Shown here: piece by piece, positions 1 through 64,000 of the stretch | Position numbering within the stretch: the stretch's first letter is position 1 | Layout of the letters: the number at the start of each line of letters is the position of its first letter | Source: Sporobolomyces roseus | Lineage: Eukaryota > Basidiomycota > Microbotryomycetes > Sporidiobolales > Sporidiobolaceae | NCBI GenBank assembly: GCA_016617785.1 | Contig: JADILM010000012.1 | Location: 698,486 to 762,485, forward strand | Direction of reading: 5' to 3' | Length of the DNA stretch: 64,000 bases | Notes under the pieces: model-generated | Database searches by the model: none | What the model was told of the DNA's origin: nothing | Seen by the model: the letters and a program-made list of their open reading frames with translations, nothing else | Program-made: the position numbers and the translations under genes

Positions 1-84
1 CGCCGAGTGCAAAGGTGAGGCAATCGAAAGAGTGAGTGAGGGGTGAGGAAAGGAGAGGGGAGGGGGAGAGCGGCAGCAAAAAGA

Positions 85-165
85 TGATCACATCCAGGTT
101 TGAACTGGAGACCTTGTCCGAACTCGATGTTAAGGACACGTGATGACCAACTACACCATGCGACC
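85..165 (-). tRNA. tRNA-Val(AAC) with a 7-nt intron, left-arm copy
   Basis: Identical to the right-arm copy at 6668-6748, where the fold is described. It reads outward from the palindrome centre, towards the window start. A run of five T follows on its own strand, as expected for a Pol III terminator. Confidence 0.92.
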
Positions 166-370
166 GTCGTATAGTGAGCGAGGCCCAACTGAACGTACAG
201 TATCAAATTGGTGTCAATCTCACGCGAAAAGTGACTGAACTTGATTTTGCAAGCCAAATATCCCCCATAAACAATCTCTGAGCGCGCAGGATTGACAGGG
301 AATTAGCTCAGCCCAGATAGAGGGGCCTCTTGTCCGAAAGCTTTCCCTGCAGAGCAACAAAAAGGGAGGT

Positions 371-442
371 TGCCCCCACACAGGATCGAACTATGGACCT
401 TTCGCTTACTAGGCGAACGCTCTGCCACTGAGCCATAGGGGC
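371..442 (-). tRNA. tRNA-Thr(AGU), left-arm copy
   Basis: A 72-nt cloverleaf without an intron, identical to the copy at 6391-6462. The anticodon loop CTAGTAA gives anticodon AGU. A T5 stretch follows on the minus strand. Confidence 0.96.
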
Positions 443-694
443 CGGTCGGAGCCGCGGCTTGTCAAGCAAACAGTATCCACTCTTGATCATTCTCGTCGCA
501 TTTGTCAACTTTGTTCGAATTCATCGTTGCTCGTGTCACGATTGGATCCAATCAAGGAATTGGTTCAAGATTACCACTTTCGGAAGAGCTCCACGGACAG
601 CTGCTGCTGGACACCGTTGAGAAAAAGCAAGCAAAGTACCGTACCTCAGGTACCTTCCCCTGCATTCCTCCTCGGGCAGCGAAGCAAAAGATGA

Positions 695-792
695 CGTCCA
701 GAGCAGGATTTGAACCTGCGCTCTGAAACAGAAACAGATGAGAAGCGAATGAAGATTCTAGTCTGTCGCCTTAACCGCTCGGCCATCTGGAC
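695..792 (-). tRNA. tRNA-Ser(AGA) with a 16-nt intron, left-arm copy
   Basis: Identical to the right-arm copy at 6041-6138. It has the long variable arm of a class II tRNA and a short intron directly 3' of the anticodon loop base 37. Confidence 0.94.
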
Positions 793-1161
793 AAACAATC
801 GGATAAAGAATCGCCGCTCAAGAAAACGTACACAATCAATAACGTCATCTTAGACGCATCTAAACATCTACCCTGCTCAAACAAGTCAATGATGGCAAGA
901 AACCTCTCATTCAGTTCACACAATAGGGGCCCCGTTCCCAGGGCTAACCAAGTTGGCCAATTTGACCAATTTTGTCCACACTGCCCCAACAAAGTAAGCA
1001 TGTCAAAACCTTCTGACTTCCGTTCTGTTCACACAAGTTTGGCCAATGACACCTGACGGCCATTGCACTTCTTTGCTTTATCAAGACTTTCTTTTGATGG
1101 CTAGGGCACTGTGGGCACAGATGTGGGCACAGAGACAGACGGCAGGAGTCAGATACAGTGT

Positions 1162-1536
1162 CTACTCAGCCACCTGATCTCTGCCGGCTTCAGTGTTTAT
1201 CAGATGGATTGGCCTGGAACGGAACTGCAAGTCCATCAGGACCCATGAACAGGACTCCGCGTTGATACACTGCCAGCTCACTTGCTGTTTTGTCCTCGCA
1301 CACAGAGGTAGAAGACCGACCAGCTCATATGTTGTAACATACTCTGGGCGAAGCACCGCAAGCTCATCAGTGAGAGAAAAAGTGGAAGGTTGATGTCTTG
1401 ACCAACATTCGCTCAATCGATAGAAGAGGTACAAAGCGTGTTGCAAACTGAGTTGTCTTGTAAAAGCGTGTGTAGCTCTACACAATGCAATAAAAGGGTG
1501 CTCACCTAATTGTCTCATACAAGTGCAGAGAGACAA
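1162..1536 (-). other. 124-codon open frame duplicated in both arms, coding status doubtful
   Basis: An open frame of 124 codons with an identical partner at 5297-5671 on the plus strand. Identity between the two simply follows from identity of the arms and is not evidence of selection. The predicted peptide is rich in Cys, Leu, Ser and Arg, shows no domain I recognise, and has no splice-site context. It most likely is chance, or a relic of the transposed unit. Confidence 0.2.
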
Positions 1537-1905
1537 TCCAAGCCGAGTGAAACGCGAAAGTGATTCAATCAGCTTTCGCTACGCGCGCTTTGCTGCAGCT
1601 TCAGCTTCGTCCGTCTCAATTCATCAATGCGTAACTGAGCAAGACTATTATGGCTTCACACAGAGGATGACGCAAAAGCCTCATATTCTGTAGTCTGCAG
1701 GGGCAGGGTTGCTTTGTTGTTCCAGTCTCCATTTTTGTGTATTATCCGCCATTGACTAGATTCCTCAAGCTGTGATATTCTTTCTCCGCCGCATCTGAGG
1801 CTCCCACAGAATATACGCTCTGCGCAAGGCTCAATCAAGATTATCCTACTGTATGAGATCAAGGTAGCCTACGCCAAACAGCAGCCTACCAGGCTCGCTT
1901 CCGCT

Positions 1906-4900
1906 GAATGCCTGGGCGTGTGCGCATTGTCAAACAAGGGGCGCAGAACTAGGGGCAAAGTCAGGGGTGGGTGTTATCCGCTGCTGTGTGTCAGTTGTAA
2001 ACCATATTTGATCATTCTCGTTGCAGTTGGCGGAAAGGCCTTCTGTTTCTACTGATGGAACACATTTGAAAGATTTGCGGCGGTTAATCCTTTGCGGACA
2101 ATTTGGAAAGAACGAAGTGCTGTGAGCAGTAGAGTAGCCTTGTTGTTACGTGCCTGTCCAAGGGTCGCTGAGTGTCTGCACTGGCACCCCAATGTATCAA
2201 GAGGTAGCTCTGCTGCGTGAGAAGGGAAAAATAAGAATGAGAAGCTGAAAGAAAGGGCGAAGAAAAAACTCACAAAGTCGCAAAGCGCGTTGATTGCGAG
2301 GCTGAAATTTAGGGAAATCGACAGAAAGGCACCACCTGTGTAGAGCCTGCGGATGAATTCGATCCAACACGGTAAACTCACCAGGTCCAGACACAATAAG
2401 GATTGACAAATGTTTGACTCATCTTACTTGGTGCAGTTATTTGTCTGCTTGATCCCGATAACAACAACTCTTTGAAAGTGGATCACGAAGTAATAGGCAT
2501 CCGCATTGTGTATTGGTGCCAGAGTGACCATGCTTTTCATCATCATGTTCTCCTCTTGACCTGCACCACTTTTGGATCCCTTTCTGGTTTGATCTCACTC
2601 ACCCTGTCAATCTGTGGTCTTGATAGCTACCTCATCTTGCATATCGATGTGGTTTACCCCCAAAGTATACAGCCATGACCCTCAAGCGTGCAGTATCCAA
2701 TCTGCTTGGACATGGCTGTGCTCTACTGTGTCCCCTGTTGTTGCATACTTCAGCTTGTAGCAGCAGCTGTCTATGCTCCTTGTATTTTTGCAAAGCAGCT
2801 TAGAGTGTAAACTCAATCTACTTGAAACAAGGTTGGGAGCTTGTGAAGTGCCGTGCAGCAATTCAGAACCTCGTTCTGCCAAGCCTACCTGTGAAAGACA
2901 CACTTATGACTGACCATCATGTTGCAGCAGACACTCTCAAGGATTAGTTACTTATTGTTATACATCACTTTTGCTCTTTTGTACTGATTCATTAGCTCTC
3001 TTCACTTCCGCTCTTTCTACTTTCTTTCCCTTCTCTCTAGCGCTTTACACCAAAGAACAGGTCCGTTTTTACTTTGTACTTTCATCTCGTAAACTCTGTA
3101 ATTTTGCCAGCACTTCACACTGGATTCAATACACCAAGTGAGGCTGTGTGGGTACGGTCACCCTAACCCCAACCTCAAGTTCTTTGCAAACTATCTGCCC
3201 ACAGTTTTTGTTTGTCTGAAGCTTGTCTGGCCTCCGCACACGTAATGACATACAGAAAGAAACAAATGTAAACCAGCAAATCATGAGTCTGTCGAGGGTT
3301 ATTTTGCAAGTCTGTAGTATGTCAGGATTATGTGGCCACCTCTGGCATGAGTCCATCATTGTCACCAGAGATCGTGCAAGTCCTGCAGCTTTATGCTGGG
3401 GCAAAAAAGTCAGACAGAGGAGAATTCCCAATGCAGTGCAGAAAGCCTAGATTTCAGGGTTAGGATTACGAGAAAATCCAGATAGCGGAATCCTGGCATG
3501 CAGAAGGAGAACTTCTGTGTGAGCACAGAACTTAAGTCAGAAACGTAGAGACACAGTTGAAATATTTTCGAGACTGGCTGTAATCTCATCTCAGCCATAC
3601 TCGACGATGTTGATCACGCAGTACAATCACATGCCAAGTAGTAAGATTCCAGGTCTTTGCGTGTCGATCTGTCGCTGCCACTTTTGTCTGATGCCGGACA
3701 TCGGGACACTGTCGATGCGACGTTCGCCTTTGTCTGCCAGCTCAGCATATATATCACACGGCGAATCAAAAATAGTACCCTTCTGTAGAAAGACACCAAC
3801 ATGTTCAATTTTTTGGCTTGTTCACTGAAGGAAGACCGACCTTGTGGAGCAGCTTTGCAGAAGCGAAAGGACAAGACGAAGAAACGCTTGGCACATATCG
3901 GACAAGAAGAAGAGCTAGTCAAGACTGTTGTTTCGATGTGGTGGCATGCAATGACTGAGAAATGGATAGACCTCAAAGCTTCATGTGTCAAATTGCTCTG
4001 GCGCACAGCAGATAAAGAAAGCTCAGGCAGAACCCAATATGAAGAGATTGGCCTGGGTAAGCGAGACAACTGCTGGTGCAGACTTTGACCATGAGTGAGC
4101 TGAATTGGATATGAGTCTGCACCGAACCCTCATTGCAAGCGAGAGGACCTACATTGCGTCCGCTCGAGCAGATTGTCAAGAAAGTTTTGACAGAAATTGC
4201 TGAAGGTCAGCTGATTTACCAATGTTGCATATCCAGACATGCTCCTCCCAATCATGTGCAGATTGGCAGCGGAGCACTGACACTGTTGACAAAGACACTT
4301 GCGTTGGCCAACGCTTTATTTACAGATCTTGCACAGCGGCCTTGAGGAGACATTCCACATCACGGGAGTTCAGGGCTATATCGGCATGAGCTGCTTCAAA
4401 CTGGAAGAATCGATGTCCGCTTTCATGGTGCTTCAGACCAGCCATCAGGGGTACTTGCTCCATGTGGGAAGTAATTATGGAGGTAAGCTTGCGTGGATTG
4501 TCAGCCTGTTGTGCTGCTTCCTTGACTATATTGTAAAGTGGCGCGTGTGGAATAAGAGTACAGCATAGGTTGAGAATAGTTGTGTGGTATCAGACAAAAC
4601 GGAAATATCAAATCCTGAACATCTGACATTCTGTCTTTTACCAGCGAGTCTCTCTGACTGGATAAGTGTATGAGAAGACATGCTCTCCATGGTGAACTAC
4701 TTGAGATGGGAAGAGAGTGGGAGAGCCGGAGTCATGGACACCTAGAAAACAATTCAAAAGAACAGAGGCAAGGTATAATCACAAGGTACGGGTCCTGTTC
4801 GGTCATAAAGTACAAATGGTCCATTTAGGCTTGAGGAAGTGGTGAGCTGTGCAAGCTGAACTAGTCTCAGGGAATGAGGAGGAACTCAAAGCCCTGCAAC
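1906..4900. other. Unique 3.0-kb loop between the inverted arms
   Basis: This segment separates the two arms and is single-copy within the window. It contains only short open frames in all six frames, none longer than about 150 codons, and I recognise no transposase, reverse transcriptase, integrase or helicase motif. Its base composition and lack of GTAAGT/GTGAGT-type donors followed by in-frame acceptors differ from the genic part of the window. It could be a decayed mobile element or ordinary intergenic sequence captured by the inversion. Confidence 0.6.
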
Positions 4901-6040
4901 AGCGGAAGCGAGCCTGGTAGGCTGCTGTTTGGAGTAGGCTACCTTGATCTCATACAGTAGGATAATCTTGATTGAGCCTTGCGCGGAGCGTATATTCTGT
5001 GGGAGCCTCAGATGCGGCGGAGAAAGAATATCACAGCTTGAGGAATCTAGGGCAAATTGATGTTGTCTGGTGTCTACTCAATGGCGGATAATACACAAAA
5101 ATGGAGACTGGAACAACAAAGCAACCCTGCCCCTGCAGACTACAGAATATGAGGCTTTTGCGTCATCCTCTGTGTGAAGCCATAATAGTCTTGCTCAGTT
5201 ACGCATTGATGAATTGAGACGGACGAAGCTGAAGCTGCAGCAAAGCGCGCGTAGCGAAAGCTGATTGAATCACTTTCGCGTTTCACTCGGCTTGGATTGT
5301 CTCTCTGCACTTGTATGAGACAATTAGGTGAGCACCCTTTTATTGCATTGTGTAGAGCTACACACGCTTTTACAAGACAACTCAGTTTGCAACACGCTTT
5401 GTACCTCTTCTATCGATTGAGCGAATGTTGGTCAAGACATCAACCTTCCACTTTTTCTCTCACTGATGAGCTTGCGGTGCTTCGCCCAGAGTATGTTACA
5501 ACATATGAGCTGGTCGGTCTTCTACCTCTGTGTGCGAGGACAAAACAGCAAGTGAGCTGGCAGTGTATCAACGCGGAGTCCTGTTCATGGGTCCTGATGG
5601 ACTTGCAGTTCCGTTCCAGGCCAATCCATCTGATAAACACTGAAGCCGGCAGAGATCAGGTGGCTGAGTAGACACTGTATCTGACTCCTGCCGTCTGTCT
5701 CTGTGCCCACATCTGTGCCCACAGTGCCCTAGCCATCAAAAGAAAGTCTTGATAAAGCAAAGAAGTGCAATGGCCGTCAGGTGTCATTGGCCAAACTTGT
5801 GTGAACAGAACGGAAGTCAGAAGGTTTTGACATGCTTACTTTGTTGGGGCAGTGTGGACAAAATTGGTCAAATTGGCCAACTTGGTTAGCCCTGGGAACG
5901 GGGCCCCTATTGTGTGAACTGAATGAGAGGTTTCTTGCCATCATTGACTTGTTTGAGCAGGGTAGATGTTTAGATGCGTCTAAGATGACGTTATTGATTG
6001 TGTACGTTTTCTTGAGCGGCGATTCTTTATCCGATTGTTT

Positions 6041-6138
6041 GTCCAGATGGCCGAGCGGTTAAGGCGACAGACTAGAATCTTCATTCGCTTCTCATCTGTT
6101 TCTGTTTCAGAGCGCAGGTTCAAATCCTGCTCTGGACG
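6041..6138 (+). tRNA. tRNA-Ser(AGA) with a 16-nt intron, right-arm copy
   Basis: The acceptor strands GTCCAGA and TCTGGAC pair fully and are followed by discriminator G, the usual base for tRNA-Ser. The D-arm contains GCCGAGCGGTTAAGGC, typical of class II tRNAs. Anticodon stem strands ACAGA and TCTGT enclose a loop beginning CTAGAA (anticodon AGA). The extra 16 nt before base 38 fit an intron at the standard 37/38 position. The variable arm folds as TCTG-TTT-CAGA and the T-stem is GCAGG/CCTGC. A T4 stretch lies 5 nt downstream. Confidence 0.95.
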
Positions 6139-6390
6139 TCATCTTTTGCTTCGCTGCCCGAGGAGGAATGCAGGGGAAGGTACCTGAGGTACGGTACTTT
6201 GCTTGCTTTTTCTCAACGGTGTCCAGCAGCAGCTGTCCGTGGAGCTCTTCCGAAAGTGGTAATCTTGAACCAATTCCTTGATTGGATCCAATCGTGACAC
6301 GAGCAACGATGAATTCGAACAAAGTTGACAAATGCGACGAGAATGATCAAGAGTGGATACTGTTTGCTTGACAAGCCGCGGCTCCGACCG

Positions 6391-6462
6391 GCCCCTATGG
6401 CTCAGTGGCAGAGCGTTCGCCTAGTAAGCGAAAGGTCCATAGTTCGATCCTGTGTGGGGGCA
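6391..6462 (+). tRNA. tRNA-Thr(AGU), right-arm copy
   Basis: A 72-nt intronless cloverleaf. The acceptor GCCCCTA pairs with TGGGGGC, followed by discriminator A. The D-stem is GCTC/GAGC, the anticodon stem TTCGC/GCGAA with loop CTAGTAA, and the T-arm contains TTCGATC. A T5 terminator lies at 6470-6474. It is 252 nt downstream of the Ser gene; the spacing suggests separate transcription. Confidence 0.97.
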
Positions 6463-6667
6463 ACCTCCCTTTTTGTTGCTCTGCAGGGAAAGCTTTCGGA
6501 CAAGAGGCCCCTCTATCTGGGCTGAGCTAATTCCCTGTCAATCCTGCGCGCTCAGAGATTGTTTATGGGGGATATTTGGCTTGCAAAATCAAGTTCAGTC
6601 ACTTTTCGCGTGAGATTGACACCAATTTGATACTGTACGTTCAGTTGGGCCTCGCTCACTATACGAC

Positions 6668-6748
6668 GGTCGCATGGTGTAGTTGGTCATCACGTGTCCT
6701 TAACATCGAGTTCGGACAAGGTCTCCAGTTCAAACCTGGATGTGATCA
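6668..6748 (+). tRNA. tRNA-Val(AAC) with a 7-nt intron, right-arm copy
   Basis: The acceptor GGTCGCA pairs with TGTGATC (two G-U pairs). The anticodon stem TGTCC/GGACA is perfect. The loop is 14 nt instead of 7; placing a 7-nt intron after base 37 gives loop TTAACAC and anticodon AAC. The T-arm TCCAG-TTCAAAC-CTGGA is canonical and the variable loop is AGGTC. A T5 terminator starts 3 nt after the gene. The intron is close to the shortest known for nuclear tRNAs. If no intron is removed, the 14-nt loop would make this a non-functional gene, but three identical copies argue against that. Confidence 0.9.
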
Positions 6749-6832
6749 TCTTTTTGCTGCCGCTCTCCCCCTCCCCTCTCCTTTCCTCACCCCTCACTCA
6801 CTCTTTCGATTGCCTCACCTTTGCACTCGGCG

Positions 6833-7450
6833 AGCTACCCGTCGGCGCTCCCGCGTAGTCCGGACTTCCTCCAGCCGCTCGCAAATTGCTGGTTTTCATG
6901 CACAAACCGGGAACACATCGAACACGAGTGTCAGACAAGAGTAACAAATAGCCGTATGAGAGCGTGTTGCTCTCGCTTGACAGCAAACAGTGTCTTCTCA
7001 GTAGCCTCGTGCAAAGAGGTCGAGCAAATCGAGCTCCGCAGAATTTGATTTTGCGTCACGCTTCCAATCTATCACAAGCAGGAGAGTGCGAACAACTACC
7101 TCCGCAGCGTTACGCTGGTTGTCACGGAGGAGATCGCTTGTGACTCGGGGTGATTGAGTGAACGGAATACAGAAAGATGATTGATTTCCTTGATTCCACT
7201 GCTTCTGAAAGAAGAAGACCTAATACGTGGTTCCGAGACTGCAGTATCGCCACTTGACGTCGCCTCAGGGACCGCTGCTTGCTGAACCTTGTTTGCTGAG
7301 CTTCCGAGCGTCAGCATTTTTCACCAGCAGTGTATTTGCTAGGAACCAGCTCCGAGACCTCTCGTTAGTTTGACTTCCGCCCGAGTGCACAGGACCTGAT
7401 GAGTCAGCCTAGATTACGGATGGAAATCATCGAAAGACGGTAGAACTCAC
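6833..7450. other. No supported gene between the right arm and the next gene
   Basis: Only short open frames appear and none continues through plausible splice sites. The sequence probably contains the 3' untranslated region of the minus-strand gene that ends at 7451. Confidence 0.5.
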
Positions 7451-9060
7451 TCAGCAATCATGCAAGAACTCGAGAATCGCTTCTTGAATCTCGTTCGAAT
7501 CAAACGACAAAAGACTGAACAGTTCGTGGACAACCTGTAAGATCCCCAGATTTTATCAGTTCACTCTGTGAGCAACAAAAAGCGAGGAAGAATGCGTACA
7601 TTCGTAATCCTGAAGCTCGTCGCGAATTCAACCTTTTCGCAAATCCCCTCGACTTCTCCACACCGTAAAGATTTGCGAGACGATAGATTGTACGAGGAGA
7701 GTACGGCGCAACTCCATGTTAGTCTCGCTGTCCAACAAGATTATTGTATCGCGTCCAAATCCAACTCTTCGGGCGAGACGAACTCGAGAGACTTGTTGAC
7801 CTCAGGTCTATCGAGCGCTTCTTGGCGTCCGACGGGAAGATTGGAAGGCAGGGTATCGAGCTGGGCGAGGGAAGTATAGAGATAGGCGAGCACTGCTCGA
7901 TCAGTCGTGAAGCTAAACATTCGGTCGTCAGCGAAGAGCAGGACAACGACTACGAGCTCGTACTCACTCAGATTCGATGATATCGATGACAAGCATGCAC
8001 TTCTCATTCTTTTCTGTATCCTGGCCCTCCGCTTCTTCAGTCGATTTCCGCTACGCTTTGAGGGCCAACCAGTGTTTCCCTCGACGTTGTTCTCCTCCTC
8101 AATCGATTCTCAAACATGACTCTGTGGGGCTGCAAATGGGATTACCCGGAGGTGTCAGAGCGAGGCAGTAGAGAAAGGACACATCTCGGTCGTCTCGGAG
8201 GCAAACGCCGACCTGAGAGAAGACGGAGGAATCCGTTCGAGATCCGAAGAAGCGGTTGCTCTTGGCTACTCCCGACTCAAACGCAAGCACTCGAAGTTTA
8301 GCCGAGCTGCGGCAGAGTGAAGGAAGATTGGTTAAGTTTGAAAGTAGGAGCACTCGACGGTGAGAAAGGTTTTTGAAGATGCATTCGAGGTTCAAGTGAG
8401 TTTCAGTTTCGAGGAAAGCGGATTCTCACGTATTCATCGTGTTGAGGCCTAGCGGTGTGATGTACGCTTACAGAGTTGTCATCTGACTCCGCATTCACGT
8501 CATCGCGATGCTGGCACTCGACGCCCTAATCAGTTGCGAAAAGACATCGAAAATGCTTTCGCTGGGTCGCATCTCTCGTCTACCATTCCCAAAGCATAGT
8601 ACTCAGTAGTGAAGGTATCGAAGATCGAAAGCGCGACGAGTGCTCACCAAGCAGGCCGTGAAAGTCATCGCTCGAAGAATGAAATTCTGGACGAAGGCAG
8701 CATCTTCTTCCCATTCCCGAGAACTATGGTCACTCAGTTAGCATGTTCAGTCTTTCGAAAAGGGGGCCGAGATCTTCAAAACTCACAGTCACTTCCCTTC
8801 ACTTCCCTTCACTTCCCTTCACTTCCCGACAACTTTGCGATTGATCCGTTTCGAGGCCATTTCCTCGTCTATAGAGACAGCAACGCTTCGTGCGATCAGT
8901 GAGCAATCTTTTGATTCTCTGTGATAGCTTTGACGAGCCCGAAGCGAGCGAGGCCAGGAGGTTTGGCGAGATCGAATTCTGCGTGAGGGGAAGAGCGATT
9001 GAACGGCGAATACTTCCTAGATGACGTCGAGCCGGCAATCGTAGCCTTTGCAGGATCCTC
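7451..9060 (-). CDS. Multi-exon protein of unknown function, exon chain only partly resolved
   Basis: Several minus-strand blocks look strongly coding. At about 8893-9060 a block reads DPAKATIAGSTSSRKYSPFN onward. At about 7800-7914 a block includes FTTDRAVLAYLYTSLAQLDT. The last exon, after an acceptor near 7537, encodes VVHELFSLLSFDSNEIQEAI and continues to a stop at 7451. Between them lie typical GTGAGT donors and short introns, but I could not join every exon in one frame, so the start and total length are uncertain and the gene may begin upstream of 9060. The acidic, leucine-rich C-terminus suggests a helical protein. I do not recognise a family. A 10-bp tandem repeat sits at one of its exon ends (8791-8827). 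Confidence 0.45.
8791..8827. repeat. 10-bp minisatellite, about 3.7 copies
   Basis: The unit ACTTCCCTTC is repeated without mismatch. Read on the minus strand, each unit contains AGTGAA, which resembles a weak splice donor, and the array lies where an exon of the minus-strand gene appears to end. Confidence 0.95.
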
Positions 9061-10223
9061 CGAGTAGACTAAGCGAGTGAATCAGCGGTTCAGAAAGTCG
9101 TGGTGAGTGGGAAGAGTTCTAGTTGAACGAACGGGAGTTTCTCCCTCTAGATCTTCACTCAGCTCACTCTTTCCAGCTCTGGAAACAATGGCGCAATATC
9201 TAAAAGTATCGAGGAACGGTCACTGGTGTACTCCCGTGAGTCTCGTTCTCTCTCGTCTTCCATCGCCTCAAACCGCTCCAGCTGATCTCGCCGCTCATTC
9301 TTCAACGCAGAACTTGCAATGACCTTTCGTTATGGTTGATGACACACTTCTACTACATTTACGTACCTTCTTGGCGAGCTCCGAGGTTTCCTTATTCAGC
9401 CGCCGACACTTTCTTCGTTTCTATTCTGCTGAACGGTTAATCAGCGTCGAATGGTGATCAAAGTCACGAGGGAGCTAGTGCGGTGTCGTCAAATCCCTCG
9501 GGACGGCTGGCTGAGCGGTCGCGAGGTACGTTCGATCAAATTCGCTCTATACATCTCGAGTTCTCGCCATTCACCCTCCTTTCTCTCCTCCAGCGCGCCA
9601 TGCCGATGTCGTTGCTCGATCGTACTGCTCCTCCCATCTCGTTACATCTATCTCGGCTGGGTTTACGGCTCGACAGGCGAACGTGAACCTGCAAGAGGCT
9701 TCATTTTCCTATTTCCCTCGATTTCGCCAATTTCACGTTTTCCGTCTTCTGCGACATCCAAAGTCGCTCACTCGATCCACGCTACTTGGAGGAGTCGAAC
9801 TCTGCTGCGCCTGCGACCTGCTTCTGCGCTTCATCGGCTCCCCATCACCTCGACAGGACACCGTCGAAAAGTTGGGGTGCAGCTTTTGATTTCGAGACCG
9901 TCAAGGAGCTTCAGTGCGCACTCTCTGGCTCGTATAGACGAAAGTATCGACTGTGCTCCCCTTCGAACCAGATTCGTTCCACTCTCGCATTTTCGTCTCA
10001 TCGACTCCAGACTCAAACTCCGACTCGTTCCCAGCAACAATCAGCTTCCTTCCCTGCGCTTCACCTTCCTGAGAAAACACGAATGGTCAGTCCAGTGCCT
10101 GTTCCCAAACACCCCTAATCCTCGCCGCGGAGCTTGCGGATCTCGGCTTTCGGTCGCATGTCTTCTTCGCTATCCTCTTGTTTCTCCCATCCGATACCCT
10201 TCCTCCTTCTCGCCAATCCCGTC
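9061..10223. other. Gap with a long but unconvincing open frame
   Basis: A 351-codon frame runs from 9451 to 10,506 on the plus strand, but its product is dominated by Ser, Arg, Leu and Pro, and its last 280 bases overlap the better-supported gene at 10,224 in another frame. A second frame at 9786-10,118 could be a 5' exon of that gene. I do not call a gene here. Confidence 0.4.
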
Positions 10224-10960
10224 ATGGTGGACATCAGCTATCCATCTGTCGACCTCAAAACACGCCTCGCGAATGATTCACTCAAACCTCTTGCCGCCAA
10301 CGAACGAGTCACAGCCTATCGGACGGAACAAACTAGTCACTATCACCAGGCTCTCGAGTACGAGAAACGAGCAGCGGAACTTGAACGAGCGATCCAGGAT
10401 CCTGCTCGTGAAGTACCGGTCCATCGGAGGAACTCTGTCGTCGGTCACCAATTCGAGCCACCTCTTCCTTCCGATCTCGAACAACACCGTCAGAACCGAA
10501 CCCTGATCGGCCTCTTGAAGGCTAAGGAGGATACTCAAGGTCGGGTGTTGACAGACGAGAACGGATACTTCAATCGATGGTACGATACAAGAAATCCTGA
10601 TCGCATTGTCGAGGTGAGTCGCTTTCGGGTCTGCTTGACGTTGTTTACTGACGATTCATGCTTGTACAGTCGAAATGGGTCAGCTTCTCGGATCCGGTGA
10701 ATCACAAGCACGCCGTTGGAAGGTTTTACCTCATTCACGATCAGTACATGCGATACCGCGACCCTACAGATCATGAGGATGGGAGGCAGGAGATCTTTGA
10801 TCCTGAAACCGGAGAGGTTAGGACGGTCCCTTATGTGGGCACTTTGACAAAGTGGTATCAGGAGAGAGCGGCGCAAAGGAATGGGAATGCTTATAGTATC
10901 GGACATCGAACAGCGAGGATCTGTGGGTTCGATCGTTGGGGTGCGACTCACTCCAAGTAA
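10224..10960 (+). CDS. Conserved-looking hypothetical protein, 226 aa
   Basis: Two exons, 10,224-10,613 and 10,670-10,960, join in frame across a 56-nt GT-AG intron (GTGAGT donor, TACAG acceptor) and end with TAA. The start is the ATG giving MVDISYPSVDLKTRLANDSL. The protein is hydrophilic, rich in charged and aromatic residues, with no signal peptide or membrane segment. The second exon is dense in Tyr, Asp and Arg (for example YLIHDQYMRYRDPTDHEDGR). I do not recognise a family. An in-frame upstream extension of 30 codons exists (from 10,134) but looks like 5' untranslated sequence. The clean frame, the intron and the stop make it a likely real gene. Confidence 0.75.
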
Positions 10961-11216
10961 TGGAAGAGATGGGTTTGAGCGTCGTGGTATTGAAGAGACG
11001 AAGACGGAGTAGCGAACATGAGTGGATTTATTGAGTTTGTTATTGGTTTCGTTCGTTGTTGCTCGCAGTTTCGTGTTCTCGCCGTTCTACTTCTACTCCT
11101 AAGCTTCGATATTTCGGCACGCCTGAAAAGTAATTCAATCGTATCTTGACAGAACGACAGAATGAACAGATTCTATTGCATCCTTCGAATGGAGAGCGCA
11201 GAACAGACGACACCGA

Positions 11217-12200
11217 CTAAAGTTGGCCATTAGTACAGATACCGCATTGAATGCAGTAGAGGTGAGAAAGATCACTGCGAGCGAGGCCACGCTCTCGCGG
11301 AGGCAGCACAACCTCATCTTTGAGACCGGTCAGTAACATAATAATTTTGTGATATTTGTCTTCCTTCACCAAGCTTTTGTACCGCTACGCAGACCGCTTG
11401 TGGTGCCAAGCAGGGCAGAGGTAAATATGAAACGGATAGAGAAGGGGAGGTAAACAATGCTCGCTTGCGAGTCCCTACGCAATCTAGCCTGACAAACAGT
11501 AGAAACTGGTGTCAACAGAGAGAAGGGGTAGAAGGCTCGCATGCAGATCCCCTTCTCTCCATTGGTGCAGTCCCCCAACAGTCTGATTGATATTAACCTG
11601 TTGACTTGCGAAAAGACAGCGATTGTCTCGCACTCCTCTTCTCGTCTCAACCTTGAGCGTTATAGGGACTGCCCGAAGGCGTTGATTTCGGCTCGAAAAG
11701 GGGGAATAAAGAAAGATAAAAGTGAAACGAGAAGAGCGACAAAAGAGAGAAGCGAGTGAAGAGAGAGAGAGGTGTAAGAATGGGGAAGGAGGGTGGGTAG
11801 GTCAAAGAACTTGAAGAAGGCAATAGAGTATAAGTACTACGATCGAGACGAAATCAAAGAGGGGGGATCTCCTGCCTCACCTTGAAGAAGGCGTTTAACG
11901 AGGTGGCTAGCGATAACTGCTGTGTGCCGTTTACCAGGAGCGGGAATGCGATTAGTGCGATTATCCCGATGGAAGAGAAGACTAAGGCGAACCTCGATTG
12001 CTTCCGATGAGTGTGAGTGTCTACGACCGATGAGAGCGAGCGAAAGCAAGCGATGAAGGTGTAAAGTAGACGAGAGGAGGAAGCGATGAGGAGGAGATGA
12101 AACCGCTCTAGAGACAATCGAAGGCTCCGCCGCATTCAGCAAACTGCCTAGCGAACGTGCTCCGACTGAAACGAGAGGGCGATAGACAGAGGTAGAACTG
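11217..12200 (-). CDS. Possible multi-pass membrane protein, exons not fully resolved
   Basis: Minus-strand blocks suggest a gene. Around 11,885-12,010 an open block includes the hydrophobic run RFALVFSSIGIIALIAFPLL and ends at a GTGAGG donor. Around 11,490-11,610 a block contains a cysteine motif GDCTNGEKGIC. Around 11,217-11,317 another block holds SVASLAVIFLTSTAFNAVSV. An N-terminal membrane helix, a Cys-containing extracellular loop and further helices would fit a SUR7/PalI-like eisosome or pH-response protein, but the diagnostic residues of that family are not clear and the reading frames could not be joined with confidence. Confidence 0.3.
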
Positions 12201-12464
12201 ACCGCAAGAGGGAATGTTGAGACTATGATTCGCGCGACTATTGTGCCAACTCCTCGCAAGCTCGTCAAAGGCAAAATCGATTAGCCGATCCTGATCCGCT
12301 CCGCTCTGAGGGGTCCGATGAGGCGTAGCGCACTGAAGAAATCCGAGATGAGCGTGTGTGAGTACTGGGAGCTGTCTATGAGCTCACCTAGCTGCGAAAA
12401 CTACGCGCTGCTTGCAACATTGCGTTGAGCTATATGGATTACAACAGAATCAGTCATCACACCA

Positions 12465-12551
12465 GCTCGATTGATCTAGTTGGTTATGATGCAGACCTAA
12501 TACTTTCACAAGTTCAGTCTGATGTCGGCGGTTCGATCCCGCCATTGAGCA
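12465..12551 (+). tRNA. tRNA-Ile(AAU) with a 13-nt intron
   Basis: The acceptor GCTCGAT pairs with ATTGAGC (one G-U pair), with discriminator A. The D-arm is ATC-loop-GAT, the anticodon stem CAGAC/GTCTG, and the loop begins CTAATA, giving anticodon AAU. A 13-nt intron after base 37 restores a 7-nt loop. The T-arm GGCGG-TTCGATC-CCGCC is canonical. A T5 terminator lies at 12,559-12,563. Unlike the Ser/Thr/Val trio it is single-copy in this window. Confidence 0.95.
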
Positions 12552-12563
12552 GTTTACCTTTTT

Positions 12564-13230
12564 CTTCTCGCAAAGAAGCTTTTCCTTTTGTTCCCGGTTC
12601 TATTGTCTGCCGCGCCGCACGAGATCAAGTACATGTTGACATATGTGTGACGATGACGACTCCTTCATGCGTGTCGCGTCTCGTTCACGAACTCTGTGTA
12701 AAGGAAAGCGAGCGTCACGGAATGGAGAGGAGACAGAAGTTGCAGTATTCATTCTCTGCGACTTCTACCAAGACGTGCCTGACTGGCTGACCATGTGCAT
12801 CTCACAACACCATCGATACGACGAAGCCCGTAGTTCCGTGAGAAAATGGCGAATGCGAATGATGAGACAGGAGACCAAAATGAAGCTCTCAAAGGCAGTG
12901 TGGGATCATCTCGGCTCAAATATGGCAGCACCTGGTCACTAGATCGTGATGACCAAATTCATTAGAGGGGGTAGCAGAGAATAACAAGTTGCAAAATTCG
13001 CTCATCGGCAATAGAACTATCGAGCAAGGACGATCGATCCGCCAGCTTGCGCAGATTACTTTCATTTGAGTGATACAATGGTACAAACCGCACAAAGTAT
13101 CATCTGCTGATCAAAGGTTGATACTGAACGGTTGTAGCGACTCGAGCCCGGAGATTGATTGCGTTCATTCCAGCGTTGCTGACCTAGATGAACTCAGCTT
13201 GGAACAGAGCGTGTAAAGGGGTGCAAAGGG
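12564..13230. other. No supported gene
   Basis: Short frames only. Immediately before the third repeat copy, the sequence AAAGGGGTGC is directly repeated at the junction (about 13,216-13,235). Confidence 0.5.
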
Positions 13231-13308
13231 GTGCAAAGGTGAGGCAATCGAAAGAGTGAGTGAGGGGTGAGGAAAGGAGAGGGGAGGGGGAGAGCGGCAG
13301 CAAAAAGA

Positions 13309-13389
13309 TGATCACATCCAGGTTTGAACTGGAGACCTTGTCCGAACTCGATGTTAAGGACACGTGATGACCAACTACACCATGCGACC
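13309..13389 (-). tRNA. tRNA-Val(AAC) with a 7-nt intron, third copy
   Basis: Same sequence as 85-165, including the 7-nt intron and the T5 terminator. Confidence 0.92.
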
Positions 13390-13594
13390 GTCGTATAGTG
13401 AGCGAGGCCCAACTGAACGTACAGTATCAAATTGGTGTCAATCTCACGCGAAAAGTGACTGAACTTGATTTTGCAAGCCAAATATCCCCCATAAACAATC
13501 TCTGAGCGCGCAGGATTGACAGGGAATTAGCTCAGCCCAGATAGAGGGGCCTCTTGTCCGAAAGCTTTCCCTGCAGAGCAACAAAAAGGGAGGT

Positions 13595-13666
13595 TGCCCC
13601 CACACAGGATCGAACTATGGACCTTTCGCTTACTAGGCGAACGCTCTGCCACTGAGCCATAGGGGC
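13595..13666 (-). tRNA. tRNA-Thr(AGU), third copy
   Basis: Same 72-nt sequence as 371-442, with its T5 terminator. Confidence 0.96.
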
Positions 13667-13918
13667 CGGTCGGAGCCGCGGCTTGTCAAGCAAACAGTAT
13701 CCACTCTTGATCATTCTCGTCGCATTTGTCAACTTTGTTCGAATTCATCGTTGCTCGTGTCACGATTGGATCCAATCAAGGAATTGGTTCAAGATTACCA
13801 CTTTCGGAAGAGCTCCACGGACAGCTGCTGCTGGACACCGTTGAGAAAAAGCAAGCAAAGTACCGTACCTCAGGTACCTTCCCCTGCATTCCTCCTCGGG
13901 CAGCGAAGCAAAAGATGA

Positions 13919-14016
13919 CGTCCAGAGCAGGATTTGAACCTGCGCTCTGAAACAGAAACAGATGAGAAGCGAATGAAGATTCTAGTCTGTCGCCTTAACC
14001 GCTCGGCCATCTGGAC
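13919..14016 (-). tRNA. tRNA-Ser(AGA) with a 16-nt intron, third copy
   Basis: Same sequence as 695-792. It is the tRNA gene closest to the divergently transcribed Snd3 gene (start 14,287). Confidence 0.94.
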
Positions 14017-14286
14017 AAACAATCGGATAAAGAATCGCCGCTCAAGAAAACGTACACAATCAATAACGTCATCCTAGACGCATCTAAACATCTACCCTGC
14101 TCAAACAAGTCAATGATGGCAAGTTACTATTCCTGGAGCGGATCTAACCCTCATTCAATCGTATTGAGGTAGTCAATACAATTCAATCCATTTTTGACTT
14201 TCCTTTCGTCAACTTCCATTCGATTATTCTGCCTCTTGACACTTTCAACCTATCTATATCCTCCCACTCTACTCCACAGATACACC

Positions 14287-15606
14287 ATGCCTAACCCTGC
14301 CATCACCAACCTCATGGTCTCCCTCGGAGCTATGCAAGTGAGTCCTTGTCCAGAAGCCACTCGCCTCGGGAAAGAGGCAAATCGGCCTCCATCAGTCGAC
14401 CAAGAGCGAGGAATAGGGCAGGTGAATCTGGGAACCGGCTAAGGATACCGGTAGAGGTGAAAGCGAAACGCTGGAGGCTTAGAAGAGCGCTGCATGGCTT
14501 GATCAAATCTAAAGGGACACGAGGCAGTTCAGATCTCGTCGCACCAAAGGGAGGGATGCCATGTAGGATGCCGTTCGCTATTCAGACGAGTAACAATCCG
14601 TCTCAAGCCAAACCAAAGCGCTTTATACTGACTACACCCTCGTTTTCAACTTTCCTTCCTTCGCCTTCTTTCTCGAACTTGTCCCCATTCTCTGCTCGCC
14701 TTGACCCGTAACCGTTCTTTCGCCTCTCCACCGCCTGACCGCTACCACGACCACTTCTCAATAAATCCGATTCGCTCACATCCATCAGATCGCTCGCAAA
14801 ATCGACTTTGAGGATCCTTCGGTACTCCTCTACGTTCGATGCCTCTACGTTGGAGCGCAATTGCTTTCTCTTGGTATCTACTACTACACAACCCTCAAAG
14901 TGAGTGCATCTTTCTTTCGCTTGACATCTTGTCCTGCTCTTTTCGCAATCCGTTTCACAAGCTAATTCTGCCTACTCTTTTCCCGCAGATCAAGCAAAAG
15001 AATGATCTCAAGGTGCTCAAGTACACTGAACCTGCCAAGCCTATGGTAAGTCTCGTGTCTCTGTTATCCCCTTTCGATGGGGCAAAACTAACGAAATCAT
15101 GCGATTCTCCAGTCTGGTGACGGCCCCACCACAGTCACGACTACTGTACGAGATTATGATCTTTCGCAAGCTTCAGCTGCTGTTCGATCGGTCCTCATGG
15201 GTTGCGCTTTCGTAAGTCGGCAGCACCTAATTCCCTTCCAAATCAAATCTCGCTCATTCCCTGTACCTGTTTCTGCCTCACAGATGGCATTCATGCATCT
15301 CTACATGAAGTACACTCAACCTCTCTTCATTCAAGGTATCATGCCCCTCAAATCGCTCTTCGATGCCAAAGTTAGTTTCTCCCTTTTTGTCCTCTCTTTT
15401 CGCGCTCGAGTGCTCAACGCTTCCCTTTCGCTTGTACCTTCCAGATCCTCAAGATCCACTTGTTCGGTCAACCCGCTACTGGCGATCTCAAGCGACCCTT
15501 TGAAGCTCCCGCTGGCATGTTCGGAGGTGGAGCTCCCGCTGCGAATGAGACTGAGACTGAGGCGCCCGCTGTCGAGGCAAAGAAGGAGGCTAAGAAGGAC
15601 AAGTAG
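14287..15606 (+). CDS. SND3: SND3/PHO88 ER-targeting membrane protein, 188 aa
   Basis: Six exons (14287-14337, 14789-14899, 14989-15045, 15113-15211, 15284-15370, 15445-15606) join in frame. The product matches the Pho88 family along its length. After a short N-terminal helix comes RKIDFEDPSVLLYVR, then a membrane helix (about residues 28-52), the hallmark TTVRDYDLSQ, a second hydrophobic stretch with MAFMHLYMKYTQPLF, and KIHLFGQPATGDLKRPFEAP before an acidic/lysine-rich tail. In yeast, Snd3 works with Snd1 and Snd2 in the SRP-independent route that delivers proteins to the Sec translocon; the older name refers to phosphate uptake. The first intron is 451 nt, several times longer than the other introns of this gene. 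The tRNA-bearing repeat ends just upstream. Confidence 0.96.
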
Positions 15607-15798
15607 ATAGCTTGTTGAATATAGGTGGAAAAGCGGGTGGCTGAGTTATGATACGACTAGATTTCCCCTGCGAGGGAGAACAGGAGCTGAATTTGCTAGT
15701 AATTAATCGAAACTACATCTCTACTGAATGGCTGCTGATTGCACTGATCGAGAGTGCTGGTCAGAGGTCGAGGATGTCTTGTCAATTCAGGGTATGAA

Positions 15799-18700
15799 CT
15801 ATTCGCTTTCGTATTCAAAGCCATATTCATCGTCTCCCTCATCTCCTCCAATCCCCTCAACTCCTGCACCATTCAAGCTCGCCACCTCACCGCTCTCAGC
15901 ACTACCAGCGCCTGCAGCCTTTGCCGAAATCGATTCTGGCGCGTCGTTCGGGCTAGCTTGAGCGGTTGAAGCGGTTGAAACTTCAAGATTGTCCGATTCA
16001 TGACCGTTGATTTCGCCTCCGAGACCAATCCTTTCTTCTTGCGTGTGTTCAGCCTTCTTGTCGTCGTCCTCATCGACACCGGTCTCGTCCTCTCCATGTT
16101 CCTCTTCCTCTTCCTCTTCTTCTGCAGGTGCAAAGTTCTGTTTCGCTTTGATGGCACTCGCCCTCGTTGACCTCCTAGTTCCGACTCCTTCTCCTTGAAG
16201 AGGTGTGTCAGTGTTGGCTGATTGCGATGAAGACTTCGGTACGGTGAGACGTATTCGTAGAGAGCGATCGGTAGCTGGAGGAGAATCGGCAACAGTGGAA
16301 GAGCGAGTCGAGCGAGTAGCTTTCGAGGCTCGGGTCGTGCGTTTGCGGGGTGGAGGTCGATCTTCGTAATCCTCTTCTGGATCTGGCGAGACGGAAGAGT
16401 GGGCAGAGGATGAAGGAGAACGACGAGATGGTCGTTTTCGGGCCGAAGATGAAGTCGCTCTCGCCTTCTTCTCAGCGGCTTTCGCTAAAGGAGCTGGTGA
16501 GCTCGAAGCTGATGCGTCGCGTCGAGGCTGCACGAATGGGTTCCGACCTTAGTCAAGAATCGAACAGTTTCAGGCGAACGAGAACTCACAGTTCCGGTAG
16601 CACTTCCACTCGCACTTCCTCCAGCACTAGCAGTCTGATTCGCGGCTTCACCAATGATACCACTCTCGACATCTTTGAATTGTCCCTTCAATCGTTGACG
16701 AATCCTCAATCCGGTAATAAGCTTTTTCCAGCGTTTGAGAACTCGATCTTGCTGTTGAGCGAGAGTCTTCTCGAGAGTTTGTTGTTCGAGGTTTGCGATA
16801 GCCTGAACACGCGGAAGATGTTAGCTGATCAATATCCGAGCGAGACATTGAGATATGAACGCACTTGACGAAGAGTTTCGGCAATTTCAACAGCAACGAC
16901 AATTCCACTCATAGTGGGAGTAGCTCTCCGTTGTCGGAACTCGAAGCCAATCTGTTCCGAAATTGATTCGTCAATGAACCGAAAAGCAGACAAGATCGAG
17001 GGGAGAGGGAAACGAACGATAGCTTCAGCATAATCGACTTGGAGCATCTTGGCGCATTTCGCGGCGAGTTTCGAGGGGAGGTGAACGGCACCTTCGGGCA
17101 ACATCGAAGGAACGAAGAGGTCGATGTTTCCGAATGAGTTTTTCGGGACTTTACCCTGTCTTGTCAAAAAGGATCACTCATCAGTATCGTCTCATTCCGA
17201 GGAGCGAACGAAGTGCAGACATACGTCAACGACTGGATCAGGAACATAAACTTCAGTTTGATCCTCGCTGAACAATGGTTGATCGTCGACTTCTCCTCCG
17301 TCGAGCTTGAGGAACTCTTCTCTCCTCTTCGAGTTGATCGTGACAGCTCGACCTTTGACGAACTTCCTCGGAATCTCGCCGTCCTTGACTGATCGACCAA
17401 TTCGGTACCAGTTCTCGGTGGACTTGACGACGAGTACTGCAGATCGAGGAAAGACGGGAGTTGTCGCTTTGAAGAGTCCAAGAGGTTTCGTGCCGGTGAC
17501 TAGAGCTTCATCTCGATGAAGGTGTTGCTCAAGTACGAAGCTACCGAGAGCAGGCAGCGTTCAGCATAATGAAGATGTCTGAGAGAGAGAATAATTTAGC
17601 TCACTTGGGATGATTCTTGAATCCTCCGAAAGAAGTCGGGAAAGGTTCGTTCCTTGTTCGATTCCAGAGTTCCTCTTCTTCCACTTTGTCTCGATTCTAC
17701 GCATTCGAGGAAAGGTTCAGTATAGCATCATAGGAAACAAACAGGTCCAACGAGACTCACGAGTTGAAACTTTCGCTCCCAAGGTTTGATCACGGTTCCA
17801 AACCAATCTTTACCTCCATTGTCCTTCTTCGCTTTACTGCTCGTAGGTACCCTCAACTTGACCGTTGCAATGTTGTATGATTTCGCATATCGAGGAGTGA
17901 CATCGTGAGCCGAACCATCTGTGTGCGAAACAAGGTATGTGAGCTGAACTCTCAACACAGAAATCGGAGAGTCGAACGCACCTTCTTCGAACCCTACAAC
18001 GTAAACGAGAGCGTTTCCAGTCCCTTTCGCTTTTCCAACTGGTTCCATCTTTGCTTTACACCTGACGAGTTTCCTTGTCGGATCGAGAGTTACCCATTCT
18101 TTCAAGTATCGAGAGTACGCTTCAGGCCATTGGGTAGGAGGAGAAAGTAAATCTTCCGCATCTAACACAATCGCAAGTTGAGATTCAGTATTCGATTCAA
18201 GTGAGGGAAGAATAGGAATCGCGAATACTCACCAGGTGAAGGAGATCTCATCATCATTTTCTCTTTCTTCCAAGCTGCCATCTTCCGTTGTTGACTCGAA
18301 CCAGACCTCCTCAAGTTTGGTTTCGGTACTTTGTAATTCAATTTCCCTCTCCCATCTTGCCATTTCCCATCTCCATCATCTTCCTCTTCTTCCTCCTTCT
18401 CTGATTCACTCGAAGATAACTCGATAGTCTCGACTTGTTTCCCCTTTCCCTTGCCTTTTACTGCTGATGATCCTCCCCTGCCCCTTCCTCTCCCTCTACC
18501 ACCTTTTCCACCTTTAACCGCCGATTTAGACTCTTTCTTTGTCAATCCGGCAGCACTATCACTCCTCCATTCCATCCCTTGCAAACTAACGACCAATCTC
18601 GCCGGTACGTCTAATCCCCTCAACAAAGCGACGAATAATTGACTCGATAAATCTTTCGATCCTTTCAACGAAGCGGCGGCGGCGTAAAGAGAGTTGATCG

Positions 18701-19772
18701 ATGCGAGAGGTTCCCAGGTCGTAGGAGAGGATTCATAAGGTCGAACATAGGAGGAAGGGGAGGTAGAAGTCGATGCGATGGGTTCTTTCTGTTTCTGTTG
18801 CAAGTTCAAACGTTTCTTTCGTTTCTCATACGATAACGTTTCCTCCTCCCAAGGGTAATCCTTGTACTTCGAGTTTGGTAGATCTGTAACTTGATCTTGA
18901 TCAACCAATTTCTCTTTGCCTTTTCCTTTCTTTTCTTTCCTCCTCAACCTCTCCAATTCTTCTTTCCACCCTTTCAATTCTTCCTCAACCTCTTGAATCC
19001 CTTTACGTTTCAATTCTTTCCCGGGTAAGATGGTGAAGGCTTGGTACCACCATGAAACTAGATCTTTGAGGAATGCTTCGAATAAACGCGAACGGTCTCG
19101 AGGGTTTGGATATTTCTCGCGAGTGATCGAGAGGAGGGAGATGTGGAGTTGGGAAGGGAGGTGTGAGATTAGACGAGCCTATATTGGAAGAGTGAGTTGA
19201 GTGAGAGTAGTGAGAAAGCAAGAGAGAGAGAGAGAGAAACAGTTACTTGTAATTCTTTATCGTTCAAATATCTGTTCCTGACTAGACCCATTGCCAACAA
19301 AGTCATGACATGTACTTTGTGTCGTTCTTGTCTCAATTGTCGTTCCGCTGCCGTCAATGCATTCGATTTCCTATTGAAGAGAATGTCAAACTTGTCGGAT
19401 CGATAGTTGCGAAGAGAAGAGCGGAACTTACTTCTTTTCATCTTTTGCATCCTTTGAACTTTTACCACCTTTACTGATTACGATCTCTATTCCTTTTGCT
19501 TGTGAGTTGTCTTGAGATTGGTTTGAACTTGATTGATTGAGATCTCCTTCTGTTTGATTTGGAATATCTACTTCATCCCAAGCTTCTTCCCCTTCTCCAT
19601 CCTCATCATCCTCGTTGTCTTCCTCGTCACTGGGTTGATTCGAGTTGTTGTTGTTGTTGAATGGGAGTTGGAAGCGAGGAGTTGAATTGAGTTGATTCAA
19701 AGCGGGAGAGGGAGGTAATAGGGAAGGGAAATCTGAATCTTCTGATCCAGATGCGGTAGAGTAACGAGGCAT
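15799..19772 (-). CDS. RAD4: RAD4/XPC nucleotide-excision-repair damage sensor, 1129 aa
   Basis: Ten exons chain in frame: 19772-19432, 19370-19247, 19178-18233, 18161-17982, 17918-17761, 17696-17605, 17540-17225, 17155-16865, 16802-16590, 16527-15799. An acidic N-terminal tail is followed by the transglutaminase-like fold (residues about 115-560, with GLDVARLVVSLQ-type and YPWEEE segments). BHD1 includes the typical FKNHPNFVLEQHLHRDEAL (about 600-650). BHD2 reads NWYRIGRSVKDGEIPRKF. BHD3 contains GKVPKNSFGNIDLFVPSMLP (from about 717). The C-terminal 240 residues are low-complexity Ser/Arg/Glu. Rad4 binds distorted DNA with Rad23 and recruits TFIIH in the nucleus. It shares a 142-bp divergent promoter with the palmitoyltransferase gene. 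Its length is greater than yeast Rad4 (754 aa) because of the two disordered tails. Confidence 0.96.
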
Positions 19773-19914
19773 CTGACTCTGAGTGGAGCGAAGAGAGAGA
19801 GAGAGAAAGGCAGAATGATGTCAAACAGTCGCAAAGATCGAGACAGGAGTTCAACTCCTCCTCTCTCTCCCTCTTCTTCACACTGACTGCACACTCACTC
19901 ACAACGAGTGAGCG
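19773..19914. promoter_or_regulatory. Divergent promoter shared by RAD4 and ERF2
   Basis: Only 142 bp separate the two start codons. The interval holds a purine tract (GAGAGAGAGAGAGAAAGG near 19,792) and a pyrimidine tract (CTCCTCCTCTCTCTCCCTC near 19,855). No TATA box is obvious. Confidence 0.6.
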
Positions 19915-22170
19915 ATGTCTTCTGCTTCATCCTCGAGACAGTCACTCGTCGTATCTCCTGTCCCTCCTTCAATTTCAACTCGACCTCGCACCCCTTCTTC
20001 AGAACGTATCAATGGACCACGCATCACTAGACAATCCTCTCTACACCTTACAGATCCTGCCCTGATTCAATCTACACGCGCTCCTTCTCCCTACTCGAAT
20101 CGACCTCTTTCAACTTCAAGTTCGATTCCCCTTTCTACTTTCACAACTACCGCTACCGCTCCTCCTCCTCCTACGAGTCCAGTACGGGGTAATGGTCCAA
20201 TCATTACGAGGGTTCAATCAGTCATGGGAGAACCACCCATTTTAGGGAGACCTAATTCACCCCCTCCTCTCATTCAACAATCTCAATCAGGTTCTCGTCC
20301 CCTCGAACCCAGGTCTACCTCGATGAGAACGAGACAACGTAGTCAATCATCAGATACAAATTCAGAAGGAGAAGAAATCATTAGAGTTGGAACTGGAGGA
20401 ATGGGAACTAGGAGGAGTTCAAATTCATCACTTCAGAACAAAGCAAGAGCGATAGGTCACGCGAGGGATCAAACGAGTGAATCTACGACCGCCGACTCGT
20501 TCCGCACTCAAACAACTCAGTGGAATGGTGGATTCACTCCGAAAGCTTCACAAGATCCTTTGATCTCGCAGAGAGAAATTCAATCTTCTTCTCTCCCTCC
20601 TCCAGTACCAACCATCCCTTCTTCCGCTCTCACTCCCTCTCAATCTCAGCAACCAGAAGAACAAGAGAAACCTTTCCAATCCTACCATTCTCCATCTCCT
20701 GCCCCTCCCGCTCAACCAGCTCAATCCCATTCAATCCCAATCCCAATCTCTCAACCCTTCATTCACGTCCCCACCACTCCAATTCTCTCCCCCTCCTCAC
20801 GCCCACTGAAACGCTACGAACTCCATCAAGGTCGTAATCGATTCCTTTGTGGAGGAAGACTCATCACTTCAAAAGATAATCCTTTACCTTTCATTGGGAG
20901 TCTAGGAGTCGCAATAGGATTACCAGGGATGTGGTTTGCGTTCACTGGGAGAGGGTTGTGGAGGGATGACGAAGGGGCGTTTGGGGGAAACGGAGGGGGA
21001 AAGGCAGTAGTGATTGTTTTCGCTTATTTGACGTTAGTGATGTGGTCGAGTATGGTGAGCCGCTCTCTCTCTCTCTCTCTCACATGTCCCTGCTACAGAA
21101 AAGAGGAGAAGCTGATTAGATTGAGAGTAACGGCTCGATAGTTGAAAGCTTCCCTCTCAGATCCCGGTATCTTACCTCGTAATCTCGACCCAACACCTCA
21201 ACGGAAATATATCGAGAACGAAGATGCACTCACAGCTGGTGGAGAAAAAGGAGTTAGTGGGGGTCAGTTCGTGGCGGAAACTAAATATTTGAGAGTTAGG
21301 GATGGAGTAGTCGGGTCAAAATGTACGTTTGCGGTTTCTCATATACCCAGTGAATGGTCACTCAGTATTGTGGGACTCTTCGTTCAGGGTGCGAAACTTG
21401 TGAGATCTATAGACCACCGAGGACGAGTCATTGTAGGTTGTGCGATAATTGCGTCGAGTTGACGGATCATCATGTGAGTCGCGCTCATTGCTTGCACCCC
21501 CGTTGCTCTCCGGAGCTGATGTGAATTCAATTTGAGGGGAACTCAGTGTGCTTTCCTCAACAACGTAAATCTGCTTTTCTCACTCTTCTCCTTCCTCTCC
21601 TTTCTCATACGAACTCAGGTCCCCCTTCTTGTAGTGCATAGGTCGACGCAACTACTTCCCTTTCCTGTCCTTCCTCTTCTCCTCAAACCTCCTCCTCCTC
21701 TACTCGATCTCCTTCACAGCTTACTACATTTCCCTCACTCCCTCTCGACCCTCTCGTTGGGGTTCAATCGGTTCTTACATCCTCTTGGTACTGTTGGTAG
21801 GAGTTATGGTACCCGTTGGTGGGTTGGGAATGTATCATGCTAGATTAGTATGGAAGAATCGAACTACTATAGAAATGGTTTGTCTCTCTTCCCTTCCTCT
21901 CCCTTCCCTTATCATCGTACTGATATGAGCTGATGGGGATAGCTTCGACCCAAATCTGCTCGAGGTGGTTTGAACCCTTCGAATGGAGAAACTATTTCTA
22001 ACTTGTTTGAACTCTCGAGTCCTGGAAAGAACTGTATGGCTGTTGTGTGTAGGCCTGGGTTGGGAGTGGGAGGAAGAGGCGGATGGAGAGAAATTGCGGG
22101 GAGGGACGCGAGGAAAGGGGGAGAGGAGGAGGAGCAAGAGAGAGGGGGGAGAGGGAAAGAGGGAGTTTGA
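19915..22170 (+). CDS. ERF2: DHHC palmitoyltransferase, ERF2-like, 631 aa
   Basis: Six exons: 19915-21054, 21142-21322, 21388-21473, 21547-21564, 21635-21877, 21943-22170. A Ser/Pro-rich disordered N-terminus (about 300 aa) precedes [20 protein letters not shown], a segment typical of Erf2, then two membrane helices (about 325-380). The DPGILPR motif begins exon 2. The cysteine-rich domain runs from residue 441 ([16 protein letters not shown]) to the DHHC motif at 467-470 and continues FLNNCIGRRNY. Two further helices follow, then a Gly/Glu-rich tail. Erf2 with Erf4 palmitoylates Ras on the ER/Golgi membranes. The catalytic cysteine C470 is encoded by an 18-nt microexon (21547-21564). The acceptor at 21,634 was chosen over one at 21,618 because only it gives the conserved CIGRRNY. 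Confidence 0.94.
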
Positions 22171-22642
22171 GAAGAAGAAGATGGTCTGGTGAGTCAGGAG
22201 ATTGGAACCAGTCTCGCCTGCATTGACCTGACTAGTTTCCCCTTCCTTTCCCTTCATAGTGTTTACGCTTGATACCCCTTTAATACGCATTCCCCTAATC
22301 CTATTTATTTGCATTCTATTCTGATCTACTCTTCAATACCCTAGCTATCTCCCTCATTTCGTCGCAGTACCTGCATCGGTTTCATTCCATCATGTTGCTA
22401 CTATACGGGCTTTCGCGAGAGGTTGCTGGCTTGCGAGGGAGAAGTTGAACAATTGCTTGCGAAAGGGAGACGAACGAGTGATTCCTCCTTCTTTCTGACT
22501 CGCCTTTCGACTATCGGAAGCCATTCTTCGTCGTAGTGTCGATTCAGCGCTCAAATGGGCGCAAGAACGAGGTCAATATTCGGTTCCTCCACTTCGAATC
22601 CGATTCTCCTCCTTCTTTCCTCTCACTCACTCTGATACCTGC

Positions 22643-25600
22643 ATGCCATTTCAACAATCACTATCTTCCATCTTCTTACCTTCTACGTCCATCTACGCTT
22701 CAATTGATCAAACTCCTCCTTCCCGTTCAACTCCTCCTCCTCCGAATCAAGTCATCTACTCTCGAGAACAAGACGCGCTAGAGGCACAAGATCAAGATGA
22801 ACTAGACATAGACGATACCCCGGAGATTGATCCGTTCTCTTCAGTTACTCCTTCAGTCTTATCTCCCATCAGATCAACTAATCCACCTCTACCACAACCT
22901 CACGAACCAATACAAGAAGAAGATCCATTCTATGATGATCCAGATCATACAATGCCTCGATCTAGGATACAGTCAGAGGGAGAAACGAACCCCACTTCTC
23001 CTTCTTTCTCAACTTCGAGTAGAGTCATAGGGAGTAAGAGTCTCATGGGATTACTCGGGGGTACTACTTATAGGAGTCAAGATGCGTACAGACCAACTAG
23101 GGAAGAGGAGGAGGAAGAAACAGAGGAAGGGAACGAGGAGGGATCGATGAGAGAAGCAGACGCAGAGGTAGAGAGGAGACAGAGGTGAGCTCGAGCTGTA
23201 CTTCTGGGCGTGAGGGATCGCTGACACAGAAAGCCAACGTGCAGACTCGTTGATTCTGCTTTACGAGAATCCTTACCTCCTCCTCCTTCAGCTCTCTCCC
23301 CTCGGCATTCCCTCAAGGACAGCAGCCCTTACACACTCGAGGAAGAGGATGAAGAGGAAGAAGATGAGCGTGGGGTTCGAGAGGAGGAGGAAGAAGACGA
23401 AGCACCACCAGATTTCACTTCCCGAATCCCTCTCATGTCGTCCACTCATCGTGCACCATCCTCTACTGCTCAGAGTCATCGTAGACCTAGAACTCTCCAC
23501 CCAACATCTCCCTCAACCGCTTCATCTCGCTCTCAATCCCGAAATCCAGCTCCTTCAAACGGGATCCTCGGTCATTCTCCACCCTCTAGACCAAGACCGG
23601 TGATGTCAATGTCAGCGAGGGAGAGAGCTCTATGGAGATGGGTCAATGTTGAGGATTTGGATCGATTCTTAGACGAGGTTTATCGATATTATTTGGGGAA
23701 AGGAGTTTGGACAATTGGGTTGGAAAGGATTTTGAACCTCCTGTGCGTCTCATCTACTCTATCCTTCGAGCATAGGGAAAGCTAATCACAGCGTGAGACG
23801 CGTAGAACGGTGGGATGGGTTATCAGTTTCTCGACTTTCTTGATCGGTTGCGTCGATTATCCGAAACTTTGGCACGCCGACAAGCTCTCCGATGCAGTCG
23901 TGTCAAAGTGTGTCAGCCGGTACGATACCTTGCTTCTTACGCAGTCAGGAATTGACTCAGCTGATGTACGAGCGAGTGATCGACAGGTTATCTGGATCAA
24001 CTTTCTTACTTTTCGTTTTGTTCATCGCTTTCTACGCTTGGAGGGTCGCAGAGTTTGGATTGGAAGTGAAGAAACTGTGGGAAATGCATGAGTTCTATAC
24101 GGAATTGCTCGATGTACCAGAGGTGAGTTCGCTTTCGCCTCAATTCGGATCGAATTGTGACTGAGTTGATAGAAGGCTCGCAGGACGACATTCAAACGAT
24201 TCCCTGGGCTTCGATCGTCTCTCGACTCTCCCACCTACGTGCTTCGCATCCTTCCTCCCTTTCCTCTCGCCAGCAATCTCGAGATGAGCCACTCGACGTC
24301 CACAGCGTTGCAAACCGAATCATGCGATCTCAGAACTACCTCATCGCTTTACTCAACGCTCCTTCCGTCCTCGACTTCTCATTGCCTTTACCGAATGTTG
24401 GATTGGTGAGGAGGTATCTAGGGAGGGATGGGAGATTCGGACAAGGTTGGTTGACGAAAGCGTTGGAGTGGAACTTGAATTGGACAGTGTTGGGATTCGT
24501 ATTTGACGAGAGAGGGGTAGTGAGGGAAATGGTATTGAGTGAGAGGAAACGAAAGGAATTGATCAAAGCGTGAGCCAATCTTGCTCTCGTTTCCCAGGCC
24601 AGAGCTGATCTCGCGCTCGAGTTGCAGCTTGAAGAACCGCTTCATCCTGGTCGGACTCCTGAACGCTCTCTTTGCGCCGTTTATTGTCGTCTATCTGCTT
24701 ATCTACTCTTTCTTTCGATATTTCGAGGTCAGTTCTGTATTGTTCTCCCTTTTTCCTTTCCGAGCGGGCGGCTCATCATCCTCGGCATGACTCAGGAGTA
24801 TCACAAGAACCCTTCCACCCTATCCTCTCGCCAATTCACTCCACTCGCAATCTACAAATTCCGCTCATTCAACGAACTCGATCACGAATTCTCCTTAAGA
24901 CTCTCATCGATTCGACCTCTCGCCAACCTGTACCTCTCCTCGTACCCTCGCGCAAAGACTGCTCTAGTCTCTCGATTCGTTGCATTCCTGGCCGGTTCAT
25001 TCGCTGCCGTACTCATCCTCTTCTCGATCATTGACCCCGACGCTTTCCTACATTTCGAAGTCACGCCAGGGAGGACTGTTCTCTTCTGGATTGGAATACT
25101 CGGAGGAGTGGTAGCGGTAGCGAGAGGGATGACTCCGGCTCAAGAAGGAGAAGCGTTCAGAGCGAGATTGGAACCTGGGGAGATTATGAAAGAGATCGTC
25201 GAGTTGTCTAGGTACTGTCCAGACGAGTGGGAAGGGAAACTGCATGCTTACTCGGTATGTCTCGCTGAACTCCCATACGTTTTGTGGAGAACAGAACTGA
25301 TGAGCATCACTGAATCGTGCAGGTTCATCAATCTTTCGCACCTCTATTCCCACCGAAACCTCTACTGTTCCTACAAGAGATCTTCTCGGTTCTCCTCACT
25401 CCGCTCATCCTACTCTTCACTCTACCGAATTGTGCTGGCGAGATTGTCGACTTCTTCCGAGAGTTCACGGTCGAAGTCGAGGGATTGGGAAGAGTTTGCA
25501 GTTTCGCTGTAAGTTCTCTTTCACTACAGATCTCCTCACACGAAGAGAGGCTGAATCCTTGGTGAGCTTGCAGGTCTTTGACTTCAAGAATGATGGAGCA

Positions 25601-26409
25601 CGAAGGGTGAGCAGATCTCTTTATTTGCTCTCGAGACTGACAACTGACGCAAATGTGCTTTTTTTAGCCTTCAAACGCTGCACCTCCGCCTACAGCGAAC
25701 ACCGCGCACTCTCGACCTCGTACTCGACAGACTTCTGCACTGTCGACGACATCGAGATTCCGCAACATGGAAAACAAAATGGAGAAGAGTTTGCTCAACT
25801 TTGCAGTCGTGAGTCGCTAGCATCGTTTCTACTGAAATCGATCGCTCATCTCAACTCGTTCTACAGTCGAATCCCGATTGGCAACCTCGAGATGAAGCGC
25901 AGTCTCTATTCCTCTCTCAAATGCTTTCCGATCATCCTCCTCCCTCAGCAATTCACCTTCCTCATCAACAGCATCCGAATTCCTCCGCTTTGAACCTTCG
26001 CTCTCCTCCTCCCTCTCGATCACAATCTCAAGCACGCAGCACCATGCATCCTCGATTCTCCGCTCTGACTCCTGCCGTCGAACCAGACCCTTCGTCCCTC
26101 GCTCTTCGACATCGCAAAGCTGCAGAGAAAGCCAAGTTCTACGATCGAGCTTTCCAACGAAGCACTCTTCTCGCCTCTTCTACACTGCCAGCATCGAATA
26201 AGAGAAATTGCGGAGGGACAAGATTCGAAGGAGGAAGAATAGATGAGGAATCGAGATTAGACGGGGAATCCTTCGTTGCTCCGACAGAAGAGATGCCGTT
26301 TGGTTTGGTGGATTCCGTCGATGATCGACCAGAGCAATCAGGAGTGCGTAGTCAAGCGATGCCAAACAGCAACTTGCAAGCTCTCGTTGGTGAATTGTAT
26401 CGACGGTAG
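22643..26409 (+). CDS. ATG9: Autophagy lipid scramblase ATG9, 1059 aa
   Basis: Eleven exons chain in frame: 22643-23184, 23245-23742, 23806-23919, 23945-24122, 24184-24569, 24628-24727, 24796-25254, 25323-25508, 25574-25606, 25668-25808, 25867-26409. The acidic, Ser/Pro-rich N-terminal tail (about 240 aa) is followed by the Atg9 core: ERALWRWVNVEDLDRFLDEV, helices beginning GWVISFSTFLIGCVDY and FLLFVLFIAFYAW, the re-entrant region with NYLIALLNA, and helices in exons 6-8 ending GEIVDFFREFTVEVEGLG. Exon 10 has the conserved MENKMEKSLLNFAVSNPDW with its splice in the middle, and the tail is disordered. Atg9 vesicles seed the phagophore and flip lipids between leaflets. Exon 9 is only 33 nt. The neighbours are unrelated in pathway. 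Confidence 0.96.
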
Positions 26410-26619
26410 ATCTTTCGTTGTATCTTCGTTCCTCCTCAGCAGTTGTTGTCATATTACTCTCATCTTACTCTTGCTTCTCAAATCTTTCCGCTCTCGAGCT
26501 CTCGTGTATTAATAGTAAGTAAAGCAATTTCAAAACTAAACAAGCGACGTTTTTATCTCTTCCTGACTCTATTCAAGCGAATTCTACTACCTTTGATTCT
26601 TCTTCCTTCTCCTTTCCAG

Positions 26620-28576
26620 CTAGATCGTTTCGTTCTCTTTTCCTTGTTCGCTTTCTCGACCCTTTGAGCTAGCGAAGCCTCCAGTAGCACGAGATCCTTG
26701 TTCTCCGTATCCTTCCAAAGTTTCGATGGCGAGCTCCAGTAATTGGGCATAGTCGAGAACAGGTCGATCGGGAGAGGGTAGATTGAGTGTCGAATTGTTT
26801 GACATGGAAGTGAAGGCTTGTCGCTTTTGAGGTGATGATGAGCGAAGAGAGTCGGCGCTCGTTCGACGTTTCGAAGGTGTCAAATAGGTGGAAGCGGCGA
26901 CTGGAAGACTGTACTGAGAGATAGGAGAGAGATGAGGATGTTGGATCGCAGGGAAGCTTGAAACCGAGGTTGACGAAAAGCGAGAATTGACTGATGGTTG
27001 CGAAGGAGCAGATCTGGCGGCTGCATTGAATCCGGAACGAGTAACGATCGATTCGGTGAAGCTGTCTGCTGCAGTTGAGAGGAAGGGATCGATAGGAAGG
27101 AAAGTCGTTGAGCGAATCTCTTGACGACGCGGACTTTCGTCGTCCGAAGAGGATTCCGAAGAGCCTAATTTCCCCTTCGTTGCGAGACTGAGGGATAACC
27201 AGTCAATATATAGTCAATTACGGTGAGTAAAGGAATCTGAGCTGTCGACTCACAGCATTTCGTAGCGTGCTTTGACTTCGTTCTTGTGCCTCGTAGGCTG
27301 CATTCGACGAGAAATCTTCTTGAACTGACCAGGAAGTGTAGTATATAGCTGGAGGATAACGTGATCGTCTTCAGGAGTGAATGGGATAGCGTCGATGGAG
27401 ACGGGTCGAGCGGAGGAAACAGCAGAAAGTGAAGTTGTCGGATTCGTCGATTGAGCAGAATTGAGCAGCAAGGGAGAGGGCGTCGTTGACGGCGAAGCTG
27501 CGGTACTCCGAACTGCTTGCGAAGGTGACCCTAAGATTCCTCTGATTCGTGGGAGGATACCTGTGCGAGCGATCTTGTCAGCTCATTTCGGTCAGTTCCG
27601 GAAGGCTACAATCTGAAGAATCATCTACCTTGGTTTCGTAGCGTACAGATCCTGTTACCTATCGCTTGTTTCGATCTCGACAGCGAACCTGCAATCTCTT
27701 GGTTAGACTTTCCGACATTGAATAATTCGCCAATTTTCGCATCTTCCGCAGCGCTGTAGCTTCGTCCGTAACCCTTCGAGAGCTGGGAACTAGTCAACGT
27801 ATCTTCGAAGATAGTCGGAGGCGGAGTATCGCTTGCGGTAAGTGACGAGCCTGTGCCGAGAAGAAACGAAGATCAGCATTGTTCAAGTTTTGTTGGTTTC
27901 GTCGGAGCAAGCAAGCTCACCTTGTTCTTGAAACCCGGTAGCCTTGTCTTCTATTGAAGTCGTCCTGTGGTCCTTCGCGTCGGCAATTTCAGGGAATGCG
28001 GCGGGAGTTGGAGCTTGATTCGCTACCGAAAACGAGACGGATTTCGAAAAAGTCAATCCGATCACGAGCGGAGAGGCGCGGTCGAGGGCTCTGACGGAGA
28101 TTACATGACTCTTGCCTCTGACGTAAAGCGGAATGAGACCTGAACGAGAACGGACGTGATCAGTCTCGAGATCGCTGATCCCTTGACACGAAATCACCCT
28201 CGAGAAACGGCTCACCTTTGTCACGAAGAACTGTACTTCTGTGGCTGATAGAATTGATCGATCTGCCTAGTAACTTGGCAATGTGTTGCCTTCCTTTGCC
28301 TTCTTGCTTGAGTTGACAAAGTTTCGCATCTTCTTCAGGAGTATAGCGGCGACGTTCCTCCTTCGTTTCCGAGGCTTGAGCTCCTCCTCCTAATGAAGCT
28401 TGACCTTGATTCGAGATGGAGTCAGGAGCAAGAGGACGTGGTCGAGTATCTACAGCTCGAGGAGTGATGAGAGCGGGTTGAATGAAAAACCTTTCCAAGA
28501 ACTCACTTGAAGCGGTGAACTGGTTGCTAGGGACGAAACTCAATAGAGAAGGGTCGATCGCGTCTTGACTCATCAT
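26620..28576 (-). CDS. Myb/SANT-like DNA-binding protein A, 539 aa
   Basis: Six exons: 28576-28507, 28449-28216, 28139-27921, 27850-27629, 27560-27254, 27187-26620. Three helix-turn-helix-like modules are visible: residues about 58-102 (RYTPEEDAKLCQLKQEGKGR), about 204-248 (SYSAAEDAKIGELFNVGKSN) and about 308-351 (PFTPEDDHVILQLYTTLPGQ, then MQPTRHKNEVKARYEML). Each has the ExD pair and spacing of a Myb repeat but lacks the usual first tryptophan. The C-terminus is Ser-rich and ends in a short helical segment DYAQLLELAIETLEGYGEQ. It is a paralogue of the adjacent gene at 29,008-32,147, with the same start (MxxDxIDPSLxSF) and matching intron positions. I infer a nuclear DNA-binding role; the target is unknown. 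Confidence 0.85.
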
Positions 28577-29007
28577 ATAGAGCAGAGTGAGGGCGAATGA
28601 AAGGAAGAGAGAGAGAGAGAGAGAGGCGAGAGGAATATTTAGGGTTCCGAGTTCTCGAGACTGAAACAATTGAGACGAGGCTCAAGTTCTCCTGATACAG
28701 ATGACTTTGATTCGAGCTGCGCAAAGCAGAGAAGCTACGACCTATAGCGATGTCGGAGAGCGGAAGAAGATATGGAGCGAAAACGAAAAAATCGACGAAA
28801 CAATTGTTTCGCTCACCTCTCGTTCGATCTCTCCCTCTCAGAGATGTTCGAGCAGGACGGGGAGTAAAGCTCTATCATTCAGTTACAGAAGTGAAAGATA
28901 TCAAGCTGTTTCGTCGTTCGCAAGCGTTTTCTCCGATCCTAACAAGCGTTCTATCTCTTCCTGTTTGTCCCTCCCTGATGCTGCCTATCTCATCCATTCC
29001 CTCAAGC

Positions 29008-32000
29008 CTAGACCGGCGCAACCGCCTTCCCTTTCACTCCCGCTGATTCTTTCTCTCTCTCCCTATCCTCTCCCCTTCGTTCTCCATACTCGTGAAATCC
29101 TTTCAAAGCTGCAAGAGCAGGTCCCAACAAGTGCTCGTAGCCGAGAGATTGGACCTTGCGAGGCTGAGAAGCTTGTAAGGAAGCGTTTCGTCGTTTGCGA
29201 AGACGGGGAGAGGGAAGCGGATCGGTCTCGGTTGAAAAGTCGACGAGTCGGCGTTTCGGGGAGATCGAAGGAGCAGGAGCTGGCGAACGGGATGACTCGT
29301 GGGTATTTCGAAGTTGACTCGATGAGGCAGTAGGAGGAGAGTGGTCGACGGAGGGAGTCTCGTTCGAAGCGGCGATTAAAGCTTGATGAGAAATGGTTTG
29401 AGCATTGAGACTCGAGTCCTCCGTCTGTCCGGAGGGAATGACTTCGTCTTCGGTCGTTCCAGTGGTCGAGATTTGGAGGCGGGATTCGGTAGAAGTGAAG
29501 GTACTCGAGCGAGAAGTTTGACGAGAGGGACGATTGTCGTCAGAAGATGAATCAGGTGAGCTTGAGCGCTCCCTCTTTGCGATACTGTACGAGAAGAAGC
29601 AGATTCGGTTATCGACCAGCAAAGAAGTGAAGAGAGCGGCTTACAGCTCTTCGTATCTTTCCCTCACTTCCTTCTTGTGCCTCGTTGGCTGCATTTGACG
29701 TGAGATCTTCTTGAATTGACCGGGAAGCGTAGTGTGGAGATGAAGGATGAGTCGATCGTCTTCAGGAGAGAAAGGCATTTGGTCGATGGAGACGGGCGGC
29801 GTATGAGGAGTGATTAGCAGAGTTGCCGGATTTGTCGGATCTGTCGATTGAACCAAGTTGACGTGTGAACAAGGAGATGGGAGTGGAGCTGAACCGCCGA
29901 TAATGAGCCCAGCTGCGACAGGAGGCGAATAGCTGGCACGAATCACGCGTGGCAGCACACCTTTAAAGCGATAAAAATTAGTCTCGATCGCAAGGAAGAG
30001 ACCAAATCGGCACTGACCTTTCTCTCGTAGATAAGAGATACGAGCACTGACCGACCGATCAGATCTTGAAACTGCCGCGCCGATAACCTTTGCGCTCTTT
30101 CCCTCGCTCAGAAGTTGAGCAATTATCGTATCTTGTGCAGCAGTGTAACGTTCTCTGCCCGTTGATCGAGTTGGTACGCGGTGAGTGTTCTGTTGAGCTT
30201 CAATCGAGAGCTGAGGGGGTACTTGTAGCTGATGTGCGTTGTTGGAGACTGCTGCGCCTTGAAGAGCTGGTGACGGGAAGGTCTGTCCCTGCGAGTTTTC
30301 GGGGCCAGGAAAGGATACACCAGTAGTAGCTACAAGCTGAGTATCAGTCATACTATCTTCAAGAGCGTAGAGGGAGGTGTCGGCTTACGGGAGAGGGATC
30401 GTGAGGCAGCTGGGTTGGCGCAAGAGGAGGAATTGGGGGTTTCGGATTCGGATTCAGCAGGCTGCAAGGCAGGAACGAGGAGAGGACTTGAAGCAGACGG
30501 TACAGTCTGATCGGCGGATTGTGTCGATGCGAGATTCGAGAGAGGTTGAAGCATGCCTGAGGAAACGCAACCCATTAGCTCGATTGCGAGATCGTGACGA
30601 ATGCTTTCTCGAACGTACCTTGCTTCTCGAGGATAGAGCAGCGTTTTCTCACCGATGATCCTGGCCTGCCGATAGACTCTGCTATCTGAGGACTCGAGTA
30701 TCCTGCTCCTTTCAAACGACAGATTTCCGCATCTTCTTCAGCCGTAAACTTCTTCCCAGCGACACCTATGGCAAGCGGTCGATCATCATCTGATACATTG
30801 TCTCCAAAAGAAAAAAAAAGAAGTAGAGCTCACCTTTCGAAGGGCGAGCGGGCGTGGATTGACCGTTCGAAGCCCGTGGGATTCGCCACTTTCCTAATTC
30901 ACTAGCTGCAGTTGTCCTTGGTAGTCGTTCTTGCGCAGGGCTAGTCGATGTCGAAGGTGCAGGGCAATCCTCAGCGAGAGGTGGCTCGTTCGTGGAGGTA
31001 CCATTGCGAGAGTACGAATCTTGATTGCTGTTCGTTCCTTCGACTTGCTCGAAGACCGCTTCGACCTGATCAGAGCCTGAGGGAGCGCCTGAAGCGAGTA
31101 GAGGTGGTGCTCGTTCATCAGCTCAGTGCGAGGGAAGTAAGCCATTTTCGAATTGACACTCACCTTCATCCAGCTTTTTGATCGTATCTCCGGGATAGAT
31201 GCGCTCAGCTAACTCTCGAGATGAACCTAGATTGCGTTAGATGTGAGAGTCCAATCAGCATCGTCGGAAATTTGGAGTCGAAAAGAGGAAACGAAAACTG
31301 CTCACCTTCTCCGACGTTCTGCTCGATATCCATCGAATCTCTCCCGATCTTACTCGCCTCACCCAAACGATGACTCTCGAGGTACTTCCACCTCCAAACG
31401 ATACTCCCCAAACACTCTTCGTTCTTCATCCTCAATCGATCACGAACCAATACCCATTTCGCAACGTTCTCATCTCCGTTATCTGCTTTGTAAATCCCTT
31501 CGTCACCAGTCGCACCAATCTCCTCAATCGCTGAACGTAGGCAATCATCTTCTAGAGTCGTCCATTTGAGTTCGGCGTAAGAACCATTTCGATGCAATTC
31601 TTCTTTCCATTTTTTCCAGAGTGCTTGGAGTTGACGAGCATTCTGACGGTGTCCCACGAGCTGCATTGCGATGATAGACCAGTCGAGATCGGAGGATGGG
31701 GTTGCGACGAGTTGAGAGAGTACGAGAATCGCGATTTGTTGTTGAAGAGAGTCGACGGGAGTTTCAGAAGAAGACGAGGGTTTCGATGAGCGTGGAGTTT
31801 TCTTGCGAGATTGAGGAGAGTAGTCTTCATCTTCATCTGCGAGAGTGCTCGATTGTCAGCTCGATGATCAAACACGTTGGAGAAAGAAGAGAGCGAACCA
31901 ATTCGACTTGTTGAACGACGTTTCCTCTTCTTTTCAGGAGTGAGACTCGGCTCTCCTACTACGTCCTGACTCTCAGTTACATCTATAGGACCTTGAGGAA

Positions 32001-32147
32001 TAGACTCTTCGATAGCAGGAGCTGAGGCAAAGAACGCGTCAGCTGCAATAAGAGCGAACAAGGGAAAAACAAGAACTCACTTGTAGCTAGATCTTCAAAA
32101 CCGTTACTGAAACTAACTAGCGAGGGATCTATCACATCAAAATCCAT
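29008..32147 (-). CDS. Myb/SANT-like DNA-binding protein B, 859 aa
   Basis: Ten exons: 32147-32081, 32042-31899, 31836-31306, 31226-31164, 31088-30834, 30765-30619, 30556-30389, 30329-30018, 29960-29645, 29584-29008. It begins MDFDVIDPSLVSFSNGFEDL, like its neighbour. Exon 3 holds an extra Trp-containing domain (about 110-220, with LWKKWKEELHRNGSYAELKW) absent from protein A. Modules follow at about 354-402 (KFTAEEDAEICRLKGAGYSS), about 518-562 (RYTAAQDTIIAQLLSEGKSA) and about 626-669 (PFSPEDDRLILHLHTTLPGQ). The tail is Ser/Pro-rich with a basic cluster and ends in a helix matching the end of protein A. The two genes form a head-to-tail tandem pair separated by 431 bp. Confidence 0.85.
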
Positions 32148-32800
32148 CTTGACTGAGGTTGCCAGAGCGAGAAGTGAAGGGAAGGGAGAAGAGGAGAAAA
32201 GTGGGTCGAAATCAGAAAAAGCGGTTCGTGGTTTTCGCAACTCGAGTGACTTCCATGCCTTCGCTGTAACAAACGAAAAGGATCAGTAGAGGATGCGCAA
32301 TGAAGAGGGTAGTAGAAGCTCACCTCGAACGATACGAAGAGCGCGAGATTCGCTTAAAAGGAAGAAAAGCTCTCTTTCTCATTCTCGATTTGCGAAACTC
32401 TGTCAAGTTTCCGGACAACTTACCTTGCATGAACCACTGTGAGGAGATAGCTACCATATCGTCCTTCCTCGTGTTTCGCTCTCACCGCTTCCTGTCATTG
32501 CACACTCCGAGAGCTCCCAGCGTCTCGTTCGAACCTCCCTCCCGAATCGTCTCCTTTCCGGGTCGACAATCTATCCCTTCTCCTTCACTCCTTGGGCGAA
32601 GAGATCACGAGTCAGATCCTCTGATTCCGCTCAACAACCCCCTTCGTCCATTTCGATAGACCACGAAACCGTCTTTTCCGCTACACCTTCGCTGAATGCT
32701 TCTCTTCAATTCTCGTCATTCAAGAGAGCCCGCTGTAGTACGTTATAAGATCAACTGTCAGTGCTCCTCGCTTTGAAGAATTAGAGCGAACTCACCTGTT
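32148..32800. other. Intergenic, no supported gene
   Basis: A 119-codon plus-strand frame (32,300-32,659) has no splice or start context and looks like chance. The stretch holds the 5' region of protein B and the 3' region of the gene ending at 32,801. Confidence 0.5.
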
Positions 32801-33793
32801 TCACTTCCCTTCCCTCAACGCTCGATTCTCCATCGTCAGCTTCCTCTTGACCTCTATGTTATCAATCTTTGATTTAGGTAGATACTTGGCCATCGTTCTC
32901 GCTTCGTCCAGAGCAGCTTGATAGGATTCTTGAACTTGTTTGACCGTTTCCGAGCTGAGGAATTCGATTTACTATCAGTCTCGAACGGAAACTTGAAGCG
33001 ATTCAAGAGAGAGAGAGGGAGAAGACTGACGAAGCTTTTGGACAAGAAGTGTGGTTCACCATCAGACCATCTTTCGAGGTAGTCTAATAGGTTTTCAATC
33101 GGGGTTTGGAGGATTTGTATACCATCGTTCTTGATCTTGCTGTAACTTTTCTTGGGTTGGAATAAAGATCTCGTCATCGTATTCAAGTGGAGGATCTGGA
33201 GGAGGATCTCGAGAGTCAGTAACTCGACGTAACGAAGGGAACGTAAAGGAGAGAATTGTTACCACTTGTTGCGCAAGTCGTCAAACTTCTTCTTCTTCTT
33301 CTTCTTCTTCTGCATCTCCGTTTGTTCTCCCTTTGTCGAGAGCTTGATGATGATCCCAATTCAATCTTCATGCTCGGGCAAAACCATCCAACGAACAGAA
33401 TCGATTTCTTCCTTGCCTCAACCTCGCAGCGAATCGACAAATTCAATTCGGTTCCAACCTCGTGAAATGTAACTCTTGATGCTCTTTTTCAGTGTTCGTG
33501 TTCGTACGATAAGGTATGACGATCTTTTAATCTGTCAGGAGATAAGTACCTCCTCCCGAACATCCATGGTTCCGATTCAATACTGATTTGATCGCGCTCC
33601 TCGTCGTCCTCGTCCTCCTCCGAGTCATCGCCCGGATAGTGAAAGTTTGAAGTGTCGAGTGGAATGTTGGGACAGGGCCAACGAAAGAGATCTCGTTGAA
33701 GGATCGGTTAAACAGTTGCAAGGGTTCGGATGATGTTTCTTCTCCTTCTTCTTCTTCTGATGACCCGGCTCCAGAGTAATGAGGAGTACCCAT
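32801..33793 (-). pseudogene. Multi-exon gene that does not chain in one frame, possibly broken
   Basis: Minus-strand blocks look coding. They start with an ATG at 33,793 (MGTPHYSGAGSSEEEEGEET), then an acidic stretch (YPGDDSEEDEDDEERDQISI) in a different frame, then a lysine run with FDDLRNKW encoded by a CTT repeat at 33,282-33,309. A good exon follows (LNTMTRSLFQPKKSYSKIKN). The last block (SETVKQVQESYQAALDEART) runs to a TGA at 32,801. The joins fail at two places: two in-frame TGA codons near 33,380-33,430, and a frame mismatch at the last intron. Either I missed unusual introns or the gene has decayed. No family recognised; the helical, charged character fits a coiled-coil protein. Confidence 0.4.
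33282..33309. repeat. CTT trinucleotide repeat, about nine units
   Basis: Encodes a run of lysines on the minus strand inside the putatively broken gene. Repeat-length changes here would keep the frame. Confidence 0.9.
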
Positions 33794-34241
33794 CGAGCGA
33801 TAGGATACGAGAGGACTCGGAGGGACGAGTTGAGAGAAAGGAGGTCTTGGAAGTTGTTCTTGCGAAATCTTTGACGAGGGGTCTTTTGGGGGCGACGAGT
33901 GAGCTTATCTTTCTCGGTAAGGATAGGTGAAGTCGATAATGAGATCTATGAGTGATCTGGGAGTGGTAGTCGAGTGATGACGAGGTCGAATAAAGTCGAA
34001 AGAAAGTTGAACGAGATCAAGGCGAGTCGTTAGAGTGAGGAAAGAAGCGCGAGTAGTCCGAGTCGCTTGAGATAGTAGTTCGGTCTCTATGGACAGTCAC
34101 AAGCGGCTGTTTGGAGTAAGTGGTGATTGATGAAGAAAGAGAGAGAGTTTGTCAGAAATTCTTTCGCTTCTTCTCCATTCAACCAAACTCTCCAAACTCT
34201 TCCAATCAGCTCAAAGACAAGCTCGTAGTAGTAATCTAGTG

Positions 34242-37200
34242 ATGGAACAACTCCCTTCCCAGATTACACAAGCGATTTCTATAGCATTGAACCCCTCACC
34301 TTCGATTCCTCAAGAACAGAGACATCAAGCCTATTCCTACTTGCAGAAAGTGAAAGATGAGGCGAGGGACACTTGGCAAGCTTGTTGGGTCTTGTTCTTG
34401 GATGGTAGGGAGCAAGGACAAGTAGGAGGGAGAGGTTTGGGAAAGGAAGAGAGAATGTTTGCACTGCAAGTTGTAGCAGAAGCGTGAGTCTCCCTTCTTG
34501 ATGTAAGGAGCTATAGGGATCCTCCTAGGTGAAATACAGGGAAGGGGGGAGCTTGATTGGACAGAGTTGGATCATTTCGCTAAAATAGGAGCTTTAAAAG
34601 GTTGGAAACAGCGAAACAGCTATGGGAGGGGATGAACGATATATGAAGATCACGAGAATAGTGCAAGATTACGACTGGGAAGGGAGCGAGGAGGAAAGCG
34701 AGGTCGTGTGATCTCGCGAGGATCTATTAGATTTCGCTTGTAATTCCAGCTGACTGACTCTCCATCGATGACAGACTTCCTTCACTATCACCAGAAGCAT
34801 TAGCAATGTTGCAGACTTCAATGTTTGATTACTTTCAAGGAGAATTCGTTGCTGGACCTGCAGAACAAGGAGTAGCTTGTCAGTTTACCCATCTCCATTC
34901 ACCACTCACGAGACTCGACTGAACCCCTCACTCGTCGAGGTAGTCCTCAAGAATGCGATTGTCAACTTGGCAGCTCAACTTTTCGTCTACATCTACCCAG
35001 TCATCGCTCCCAACTTCCTCTCCTCTATGCTTTCCCTCCTCCGTACCTACCCTCCCTCGACTTCTACTTCCTCCCCACCTCCCCTCAACCCACAAACGAC
35101 AGATCTCCTCCTTCGACTCCTGCACGAGATCTCACTAGAAATCGGAGATGCTCAATTACGACTCAACAAGCCTGGAGCGCGATTAGCAAAAGATACTGAA
35201 TTGAGGGATGCGATTCGAGAGAGGGATGCACCGGCCGTTGCGGGAGCAGTTTGGGAGATCATTGCGGAAGCCGTAGATGGGGTTGAGAGGGATCAACAAG
35301 GGGATGGGAAAGTCGGGTTGACCGGGAAAATCGCGAGAGATATTGGTGAAATGGCAGTCAGAGTCGCGGGTGATTACGTCTGTATGTATACAACTCACTC
35401 TTGATCATTAGAGTCGAGATGGTACTGATCAAGTGAGGTTGGATTTAGCTTGGATCGATATCAATTTAATGGTCACTCCTTCAACTATCGCACTCCTCCT
35501 TCGAACCCTCAACCTCCCTTCCCACGCCTGCCTCCCCATTCGAACCGCGACAGCAGATACCTTGATCGAAACCGTTCTGAAAGGAATGCCAGCTTCGGAT
35601 AAACTCAAACTCTTCGAAGTTCTCGATGTTGCGACGGTTTTGCAAGCTTTGAAGGATGTGGGAAGGGAAGGAGGAAGGAAAGAAGCGAATGATGAGGAGG
35701 AAGGGTTCAGGGAGAGATTGGCGAAATTGTTGAATGGGGTTGGAACTGAATTGTGCAAAATGCTGGATGAGGTGAGTCCGATTCTCTTGCGAATGTTACT
35801 GTATGATACTCATTGGCTTCTTCGTATTCACAGACCTCAACGCCTGATGACGCCAAGTTACTCGCTACTTCTTCGCTCACTCCTCTACTACCACTCCTCA
35901 TTCTCTTCCTCTCCGATCCTCACACCGCTACTTCTCTCGCCCTTCATCCCTTCGCCTCACAACTCCTCTCATTCTACAAGAAACAAAAACGAGCGGCAGG
36001 AGCGGGTCAAGTCAAAGCGGATCCTACGATGACGGTTGAGAAGAGAGCGTTCTTTGAAGAGTTATTGAAAGCTGCGGTTGGTGGAATGGCTTATGGTGGA
36101 GAGGTTGAATGGGAAATGGCTACTGTCGGAGAAGAGGACGAGGATCAACTGTTATTCGAAGAGTTGAGAAAGGTGAGTACACTCAAGAATCAGGGAAGAC
36201 AGCGAAACTGACAGTTATTCTGCAGTCACTTCGAACGATTGGAGATGGTATCGCTTGGATCGATCCAGAACTCTACGCTTCAGCTATTCGAACAATCGTA
36301 TCAGAAACTCTCGACGCTTTCGAAGCTTCACCTCAGAGCGTACCTTGGCAAAGGGTTGAATTAGCTTTAGCTCTCCTGTACGGATTCGGTGAGATACTCC
36401 CTTTCTCAGCTTCTTGCGTATAGAATGCTGACGGATCGATAACTTCACAGGTCAAGCGATTGCGGGTCAAGGTCCATCAGCATTCGTTCTCGTACCTCCA
36501 GAAGAACTCGCTCGAGGAAAACGAGAACCAAACTACAGCGTCAACTTCAATCAATACCCTCTATCACCACTAGGAGAACTCATGGTCCGAGCGTGCCGAT
36601 CGAAAGTTGCCGCTCACGATCATCCTGCCGTCAATCTCATGTTCTTCGAAACTATCGTGAGGTATTCGGAATTCTTCAAGCTGTGCCCGGAGTACATCGC
36701 GGAGATTCTTCCTACTTTCCTCGATCAACAGTGAGTGCAGCTTCCTTCGCCAGCGATGGGAGGAACGCTGACAGATTGAGTCGACTCCACAGCGGTCTTC
36801 ATCAATCCGATTCTGCCGTTCGAGCGAGAGTTTGCTATCTCTTCAGTCGATTCCTGTACCAAGCGAAGATCATCATCCTAGCACAGGTCTCGGTCGACGT
36901 TGTGCGGGAGATCTTGGCGGGGATGCAGGTGAGTTTTCCTATTTCTTCTCGTTTCGCTTTCTTCACTTAACGAATCCTTTCTCTCGTTTAGGATCTTCTC
37001 GTGATCAATGCTGAACTACCCGACTCGGAGCCCCCATCAGAAGCTAGTCTCACGAAAGCTGCCGGTGCACCTGGCGATTTCGAATCGCAACTATACCTTT
37101 TCGAATCTGTTGGAACTCTCGTCTCTATTCTCAACCAATGTCCTCCGGATCAAGTCCTTCTTCTCAACGCTGTCCTCGACCCTCTACTCGCGCAACTGCA

Positions 37201-38514
37201 ACAATCTGTCCGACCTACCGCTACTTCGCCCGAAGACCTCAACGCCGTTTTCACCGCTCACCACCTCATCATGGCGATCGGAAACGTCGCGAAAGGATTC
37301 CCCGACCTCAGTGCTCGACAACCTACTGCTCAAGGGGACTGGGTTCAATGCTTCAGGAAAGCTACGGAAGCTGTTTTGGCGAGTGCGAAGATTATGGCTG
37401 GTTTCGCTGTGATTCGAGATGCTGTGCGTTCCCGCTCCTTATCTGCCAGTCCGAGTCATCTGTGAGCTGACTCAACGAGCGATAACGCAGGCTCGTTTCG
37501 CATTCAACCGTATCGTCGCTACTACCGGTCAAGCAGTGCTCGACCTGATCCCAACTCTCATCGACTGTCTCATCGGCCAAATCACCTTCCCCGAACTCGC
37601 CGAACTCCTCTCCTTCCTTGGACTCCTCGTCGCAAAGTACAAAGCAAACTTTACCTCTATCCTCGATACCCTTTTACTACCCGTTTTCAACCGAGTATTC
37701 CATTTCTTACAACTTGATATCGCTGGTACCGACGATCAAGTACAACATTCTACTCTCAAGAGAGCTTACTTCAATTTCATCATTACTATCTGTGGAGCTG
37801 GTCTACAAGAAGTCTTTTACTCAGAAAGTAAGCTCTCACTCACCTTTCTCTCTTTTCTTGTTACCTCTCGCTGACTCTCTGTTTTTCCAGAGAACCAACC
37901 TCACCTTCAATCAATCCTTCAATCAATCACCCACTACATCTCGACGAACGCACTCGCGATGGATCAACGCTACGGTTTCGGAGTACTCTGCAAACTCGTC
38001 ATGCTCTGGGTCGATCCCTTCCCTCTACCTCCCGTCACTCCCAAATCTCCAGCAGTCGTTCCTAGTCCAGTACCTGGATTCGAAAGGTTCATTTACGAAA
38101 ACGTGATTGGAATGTGTTTCGAAATCCCTTTGAAGAGGAGTTTCGATTATTCAGATGCTCAATCCTATCAGGCACGCTCGATTCATCTATTTCATCACTT
38201 TTTGATACTGATGGTAAAGTGATCATGCACGCAGGTAATCGGTGAAATCGCTTTACTCTTGAAAACACTGCAACAAAAGAGACCACAAGAATTTGAATCA
38301 TTCCTCGAAACTTCCTTCTTCCCTTCAATCAACTGTCCTCCAGAAAAGTCTCAACCTTTTATGGCCGCCCTAAGGGAATCAACAGAGTGCGTTCCAAGTC
38401 TCTTCGTCTTCGAATAAGTGAAACGAAAACTGACGAGATTCTGTTCTTTGTGACTGTAGTGGGAAACAAATGAAGAGATTCTTGGGTGATTGGTTGAAGA
38501 GTAACAGAGGATGA
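34242..38514 (+). CDS. LOS1: Exportin-T, nuclear tRNA export receptor LOS1, 1093 aa
   Basis: Thirteen exons join in frame: 34242-34483, 34775-34878, 34944-35381, 35449-35771, 35834-36172, 36226-36388, 36451-36730, 36793-36928, 36992-37423, 37491-37827, 37891-38171, 38235-38386, 38460-38514. The protein is HEAT-repeat-like throughout. Family landmarks include FLKNAIVNLAAQLFVYIYP after the N-terminal region, SWIDINLMVTPSTIALLLRT, ADTLIETVLKGMPASDKLKL, AVRARVCYLFSRFLYQAK and LKRSFDYSDAQSYQ. The protein ends FLGDWLKSNRG. Los1/Xpo-t binds end-processed tRNA with Ran-GTP in the nucleus and carries it to the cytoplasm, where intron splicing occurs in yeast. The intron at 38172-38234 begins with GC rather than GT. 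An ATG 93 nt upstream in frame (34,149) was rejected because the family starts near MEQLPSQI. Confidence 0.94.
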
Positions 38515-38776
38515 ACGAATGTTCGGAACGGAACGTAATGACTGCTTAACGACAATCTCGCAAACGAAAAACTACCTCTCCATCACTCGCAACTTTTTCG
38601 CAATACGATACTCTCTGCTTCGGACCCCTCGCATAAAAAAGTACCCCCTTCTTTAACCCCTTGCTAGTAAATAGAAATGAAGCAACGAAACTCCTTTGAC
38701 TTCGGGGAAATCGGCTGCGAAAGTTTCGGTGTTTCCTTCTTTCCCTCTCTTCTCACTTCCACGCTTTCTCTCGATC

Positions 38777-39882
38777 ATGGCGAATCCTTACCTATCACAT
38801 CTAGCCTCGCGAGTCAAGAATGACCTAGCGTTCCTCTCCAATCAAGGAGTATTAACCCCGCAGGACATCCAAAACCTCAACGCCAAACTCGATCAGATCA
38901 CTCTCAATCAAATAGGGAATCAAATGGGGAAATTACAGATTGATGCGATGCATACTGGTGCTAGTCAAATGAGTCAGATGTCGAGTGGAGGAGGAGGCAA
39001 ATCAATGTGTAAAGCAGTTTGGGATTACAACAAGACTCAGGTAAGCAGCTCTCCTACTCTACCAGGCCCATTCTAGAGCTCTATATATTCATTGAGTGAA
39101 CTGGAGGAGAGTTGGGAGCGATGTTGAGACGATGTTGAAGGTGAAAAAGGGTTGAGAGAACTGATTCCCTCTTTTATTTCGACTGTAACAGCCTGACGAT
39201 CTGGGATTCAAATCAGGAGATGTCATCGAGGTACTTGAGGAAGTGAATATCGATTGGTGGAAAGGTAGTCTTCGTGAGTTTTCATTTTCGTCAATCTTTC
39301 TTTCGTTCGTTCCCTCGAACTGAACTTACGCTCGCTCTCCCTCTCGCTCGAACCAGATGGTCAAACTGGTCTCTTTCCCTCGAATGTGTGTCAAGCATCT
39401 TTTCATTCTCCTTTCGCCAGTCTCGCTAACTTCCCTCTTTCACAATACAGCACGTGGAACGTCTTCCAAACACCTCGAATCGAGCACCCCCACCCCCTCC
39501 TCATCCTCAGAACAACGCTCCTTACAACGTCGGCTACAACACTCCTCAGCAGAATCCCTACTCTTCTCCTCCATCACAACAAACCCCTCAATATCCTTAT
39601 CAACAACCGCAATACTATGGTCAATCGAACCCTGCAGTCTCTGAGAAATCCTCCTACTCAGCCCCTCCTCCTCCTTCACATTACAACGCCCCTCCTCCTC
39701 CTCCTCCTCCAGTAGCTCAGAATGTCGTAGTGAGCCCAACAGCTCCCATGACAGAAGAAGAAAAGAAGAAAAAGTTCCCGGGTGGCAAGTTTGGGAAACA
39801 GGTTGGAACGGCGTTTGCTGGAGGAATGGGATTCGGTGCTGGATCGGCTATTACGAGTAATGCGATCAATGCGATCTTTTAG
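38777..39882 (+). CDS. SH3-domain protein of the LSB1/PIN3 type, 268 aa
   Basis: Four exons: 38777-39040, 39192-39273, 39357-39385, 39451-39882. An N-terminal helical region ([20 protein letters not shown]) is followed by one SH3 domain at about residues 76-130, with KAVWDYN in place of ALYDY, then [20 protein letters not shown], the ligand-binding face. The rest is a Pro/Gln/Tyr-rich tail with polyproline runs (PPPPPPP) and a glycine-rich end ([16 protein letters not shown]). In yeast, Lsb1 and Pin3/Lsb2 bind Las17/WASP and restrain actin assembly at endocytic sites; domain order and length agree. The polyproline tail could itself bind SH3 domains or profilin. Confidence 0.87.
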
Positions 39883-40264
39883 GGGGACTTTTTGAGTTTT
39901 TTCGAATATGGACACTCGCTCTCTTCATCATCAGTTAGTCACTCTTCTTCTTTATCTGTCGGATATCCCTCTCCTCCTTGTATCTTCGTTCCCTTCGTTC
40001 CCTTCGTTTTCCCTCATCAGCATTTCTTCGCAATATTTAACCGCCTCGTTCGGCTTTCTTCGCTCGATGCGACCGCGAAGCGCTCTCTGTAGCAGTCTGA
40101 ACCCTCTCAGTAGACGATAGAAGGAATGGCACCTCAATCGGAGGAATGCGAAAATTAACTGATTTCATTTCGCTTTTTTCGAGATTCGGCTCTACTCCCT
40201 CGAAGCCTTACTTCTCTCGTTCTCGCTCTCCTCTTCACCGCTAGCCTCTAATTCTGAACGTTCC
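39883..40264. other. Convergent 3' region between the SH3 gene and the IRC22-like gene
   Basis: Both genes end into this 382-bp interval. It is pyrimidine-rich, with a triple TTCGTTCCC-like repeat near 39,985-40,010. No gene seen. Confidence 0.5.
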
Positions 40265-41733
40265 CTACTTCTCAACCTGTTTCCCTTTCCCCTTGCCACC
40301 AGTCCTCATCCTCAAATGATGATCCGGAATCCAATCTTGATCCAAAACCTTTTCTCCCTCTTTCACCGCGTCTGCACTATCCCTAATCTCACTATCCTTC
40401 GCTACGATGTTAGGTCTCGGTCCTCTGGTTTGTTGGCGTTTCGATGATTTCGTTGTTGGGGGAGCGAGGAAATAGGATTTGTAGATTAAGTAACCTATTG
40501 AACCGAAGAAGACTGAGAGGATCAAATAGAGTGAAATACTGTGATTCGTATTCGTTGGAGAGTGATCAGTTTTGAGGGAGAAAGGAAGAGGAGAAGGGAA
40601 GGAGACGGACAGCTCGAAATCGAACCAAGATCCAGCGGGCTCGACAATTGTTACGGTTCCTTCGTATCCCAAATAAGAATACTTCTTTCGATTCTACGCA
40701 TCCTCAAGGACGATCCAATCAGTCTGCGAATAGAGCTGAATGGAGAGTAAAGAGAGAAAACGTACGGCATCGACAACGTCTACGTAAACTCGCAAGCCGA
40801 CATCTCCGATCTTGTTCTCAGAGTGGAACTTGTAAGGGATCACGGGGGACTTGGCACGGGGTGGGAGGTCGAGCGAGAGGGGTTGATTCGTCGTCTGTCA
40901 AAGTTGAGGAAGATGAGGTGGAACGCGGAGAGGACGATCATTTGAGGAAGGTGAGCAGGAGTCGAGGAGGATATGAGGAGGGATAGAGTGAGAGCGGAGA
41001 GAAAGCGTTGAAGGAGAGGATGGGGAGGGAGGGATTGCGAAGAAGAAAAGGAAATTGGCGAAGAATTGGGCAGAGTTTTCGTTAGCTCGCAGCTCGAAGG
41101 GGTATCCCAGAGTGTTTCAATGTGCTCACCTGTCTCAGAGGACGTTCCTTGCCGGTAGATTCATAGTATTGACCGTGAATCGCGACCACTTTCAGAGGTT
41201 CCGAAGAGTGAGACGTCACTCTCAGGTTGACGAGGTTAGATGCGACTCCATTTGTGACGCCTATAGAGAGTCAGGAAGGGCTGTCAGCGTTAGGAACGAG
41301 AGAAGAGGTGAGTTGTGAGAGGATTTGCGAAAGAAGGGAAAATGAGCGATGAAGCTACTCGCTCAAAGCGCTTAGCTCCTCTCCCGTAACTCTGAATTCG
41401 TTCCTATTCTCCTCTGACCCACCATAGCTTCCCGCTGTCCCCTCTCTTGTTTGTTTCGGCATGTCTCTTTTCCTCCACATCATCAATTTCCCGCTTTCCC
41501 TCTCCTCCATCCGAATGAGAGAGAGCTACTCACGTCCGAATGGATTGTTCTGAGGGAATTTTACTACTACTTCGACATCTGGTTTGCCTAGAGGAGAAGC
41601 GGGAGCGGCAGAAACGATCGAAATTGATGCGAGTAATAAACCTGAACGAGGGAGAGGAGAGCGGTCAGCTTCATAGGAGGGGATGTGAAGGTATCGAGAA
41701 TGGCTAGGACGTACTCAGGAAGTGGAACCGCAT
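40265..41733 (-). CDS. IRC22: ER membrane protein of the IRC22/TRAP-alpha family, 247 aa
   Basis: Six exons: 41733-41715, 41641-41534, 41260-41130, 40894-40766, 40693-40611, 40538-40265. A signal peptide (MRFHFLSLLLASISIVSAA) is split by the first intron after codon 6. The lumenal domain includes VEVVVKFPQNNPFGR, GVTNGVASNLVNLRVTSHSS and IPYKFHSENKIGDVGLRVYV, followed by GSWFDFE. A single membrane helix (about 157-182, LYLILSVFFGSIGYLIYKSY) precedes a basic cytosolic tail ending GGKGKGKQVEK. This layout is that of translocon-associated protein alpha; the fungal member is called Irc22, of poorly known function. Family assignment rests on domain order and the conserved YKFHSENKIG region. Confidence 0.82.
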
Positions 41734-42289
41734 GTTGGACGTGAAGGGAGAATGAGAAAAAACGTGTTCGCAACTTTCTGATCTTTAACGCTTCACTTTG
41801 ATTTCCTGTCAACGTTCATAGCTGCTTCAGTAGCTCTGGAACGATGGAATCTCGGGTCAGACCGTCGAAGGCTCAATCATTTGCGACTTTTCTCAATTCT
41901 CCTCAAATTCTCCGCTTTTGAACCCTTCGAACTCTCACTCGCTTCACCTCGCCGTACAATTTCGTGGAAATACATTCATGAATAGGTGGTCGCAGCATTG
42001 AGCGGTGTTCCGAGAGCTGACCGGAGCGGTAACAGAACCGCGAAGGAGTTCCGAACTTCCGAATCTTGCTTGTTTTCTCACTCTCCTCCTCGAGACGATT
42101 GTGTCGGTGTGTGCTGCCCCCTAGCCTATCACTCTCAAAAGTCGGCTGACCCATTGAATACCGTTGTAGCGCCTCGAGACCGTCCACACTCGAAAGAACC
42201 GGCTAAAGACCAATTCTCATTTAGAGCGTTACAGCGGCCAAAAGTGAGTGGCTACCTTCCTGTTGTTCTATCGAGCAACGTGAGTTCTG

Positions 42290-42869
42290 ATGCTGGAAGC
42301 CAATCTAGTGAGCGACGACGTTATTAGAGAGCTCGGTAAAGCTTTTCTCTAACTCCTCGTCGTAGCTGTTGCTGAGATCTGCTGCTGTGCGTAGTACATC
42401 CCTTCTACCAGGAGTTCGAAGTGTTGCTTGCGCGAAAGTCAGAGCTTGTTCGCGAGTTGAACGCTTCCGGGGCAGTTGGTCCGCTTTCCTTTCCCTCTTC
42501 GTTTTTGCGTCGATCGTTAAACTAATCGCAAGCTTTACTCACTTTCCCCCTCAGGCGAAGAGCGTCAAGAACTGCTGCTCCGGCCCATTGCCAGACTGTC
42601 AGCCTGTATACCATCGATTTCAAAAGCAGCGGAGGCAGCTTGCGTTCGACACGAATACCAAGTGGAAGCGTTCAAGCGTGTCTGGAGAAGCCTACAAAAT
42701 CCTGACGCAGTCGAGCGCTTCGTGAGTGACGTTGCCCTTCGAACCTCCTCAACTTGCTCGCTGAACGCGACATCAAATCCAGAATCGGGAGCAAGACCGT
42801 GAAGCGGTCATGGCCCTCATTCAAGCAATGCCTCCCCAACAATACCAGCCTCAGCCCAGGAACAGATAG
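42290..42869 (+). CDS. Small helical protein of unknown function, 133 aa
   Basis: Four exons: 42290-42335, 42377-42478, 42555-42721, 42783-42869. The start gives MLEANLVSDDVIRELDLLLC. The protein is mainly charged helix (KSELVRELNASGAVGEERQE, then YQVEAFKRVWRSLQNPDAVE) with a Gln/Pro-rich end. The first intron is 41 nt and must use the acceptor GAG at 42,376, because the earlier TAG acceptor at 42,364 leads into a stop. No signal peptide or membrane helix. A subunit of a larger nuclear or kinetochore complex would fit the look, but that is a guess. The stop lies 92 bp from the convergent end of the DUF1996 gene. Confidence 0.72.
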
Positions 42870-42961
42870 TCGGCGAGAGTTGTTGGACGCTCTCGATGTG
42901 TGTATATCTGAGAACTAAGACGATGAACAGTCTGTGAATTGCGAACTCATAAATGATTTTA

Positions 42962-45735
42962 CTATCTCCTCCGACTGTCTTCCTCACTCTCACTCGTCTC
43001 GCTCTCCGTTTCATCCTCGTTCAGCGCACGCTCTAGATTGATAGCTATCCCAACATCAGTTCTGCGTTGAAAGAAAGCGAGAGATGATAGCGAGAAGCGT
43101 CGACTCACCTTCTGTTGCCAAAGCTTTATCCTCCTCGTACTCCCTCGCCAAAGTTTGTTTCCTCCGACGACCGCAACTGAACTTGCAGCACAAGACTATT
43201 GTGACGAAGAGAAGAATGGGAAGGAGGAAGATGAGGCAGAGGAAGAGTGCTTTGTTGCGTTCGAAGGTAGAGGATAGGTCGGAAGAGGTTTCGCTTGAAG
43301 GGAAGTTGTCGGAAGGAGTAGAGGTGGAACTGGGAGAAGATGAAGAGTGTGATGAAGTCGATTTGGTCTGGTCTTTGCTCGATGGTCGAGGGGAGAAGTC
43401 TGATTTCGAGGGAGTTGAATCGTCGGAATCTGAAATCGTTCTTGTTCCGTCTTGATCGTCCGTTTCCTTCTCAGCATCTCCACTTTCACCGCCTCCGATA
43501 CTCTCGCTTCCACTCCCACTATCACTCTTCTTCACATTCACCTTCTTCTCTCCCTCGACGAGATATCCTGTGATTTCGATTTGATCCTCAATCTCCGGTA
43601 TCTTCTCCTCGTTACAGACTGTAACATCTCCAGGACCGTAATCGACAGGGTTGCAACCTGGTAGAGCGTCGAGAGTGCCGAGAGTTTGTTCGATGATTGC
43701 GGGGGATTGAATGCAGGAGTTTGGATCGAATTCATCGTAGTTGTTAAAGTCGAAGATCATGCACCTTTGAAAGAGACAGGGGTTGAAGCGTAAGAGGAGT
43801 GTTTCGGATGGGTCATGTGAGGGAGCAAGGAAGATCGAAATCAGGAAGGGGAACGAAATCGATATTTGTCAGTTTGGGGCGCAATCTCGACGAAATCAGA
43901 TCTGATCGAGAACCAAGAACTCACTCTTCAATCACACCCGTAGCGGAAGTACACTCATCCGTCGCTTGTTGCAAAATATCGATATCCCACCCATTCGAGA
44001 AATCACTAATCTCGCAAGATTCAGAAAGAGTCAGTTCGTCTCCTACGATAACGTCGAGATAGAGAAGGGATGGCTTACCCATGAAGGCCATACCCGAGTG
44101 GATCACCGGTCGATAGAACGAAGGGCTGAGAGCTATTCATCGCTTCTCCCCAATCATCTTTGAAAGGATCAGTCGCCCACCAAACTTCTACGCAACGTCA
44201 TCGTGCAGCCATCAGTTGCTGCGCATGCTTGATAGATGCAAGATGGCTGCGTACCGTAGAAGATTGTGATGAGTCTCTTTGGATGAGAAGAAGGACAAGC
44301 TCCGAGTTCTCCCTGCGAAGAACGAGAAATCAGTTTTCCTCGCTCGTATGTGAGGTAGATGGGATCGGCGCACATCCTCAGGGAACGCCATGTGAGAGAT
44401 ATGATTCGTTGAGTCGACATTCTCGCCATCTAGAAGCGTGGGCGAACTTGTCAATTTTGCGAAAGAACGAGAATGAAGCAGGAACGCACCCCAACAAGAT
44501 GGAAACATTATCTCAGCTCTCAAGCTATCCTATACCTCCAAGTACGATCAGTTCGAGGAATCAGAGACGGCGTGATGAAGAGGGAGACTTACAGCGCAAT
44601 TGACTGTCGGAAACCAAGGATTCTTCGTTTCATCCTTTCCTAGTCCTTCCCCTCCTAAACAGTTCCAACCTATCCCTTTTGCCATTGCCGAAGAGTCGTC
44701 GTAAGATCGAGTCTGTAGAGCTCACGACGATGAGTGATCGATCGATAAAGAGAGAGAGAGAGAAACGAACATAGGGATTCCCAACTAGCATTCGAAACCC
44801 TTCTGGAAACGCTTGCACCGGATACTCGTCTGACGGATGAGAGTGTTGCATATAGTATCTGTCGATTGAATGTGAAAGGTAACTGAGCAAGTCAAAATGA
44901 GCGGGAAAAACAGAGTGAACGAACATGAGCAAGTTTCCGCCTCCGACACTAGTAAAGCTGTCAGCAGTTCCACCGACTCATTCAGCTTGGAGATAGCGGC
45001 AATGAGGAGATGGAAAGAAGGCTGACCTTCCATTCTTCCACCAAAAATAAAGTTGAGGAGTCCAATAATCTGTAAGTACAAAGATCACAACGAATCAGTC
45101 TGAGCTAGGCTACCGCATTCAGTCGGCATCCGAACGTACTGCTGAGATCCTGCTTGACGATACAGCTATTGAAGTGTTTACGAAGAGGGCGGGATCAGTC
45201 TCTCAAGCTAGGTCTCAAAACGAAGAGGAGTTTTTGGCTCACCTCGTACAATCACTCTTCCTAGCATCCTCAAATCCCATATCCAGATTGAAGTTGGATC
45301 CTCCGTGTATCCTGTCACGAGCGAGAGGATTGGGAATGGTCAGCTCGATGCGAAACGAACGAAAACCGAAAGGATGAGAATTGAGACGGGCGAAGGAAGG
45401 GATGGGACTCACGCATGTACATGTTGAGATATACCTCCTGGGTTCGTCAGTGGATCTGCGAGACGGAACAGAGGAGTGGAGTCGAAGGGAAAACGAAAGA
45501 TCAGTTCGAAATTCTCATTTCGCTCCAAATCTCCCCCGCTTCTCCTTTCCTCCTCACCCAGAGAGAATCGAGACTTACCTGCTCTTTCCACCACTAGAGG
45601 AGAGGCTTGACAAGGTAACCTCCAAAACGCTTGGCTTGAGGGGAATCGATCGAAAGCGAGTGAGAGAAGTGTTGCGAATGAGCTGTAGCGCTTCCGCCGT
45701 CGATGTGGTCGGAAATTACGAGTTGGCGAGTGCAT
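42962..45735 (-). CDS. DUF1996 secreted-type domain with a C-terminal membrane anchor, 550 aa
   Basis: Fifteen exons chain in frame; the largest is 43764-43109, and two (44948-44925 and 45165-45140) are only 24 and 26 nt. Residues about 38-320 are a DUF1996 domain: FWRLPCQASPLVVERADPLT, NPGGISQHVHAIHGGSNF, YWTPQLYFWWKNG, YYMQHSHPSDEYP, a GWNCLGGEG segment, EIMFPSCWDG, NHISHMAFPEDGELGACPSSHP and NGWDIDILQQATDEC. Then come a Ser/Thr/Asp-rich linker, a membrane helix (about 477-498, FLCLIFLLPILLFVTIVLCC) and a basic then acidic cytosolic tail. DUF1996 proteins are usually secreted or GPI-like with cell-wall roles; their chemistry is unknown. Here the domain would face outside. The N-terminal signal sequence is weak and may be incomplete. 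Confidence 0.88.
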
Positions 45736-47048
45736 CTGGACGATATCGAGGAAGGAGGACGGTTGAAGAGGGAAGAAGAGAAAGTTGTGGAGAATGGAAA
45801 AGGAGCAAAGCGTGAGCCGCGGGAAGTTTCGGAGCGAGATCTTGAGGTCTTGTTCTCGAAGGAGAAGAGGCAGAGATTGGACTAGTCGACAGTGAGATTG
45901 GAGGAGCTGTAGAGGAGGACCGAGTCTGCGAGAGGCCGAAAATTGACGAGTTGAGGGAAAAAGCTAGGGGAACATTGATCGCTCCTGTCGGAACCCGCTC
46001 TTTGGCTAAGACGAGCTTCATTCGAGGCTTGCGACCTTCAATTCGGGATTGGGAGAGCGCTGGTAATGGTGCGTCGAATAGAGAATTGGCTGGTTGAGCG
46101 AAGTGTAAAGAGGAGCAGTATCGAGATGACGGATCGACGCGAGAAGGACGGCAATAGCTTTCAGATAGCGTATAGAGGATCCTAGTTCAATCGAACAGCC
46201 TTTCGGTCAGCTCACAGCCTTAGAGGAACAGTCTGAAGATCAAGATATGAATCGAATGAAGAAAGAACGAGGACTCACTGAAGCGACCCTGAGCCAGTTT
46301 GGTAACATATCTGTGGCCTATATACGTCCTCTGAGCCGTCAATGAGCTGCTCCAGTGAGAGTAAAGTGATGAGGAGATGATCAAGAGATTGTTCGCTTCT
46401 TTCACTTCTACCACTCCAGCCAATCTATCGAATTCGCTCAATATAGCTTCAGGAGTACTCAGAACGATCTACAGCTGGAGCAAGAGCGCTACCGCTACTC
46501 TCCACGTTGTTCTCGCTCTTCCTTTTTCGACTTTCCCCGCAACATCAACCCAGCTCTCTCTCGCTTCACAAGGGTAGCTGGTGATGCTGGAGATCTTTGA
46601 GAGGATATGGGAGAGTCGATAGTCAAGGTCAGTACACTTGTGTCATCCTTCTTTTCATGAGAAAGTCACATATTCGATAATTTCGAAACCTGACTCTTCG
46701 TTCGCATTTATACGCTGATGGAGGACGCTACCAACATCGCTTACGACCACAGTAGTGAAACAATCTCTCCCTTTGAGTGCAAGGACAAGCAGCCGACGGA
46801 TTCAAACGATTCCCTTGCCTCTTTCAGCTCTTTCGCTAACTTTATTTCGCTTCGTTTCATTCACTCACTCTGTCAAACCTCGTAGCTTCACCGCTTCGAG
46901 TCAGCTCTCCTATCTTTCGACTCGATTTGAGGCTGTGCTGCTCCGCGGAAACCAATCTCTTCTGAGTCCTTTTCGTGAGATTGTCTCTTTCCCTTCTCTC
47001 CTCACTCCCCGTTGCTCACTCTCGTCCTCCCAACACAAGACAAACGTC
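45736..47048. other. Long divergent intergenic region, weak coding signals
   Basis: It separates the DUF1996 gene from the gene starting at 47,049. Minus-strand 46,220-46,441 and plus-strand 46,377-46,577 carry short open frames in antisense overlap. The minus one (EFDRLAGVVEVKEANNLLII) reads more like protein, but I could not extend either. Confidence 0.4.
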
Positions 47049-48269
47049 ATGTCGCAGGATGGCATCGACCAAGGAGAACATCCCACGCTCGTTGTCGAGA
47101 AGACGAATCGCAACAGGGAAGACCTCACTGCCGCAATCAGTCAGCGCTGGAGTTGGCAGCATCTCGCTACTATCCCCTCTTCAACTCCTCAAGTACCGTA
47201 CCTGCAAGAGTGGATCAAGCAAGCGAGGAACTTCACGAGATACGCTTTCAACAAGATCGGTTTGGCTAGCTCTCAAAGCAGTAATCAGCTTCTGACCTAC
47301 AACGAGTGGGAGTACATCAAGGGTTACTTTGTCGGGATCAAGAATGCTTGCGGTGTAGGAAAACTGTATGAATTACCCTACGAGCTGGTTCGTTCATTCT
47401 CCCCCTTTTTTCTCCCCTTTTTTTCCCGCAAATTCTCTTACCGGTCGAATCTTTCTGAGTAGCCATTCATTGGAGAAGATAAGAACGAATTCGAAGGTGT
47501 CAAGCGCTATTCAACACTCATGGCGAGTTTCTGTTTCTCTCGCATAATGTCACCCAAACTCATCACTCGTTTCAAACAGATCCGAATTCGACTTTTTCAT
47601 ATCAGTCACCTCATCCTTCGCGGTCCCGACTTCGATCTATCTGCAATCGGACTACAAGGAGGCCCGAGAGCGATTCTCGAACACTACGTACATGTCGAAG
47701 TCGGAAGCGATCTTGCTCGAAAGATCGATTCAGTTTTCGCAGCGATCAAGCGCTTGCATCACAAGCTGGGGATCCAAGATCAGCGTGAACTGGAAGTAGA
47801 GATGGCACAACTCGAGATGGCATTCGAGCATGCGTCTTCTCACGACCTCTCGTTCCAAAGATTCGAGAAGATCATTCAAGAGAACGAGAAATACGCTGAA
47901 TGGCTTGTGCGTACAGTATCATTCTTTCATCTTTTCACCTTGTCAGCTCACTTCTACTCTGTCCCATCAGGCTCACAAGCGCACCCAGACTCGAATCGCT
48001 CACCATCTACGTACAGATCATCCTGAACCTCCTACTCCTGTTCCATATCTCCCGATTCTTGGCGAACTGCTTCACAAACACACTCAGCATGTACGTCTCC
48101 TTGTCTCGCTTGCTCCTACTTGATTGAGAACTGACTTCCGAGGAATTTTGCATGATCGCAGCTGGCGGAAGAAGCGACAAATCCTCCTGGAACCCCTCAA
48201 CATTCTCTCGCCCATAGCTCTACCTCTCACCTCTCTCACCGTCGACACGCAATCTACAGCAACATCTAA
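47049..48269 (+). CDS. Hypothetical protein, 317 aa, helical
   Basis: Five exons: 47049-47387, 47463-47522, 47580-47906, 47971-48090, 48162-48269, ending in TAA. It starts MSQDGIDQGEHPTLVVEKTN. The body is mostly predicted helix (WIKQARNFTRYAFNKIGLAS, EWEYIKGYFVGIKNACGVGK, RAILEHYVHVEVGSDLARKI, ELEVEMAQLEMAFEHASSHD) with a His/Ser-rich end. No membrane helix or signal peptide. The second intron (47523-47579) begins with GC; no GT donor gives an open frame. I do not recognise the family, although the regular helices suggest a structural or adaptor protein. Confidence 0.75.
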
Positions 48270-48714
48270 GCCTCTCCTTTCGTAGCTCTCAAGTGTTCTC
48301 GAATGTCGATAAAAATCAGTTCTTTCTGTCAAAGTTTGTGCGAAACGCTGGCTGAGTTTGCCAGATTGCGAGAGCTACCAGAACAATGAGGACAAGTGAG
48401 AAAGTAGAGCGTTGGAGATGGCCAGCCGAAACGAGCGAAATCGTTTGCGAATCATTCGATCGTGACGTTTTCATCCAGCGCTCTCTTCGAGAAACTCGTT
48501 GAATCTCGCTTTGAATGTCACACCCGTCACTCTTTTCCCTTTGAGCTTCAGATACTCCACCCTAAGTCTGATTACAGCGATTCCTTCCCGTTTGCGAGAG
48601 GATAGCGGGTTTGAAAGAGCTAGCATCTCGATGAGCTGGTTCTTCTCGCTGCTCTTAGATCATCTGAGGAGGACCACAAGATCAAAGAACTGTTGCTGGT
48701 CGAAAGATGGAAGG
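48270..48714. other. Short 3' intergenic stretch
   Basis: Lies between two convergent genes. A plus-strand frame rich in Glu/Lys (ending near 48,884) overlaps the neighbouring gene in antisense and is not called. Confidence 0.4.
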
Positions 48715-50300
48715 TCATGGAGGAGAAGTGGGCAGTTTCGAGAGCAATTGTTGAATTCGATCGAAAGCGGGAAGAGGAGTGAATTCGAGGTTGTTTCGAA
48801 GGAGCGGCGGGATAAGGTGAACTGGGCAAGAAGGAGGCAGGAAGAAGAAGAGAGGGGCGGCAAAAAGGAGGAAGAGGGAATTTGATTGGGAGTAGATGTC
48901 GAAGGAGATCCGAATTAGTTCCGCACTCGAGGCATTACGCGCTGTTACTGAGCGAAGTGCGAGTTGAATGATGACCATGGTGAGCTGAGGTTGACAAGTG
49001 AGCGGTGCCGAGATGAGCTGGGAGGTAGAGTTGGCGGGAGACGAAGGAATCTGAAAGTCGACGGTTTGAGCTGCGAGGACACGGAATGTGAAAGCAAGCG
49101 AGCTTGAGAGGTCGAGGTGTACTTGAGAAGAGAAGATCTGACGCTGCGTAAGAGTTAGAAGTCAGCTGTGTGACCTTTGCGAAGTGAAAGCGAAGTATCG
49201 AAATGGTTTCTTGCGATCAATCGAGAGGTTGACTTTGAGCGAGCTCGGAGTGAACTGTCACATCGACACAGAGGTATGATATTCGTAAGTTAGTGAAGGA
49301 GAAAGCGAGAAAGCCAGAGAATGAAGAGGATAAGCGAGGAGCGTCGCTTCGATTTGACGTAATCTGCGAAAGTCGAGTGCAGGCGGAGAAGCGGGCTTCT
49401 TGACCGGCATTTGACTCGTTGTGTAGGTCTCCAGCGTGTATTGAGAGGGTTAGAGCGTCGAGGTAGAGAAGCTGGAGGAGGAAATGAAGATCAATTTCGG
49501 AGATGAGAGGAGGAAAGAATGAGCAGTGTACCTCTCAAGCCCGCCACTGCTTCTATCCCGTAATCCACTATCTGTGATCATACGTCTCCCCTTTCATGCC
49601 ATCTCCCAGAGCTCCTCTTGTTGAAGAGTCAAATCTTGTTCGGATGTTCGCTCTCAAGCCAGACTACCTCAGAGCGAGAAAGGCAGGCTACAGAAGCATA
49701 GTAGAATAGTTTGCAAAGCTATAGGTAGAATCTGCGCAAGATCTAAGGTTGTTGAGAAGCGGCAAGGTCATCTGAAATTGTCCGAGCGATTTCGAGATGA
49801 GAAAGAGCGAGACTCACGCGAGAAGAGCTGTAGCTGCTTGTACATCTTGATTGGGGTCATATCGAAGCTGCCATAGCGAGAACCCGAGAGCAAGGTGAAG
49901 TGTAGAAGTCGGAGATGCATTCGATCAACTTTGACTTTTACCATTCACTACGACTCTCGAAGAAGCCCTGCTACCCGCCCGATTTACTCAGATTACTCTT
50001 GCACAGCTACTACTGCTGTTTCAGCTCGCTTCTACACCGTCCTCGCTGTTCAATCGCCTCGCAACTTTCGATAACCTCTCAAGTCTCGAGCAAGGCCGCT
50101 CAAGGAGCTCAGACTTGCGCTGATAGCTGCTAGAGTACTTTCAAGCTATCGACTGTCGTCGTTTCCCCCGCTCAAGTCATCCTTCGGAAGCAATCGCTCG
50201 GATTCTTCGTCTTCGGATCGACCAGCCAAACCTCTCGCTTACGGCACTTCTAGGATCAGTCAACGCTTCGAGCATTCGACCAGACGGATCAGGAATAGTG
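48715..50300 (-). CDS. Multi-exon protein of unknown function, 5' exons unresolved
   Basis: The last exon, from an acceptor near 49,149 to a TGA at 48,715, encodes about 145 residues in one frame (SQVHLDLSSSLAFTFRVLAA, LTMVIIQLALRSVTARNASS, FLLFAAPLFFFLPPSCP). Upstream minus-strand blocks also look coding and end at proper donors: TLHLALGFSLWQLRYDPNQD near 49,810-49,900, IVDYGIEAVAGLR near 49,540-49,580, and LYLDALTLSIHAGDLHNE near 49,400-49,470. The first exon may include MLEALTDPRSA near 50,230-50,260. I could not verify each join, so length and start are approximate. Repeated leucine-rich helices suggest a helical-repeat protein. No family recognised. Confidence 0.45.
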
Positions 50301-51147
50301 CACGGTCATTTTACGCGTATTGGACTTGACGAAGCGGCGGAGAGATCGAGAAATGGAGGATAGATTGACTTCTATCGGCGGGGAGGGACGACTACAGGGG
50401 GATGATTAGTTGTGTAGGGCGCAGGTTACGGTATAAATAGATGGCTCGAGGAGTGGAGCGACGGGAGTCTTCGAGGCGAGGGAAGGATCTTGTCGGAGTT
50501 TCCGAGTTTTCGCAAAGTAATTCTTTCTTCTCCCTTTCCTTGACTCGACTCATCCCCTCTCTTGCTCGATAGTATCACACCTTCCTATCTGGCCCTCTCT
50601 TTTTCTCCCCTCCTTCCCCCTTCGACCCCCTCAAACTCATTCGACTTTCGCAAACTCAAACCTCATTTTTCTCCCTCATCTATCGATATCGCAACATTCA
50701 CTCAATCATCTCGTGACCGTATTCTCAGCAGGTTACGAGGAGGGAATCGATGCGGGACTGTGAAAGCTAGAGATTCGGATTTCGAAACAACGAGGGAGAA
50801 ACTAGCTGTGTAGAAGGTTCAAGATTGTATTTGAAACGCAAGATAAGCACCTGGGCTCTCTCTCCTACTCCACTCTCTCTCTCTCTATATCACTTGAGTG
50901 TAATCTTTCTTCTACTTCATCTCAATCAAAGTAAATTCTCCTTTTTCTTGACACTCGCTTGACTTTCTCGAGACTCGCTTCGGGTCGGGCGAGGGGATAT
51001 TGAGGCTGTGTTGAAGATGATGAGCGATAGGAGACGGATCGAAAAGCGCCGGAAACTAGCTTACCTTCATTCGATCGAAAATGTTGACCGTTTGAAAAAG
51101 AGGAGAGATATGCCGGTCTTTCAGAAACTATAGAGAGATATACTGTA
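50301..51147. other. Intergenic, no supported gene
   Basis: CT-rich tracts and a (CT)n run near 50,870-50,887. No coding block extends. Confidence 0.5.
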
Positions 51148-52015
51148 TCAGCACACTATGCCCAGGAGCAAGAAATGAACAAGACAAACTGAGTGGTTTT
51201 CGTCAACAAGTCGTTCGAGGATTTTGACGATTCGACTTCTGCGTAAGAACCATTCTTGCGCTTGATCCGGCAATGGCCAAGGAGAGGAGTACAGGATCAC
51301 AAGTCTGAGGCCGTTGATGTACCTGAAAAGTTCTCGAGTGTAGAACGACTTGGTGTAAAAATTGTAAGGAGATTCCTCATCTCGAATCTTGATGTCGATT
51401 TTGCTTTCGATTTCGGTGATTCCGGCTTCGATCTCCTCGTTCCAGATTCCATAACCACTCTATGCGAGGTTCAGAATTGAGTCAGGAGGGAGAGATCTTG
51501 CGAAACAAACGGAAACGGACCACAACTTGTTTTCCTCGAACTACGACGAAAGGTTCAAAAGTAGGTGAAATGCGATACTTGAGTACTCGATAGCTTCGCA
51601 CAGTGATCTGTTCACCTCACATCAACAGAAGATCAGTCAATGATTGTTAGAGGTAGATTCTGAACGAGCGGAAACCGAGAAACCTCACTTGCGTTGCTTC
51701 TTTCACCTCGTCTTCAACCTCCATCAACCTCACCAAGATTGTATCACAAGCAAACGTTGTCTTCCCTGCATCCCGGAACATCTTTTCAAACTGTTGCGCC
51801 CAAGATTCGAGAGTCGCTTTGTTGTCCTTGTTTCGAAGTGCGAGATGAATGATCTTCGAAAGCTCTCGATTGAGCCCGTCAAGTCGTTGAGTAGCATCAT
51901 GTTGCTCTTCCATCAAAGTCTTGTCAACCTGCGCTTCTGCGGATAGGAGAGCAGCTTGTTCATTTGGCGAGAGCTGGAGGGAATGAGGCGGAATTTGGAC
52001 GAAAGGAGGCAACAT
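51148..52015 (-). CDS. Hypothetical protein, 241 aa
   Basis: Three exons, 52015-51689, 51607-51521 and 51459-51148, join in frame with phase-0 introns. The start is the second possible methionine region, MLPPFVQIPPHSLQLSPNEQ. The N-terminal half is a long helix (AEAQVDKTLMEEQHDATQRL, then DGLNRELSKIIHLALRNKDN). The C-terminal half mixes strand and helix (ITVRSYRVLKYRISPTFEPF, YNFYTKSFYTRELFRYINGL) and ends LLGIVC. No signal peptide or clear membrane helix. An N-terminal coiled coil followed by a small globular domain resembles kinetochore or nuclear-pore subunits in outline only; I do not assign it. Confidence 0.75.
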
Positions 52016-52457
52016 CGAGGAGTGTCGAGCGAGAAGCACTGGGTTGGGGAGAGTGGATTCGTGAGGGAGCTGGTGGAAGGAGGAGAGCGGAAAGAGACTG
52101 AAGAGGGATCGGGGGCGAAAAAGGAGGAAAGAAGTCCGATATTGCCCGCGGATCGATGTCGTCGAGAGAGAGGAGCGACGGGTGATAGAGGAGTCAGAGC
52201 ACGGTGAGAAAGAGGAAGAATTCCAGCGGGAACAGCGTTAAAGCAGGAGCAGCATTGGGGGGAGAGAAGCGAAAAAGCGAAGTAGCGAAGAGAGGCTGTG
52301 CGAGAGAGTCGGAAGCTGCGAACAATGGTTTGAAAAATGATTGGCGAGAGCGTGAGAGCAGAGCTAGCGTCGATCAGAGAGAGGTGGCGAGCGGAAATTC
52401 AGAGTCACTCCCAATCACTTTCCTCACTATCCTCAACTTCTTTCTTCACCTGCACAC

Positions 52458-53889
52458 TCATTCCCTCTTCCCCTCGGGCAGCAGTTCCTCCGTCTTCCTC
52501 TCTTTCAGTTCCATCTCCAACAACACTAGATTCTGAGCGAATGAAGAGGGAGTCTCGGAGGTGGTTGAGGGGATTCGAGATTGAGTAGAGGGAAGGGGAG
52601 TAGGCGTTGTTGAGCTTGAGGTAGGAAGTAGCGAGGAAATAGGAGGGGAGAAGGTGGAAGGTGGAGGAGGTGAAGTCGCTTGAGAGGCGAATGCCAGTGA
52701 TTCTTCTTCGTTGAATTCCCAAATCAATCCTTCTTCTTCAGTTTGGGCAACTATTGGGAATGATGAGGGGATATGAAGAGAGGTGGGAACGATGCCGAGA
52801 AGATGAGGAGAGCGAGAGTTGGGGAGAAAGCGATGCGAAGCGGAGACGTGACGAAAAACGTGAGTTGAGGTTACGAGCGGGACATATTTGAGAGAACGAC
52901 GACAAGATGGGATTCGAGAATGGGAAAGGGAGGAGGAGGAAGGAGTAGTAGAGGAAAGAGAGAAACCGTCAGCTCACTCTCAAGAAACTGAGGCGAAGAA
53001 GTGAAAGCGAAAACTCACCATTCAACAACTTCTTTCGTTTCTCTTCTTCCTCCTCAATCAACTTGACCCTGAACAAACACCTCTTTCAGAACTATTCCTC
53101 CCCGATTCTATCCTCTCCCTCCACAACTCCCTCTTTCCTAGTCTCCTCCAAAACTTCTCCTCCTCCTGCGTCTTGAACCATTTCCGATTGAACTAGATCT
53201 TTAGGGAGAGTCGAAAGGAATGAGGAGTAACGTTCTCGGAGGCCGATGAGATCGTTTGAAGAAGGAAGAGGAGTGTGTGAAGGGTCGATTGGAAAGATCT
53301 CCGGAGCCGATCTCAGTTTGAAGAGTAATCCATCTTTCTTCTCCATCCCTCTGAGCCAATGCTACTCTTCCTACTCACGTCATCTGTCACTTGATTGGAG
53401 AGAAGGTGTATCGATCGGCGGTTCAAGAAGGGTCGAGGTTTGCGCGAGCTTTCGAAAGGAGCGGTTTCAGATCTTTGCGAGTCGATTCGAGCTGCTTCTT
53501 GGCGACGAAGAAAGCTGCTGTGGACGACTGAGGTTCGAGGGTTGTCAGCTACTGATCGGAAGAAGAGCGGGAATGAAAATTTGAGTTCGAGAGGAGAAGT
53601 CGAAACCGATGAAGAGCCCTTCCGAATCCAGCCATTTCGTCCCCTCCTCTTCCTTCCTCTCTCCCACATAAGCTTCTCTTATCTTTGACTCGTTTCCTTC
53701 GATTTCAGCTAGTCTCCCTCTCAATCTTGACAGAAAGACCGCAGAGAGGAACCATCTTTTCGAAGCCCCACGTTCCCTTCCTGCCCTTCCCCTCTCTCCT
53801 CCCTCCTTCTGCACTTCCCCATAGATAGTAGAGAGGAGTATGTGACTTACCTGCTTCCTGACTTCGCGGCCTCGAGCTATCAAATCCAT
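52458..53889 (-). CDS. Charged, Ser/Pro-rich protein with unresolved middle exons, possibly decaying
   Basis: The first exon (MDLIARGREVRKQ, from 53,889) ends at a GTAAGT donor. The next block from 53,527 (STAAFFVAKKQLESTRKDLK) runs into an in-frame TGA near 53,424 before any donor. Further on a coding block reads FNRKWFKTQEEEKFWRRLGK and joins, across a 59-nt intron, to VKLIEEEEEKRKKLL. A final exon reads EEGLIWEFNEEESLAFASQA and continues through a Pro/Ser/Thr stretch to a TGA at 52,458. The 3' half is convincing. The 5' half is either mis-spliced by me or disrupted. Confidence 0.45.
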
Positions 53890-54780
53890 CGATCACAAAT
53901 TTTGAACTTCCTTGTCCAAATCAAAGGTCATGCTCTCCCTGTCCCCTTCTCTCTGTGGCCTGTACTCGAGAGGATGTCGTTTCTGATGGAATAGGAGTAG
54001 CGGTGGAGGCGGAAGGTGCGAGAGGAGCTGTTGAACCACAGGAAGAGAGCGAGGGATCAATGAATCCACCCAGAGATCTGTGCATGACTCCTCAGATCAG
54101 CTTACTATCTCCTAGATCAGCTGATCTGTAGTGTCACTCACTCTGTAGCTAGCTTGAAGTGGCTTGGAAGGTTGAGGAGAGGAATCAGAAAAAGTCGGGC
54201 GAGTCGCTTCTCTCTCTGATCGACGTGTAGGGGTCTCTGTAGTATTGAGTAGGTTGCTGTAGTGCTAGTGAGCCTTATTGGGCTGGTTTTGAAGCTGGAA
54301 GTGAAGAGGGAGAGTGAGAAAAAGCGAGAGTTCTTTGAGATCGCTTCTTGCCTCTCGACACAACACTCTAAAACGCTCTGAACCTCTCTGAAGACTCGAG
54401 ATGACCAGTGTTACGCTCCTCTCAGCTCTACCGGGCTCTACACCTCTTGTTCGCTTCTCTTTCGCCCTTCTTTCGTTCCTCGTCGTCAACAGCTCCTTCT
54501 CTTCCCTCAAGCGCTCTGGAATGGCTCTGCATCATGTGAGCGTGTTGTGCTCACTCTGTGATCGCTTCTGCTTCCTCGCTTTCGGAACCCCACCCAACTT
54601 TCTCCTCCGCTTCCCTTCGAAATCCCACTTATTCCAGCGGTAAAAGACTCGTGGAACTCACTCGAGCCGTCTGCTCGGTCTCCTACTTCGCATCTCCCAC
54701 GAGTTTGCGCTCCACGATCTCGATCGGAGTCAGCGAGCGCTTTTCGATTTGACTCTTTCTCTCTTTCCTCCATTCGTTTC
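53890..54780. other. Intergenic, no supported gene
   Basis: Overlapping sense and antisense frames of 60-114 codons but no chain of exons. Confidence 0.4.
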
Positions 54781-55720
54781 ATGGCTCGACCCTCTCGTAA
54801 GTGCTTACATCTCTTTTTCTCTTTTACTGATACTGAGGAGCTGATCAACAACGGAACAGGTACAATTCCAGAAATTTGTCCGTTCCTCTTTTACCGAGTT
54901 TGCATTTCCGAAACTGATTCAATCGTGTCCACTTAGACGCTCAGTACAAAGAGGAGATCTGGAATGCAGTCTCTGAACTGACAGTGGTACTCATGTCAGT
55001 GCAAGGAGTGGTAGGGGAGCGCTTGAGTGAGTTGTCGCTCGTTCATTTTGGGCATATTTCGAACTTTCGCTGATGAGGTGAGCACGAAATAGTTCTCTAC
55101 AATAACCCTCAAGGTTGTCGTGAGCTATTAGATGCTGAGACCGCTGCTCAAGCTGCTCGTAATCGATTCATTCAAGCGTGCTTGACTGCAGGAATTGCCA
55201 ATTGGCAAGAAACTGAGGAGGGGCGAGAAGTTAATCGGCTCTTGCGACTTAAAGACCGGGTGAGTCAAACCGTGTAACTCTCAGATGAGTAACCTTGCGA
55301 GAGCTGAAGATGATTATCGTTTCATAGGAAGAGGGATATCTTCAGCAAGCTAGACAATACATTCGAGATGCGGCTTCTTCCCAATCACTTCCTCAATCAC
55401 ATCAACCTGATCTTACGGACGTGACACCCTTTCAACCTCGAGCACGACGTCGCTCGACAGCATCGGAGAACGTTGCCCGAAATCGATGCCACGGAGGAGG
55501 AAGACGAGAACGTGGCACTCCTCGTCCTGCAGCTGGATCCTCTGCTCCTTCAAGAACTGGATCCACTCAAGGTCTACGTACTGCAACACTCTTTGCTGTT
55601 CCTGCAGATGAGAACTACAATGAGTTGAGTTCGCGAGTTCGAAATGATGATTCGTATCGCGTTGATCAACGCGGAAAAATCTATCAATTATCTCGTCGTG
55701 GAGAGGGCAATGGGTCATAG
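54781..55720 (+). CDS. Hypothetical protein, 227 aa
   Basis: Five exons, 54781-54796, 54860-54877, 54937-55026, 55093-55259 and 55328-55720, join in frame and end in TAG. The first two exons are only 16 and 18 nt. The N-terminal half is helical (YKEEIWNAVSELTVVLMSVQ, ELLDAETAAQAARNRFIQAC, GREVNRLLRLKDREEGYLQQ). The rest is Arg/Ser/Pro/Gly-rich and disordered. No family recognised. The donor GTCCGT of the second exon is non-consensus, so the 5' end is the least certain part. Confidence 0.65.
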
Positions 55721-57332
55721 AGATCTAAGCTGTAGGAAGCTGCAAGATGGAGGTAGATGGGTTAACAGGGAAGGATCCGGTTGCGAAACCTCGTCAGTTT
55801 GTGCTATTCTAGAGTCGTTGAATGTCTTCTTCGCGCAGTTAGAATGCTGTTACCGTCAAGAGAATGAAGATCATCACTTCACTGTATTTGCTTGAGATCG
55901 GGACGGGGAAAGCGCGAACGAAACGAGAGTTGCGAAAATAGAACGAAAGAAAAGCGCAACACTAAAACCGAATCATTCTCGCGCTTAGATCGTTGATAAT
56001 GTACTCCAGATTCCGCCTGGATCATTAGATCTAGGCAGAGAGAGTTGGAGAGAGCTGCTTAATTTATCGAACTTTGGCTTTCTCAGATCCGCTTCTCCTG
56101 CGCTCCAACGATATCACCAGCTACCCCACTATCGCTTCTAGTACATCGAATATGCCCTCAAGAGTAGATACAGCACGCAAGAACGGCTCAATGGCTTCAC
56201 CTTTGGCTTGGAAAGTTCAGAAACTGATCAAGATGAAAGAGGTAAGCAAACTCTCTCTTTCAGCGGCTCGAACTGGTAGGAGAAGGTACAGGGGGTATAT
56301 GACGGTGGATGAGAGGCCATCGGATGCATCGCTGACTCGTTATCACTGTTTGTTCAGGAAATTCGTTAACCCCCTCGAACTCTCTCTGCAAGATCTCGTC
56401 AGCTGCTGCTCCTAATGCTGTTAGCCGCTTCTCTTCTGCTTTGTATGCTCTCTGATATCTCGCTCTGCGCTTCTTGTGGCTCTGTCTGGCAAGATTGACT
56501 CTGTCTGGGTTTCTCTCCTCGCTCTCTCCAAGACAGAGCACTCAAACTATCCTAGCGATGGAGAGATACATATACTCTTCTTGACGCAAGCTGATGACTC
56601 CCTGCTCTTCCTTTTCACAGTCTACCCTCAATCCATCAACTCAAACTTCCCTCATTCCCTCCAAACATCCTTTCCTTGCCCTTCAGCTTTCAACTCTACA
56701 CTTCTCACACCTGGACACCAACCTCACCTACATCTTCACACTCTCATAGGAACTTACTGGAGTCAGCCTCGATATCTCCTACCATCGGATCAATCAATTT
56801 CGAAAATTCCGCTTTCCTCCCTCTCTCCTCCTCCTTCCCTTCTGATTTGTACCCTCTTTCCTCCACCGCACCATGTCTCCAACTATATCAACATCACTCA
56901 AGCAAGCCCTACAGTTGGTCTGAGAGAGGAATCAGCACCGCATTCGAATTTGAAGAGTTTGGAAAGGAAACTGGTGAATTTTGAGAATTTAGTTGAGGGG
57001 GAGCAGTCACTTTCAACCGAGATCAAGAGGACCGGGAGATTTGGATCTGGATGATGAGTTTGGAGAGGGGAAGGGGTTGGATGTTGCGACGAAAGGTTGG
57101 GAGGAAAGCTTTCGAGATCAAAGTAGATGTACGCAATCTTTTTCTTTCCCCCTCTCGAGAGCAGACACTGACGAGGAGTGAATGATTAGGTGGGATTCGA
57201 ATGATTCCTTTACGATTTACGAGAGGGTTGGAATTCGGGCTTCAAACTCAGGATCTCGGAGATGGAGAGTTACTAGAGGAGGAAGTTGAAGAAGTAGCGG
57301 TAGAACCCATCTATAGACCGTCTTTTGATTGA
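55721..57332. other. Region with patchy coding signal
   Basis: A plus-strand frame (56,476-57,054, with GEIHILFLTQADDSLLFLFT) may continue through an exon encoding LDLDDEFGEGKGLDVATKGW and, after an intron, IRMIPLRFTRGLEFGLQTQD to a stop at 57,332. The frames do not join cleanly near 56,960-57,020. On the minus strand 56,260-56,541 carries a basic helical frame (RARYQRAYKAEEKRLTALGA). One real gene may be hidden here, but I cannot define it. Confidence 0.3.
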
Positions 57333-60300
57333 CGGAGTGGAGGGAGGAAGGATAGGGAGGTAATTCGAAGCTTTTCTTCCGCTCGTTCATGAGATTGCGA
57401 AACTGACTTTTCGCTTTCTTCTTGAATAGAATGGTTCCCCTCGGCAGACTTGCACCTCTACTCGTTGATATCACTCGAGATCTGTTACCGACACCAGTGA
57501 GCTTTCATTCCTCTTCCTTCTTCCCCGGAATTTCGCTGATCTTGAACACGACTTCCGATAGTAACTTGCGAAAGCGCCTACTCTGACAGTCGTCTTCTCG
57601 TCGCCAACTGGTCGTAGAAAAAGAGGGTTATCGTACATTCGTGCTTGAGGAAGACGTGGAGAGAAGTGTTGTTGAGGATCGAGTTTCAATTTCGAGAAAT
57701 GCGGGAGAAAGTGCGGATTGAGTGATGGGGAATGAAGAGCTTGCGTAGGGATTGAGGGATACAAGTCTACTGGGTCACGTAGCCATGGCAGAGGTGAGTC
57801 TCCTCGCGTTCTCTCAAACCCGTTCAGTATTGATTCTTTGATTCTGTCGATTGCAGTTTTCGCTTTCCTACCTCAATCACATTCCCCCTTTCGGCTCCAA
57901 CCCTTCAACATATTCCTCTCTAATCTCCACACTTCCTTGCCCTCTCGCGTACACCAGAGCTCTCAACTTCTCCGAAACAATCGCATCTCTCAAAATTCCC
58001 ATTCTTTCGCCTTTCCTTTCAATCCCTTCATTCCCTTTACTCCTTTCAATCTTCCTTTCTCCCTCGCAACTCCACAAATCTTTCGCCTCGCTCTCCTTAA
58101 TTCTCACTCCATCTTTTCCCTTTCCCCTCGACGACTACTTTTCGCAAATTTCGACAAAACGCCCGAATCGATAGCTTAAAACGTTCAGGATCGAGCATAG
58201 GATCGCTGAAAAGATGGTACGGATGGAGAAGGAGGTTTTGTGGTCATTACGAGGCTCGACTTTGGGATTTATCTGTTTCGCAGCGTCGGAAAATGGTCAA
58301 ACGAGTGATTCAAAGGTGACGGGAGAGGCTGACAGCTCGTTATGGGCGTGAAGTATGATGTTACGAGTACACGTGGTGAGCTCCCTTGAATGGTTCGCTT
58401 GACCGTTTGAATGGAACTGACTACTTTCGAAATCCAAAGATCAAACATTCTGGATTCTCGATGGGATTCAATCGCTATCAATCTTCTCTCGCTTGCACTA
58501 TATTCTTCATTCTCTATTCTTTTGTTTCCCTTCACTCATTTCCCTTCCCTTCCCTGAGCTCTGAATCAAATCTCTGGTTTTTTTTAGCTCCTTTTCGCAT
58601 CGCATTCATTGAAATCGCTATCTCGTTGATCACACCAGCGTTCTCATGGTGTCGCCGAATTGAGGCTGTCCCGAGCATCATCGGAGAGTCAACTCAAGGG
58701 ATGAATCCTTGCTCTCTCAAGCGATTTCTCCTTCGAAGGAATTTGTGCGAATAGAGTTCTTTGTAAGATCTACCGTTCGAGCTACAAGCACTCTCTGGCG
58801 TCTTCTATCCGATGAGGAAGACCCATCTGAGTCAACTCTGCCTGATCAGAGCCGACGAATCCGAAAATTTGCGATGGTTTCGTCGGAACGACTGAATTGT
58901 TGTTCGGGAGATCCGCGTGAGATGGCTAAAGAGGATGTTGGGAATGGATGGGAGAAGGTGTCAAGCCATGATAGATCGATTGAGGGGATGGGAAGAGATT
59001 GAATGAGGGAGTGGAGGATGCGAATATCGAGTTGAATAAAGAATTCGGTCGAAACGAGACTGAAGTTGTCTGTTTTGACATCAAGGAAATCGGTCAGTGA
59101 TCATCAGGAGAGAGTAGTCCCCTTTCCTTGCATGCAGAGCGATAGAGAGGGTGACTAATCTGAACTTGATCAATCCAACTTCTCATCTTTTTCCCAATTT
59201 CGTCTGAATCACGACTCTATCCCGCCTTTTCGTTATCTCTCATACCAATCCCTTTGACCGCATCATCCATATGATCAATCTCGCCGTCATCTCCTCCGTT
59301 GAACTGGAGGTTTGGTCTGGAGAGAGGCTGTGTCGAACGAGATATCGGGAATTGGGATGAGAGAGATGGCGACAGAGGTAGTTGAGGCAGAGGGACATGA
59401 GAGAAGCATCACTGTAGAGTGTACACATAGAGCGAGTCAGCCTGTAATCCAAGAGATCCGGAGTTGAAGAGGAAAACGCACTTGATTTCGAAATTTCTCT
59501 CGTCGTAAAGATCTTTATCCCCTTCCTTCTTTCCGACTTTGTTGATCTCCCTCGATACGCTCTAGCTATCCCATCGACCGTTAGCCGCCGATTCCAGCGA
59601 ATTTCGAAGGTCATTGAGCCGCAGAATCCAAAATTGATCTTTCGAAACGAGATGATAACGATTCTGTTTTCTTGTTTCCGTTCCTGTTTGTGTGTCGAAG
59701 CTGTTGAGATCGTTTGCTGAAAGTGTTGCCGCTGAAATTGATGAGTGAGAGAGCGGTAGAAGACGAGAAACGGCGAGTTTCCGAAAAATGTCGATTTCCT
59801 TGAATTGAGTGGCTCGAACGCAGTTCTTCGAATAGAGCTGAGCTTGAGCATGTTCCGGAGAATAGTTTGATCGTATGAGCCAAAGCTGAGCACCGGTAGA
59901 ATGATTGCCTTCATCGAAGAGTCCATTCTTGATCGAACGAGAGAAAGATTCAAAGGTGATTTTGGGTTTGAACTGAGCTGTTGTTTGATCGAAGGGAGAG
60001 TAGAGGTGAGTAGAGTATTGTGTACGAGTTTCTGAGTGGTCGATCTAGCGTTGAGACGAGGGGGATGAGCAAATGAAATCGAGAGGGAAAAGTGGGGGAG
60101 GAGATCGATTCGATTAAGAACTCACCTTGGGCTGAAACCGGGCTCACAGGACTTGTGGGTGATCTTCAGAGCCTTCAAGAGGTCGTACGAAGTCTGTGAG
60201 CCAAAGCAGCGAGTTGAAAGTAAAGTGGAGAACTGAAAGAGACAAACTTTGGCTCCCTCCTCTTCTTGACCAATCACTAGCTCAGTTCCGATATCACAGT

Positions 60301-63300
60301 ACCGATTCTAGAGGCCTACTTTTCCCTCTCTACCTCCCTCAGCATTCCTATCGCCGTTCCTCTCACTCTCGGCCTCGATTTCTTTCAACTTCTCTCCACC
60401 TCATCCCACCTCTCTCCCGTATACAAGATTCACTCTGCATGCATTCGAGCCGATTCGTTACGCTATGGTACAAGAGTTACTTCGATGGACGTGAGAATGA
60501 GGAATCGAGAGATCCCTCAACTTTGAGGAGGAGATTCGGTTCAATCTCTGCCGGGATTGGAAGGGTAACGAGGGTGGATTAATGTGAGAGCAGTAATTAG
60601 GCTATCTGATCGAATCTAGGGTGATTGGGTTGCGAGTGATAGTGCGTTTCATCCGATTTCGCTTATCCGAGAGGCAAAGTGATTGACCCCTTTCTTTCGC
60701 AGCTGTACTCGTCGCTACTCGGGACAGCTCTCAAGATGGATTGGAGAGAGTGAGCGAAAGCAGGACGATGGAACGAGAGGGACAAGGATGAAACGGTTCA
60801 AAGTCCCTCGCAGAGATGGATTCAGAACTGGATTCTAGGGTTGGGGAAAGCAATGAGGGCGAGGATTGGAAGCTGTATGATGATGTCGAGTGTGTGTATT
60901 GACGGAGAACTGCCGAATCCTTTGGAAGAGTCAGTTCAAAATTTCGCTCATTCTTGCTTTCTTCGCAGATGCTGACACTCTTCCTCGTTCAAAGCATTCT
61001 CAATTCCTCCTCTCACATTGTCATCACCTTCGACTAGCCCCTCTCCCCCTTTTCAGTCCCTAATCGAACACAACTTTCCTCTCTTCGACGACTCGCATTG
61101 CTTCGAAACGATTCTTCAAACTCGCAAGTGCCGTTCAGACAACACAGATTTAAGGGAATAGGGGTAGATTGAGTTAGATTGCCTGGATTCATAAGTGGTC
61201 AAGGGAGAGACAGCGAAGATGGGAATGAGGGGATGCGAGATTCGAAAGGATGTCAAGTCAGATTTCTATCGTGAGTCGCCTCCCTTTGAGATCCCGTGAA
61301 AGCGACAGGTACTGAGAGGTTAGTGATGGAAAGTGTAGGAAAGTGATGGGAGGTCATTGGAGAAGTTCACAGGGGAATTTGCGCAAGATTTCGACTTGAT
61401 TAAATCGACAATTCCTCCCGTTCCACTCAAGCCCCGTTCTCAACTCTTCATACTCGTACTCCTCACCCTCTCTCACTCACAACCTTCCCTTTTTCAACCC
61501 GCAACAATTCAGTCATTGAGACATCCCCTAGAATTTGGAAGAGCGGGAATTGACAAAAGTTGTAGATGATTCTTTGCGAATGAGCCTTCTAAACCTTCGA
61601 ATCCAATCGTGTGAGTATCCTGACAGCTTCTATTATCCGGAGTGCGCGTTTCCTGCAGTATCGACGAGAGCGAAGCGAGTACGAGAGAAACCAAACTTGC
61701 GACATTTCTTTAATTTCGCAAAGAGAATCAATGAGTGAAAGCGGCGGAGAGTCTGCCATCGATGTTTTCGACGCTATTGCTGATCATTGATGTTGAGATC
61801 CCGGTTGTTGCGACCGAAACTTGCAGTTTCGCAAGCTCTTTGCCGAACTTTTTCGATCTTTCGCATTGAATTTGCTTTGGTTCCTGGACCTCTAGCGTCG
61901 GATAAATACAACCAGATCACTCTCTGAAGTGTGCCGAGTAAGGTGGTATTGCTTTCATTGATACTTGACAAATCCTTTCCTCGCAATGTTGTGAAATCAA
62001 CGGATCTCCTCCCAAAATCAAACCAAACTCGACCCATTTCAGCTTTGAAGACACTGGCCTATCCATCCAGTGTGAGTGAGACAAATATCTCATTTGTTAG
62101 AAGGGGATTCAGCATTTGAAACGAAAGTTTCTTTCGCAACTTTGATTGCGAAATGTGAAAGTTTCGGGTGTGCAATTGATCTAAACGACTCTCTTTAGCT
62201 GGAGAGTCATGAGGTCGTACAGGTGCACGTTTATAGGCCGGAGCGGAGTGTAGGAAGTTGAGAAGTCTAGCGAAGGATTGCGTTTGACGAGGATGAGAAC
62301 GAGAAAGCGTCGATGTAACTTCTCGTGTTGTCGAGTCCTTCGCATCTGCCGAGAGCTAGAGAGGTGTATTTAGCTTCCGAGAAAGATTCAGCTCGTTTGG
62401 ACGCTTGCAAGCCATTGAAATAGCTGCAGAAAGCGAAACGAAGCAGATTCCGACGCGAGAGAAGGCCGAAGCAGAGCTGATGATCGGCTCAGAGTGAGGC
62501 CCATCGCTATGAGAACGTATCCAAAGCAAAGATAGCGTCCTACTCAGTCTTAGTCGAGTGTAGAGAGCTGAAGAAGTGAATGAAAAGAAAGGGGGGAGCA
62601 GTCGATCAACCAGCGACGAAGCACGATCTTTGACTAGCTTGGAGTGATTATAGGAGCTGTAACTTGACTCTGAGCGTATTTCTGTGGGTATAGAGAAAGT
62701 GAGCGAGTTGGAGAAGAGAGAAACAGATCCCGCTTCATTCTTAACCTCCTACACTTCATCCACCGCTCAAGACTTCGCTAGCTATTCACAGAATCTATTC
62801 AAGAACCTCCATACATCGACCGAAATCGCTACCGACTTGTCCCATCCTTTCCCTCGCTCCCAGAATCTTCTCCTCTCAAAACTCTTCAACTCTCACAAGC
62901 CTCAATTTCAACGGCAACTTCAACGGCAACTGGTGAATGAGATTGAGGTGTTAGCTCAGTCTAGCTATTTGCAGCTACGCCGTCCTTCAAACACTCGCTT
63001 CCCTCCCTGCTTCTTCGCAAATTGCCTTCGAAATCTCCTTCAGATGAATCGGTTCAACTCAGTGCTGGATTCATTCTCGCTCATGGTGCATATTCTCCTC
63101 GCTCACTCTGATGTAATAGGCGGGAGATGCAAGCGAAATGCACAAGTGTGGAAGCCTCAAAAGAAGGAGTTTCTTGTAAAGTTCGAACGGCTCGGGAGGC
63201 CGATCTGACGGATTTGACGGTCTCAAATACACACAGTCGTGTTGATAAAATTATGAAGATTATCACTGACTCGTCTCTTTTTCGTTTACAGGTTGTTTTC

Positions 63301-63926
63301 GCCAACTTCTCCTCAGAAATCATTTCGAACTCTCGAAATTTCCCTCTCACTCGCCGCACCGACTCGCTACCAGCCTCTTCTTCGTGCCACATATCCAGTG
63401 AATCGAGATGAGTCAACGAGAGAAGGGGGAGTTGAATTAACGAGATTTTGAGGGAATCGAATTTGGGAAAGATGGGATTGCGAGCGGATTTACGTTGAGT
63501 TATTGGCACGCTGGGTGAGATCTCTTTCATCTGAATCGTTAAATGGTTCGCTGATGAGATCGATGACGAGTTCTTGCAGGTCTGGCGGCTGAAGATGGAT
63601 CGATTGATTCGGGAGGATTAGGAAATCTCTGCAAGTCAGGAATCACAGGTCTGCTTTCTCACCCTGTGCTCCCACTCGTCGATCGGAAACGCTGATAAAG
63701 TCGTATAGTGCAGTCGGAAGAACGATTCCCCTCTCTTTCCCCTCGCTCACTTTCGTCGCAAATTCGAAATCGCCTACTTCTCCGTTCCCTCAACTTCGAA
63801 CGCTCGATCTATCGTCGTGGGATCGATATCAGTGTAGGCACAACAAGGTATGCTGAGAAGGAGAGGGATCCTTATTGACAAAGGAAGTTGTGAATGCGAA
63901 AAAGGGTTAGAGTATTTCGAAATCTC
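57333..63926. other. Subtelomeric region without a well-supported gene
   Basis: About 6.6 kb between the last coding signal and the telomere. Candidate frames are a 237-codon minus frame (59,240-59,953), a plus frame of about 107 codons preceded by an ATG-GCA-GAG exon (57,784 and 57,858-58,174) and a 174-codon plus frame (62,684-63,208). None shows a recognisable domain, and I see no subtelomeric RecQ-like helicase motifs. Splice-like GTGAGT and CAG signals are frequent, so exons of unknown genes cannot be excluded. Confidence 0.45.
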
Positions 63927-64000
63927 AGGGTTAGGGTTAGGGTTAGGGTTAGGGTTAGGGTTAGGGTTAGGGTTAGGGTTAGGGTTAGGGTTAGGGTTAG
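63927..64000 (+). repeat. Telomere, TTAGGG repeats
   Basis: After a partial AGGG unit, eleven perfect TTAGGG units and a final TTAG run to the end of the window. The G-rich strand is the plus strand, so this is a right-hand chromosome end. No degenerate or interstitial telomeric repeats precede it beyond a single GGGTTAG at about 63,904-63,910. Confidence 0.99.

Follow-up and report, generated by a model that had tools for sequence, protein, structure and literature searches.

The locus that opens this stretch of Sporobolomyces roseus DNA raises the question of what a long, almost perfect inverted repeat (IR) with tRNA genes in both arms is doing near a chromosome end, and what keeps its arms alike. 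The window, by which we mean the whole 64,000-nucleotide stretch analysed, is C12:698486-762485, where C12 is contig JADILM010000012.1 of assembly GCA_016617785.1 (22.4 Mb, 15 contigs). Its start cuts through the IR, which in full occupies C12:691623-712832 (21.2 kb). The original prediction described almost identical arms of about 1.9 kb around a loop of about 3.0 kb. The loop indeed measures 2,993 bp, and the near-identity holds, with 100% complementarity over 1,760 bp (window 1-1760 and 5073-6832) and 99% along another 151 bp (1756-1906 and 4900-5050); the length of 1.9 kb is right for these matching inner parts and wrong for the full arms, which extend over 8.8-9.4 kb. The outer boundary had rightly been sought to the left of the window, position 1 being a mere window edge. 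The arms are too long and too alike to have arisen by chance, and the parts of the IR are these:

Window 1..1906: inner part of the left arm, which runs beyond the window to C12:691623 (whole arm 8,769 bp)
Window 1907..4899 (C12:700392-703384): unique central core, 2,993 bp
Window 4900..14347 (C12:703385-712832): right arm, 9,448 bp
Window 11629..12280: 652-bp segment present in the right arm only, from the arm alignment

Compared along their whole length, the two arms differ by 9 substitutions, one 27-bp indel and one 652-bp indel. GC content is 0.461 in the core vs 0.499 in the arms. With introns allowed, ARAGORN identified 14 tRNA genes within the IR, namely two Ile genes and four Ser-Thr-Val trios, each trio lying in a copy of an 893-bp block; the Val and Ser genes of the trio have introns. 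Each arm has two trios in opposite orientations, the first 1.0 kb from the edge of the core and the second near the outer end of the arm, such that the arms are themselves partly palindromic. The expectation that each arm would carry the same three tRNA genes pointing outward was borne out by the inner trios, whose coordinates and strands, with those of other arm features, are as follows:

Window 7..899: left inner trio block; Val 85-165, Thr 371-442, Ser 693-793, all minus strand
Window 5934..6826: right inner trio block; Ser 6040-6140, Thr 6391-6462, Val 6668-6748, all plus strand
Window 13231..14123: right outer trio block; Val 13309-13389, Thr 13595-13666, Ser 13917-14017, all minus strand
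C12:691847-692739: left outer trio block, mirror of the right outer block; genes within 691953-692661
Window 12465..12551, plus strand: tRNA-Ile (aat) with intron; left-arm mirror at C12:693419-693505
Window 1377..1648, minus strand: element of about 270 bp in the left arm, from the genome search
Window 5185..5461, plus strand: mirror copy of the same element in the right arm, from cross-contig comparison
Window 10224-10613 and 10670-10960, plus strand: exons of a two-exon gene in the right arm, mirrored in the left arm

The start codon and splice sites of the two-exon gene (window 10224..10960) were inferred from the sequence, and its predicted product is 74% identical over 99% to one database protein (P0015); the arms are therefore not gene-free. 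The right end of the window closes with TTAGGG repeats and thus marks a chromosome end, 49.7 kb beyond the IR. A bacterial or viral origin of this DNA is ruled out by the telomere, the tRNA introns and the Sporobolomyces proteins. Likewise, the IR is not a simple terminal palindrome, since it is internal and its plan recurs on other contigs.

This recurrence emerged from a genome search with window positions 1-2000, which gave mirrored pairs elsewhere; tRNA matches led to the IRs of C2, C5 and C11, and matches to the ~270-bp element led to those of C7 and C8. Measurement of full IRs on six contigs, C12 among them, gave total sizes of 9-21 kb, unique cores of 0.9-3.0 kb and arms of 3.2-9.4 kb. 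The five others are:

C2:637856-649639: core 1731 bp, 3 arm substitutions
C5:179298-194570: core 2460 bp, 9 arm substitutions
C7:188137-197117: core 2489 bp, 123 arm substitutions
C8:1542909-1553899: core 923 bp, 14 arm substitutions
C11:67773-82313: core 1364 bp, 7 arm substitutions

The larger counts are localized, with 116 of the 123 substitutions on C7 confined to the outermost 400 bp and 12 of the 14 on C8 falling within the last 80 bp adjoining the core. All six IRs have mirrored tRNA genes in their arms, and in five of the six the core is lower in GC than the arms. Arms are near-identical within a chromosome, but between contigs only tRNAs and elements of at most ~330 bp are common; arm sequences are thus chromosome-specific, and the tRNA set differs from one IR to another. 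The ~270-bp element is common to the arms of C12, C7 and C8 and to subtelomeres of C5 and C6. Telomere repeats at the end of C5 and the start of C6 identify these latter matches as subtelomeric and rule out a broken centromere there.

Inside the six IRs we counted 57 tRNA genes in 82.8 kb, vs 7 in the 180.0 kb read elsewhere, a biased contrast, since the IRs of C2, C5 and C11 owe their detection to tRNA matches. The fair control is therefore window 14348-64000, beyond the C12 IR, in which 0 tRNA genes were found. Density of open reading frames (ORFs) was 15-29 per 10 kb in the tested IR parts vs 34-42 in three control blocks. Stretches of C3, C4 and C10 in which no IR was seen are also ORF-poor (21-26 per 10 kb), and low ORF density therefore does not mark out IRs. 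None of 10 selected long IR ORFs matched a Pfam family, a weak test given that 9 of 10 comparison ORFs (five from the window outside the IR, five from C3, C4 and C10) were likewise below the curated cut-off; a separate Pfam search of 4 ORFs gave nothing informative.

A second shared feature is an element of about 190 bp in or near the cores, with two copies on C12:

Window 2922..3129, plus strand: main copy, leave-one-out E 1.3e-36
Window 4665..4795, minus strand: second copy, diverged and inverted, E 1.7e-9

When the genome was searched with the C12 core, six non-self places were found (C5 twice; C4, C10, C11 and C3 once each), showing that this element is not a dispersed repeat. A profile run on the fetched loci added copies on C2 and C7 that the C12-core search had missed, bringing the total to eight loci on eight contigs (C2, C3, C4, C5, C7, C10, C11 and C12). 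Each copy was tested with its whole locus kept from the profile and a search space of 22.4 Mb; besides the C12 value, leave-one-out E was 4.5e-33 for C5, 7.4e-31 for C4, 2.5e-28 for C11, 1.7e-23 for C10, 1.8e-20 for C7, 1.1e-9 for C3 and 1.5e-8 for C2. The second copies of C10 and C12 and the mirror copies of C5 and C2 were never in the profile, and with the main C12 copy also left out, the second C12 copy scored E 5.5e-8 at genome size. The element lies in or at most 1 kb from the core in five of the six measured IRs, C8 being the absent case; four of the five non-C12 IRs bear it, and all five had been fetched before the element was known. A profile scan of the C8 and C9 stretches and of window 15001-64000 found no match at E <=10. 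On C3, C4 and C10 the element sits where the 10 kb read shows no IR; on C4 a G-alpha exon lies ~1.8 kb from it, and a copy of the 652-bp segment of the C12 right arm, 94% identical, lies ~250 bp from it. Under random placement, five further element loci on distinct non-C12 contigs would arise with P ~0.23, and the spread over contigs is therefore not evidence on its own.

Taken together, a unique core, mirrored near-identical arms, symmetric tRNAs and a shared core element fit the plan of fission yeast centromeres better than the other structures considered. We therefore think it probable, judging from this anatomy, that the C12 IR is a regional centromere of the fission yeast type, in which recombination homogenises the arms and the tRNA genes serve as chromatin barriers. 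The site of CENP-A nucleosomes and the kinetochore would be the unique 3-kb core, or a domain of ~5 kb limited by the inner trios if the inner arm segments up to those trios are counted. Pericentric heterochromatin, possibly guided by small RNAs, would cover the mirrored segments between the inner and outer trios, with the outer trios bounding it; the Pol III-transcribed trios would serve as barriers between domains. Arm identity would be kept by recombination within the centromere, either through gene conversion or through crossovers in which the core is flipped. It is from the layout that we infer CENP-A binding, heterochromatin and barrier activity, together with the mechanism of recombination. 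The original prediction saw in the structure a source of hairpin-mediated breakage near a chromosome end, and so missed its likely function; the rest of the IR and the other chromosomes were out of its view. Inversion of the loop, which it also raised, may occur.

The genome encodes candidate components of such a system. A multi-exon gene for a CENP-A-like H3 variant lies at C7:220.8-221.4 kb; the best PDB match of its product is S. pombe Cnp1, narrowly (156.5 bits vs 155.0 for canonical H3). Relative to H3, the N-tail of this protein is divergent and its loop 1 is longer (DFFDGDDSGNHVGLRWQ). C4 and C2 encode the motifs of canonical H3. An Argonaute (Piwi-domain) gene is present on C1. Pre-SET matched nothing in this genome nor in any control genome, and this result hence says nothing.

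The original prediction offered three origins for the likeness of the arms, namely extreme youth, gene conversion and mis-assembly. Gene conversion is the best of the three, and the other two are less likely given six IRs with different arms: six simultaneous recent duplications are less likely than ongoing conversion, and a single assembly fault would have to recur with unique cores and private arm differences. Moreover, only 9 substitutions in 8.8 kb of C12 arm, indels apart, suggest maintenance in the present day.

The most serious weakness of the centromere reading is the number of IRs per chromosome. C14 and C15 look mitochondrial, with 28-kb-spaced tRNA arrays among the tRNA matches listed, and C13 shares a 62-bp stretch with both; 12 contigs are therefore presumed nuclear. 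IRs were measured on six of these, with hints on three more: mirrored matches on C1 (2.03 Mb) and C4 (1.27 Mb), and on C9 arms of only 0.5 kb, 18.6 kb apart. On C3, C6 and C10, of which 10 kb each was read, no mirrored pair came to light, and self-comparison of 10 kb each of C3, C4 and C10 for faint IRs gave no inverted match. C7 shows signs of two tRNA-bearing IRs, with mirrored tRNA genes recurring as a pair at 384-392 kb, and C2 and C8 perhaps do so too, the possible second loci being a mirrored element pair at 1388-1391 kb on C2 and a mirrored tRNA pair 25 kb apart at 1582-1607 kb on C8. The notion of one IR per chromosome may thus be false. Our confidence goes no higher than probable because C7 apparently has two IRs, none was found on three contigs, and a gene lies inside the C12 arms.

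The same observations lend themselves to another explanation, rather unlikely in our judgement, in which tRNA-rich segments were duplicated in inverted orientation and gene-converted, several per chromosome, with no role at the kinetochore. The additional mirrored tRNA or element pairs seen on C7, and less surely on C2 and C8, favour such a process, as does a gene in the C12 arm, and the histone H3 gene matches on C2 also form an inverted pair, 8.4 kb apart. This explanation does not account for a core element common to five of six measured IRs or for unique cores of similar size, and several tRNA genes, e.g., C5:688932, are without a partner among the matches listed (63 of 1095 candidates). 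Improbable, by our reckoning, is a mixture in which the C12 IR is a former or optional centromere and the active one lies elsewhere on C12. In its favour, element loci occur both with and without an IR and some contigs may hold several IRs, but C12 arms that, apart from two indels, differ by so few substitutions speak against a disused structure. We give very little credence to a large mobile element or recent palindromic duplication in which the loop inverts or fold-back breakage occurs close to the telomere: the near-identical arms, the telomere 49.7 kb off and the short elements common to arms and subtelomeres would suit it, but arms differ between chromosomes, pieces shared across contigs do not exceed ~330 bp, and the selected IR ORFs hold no Pfam family (a weak point, as comparison ORFs behaved alike). 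Least credible of all is an assembly that mirrored one real arm, in the face of a unique core, private arm differences on C12 (both indels and the substitutions) and the same plan with its own sequences on five other contigs.

The centromere reading invites comparison with known systems, as they appear in the accessible parts of the accounts cited. In S. pombe, inverted otr/imr repeats surround a core, tRNA-Ala/Glu barriers stand between core and heterochromatin, and recombination has been suggested as the cause of perfect arm identity (PMC4059236). The C12 IR resembles this cnt/imr/otr arrangement in its unique core, inverted near-identical flanks and symmetrically placed tRNAs, but the IRs here span 9-21 kb vs 40-100 kb there (PMC7292649), the trios are repeated near the outer ends, the host is a basidiomycete, and heterochromatin is only predicted. 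In C. tropicalis, cores of 2-5 kb are flanked by IRs of 2-5 kb with arms near-identical within one chromosome (PMC4741521). Homogenisation within each chromosome is common to both species; in C. tropicalis, however, the likeness of arms and cores extends across chromosomes, whereas here different chromosomes have only tRNAs and short elements in common, and the part of the C. tropicalis account at hand makes no mention of tRNA (PMC4741521). Both C. tropicalis and C. parapsilosis have homogenised IRs that mark centromeres bound by CENP-A (PMC4741521, PMC7292649, PMC7263194). Komagataella phaffii is described as having 1-kb mids and 2-kb IR flanks with nothing shared between chromosomes, and C. 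parapsilosis as having unique mids with partly shared IRs (PMC7263194); compared with both, the arms here are longer, tRNA genes are dense and mirrored, and there is a shared core element. Furthermore, centromere locations are polymorphic in C. parapsilosis (PMC7263194), which mixes IR and non-IR centromeres (PMC7292649, PMC7263194), and some budding yeasts have IRs at only part of their centromeres (PMC12711049). Such mixed systems allow for the gaps on C3, C6 and C10 and are not evidence for our reading.

Within the same phylum, two kinds of centromere had been reported by 2020, a large regional one in Cryptococcus and Ustilago and a short regional one, with an AT-rich core, in Malassezia, whose centromeres share a short motif (PMC7025860). 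The proposed centromere would likewise be regional, but differs from those of Cryptococcus (large, transposon-rich), Ustilago and Malassezia in its tRNA-bearing IRs, none being described there in the accessible parts of the accounts. Our search of the open-access literature found no report of tRNA-bearing IR centromeres in Basidiomycota.

Dh-like repeats of S. pombe seed heterochromatin at both centromere and telomere sides. Tentatively, and on comparison of layouts, we raise the possibility that a basidiomycete red yeast independently reached fission-yeast-like centromeres, in which the ~190-bp cis element tags cores, tRNA barriers stand on both sides of each arm, and the element shared by arms and telomere sides could seed heterochromatin at both places. 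IR centromeres are known from several ascomycete yeasts and tRNA barriers from S. pombe; a basidiomycete case, if true, would be a further origin. Whether mirror symmetry, tRNA barriers and homogenised arms are required for function or are accidents of history could then be tested, and the Sporidiobolales would gain centromere candidates.

Beyond the IR, relatives of the ORF at window 19915-21138 bear the DHHC palmitoyltransferase domain PF01529. Its product is 93% identical to one database protein and 69% identical to a Sporobolomyces roseus protein, in keeping with a Sporobolomyces-like basidiomycete host (Sporidiobolales); other named Sporobolomyces proteins among the matches listed reach at most 47%.

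The inverted-repeat arms share sequence with subtelomeres. Sequence comparison identified an element of approximately 270 bp that is common to the arms of the large tRNA-bearing inverted repeats on contigs C7, C8, and C12 and to the subtelomeres of C5 and C6, with the following C12 and subtelomeric copies:

Copies of the ~270-bp element
Window 1377-1648, C12 copy
Window 5185-5461, C12 copy
L027 (stretch of C6) 128-412, subtelomeric copy
L028, C5:1876531-1876794, subtelomeric copy at the C5 end

Across 264 bp the two subtelomeric copies are 100% identical; the copy on C8 matches that of C6 with 99% identity over 153 bp.

Two further segments lie within the C12 arms. A two-exon gene (window 10224-10960) is present in both arms, and a protein search returned two relatives, one with 74% identity over 99% of the query and the other with 79% identity over 52%; named Sporobolomyces proteins were absent from the matches. 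A 652-bp segment (window 11629-12280) occurs in a single C12 arm only, and a copy with 94% identity lies close to the ~190-bp core element on C4. This segment may be a mobile insert; a clear target-site duplication was not seen.

In C6, where an inverted repeat was not found, elements from the arms of both C8 and C11 have weak matches no more than 1.2 kb apart at C6:821391-822596, a stretch that is a candidate for the place of the C6 centromere. C2 has two histone H3 gene matches with equal scores, inverted relative to each other and 8.4 kb apart:

Histone H3 gene matches on C2
L031, C2:580749-580973, minus strand, match 1
L032, C2:589420-589644, plus strand, match 2

The distance from this pair to the inverted repeat on C2 is about 48 kb.

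The C11 arm contains a 214-bp stretch (L025, C11:72286-72499) that matches its own reverse complement imperfectly, at 77%, as well as an internal palindrome made of Gly-Val/Val-Gly tRNA pairs. A 62-bp stretch of this arm has matches with 94% identity in C13, C14, and C15. C14 and C15 carry tRNA arrays with a period of approximately 28 kb, in both orientations in C15; these two contigs are probably mitochondrial concatemers.
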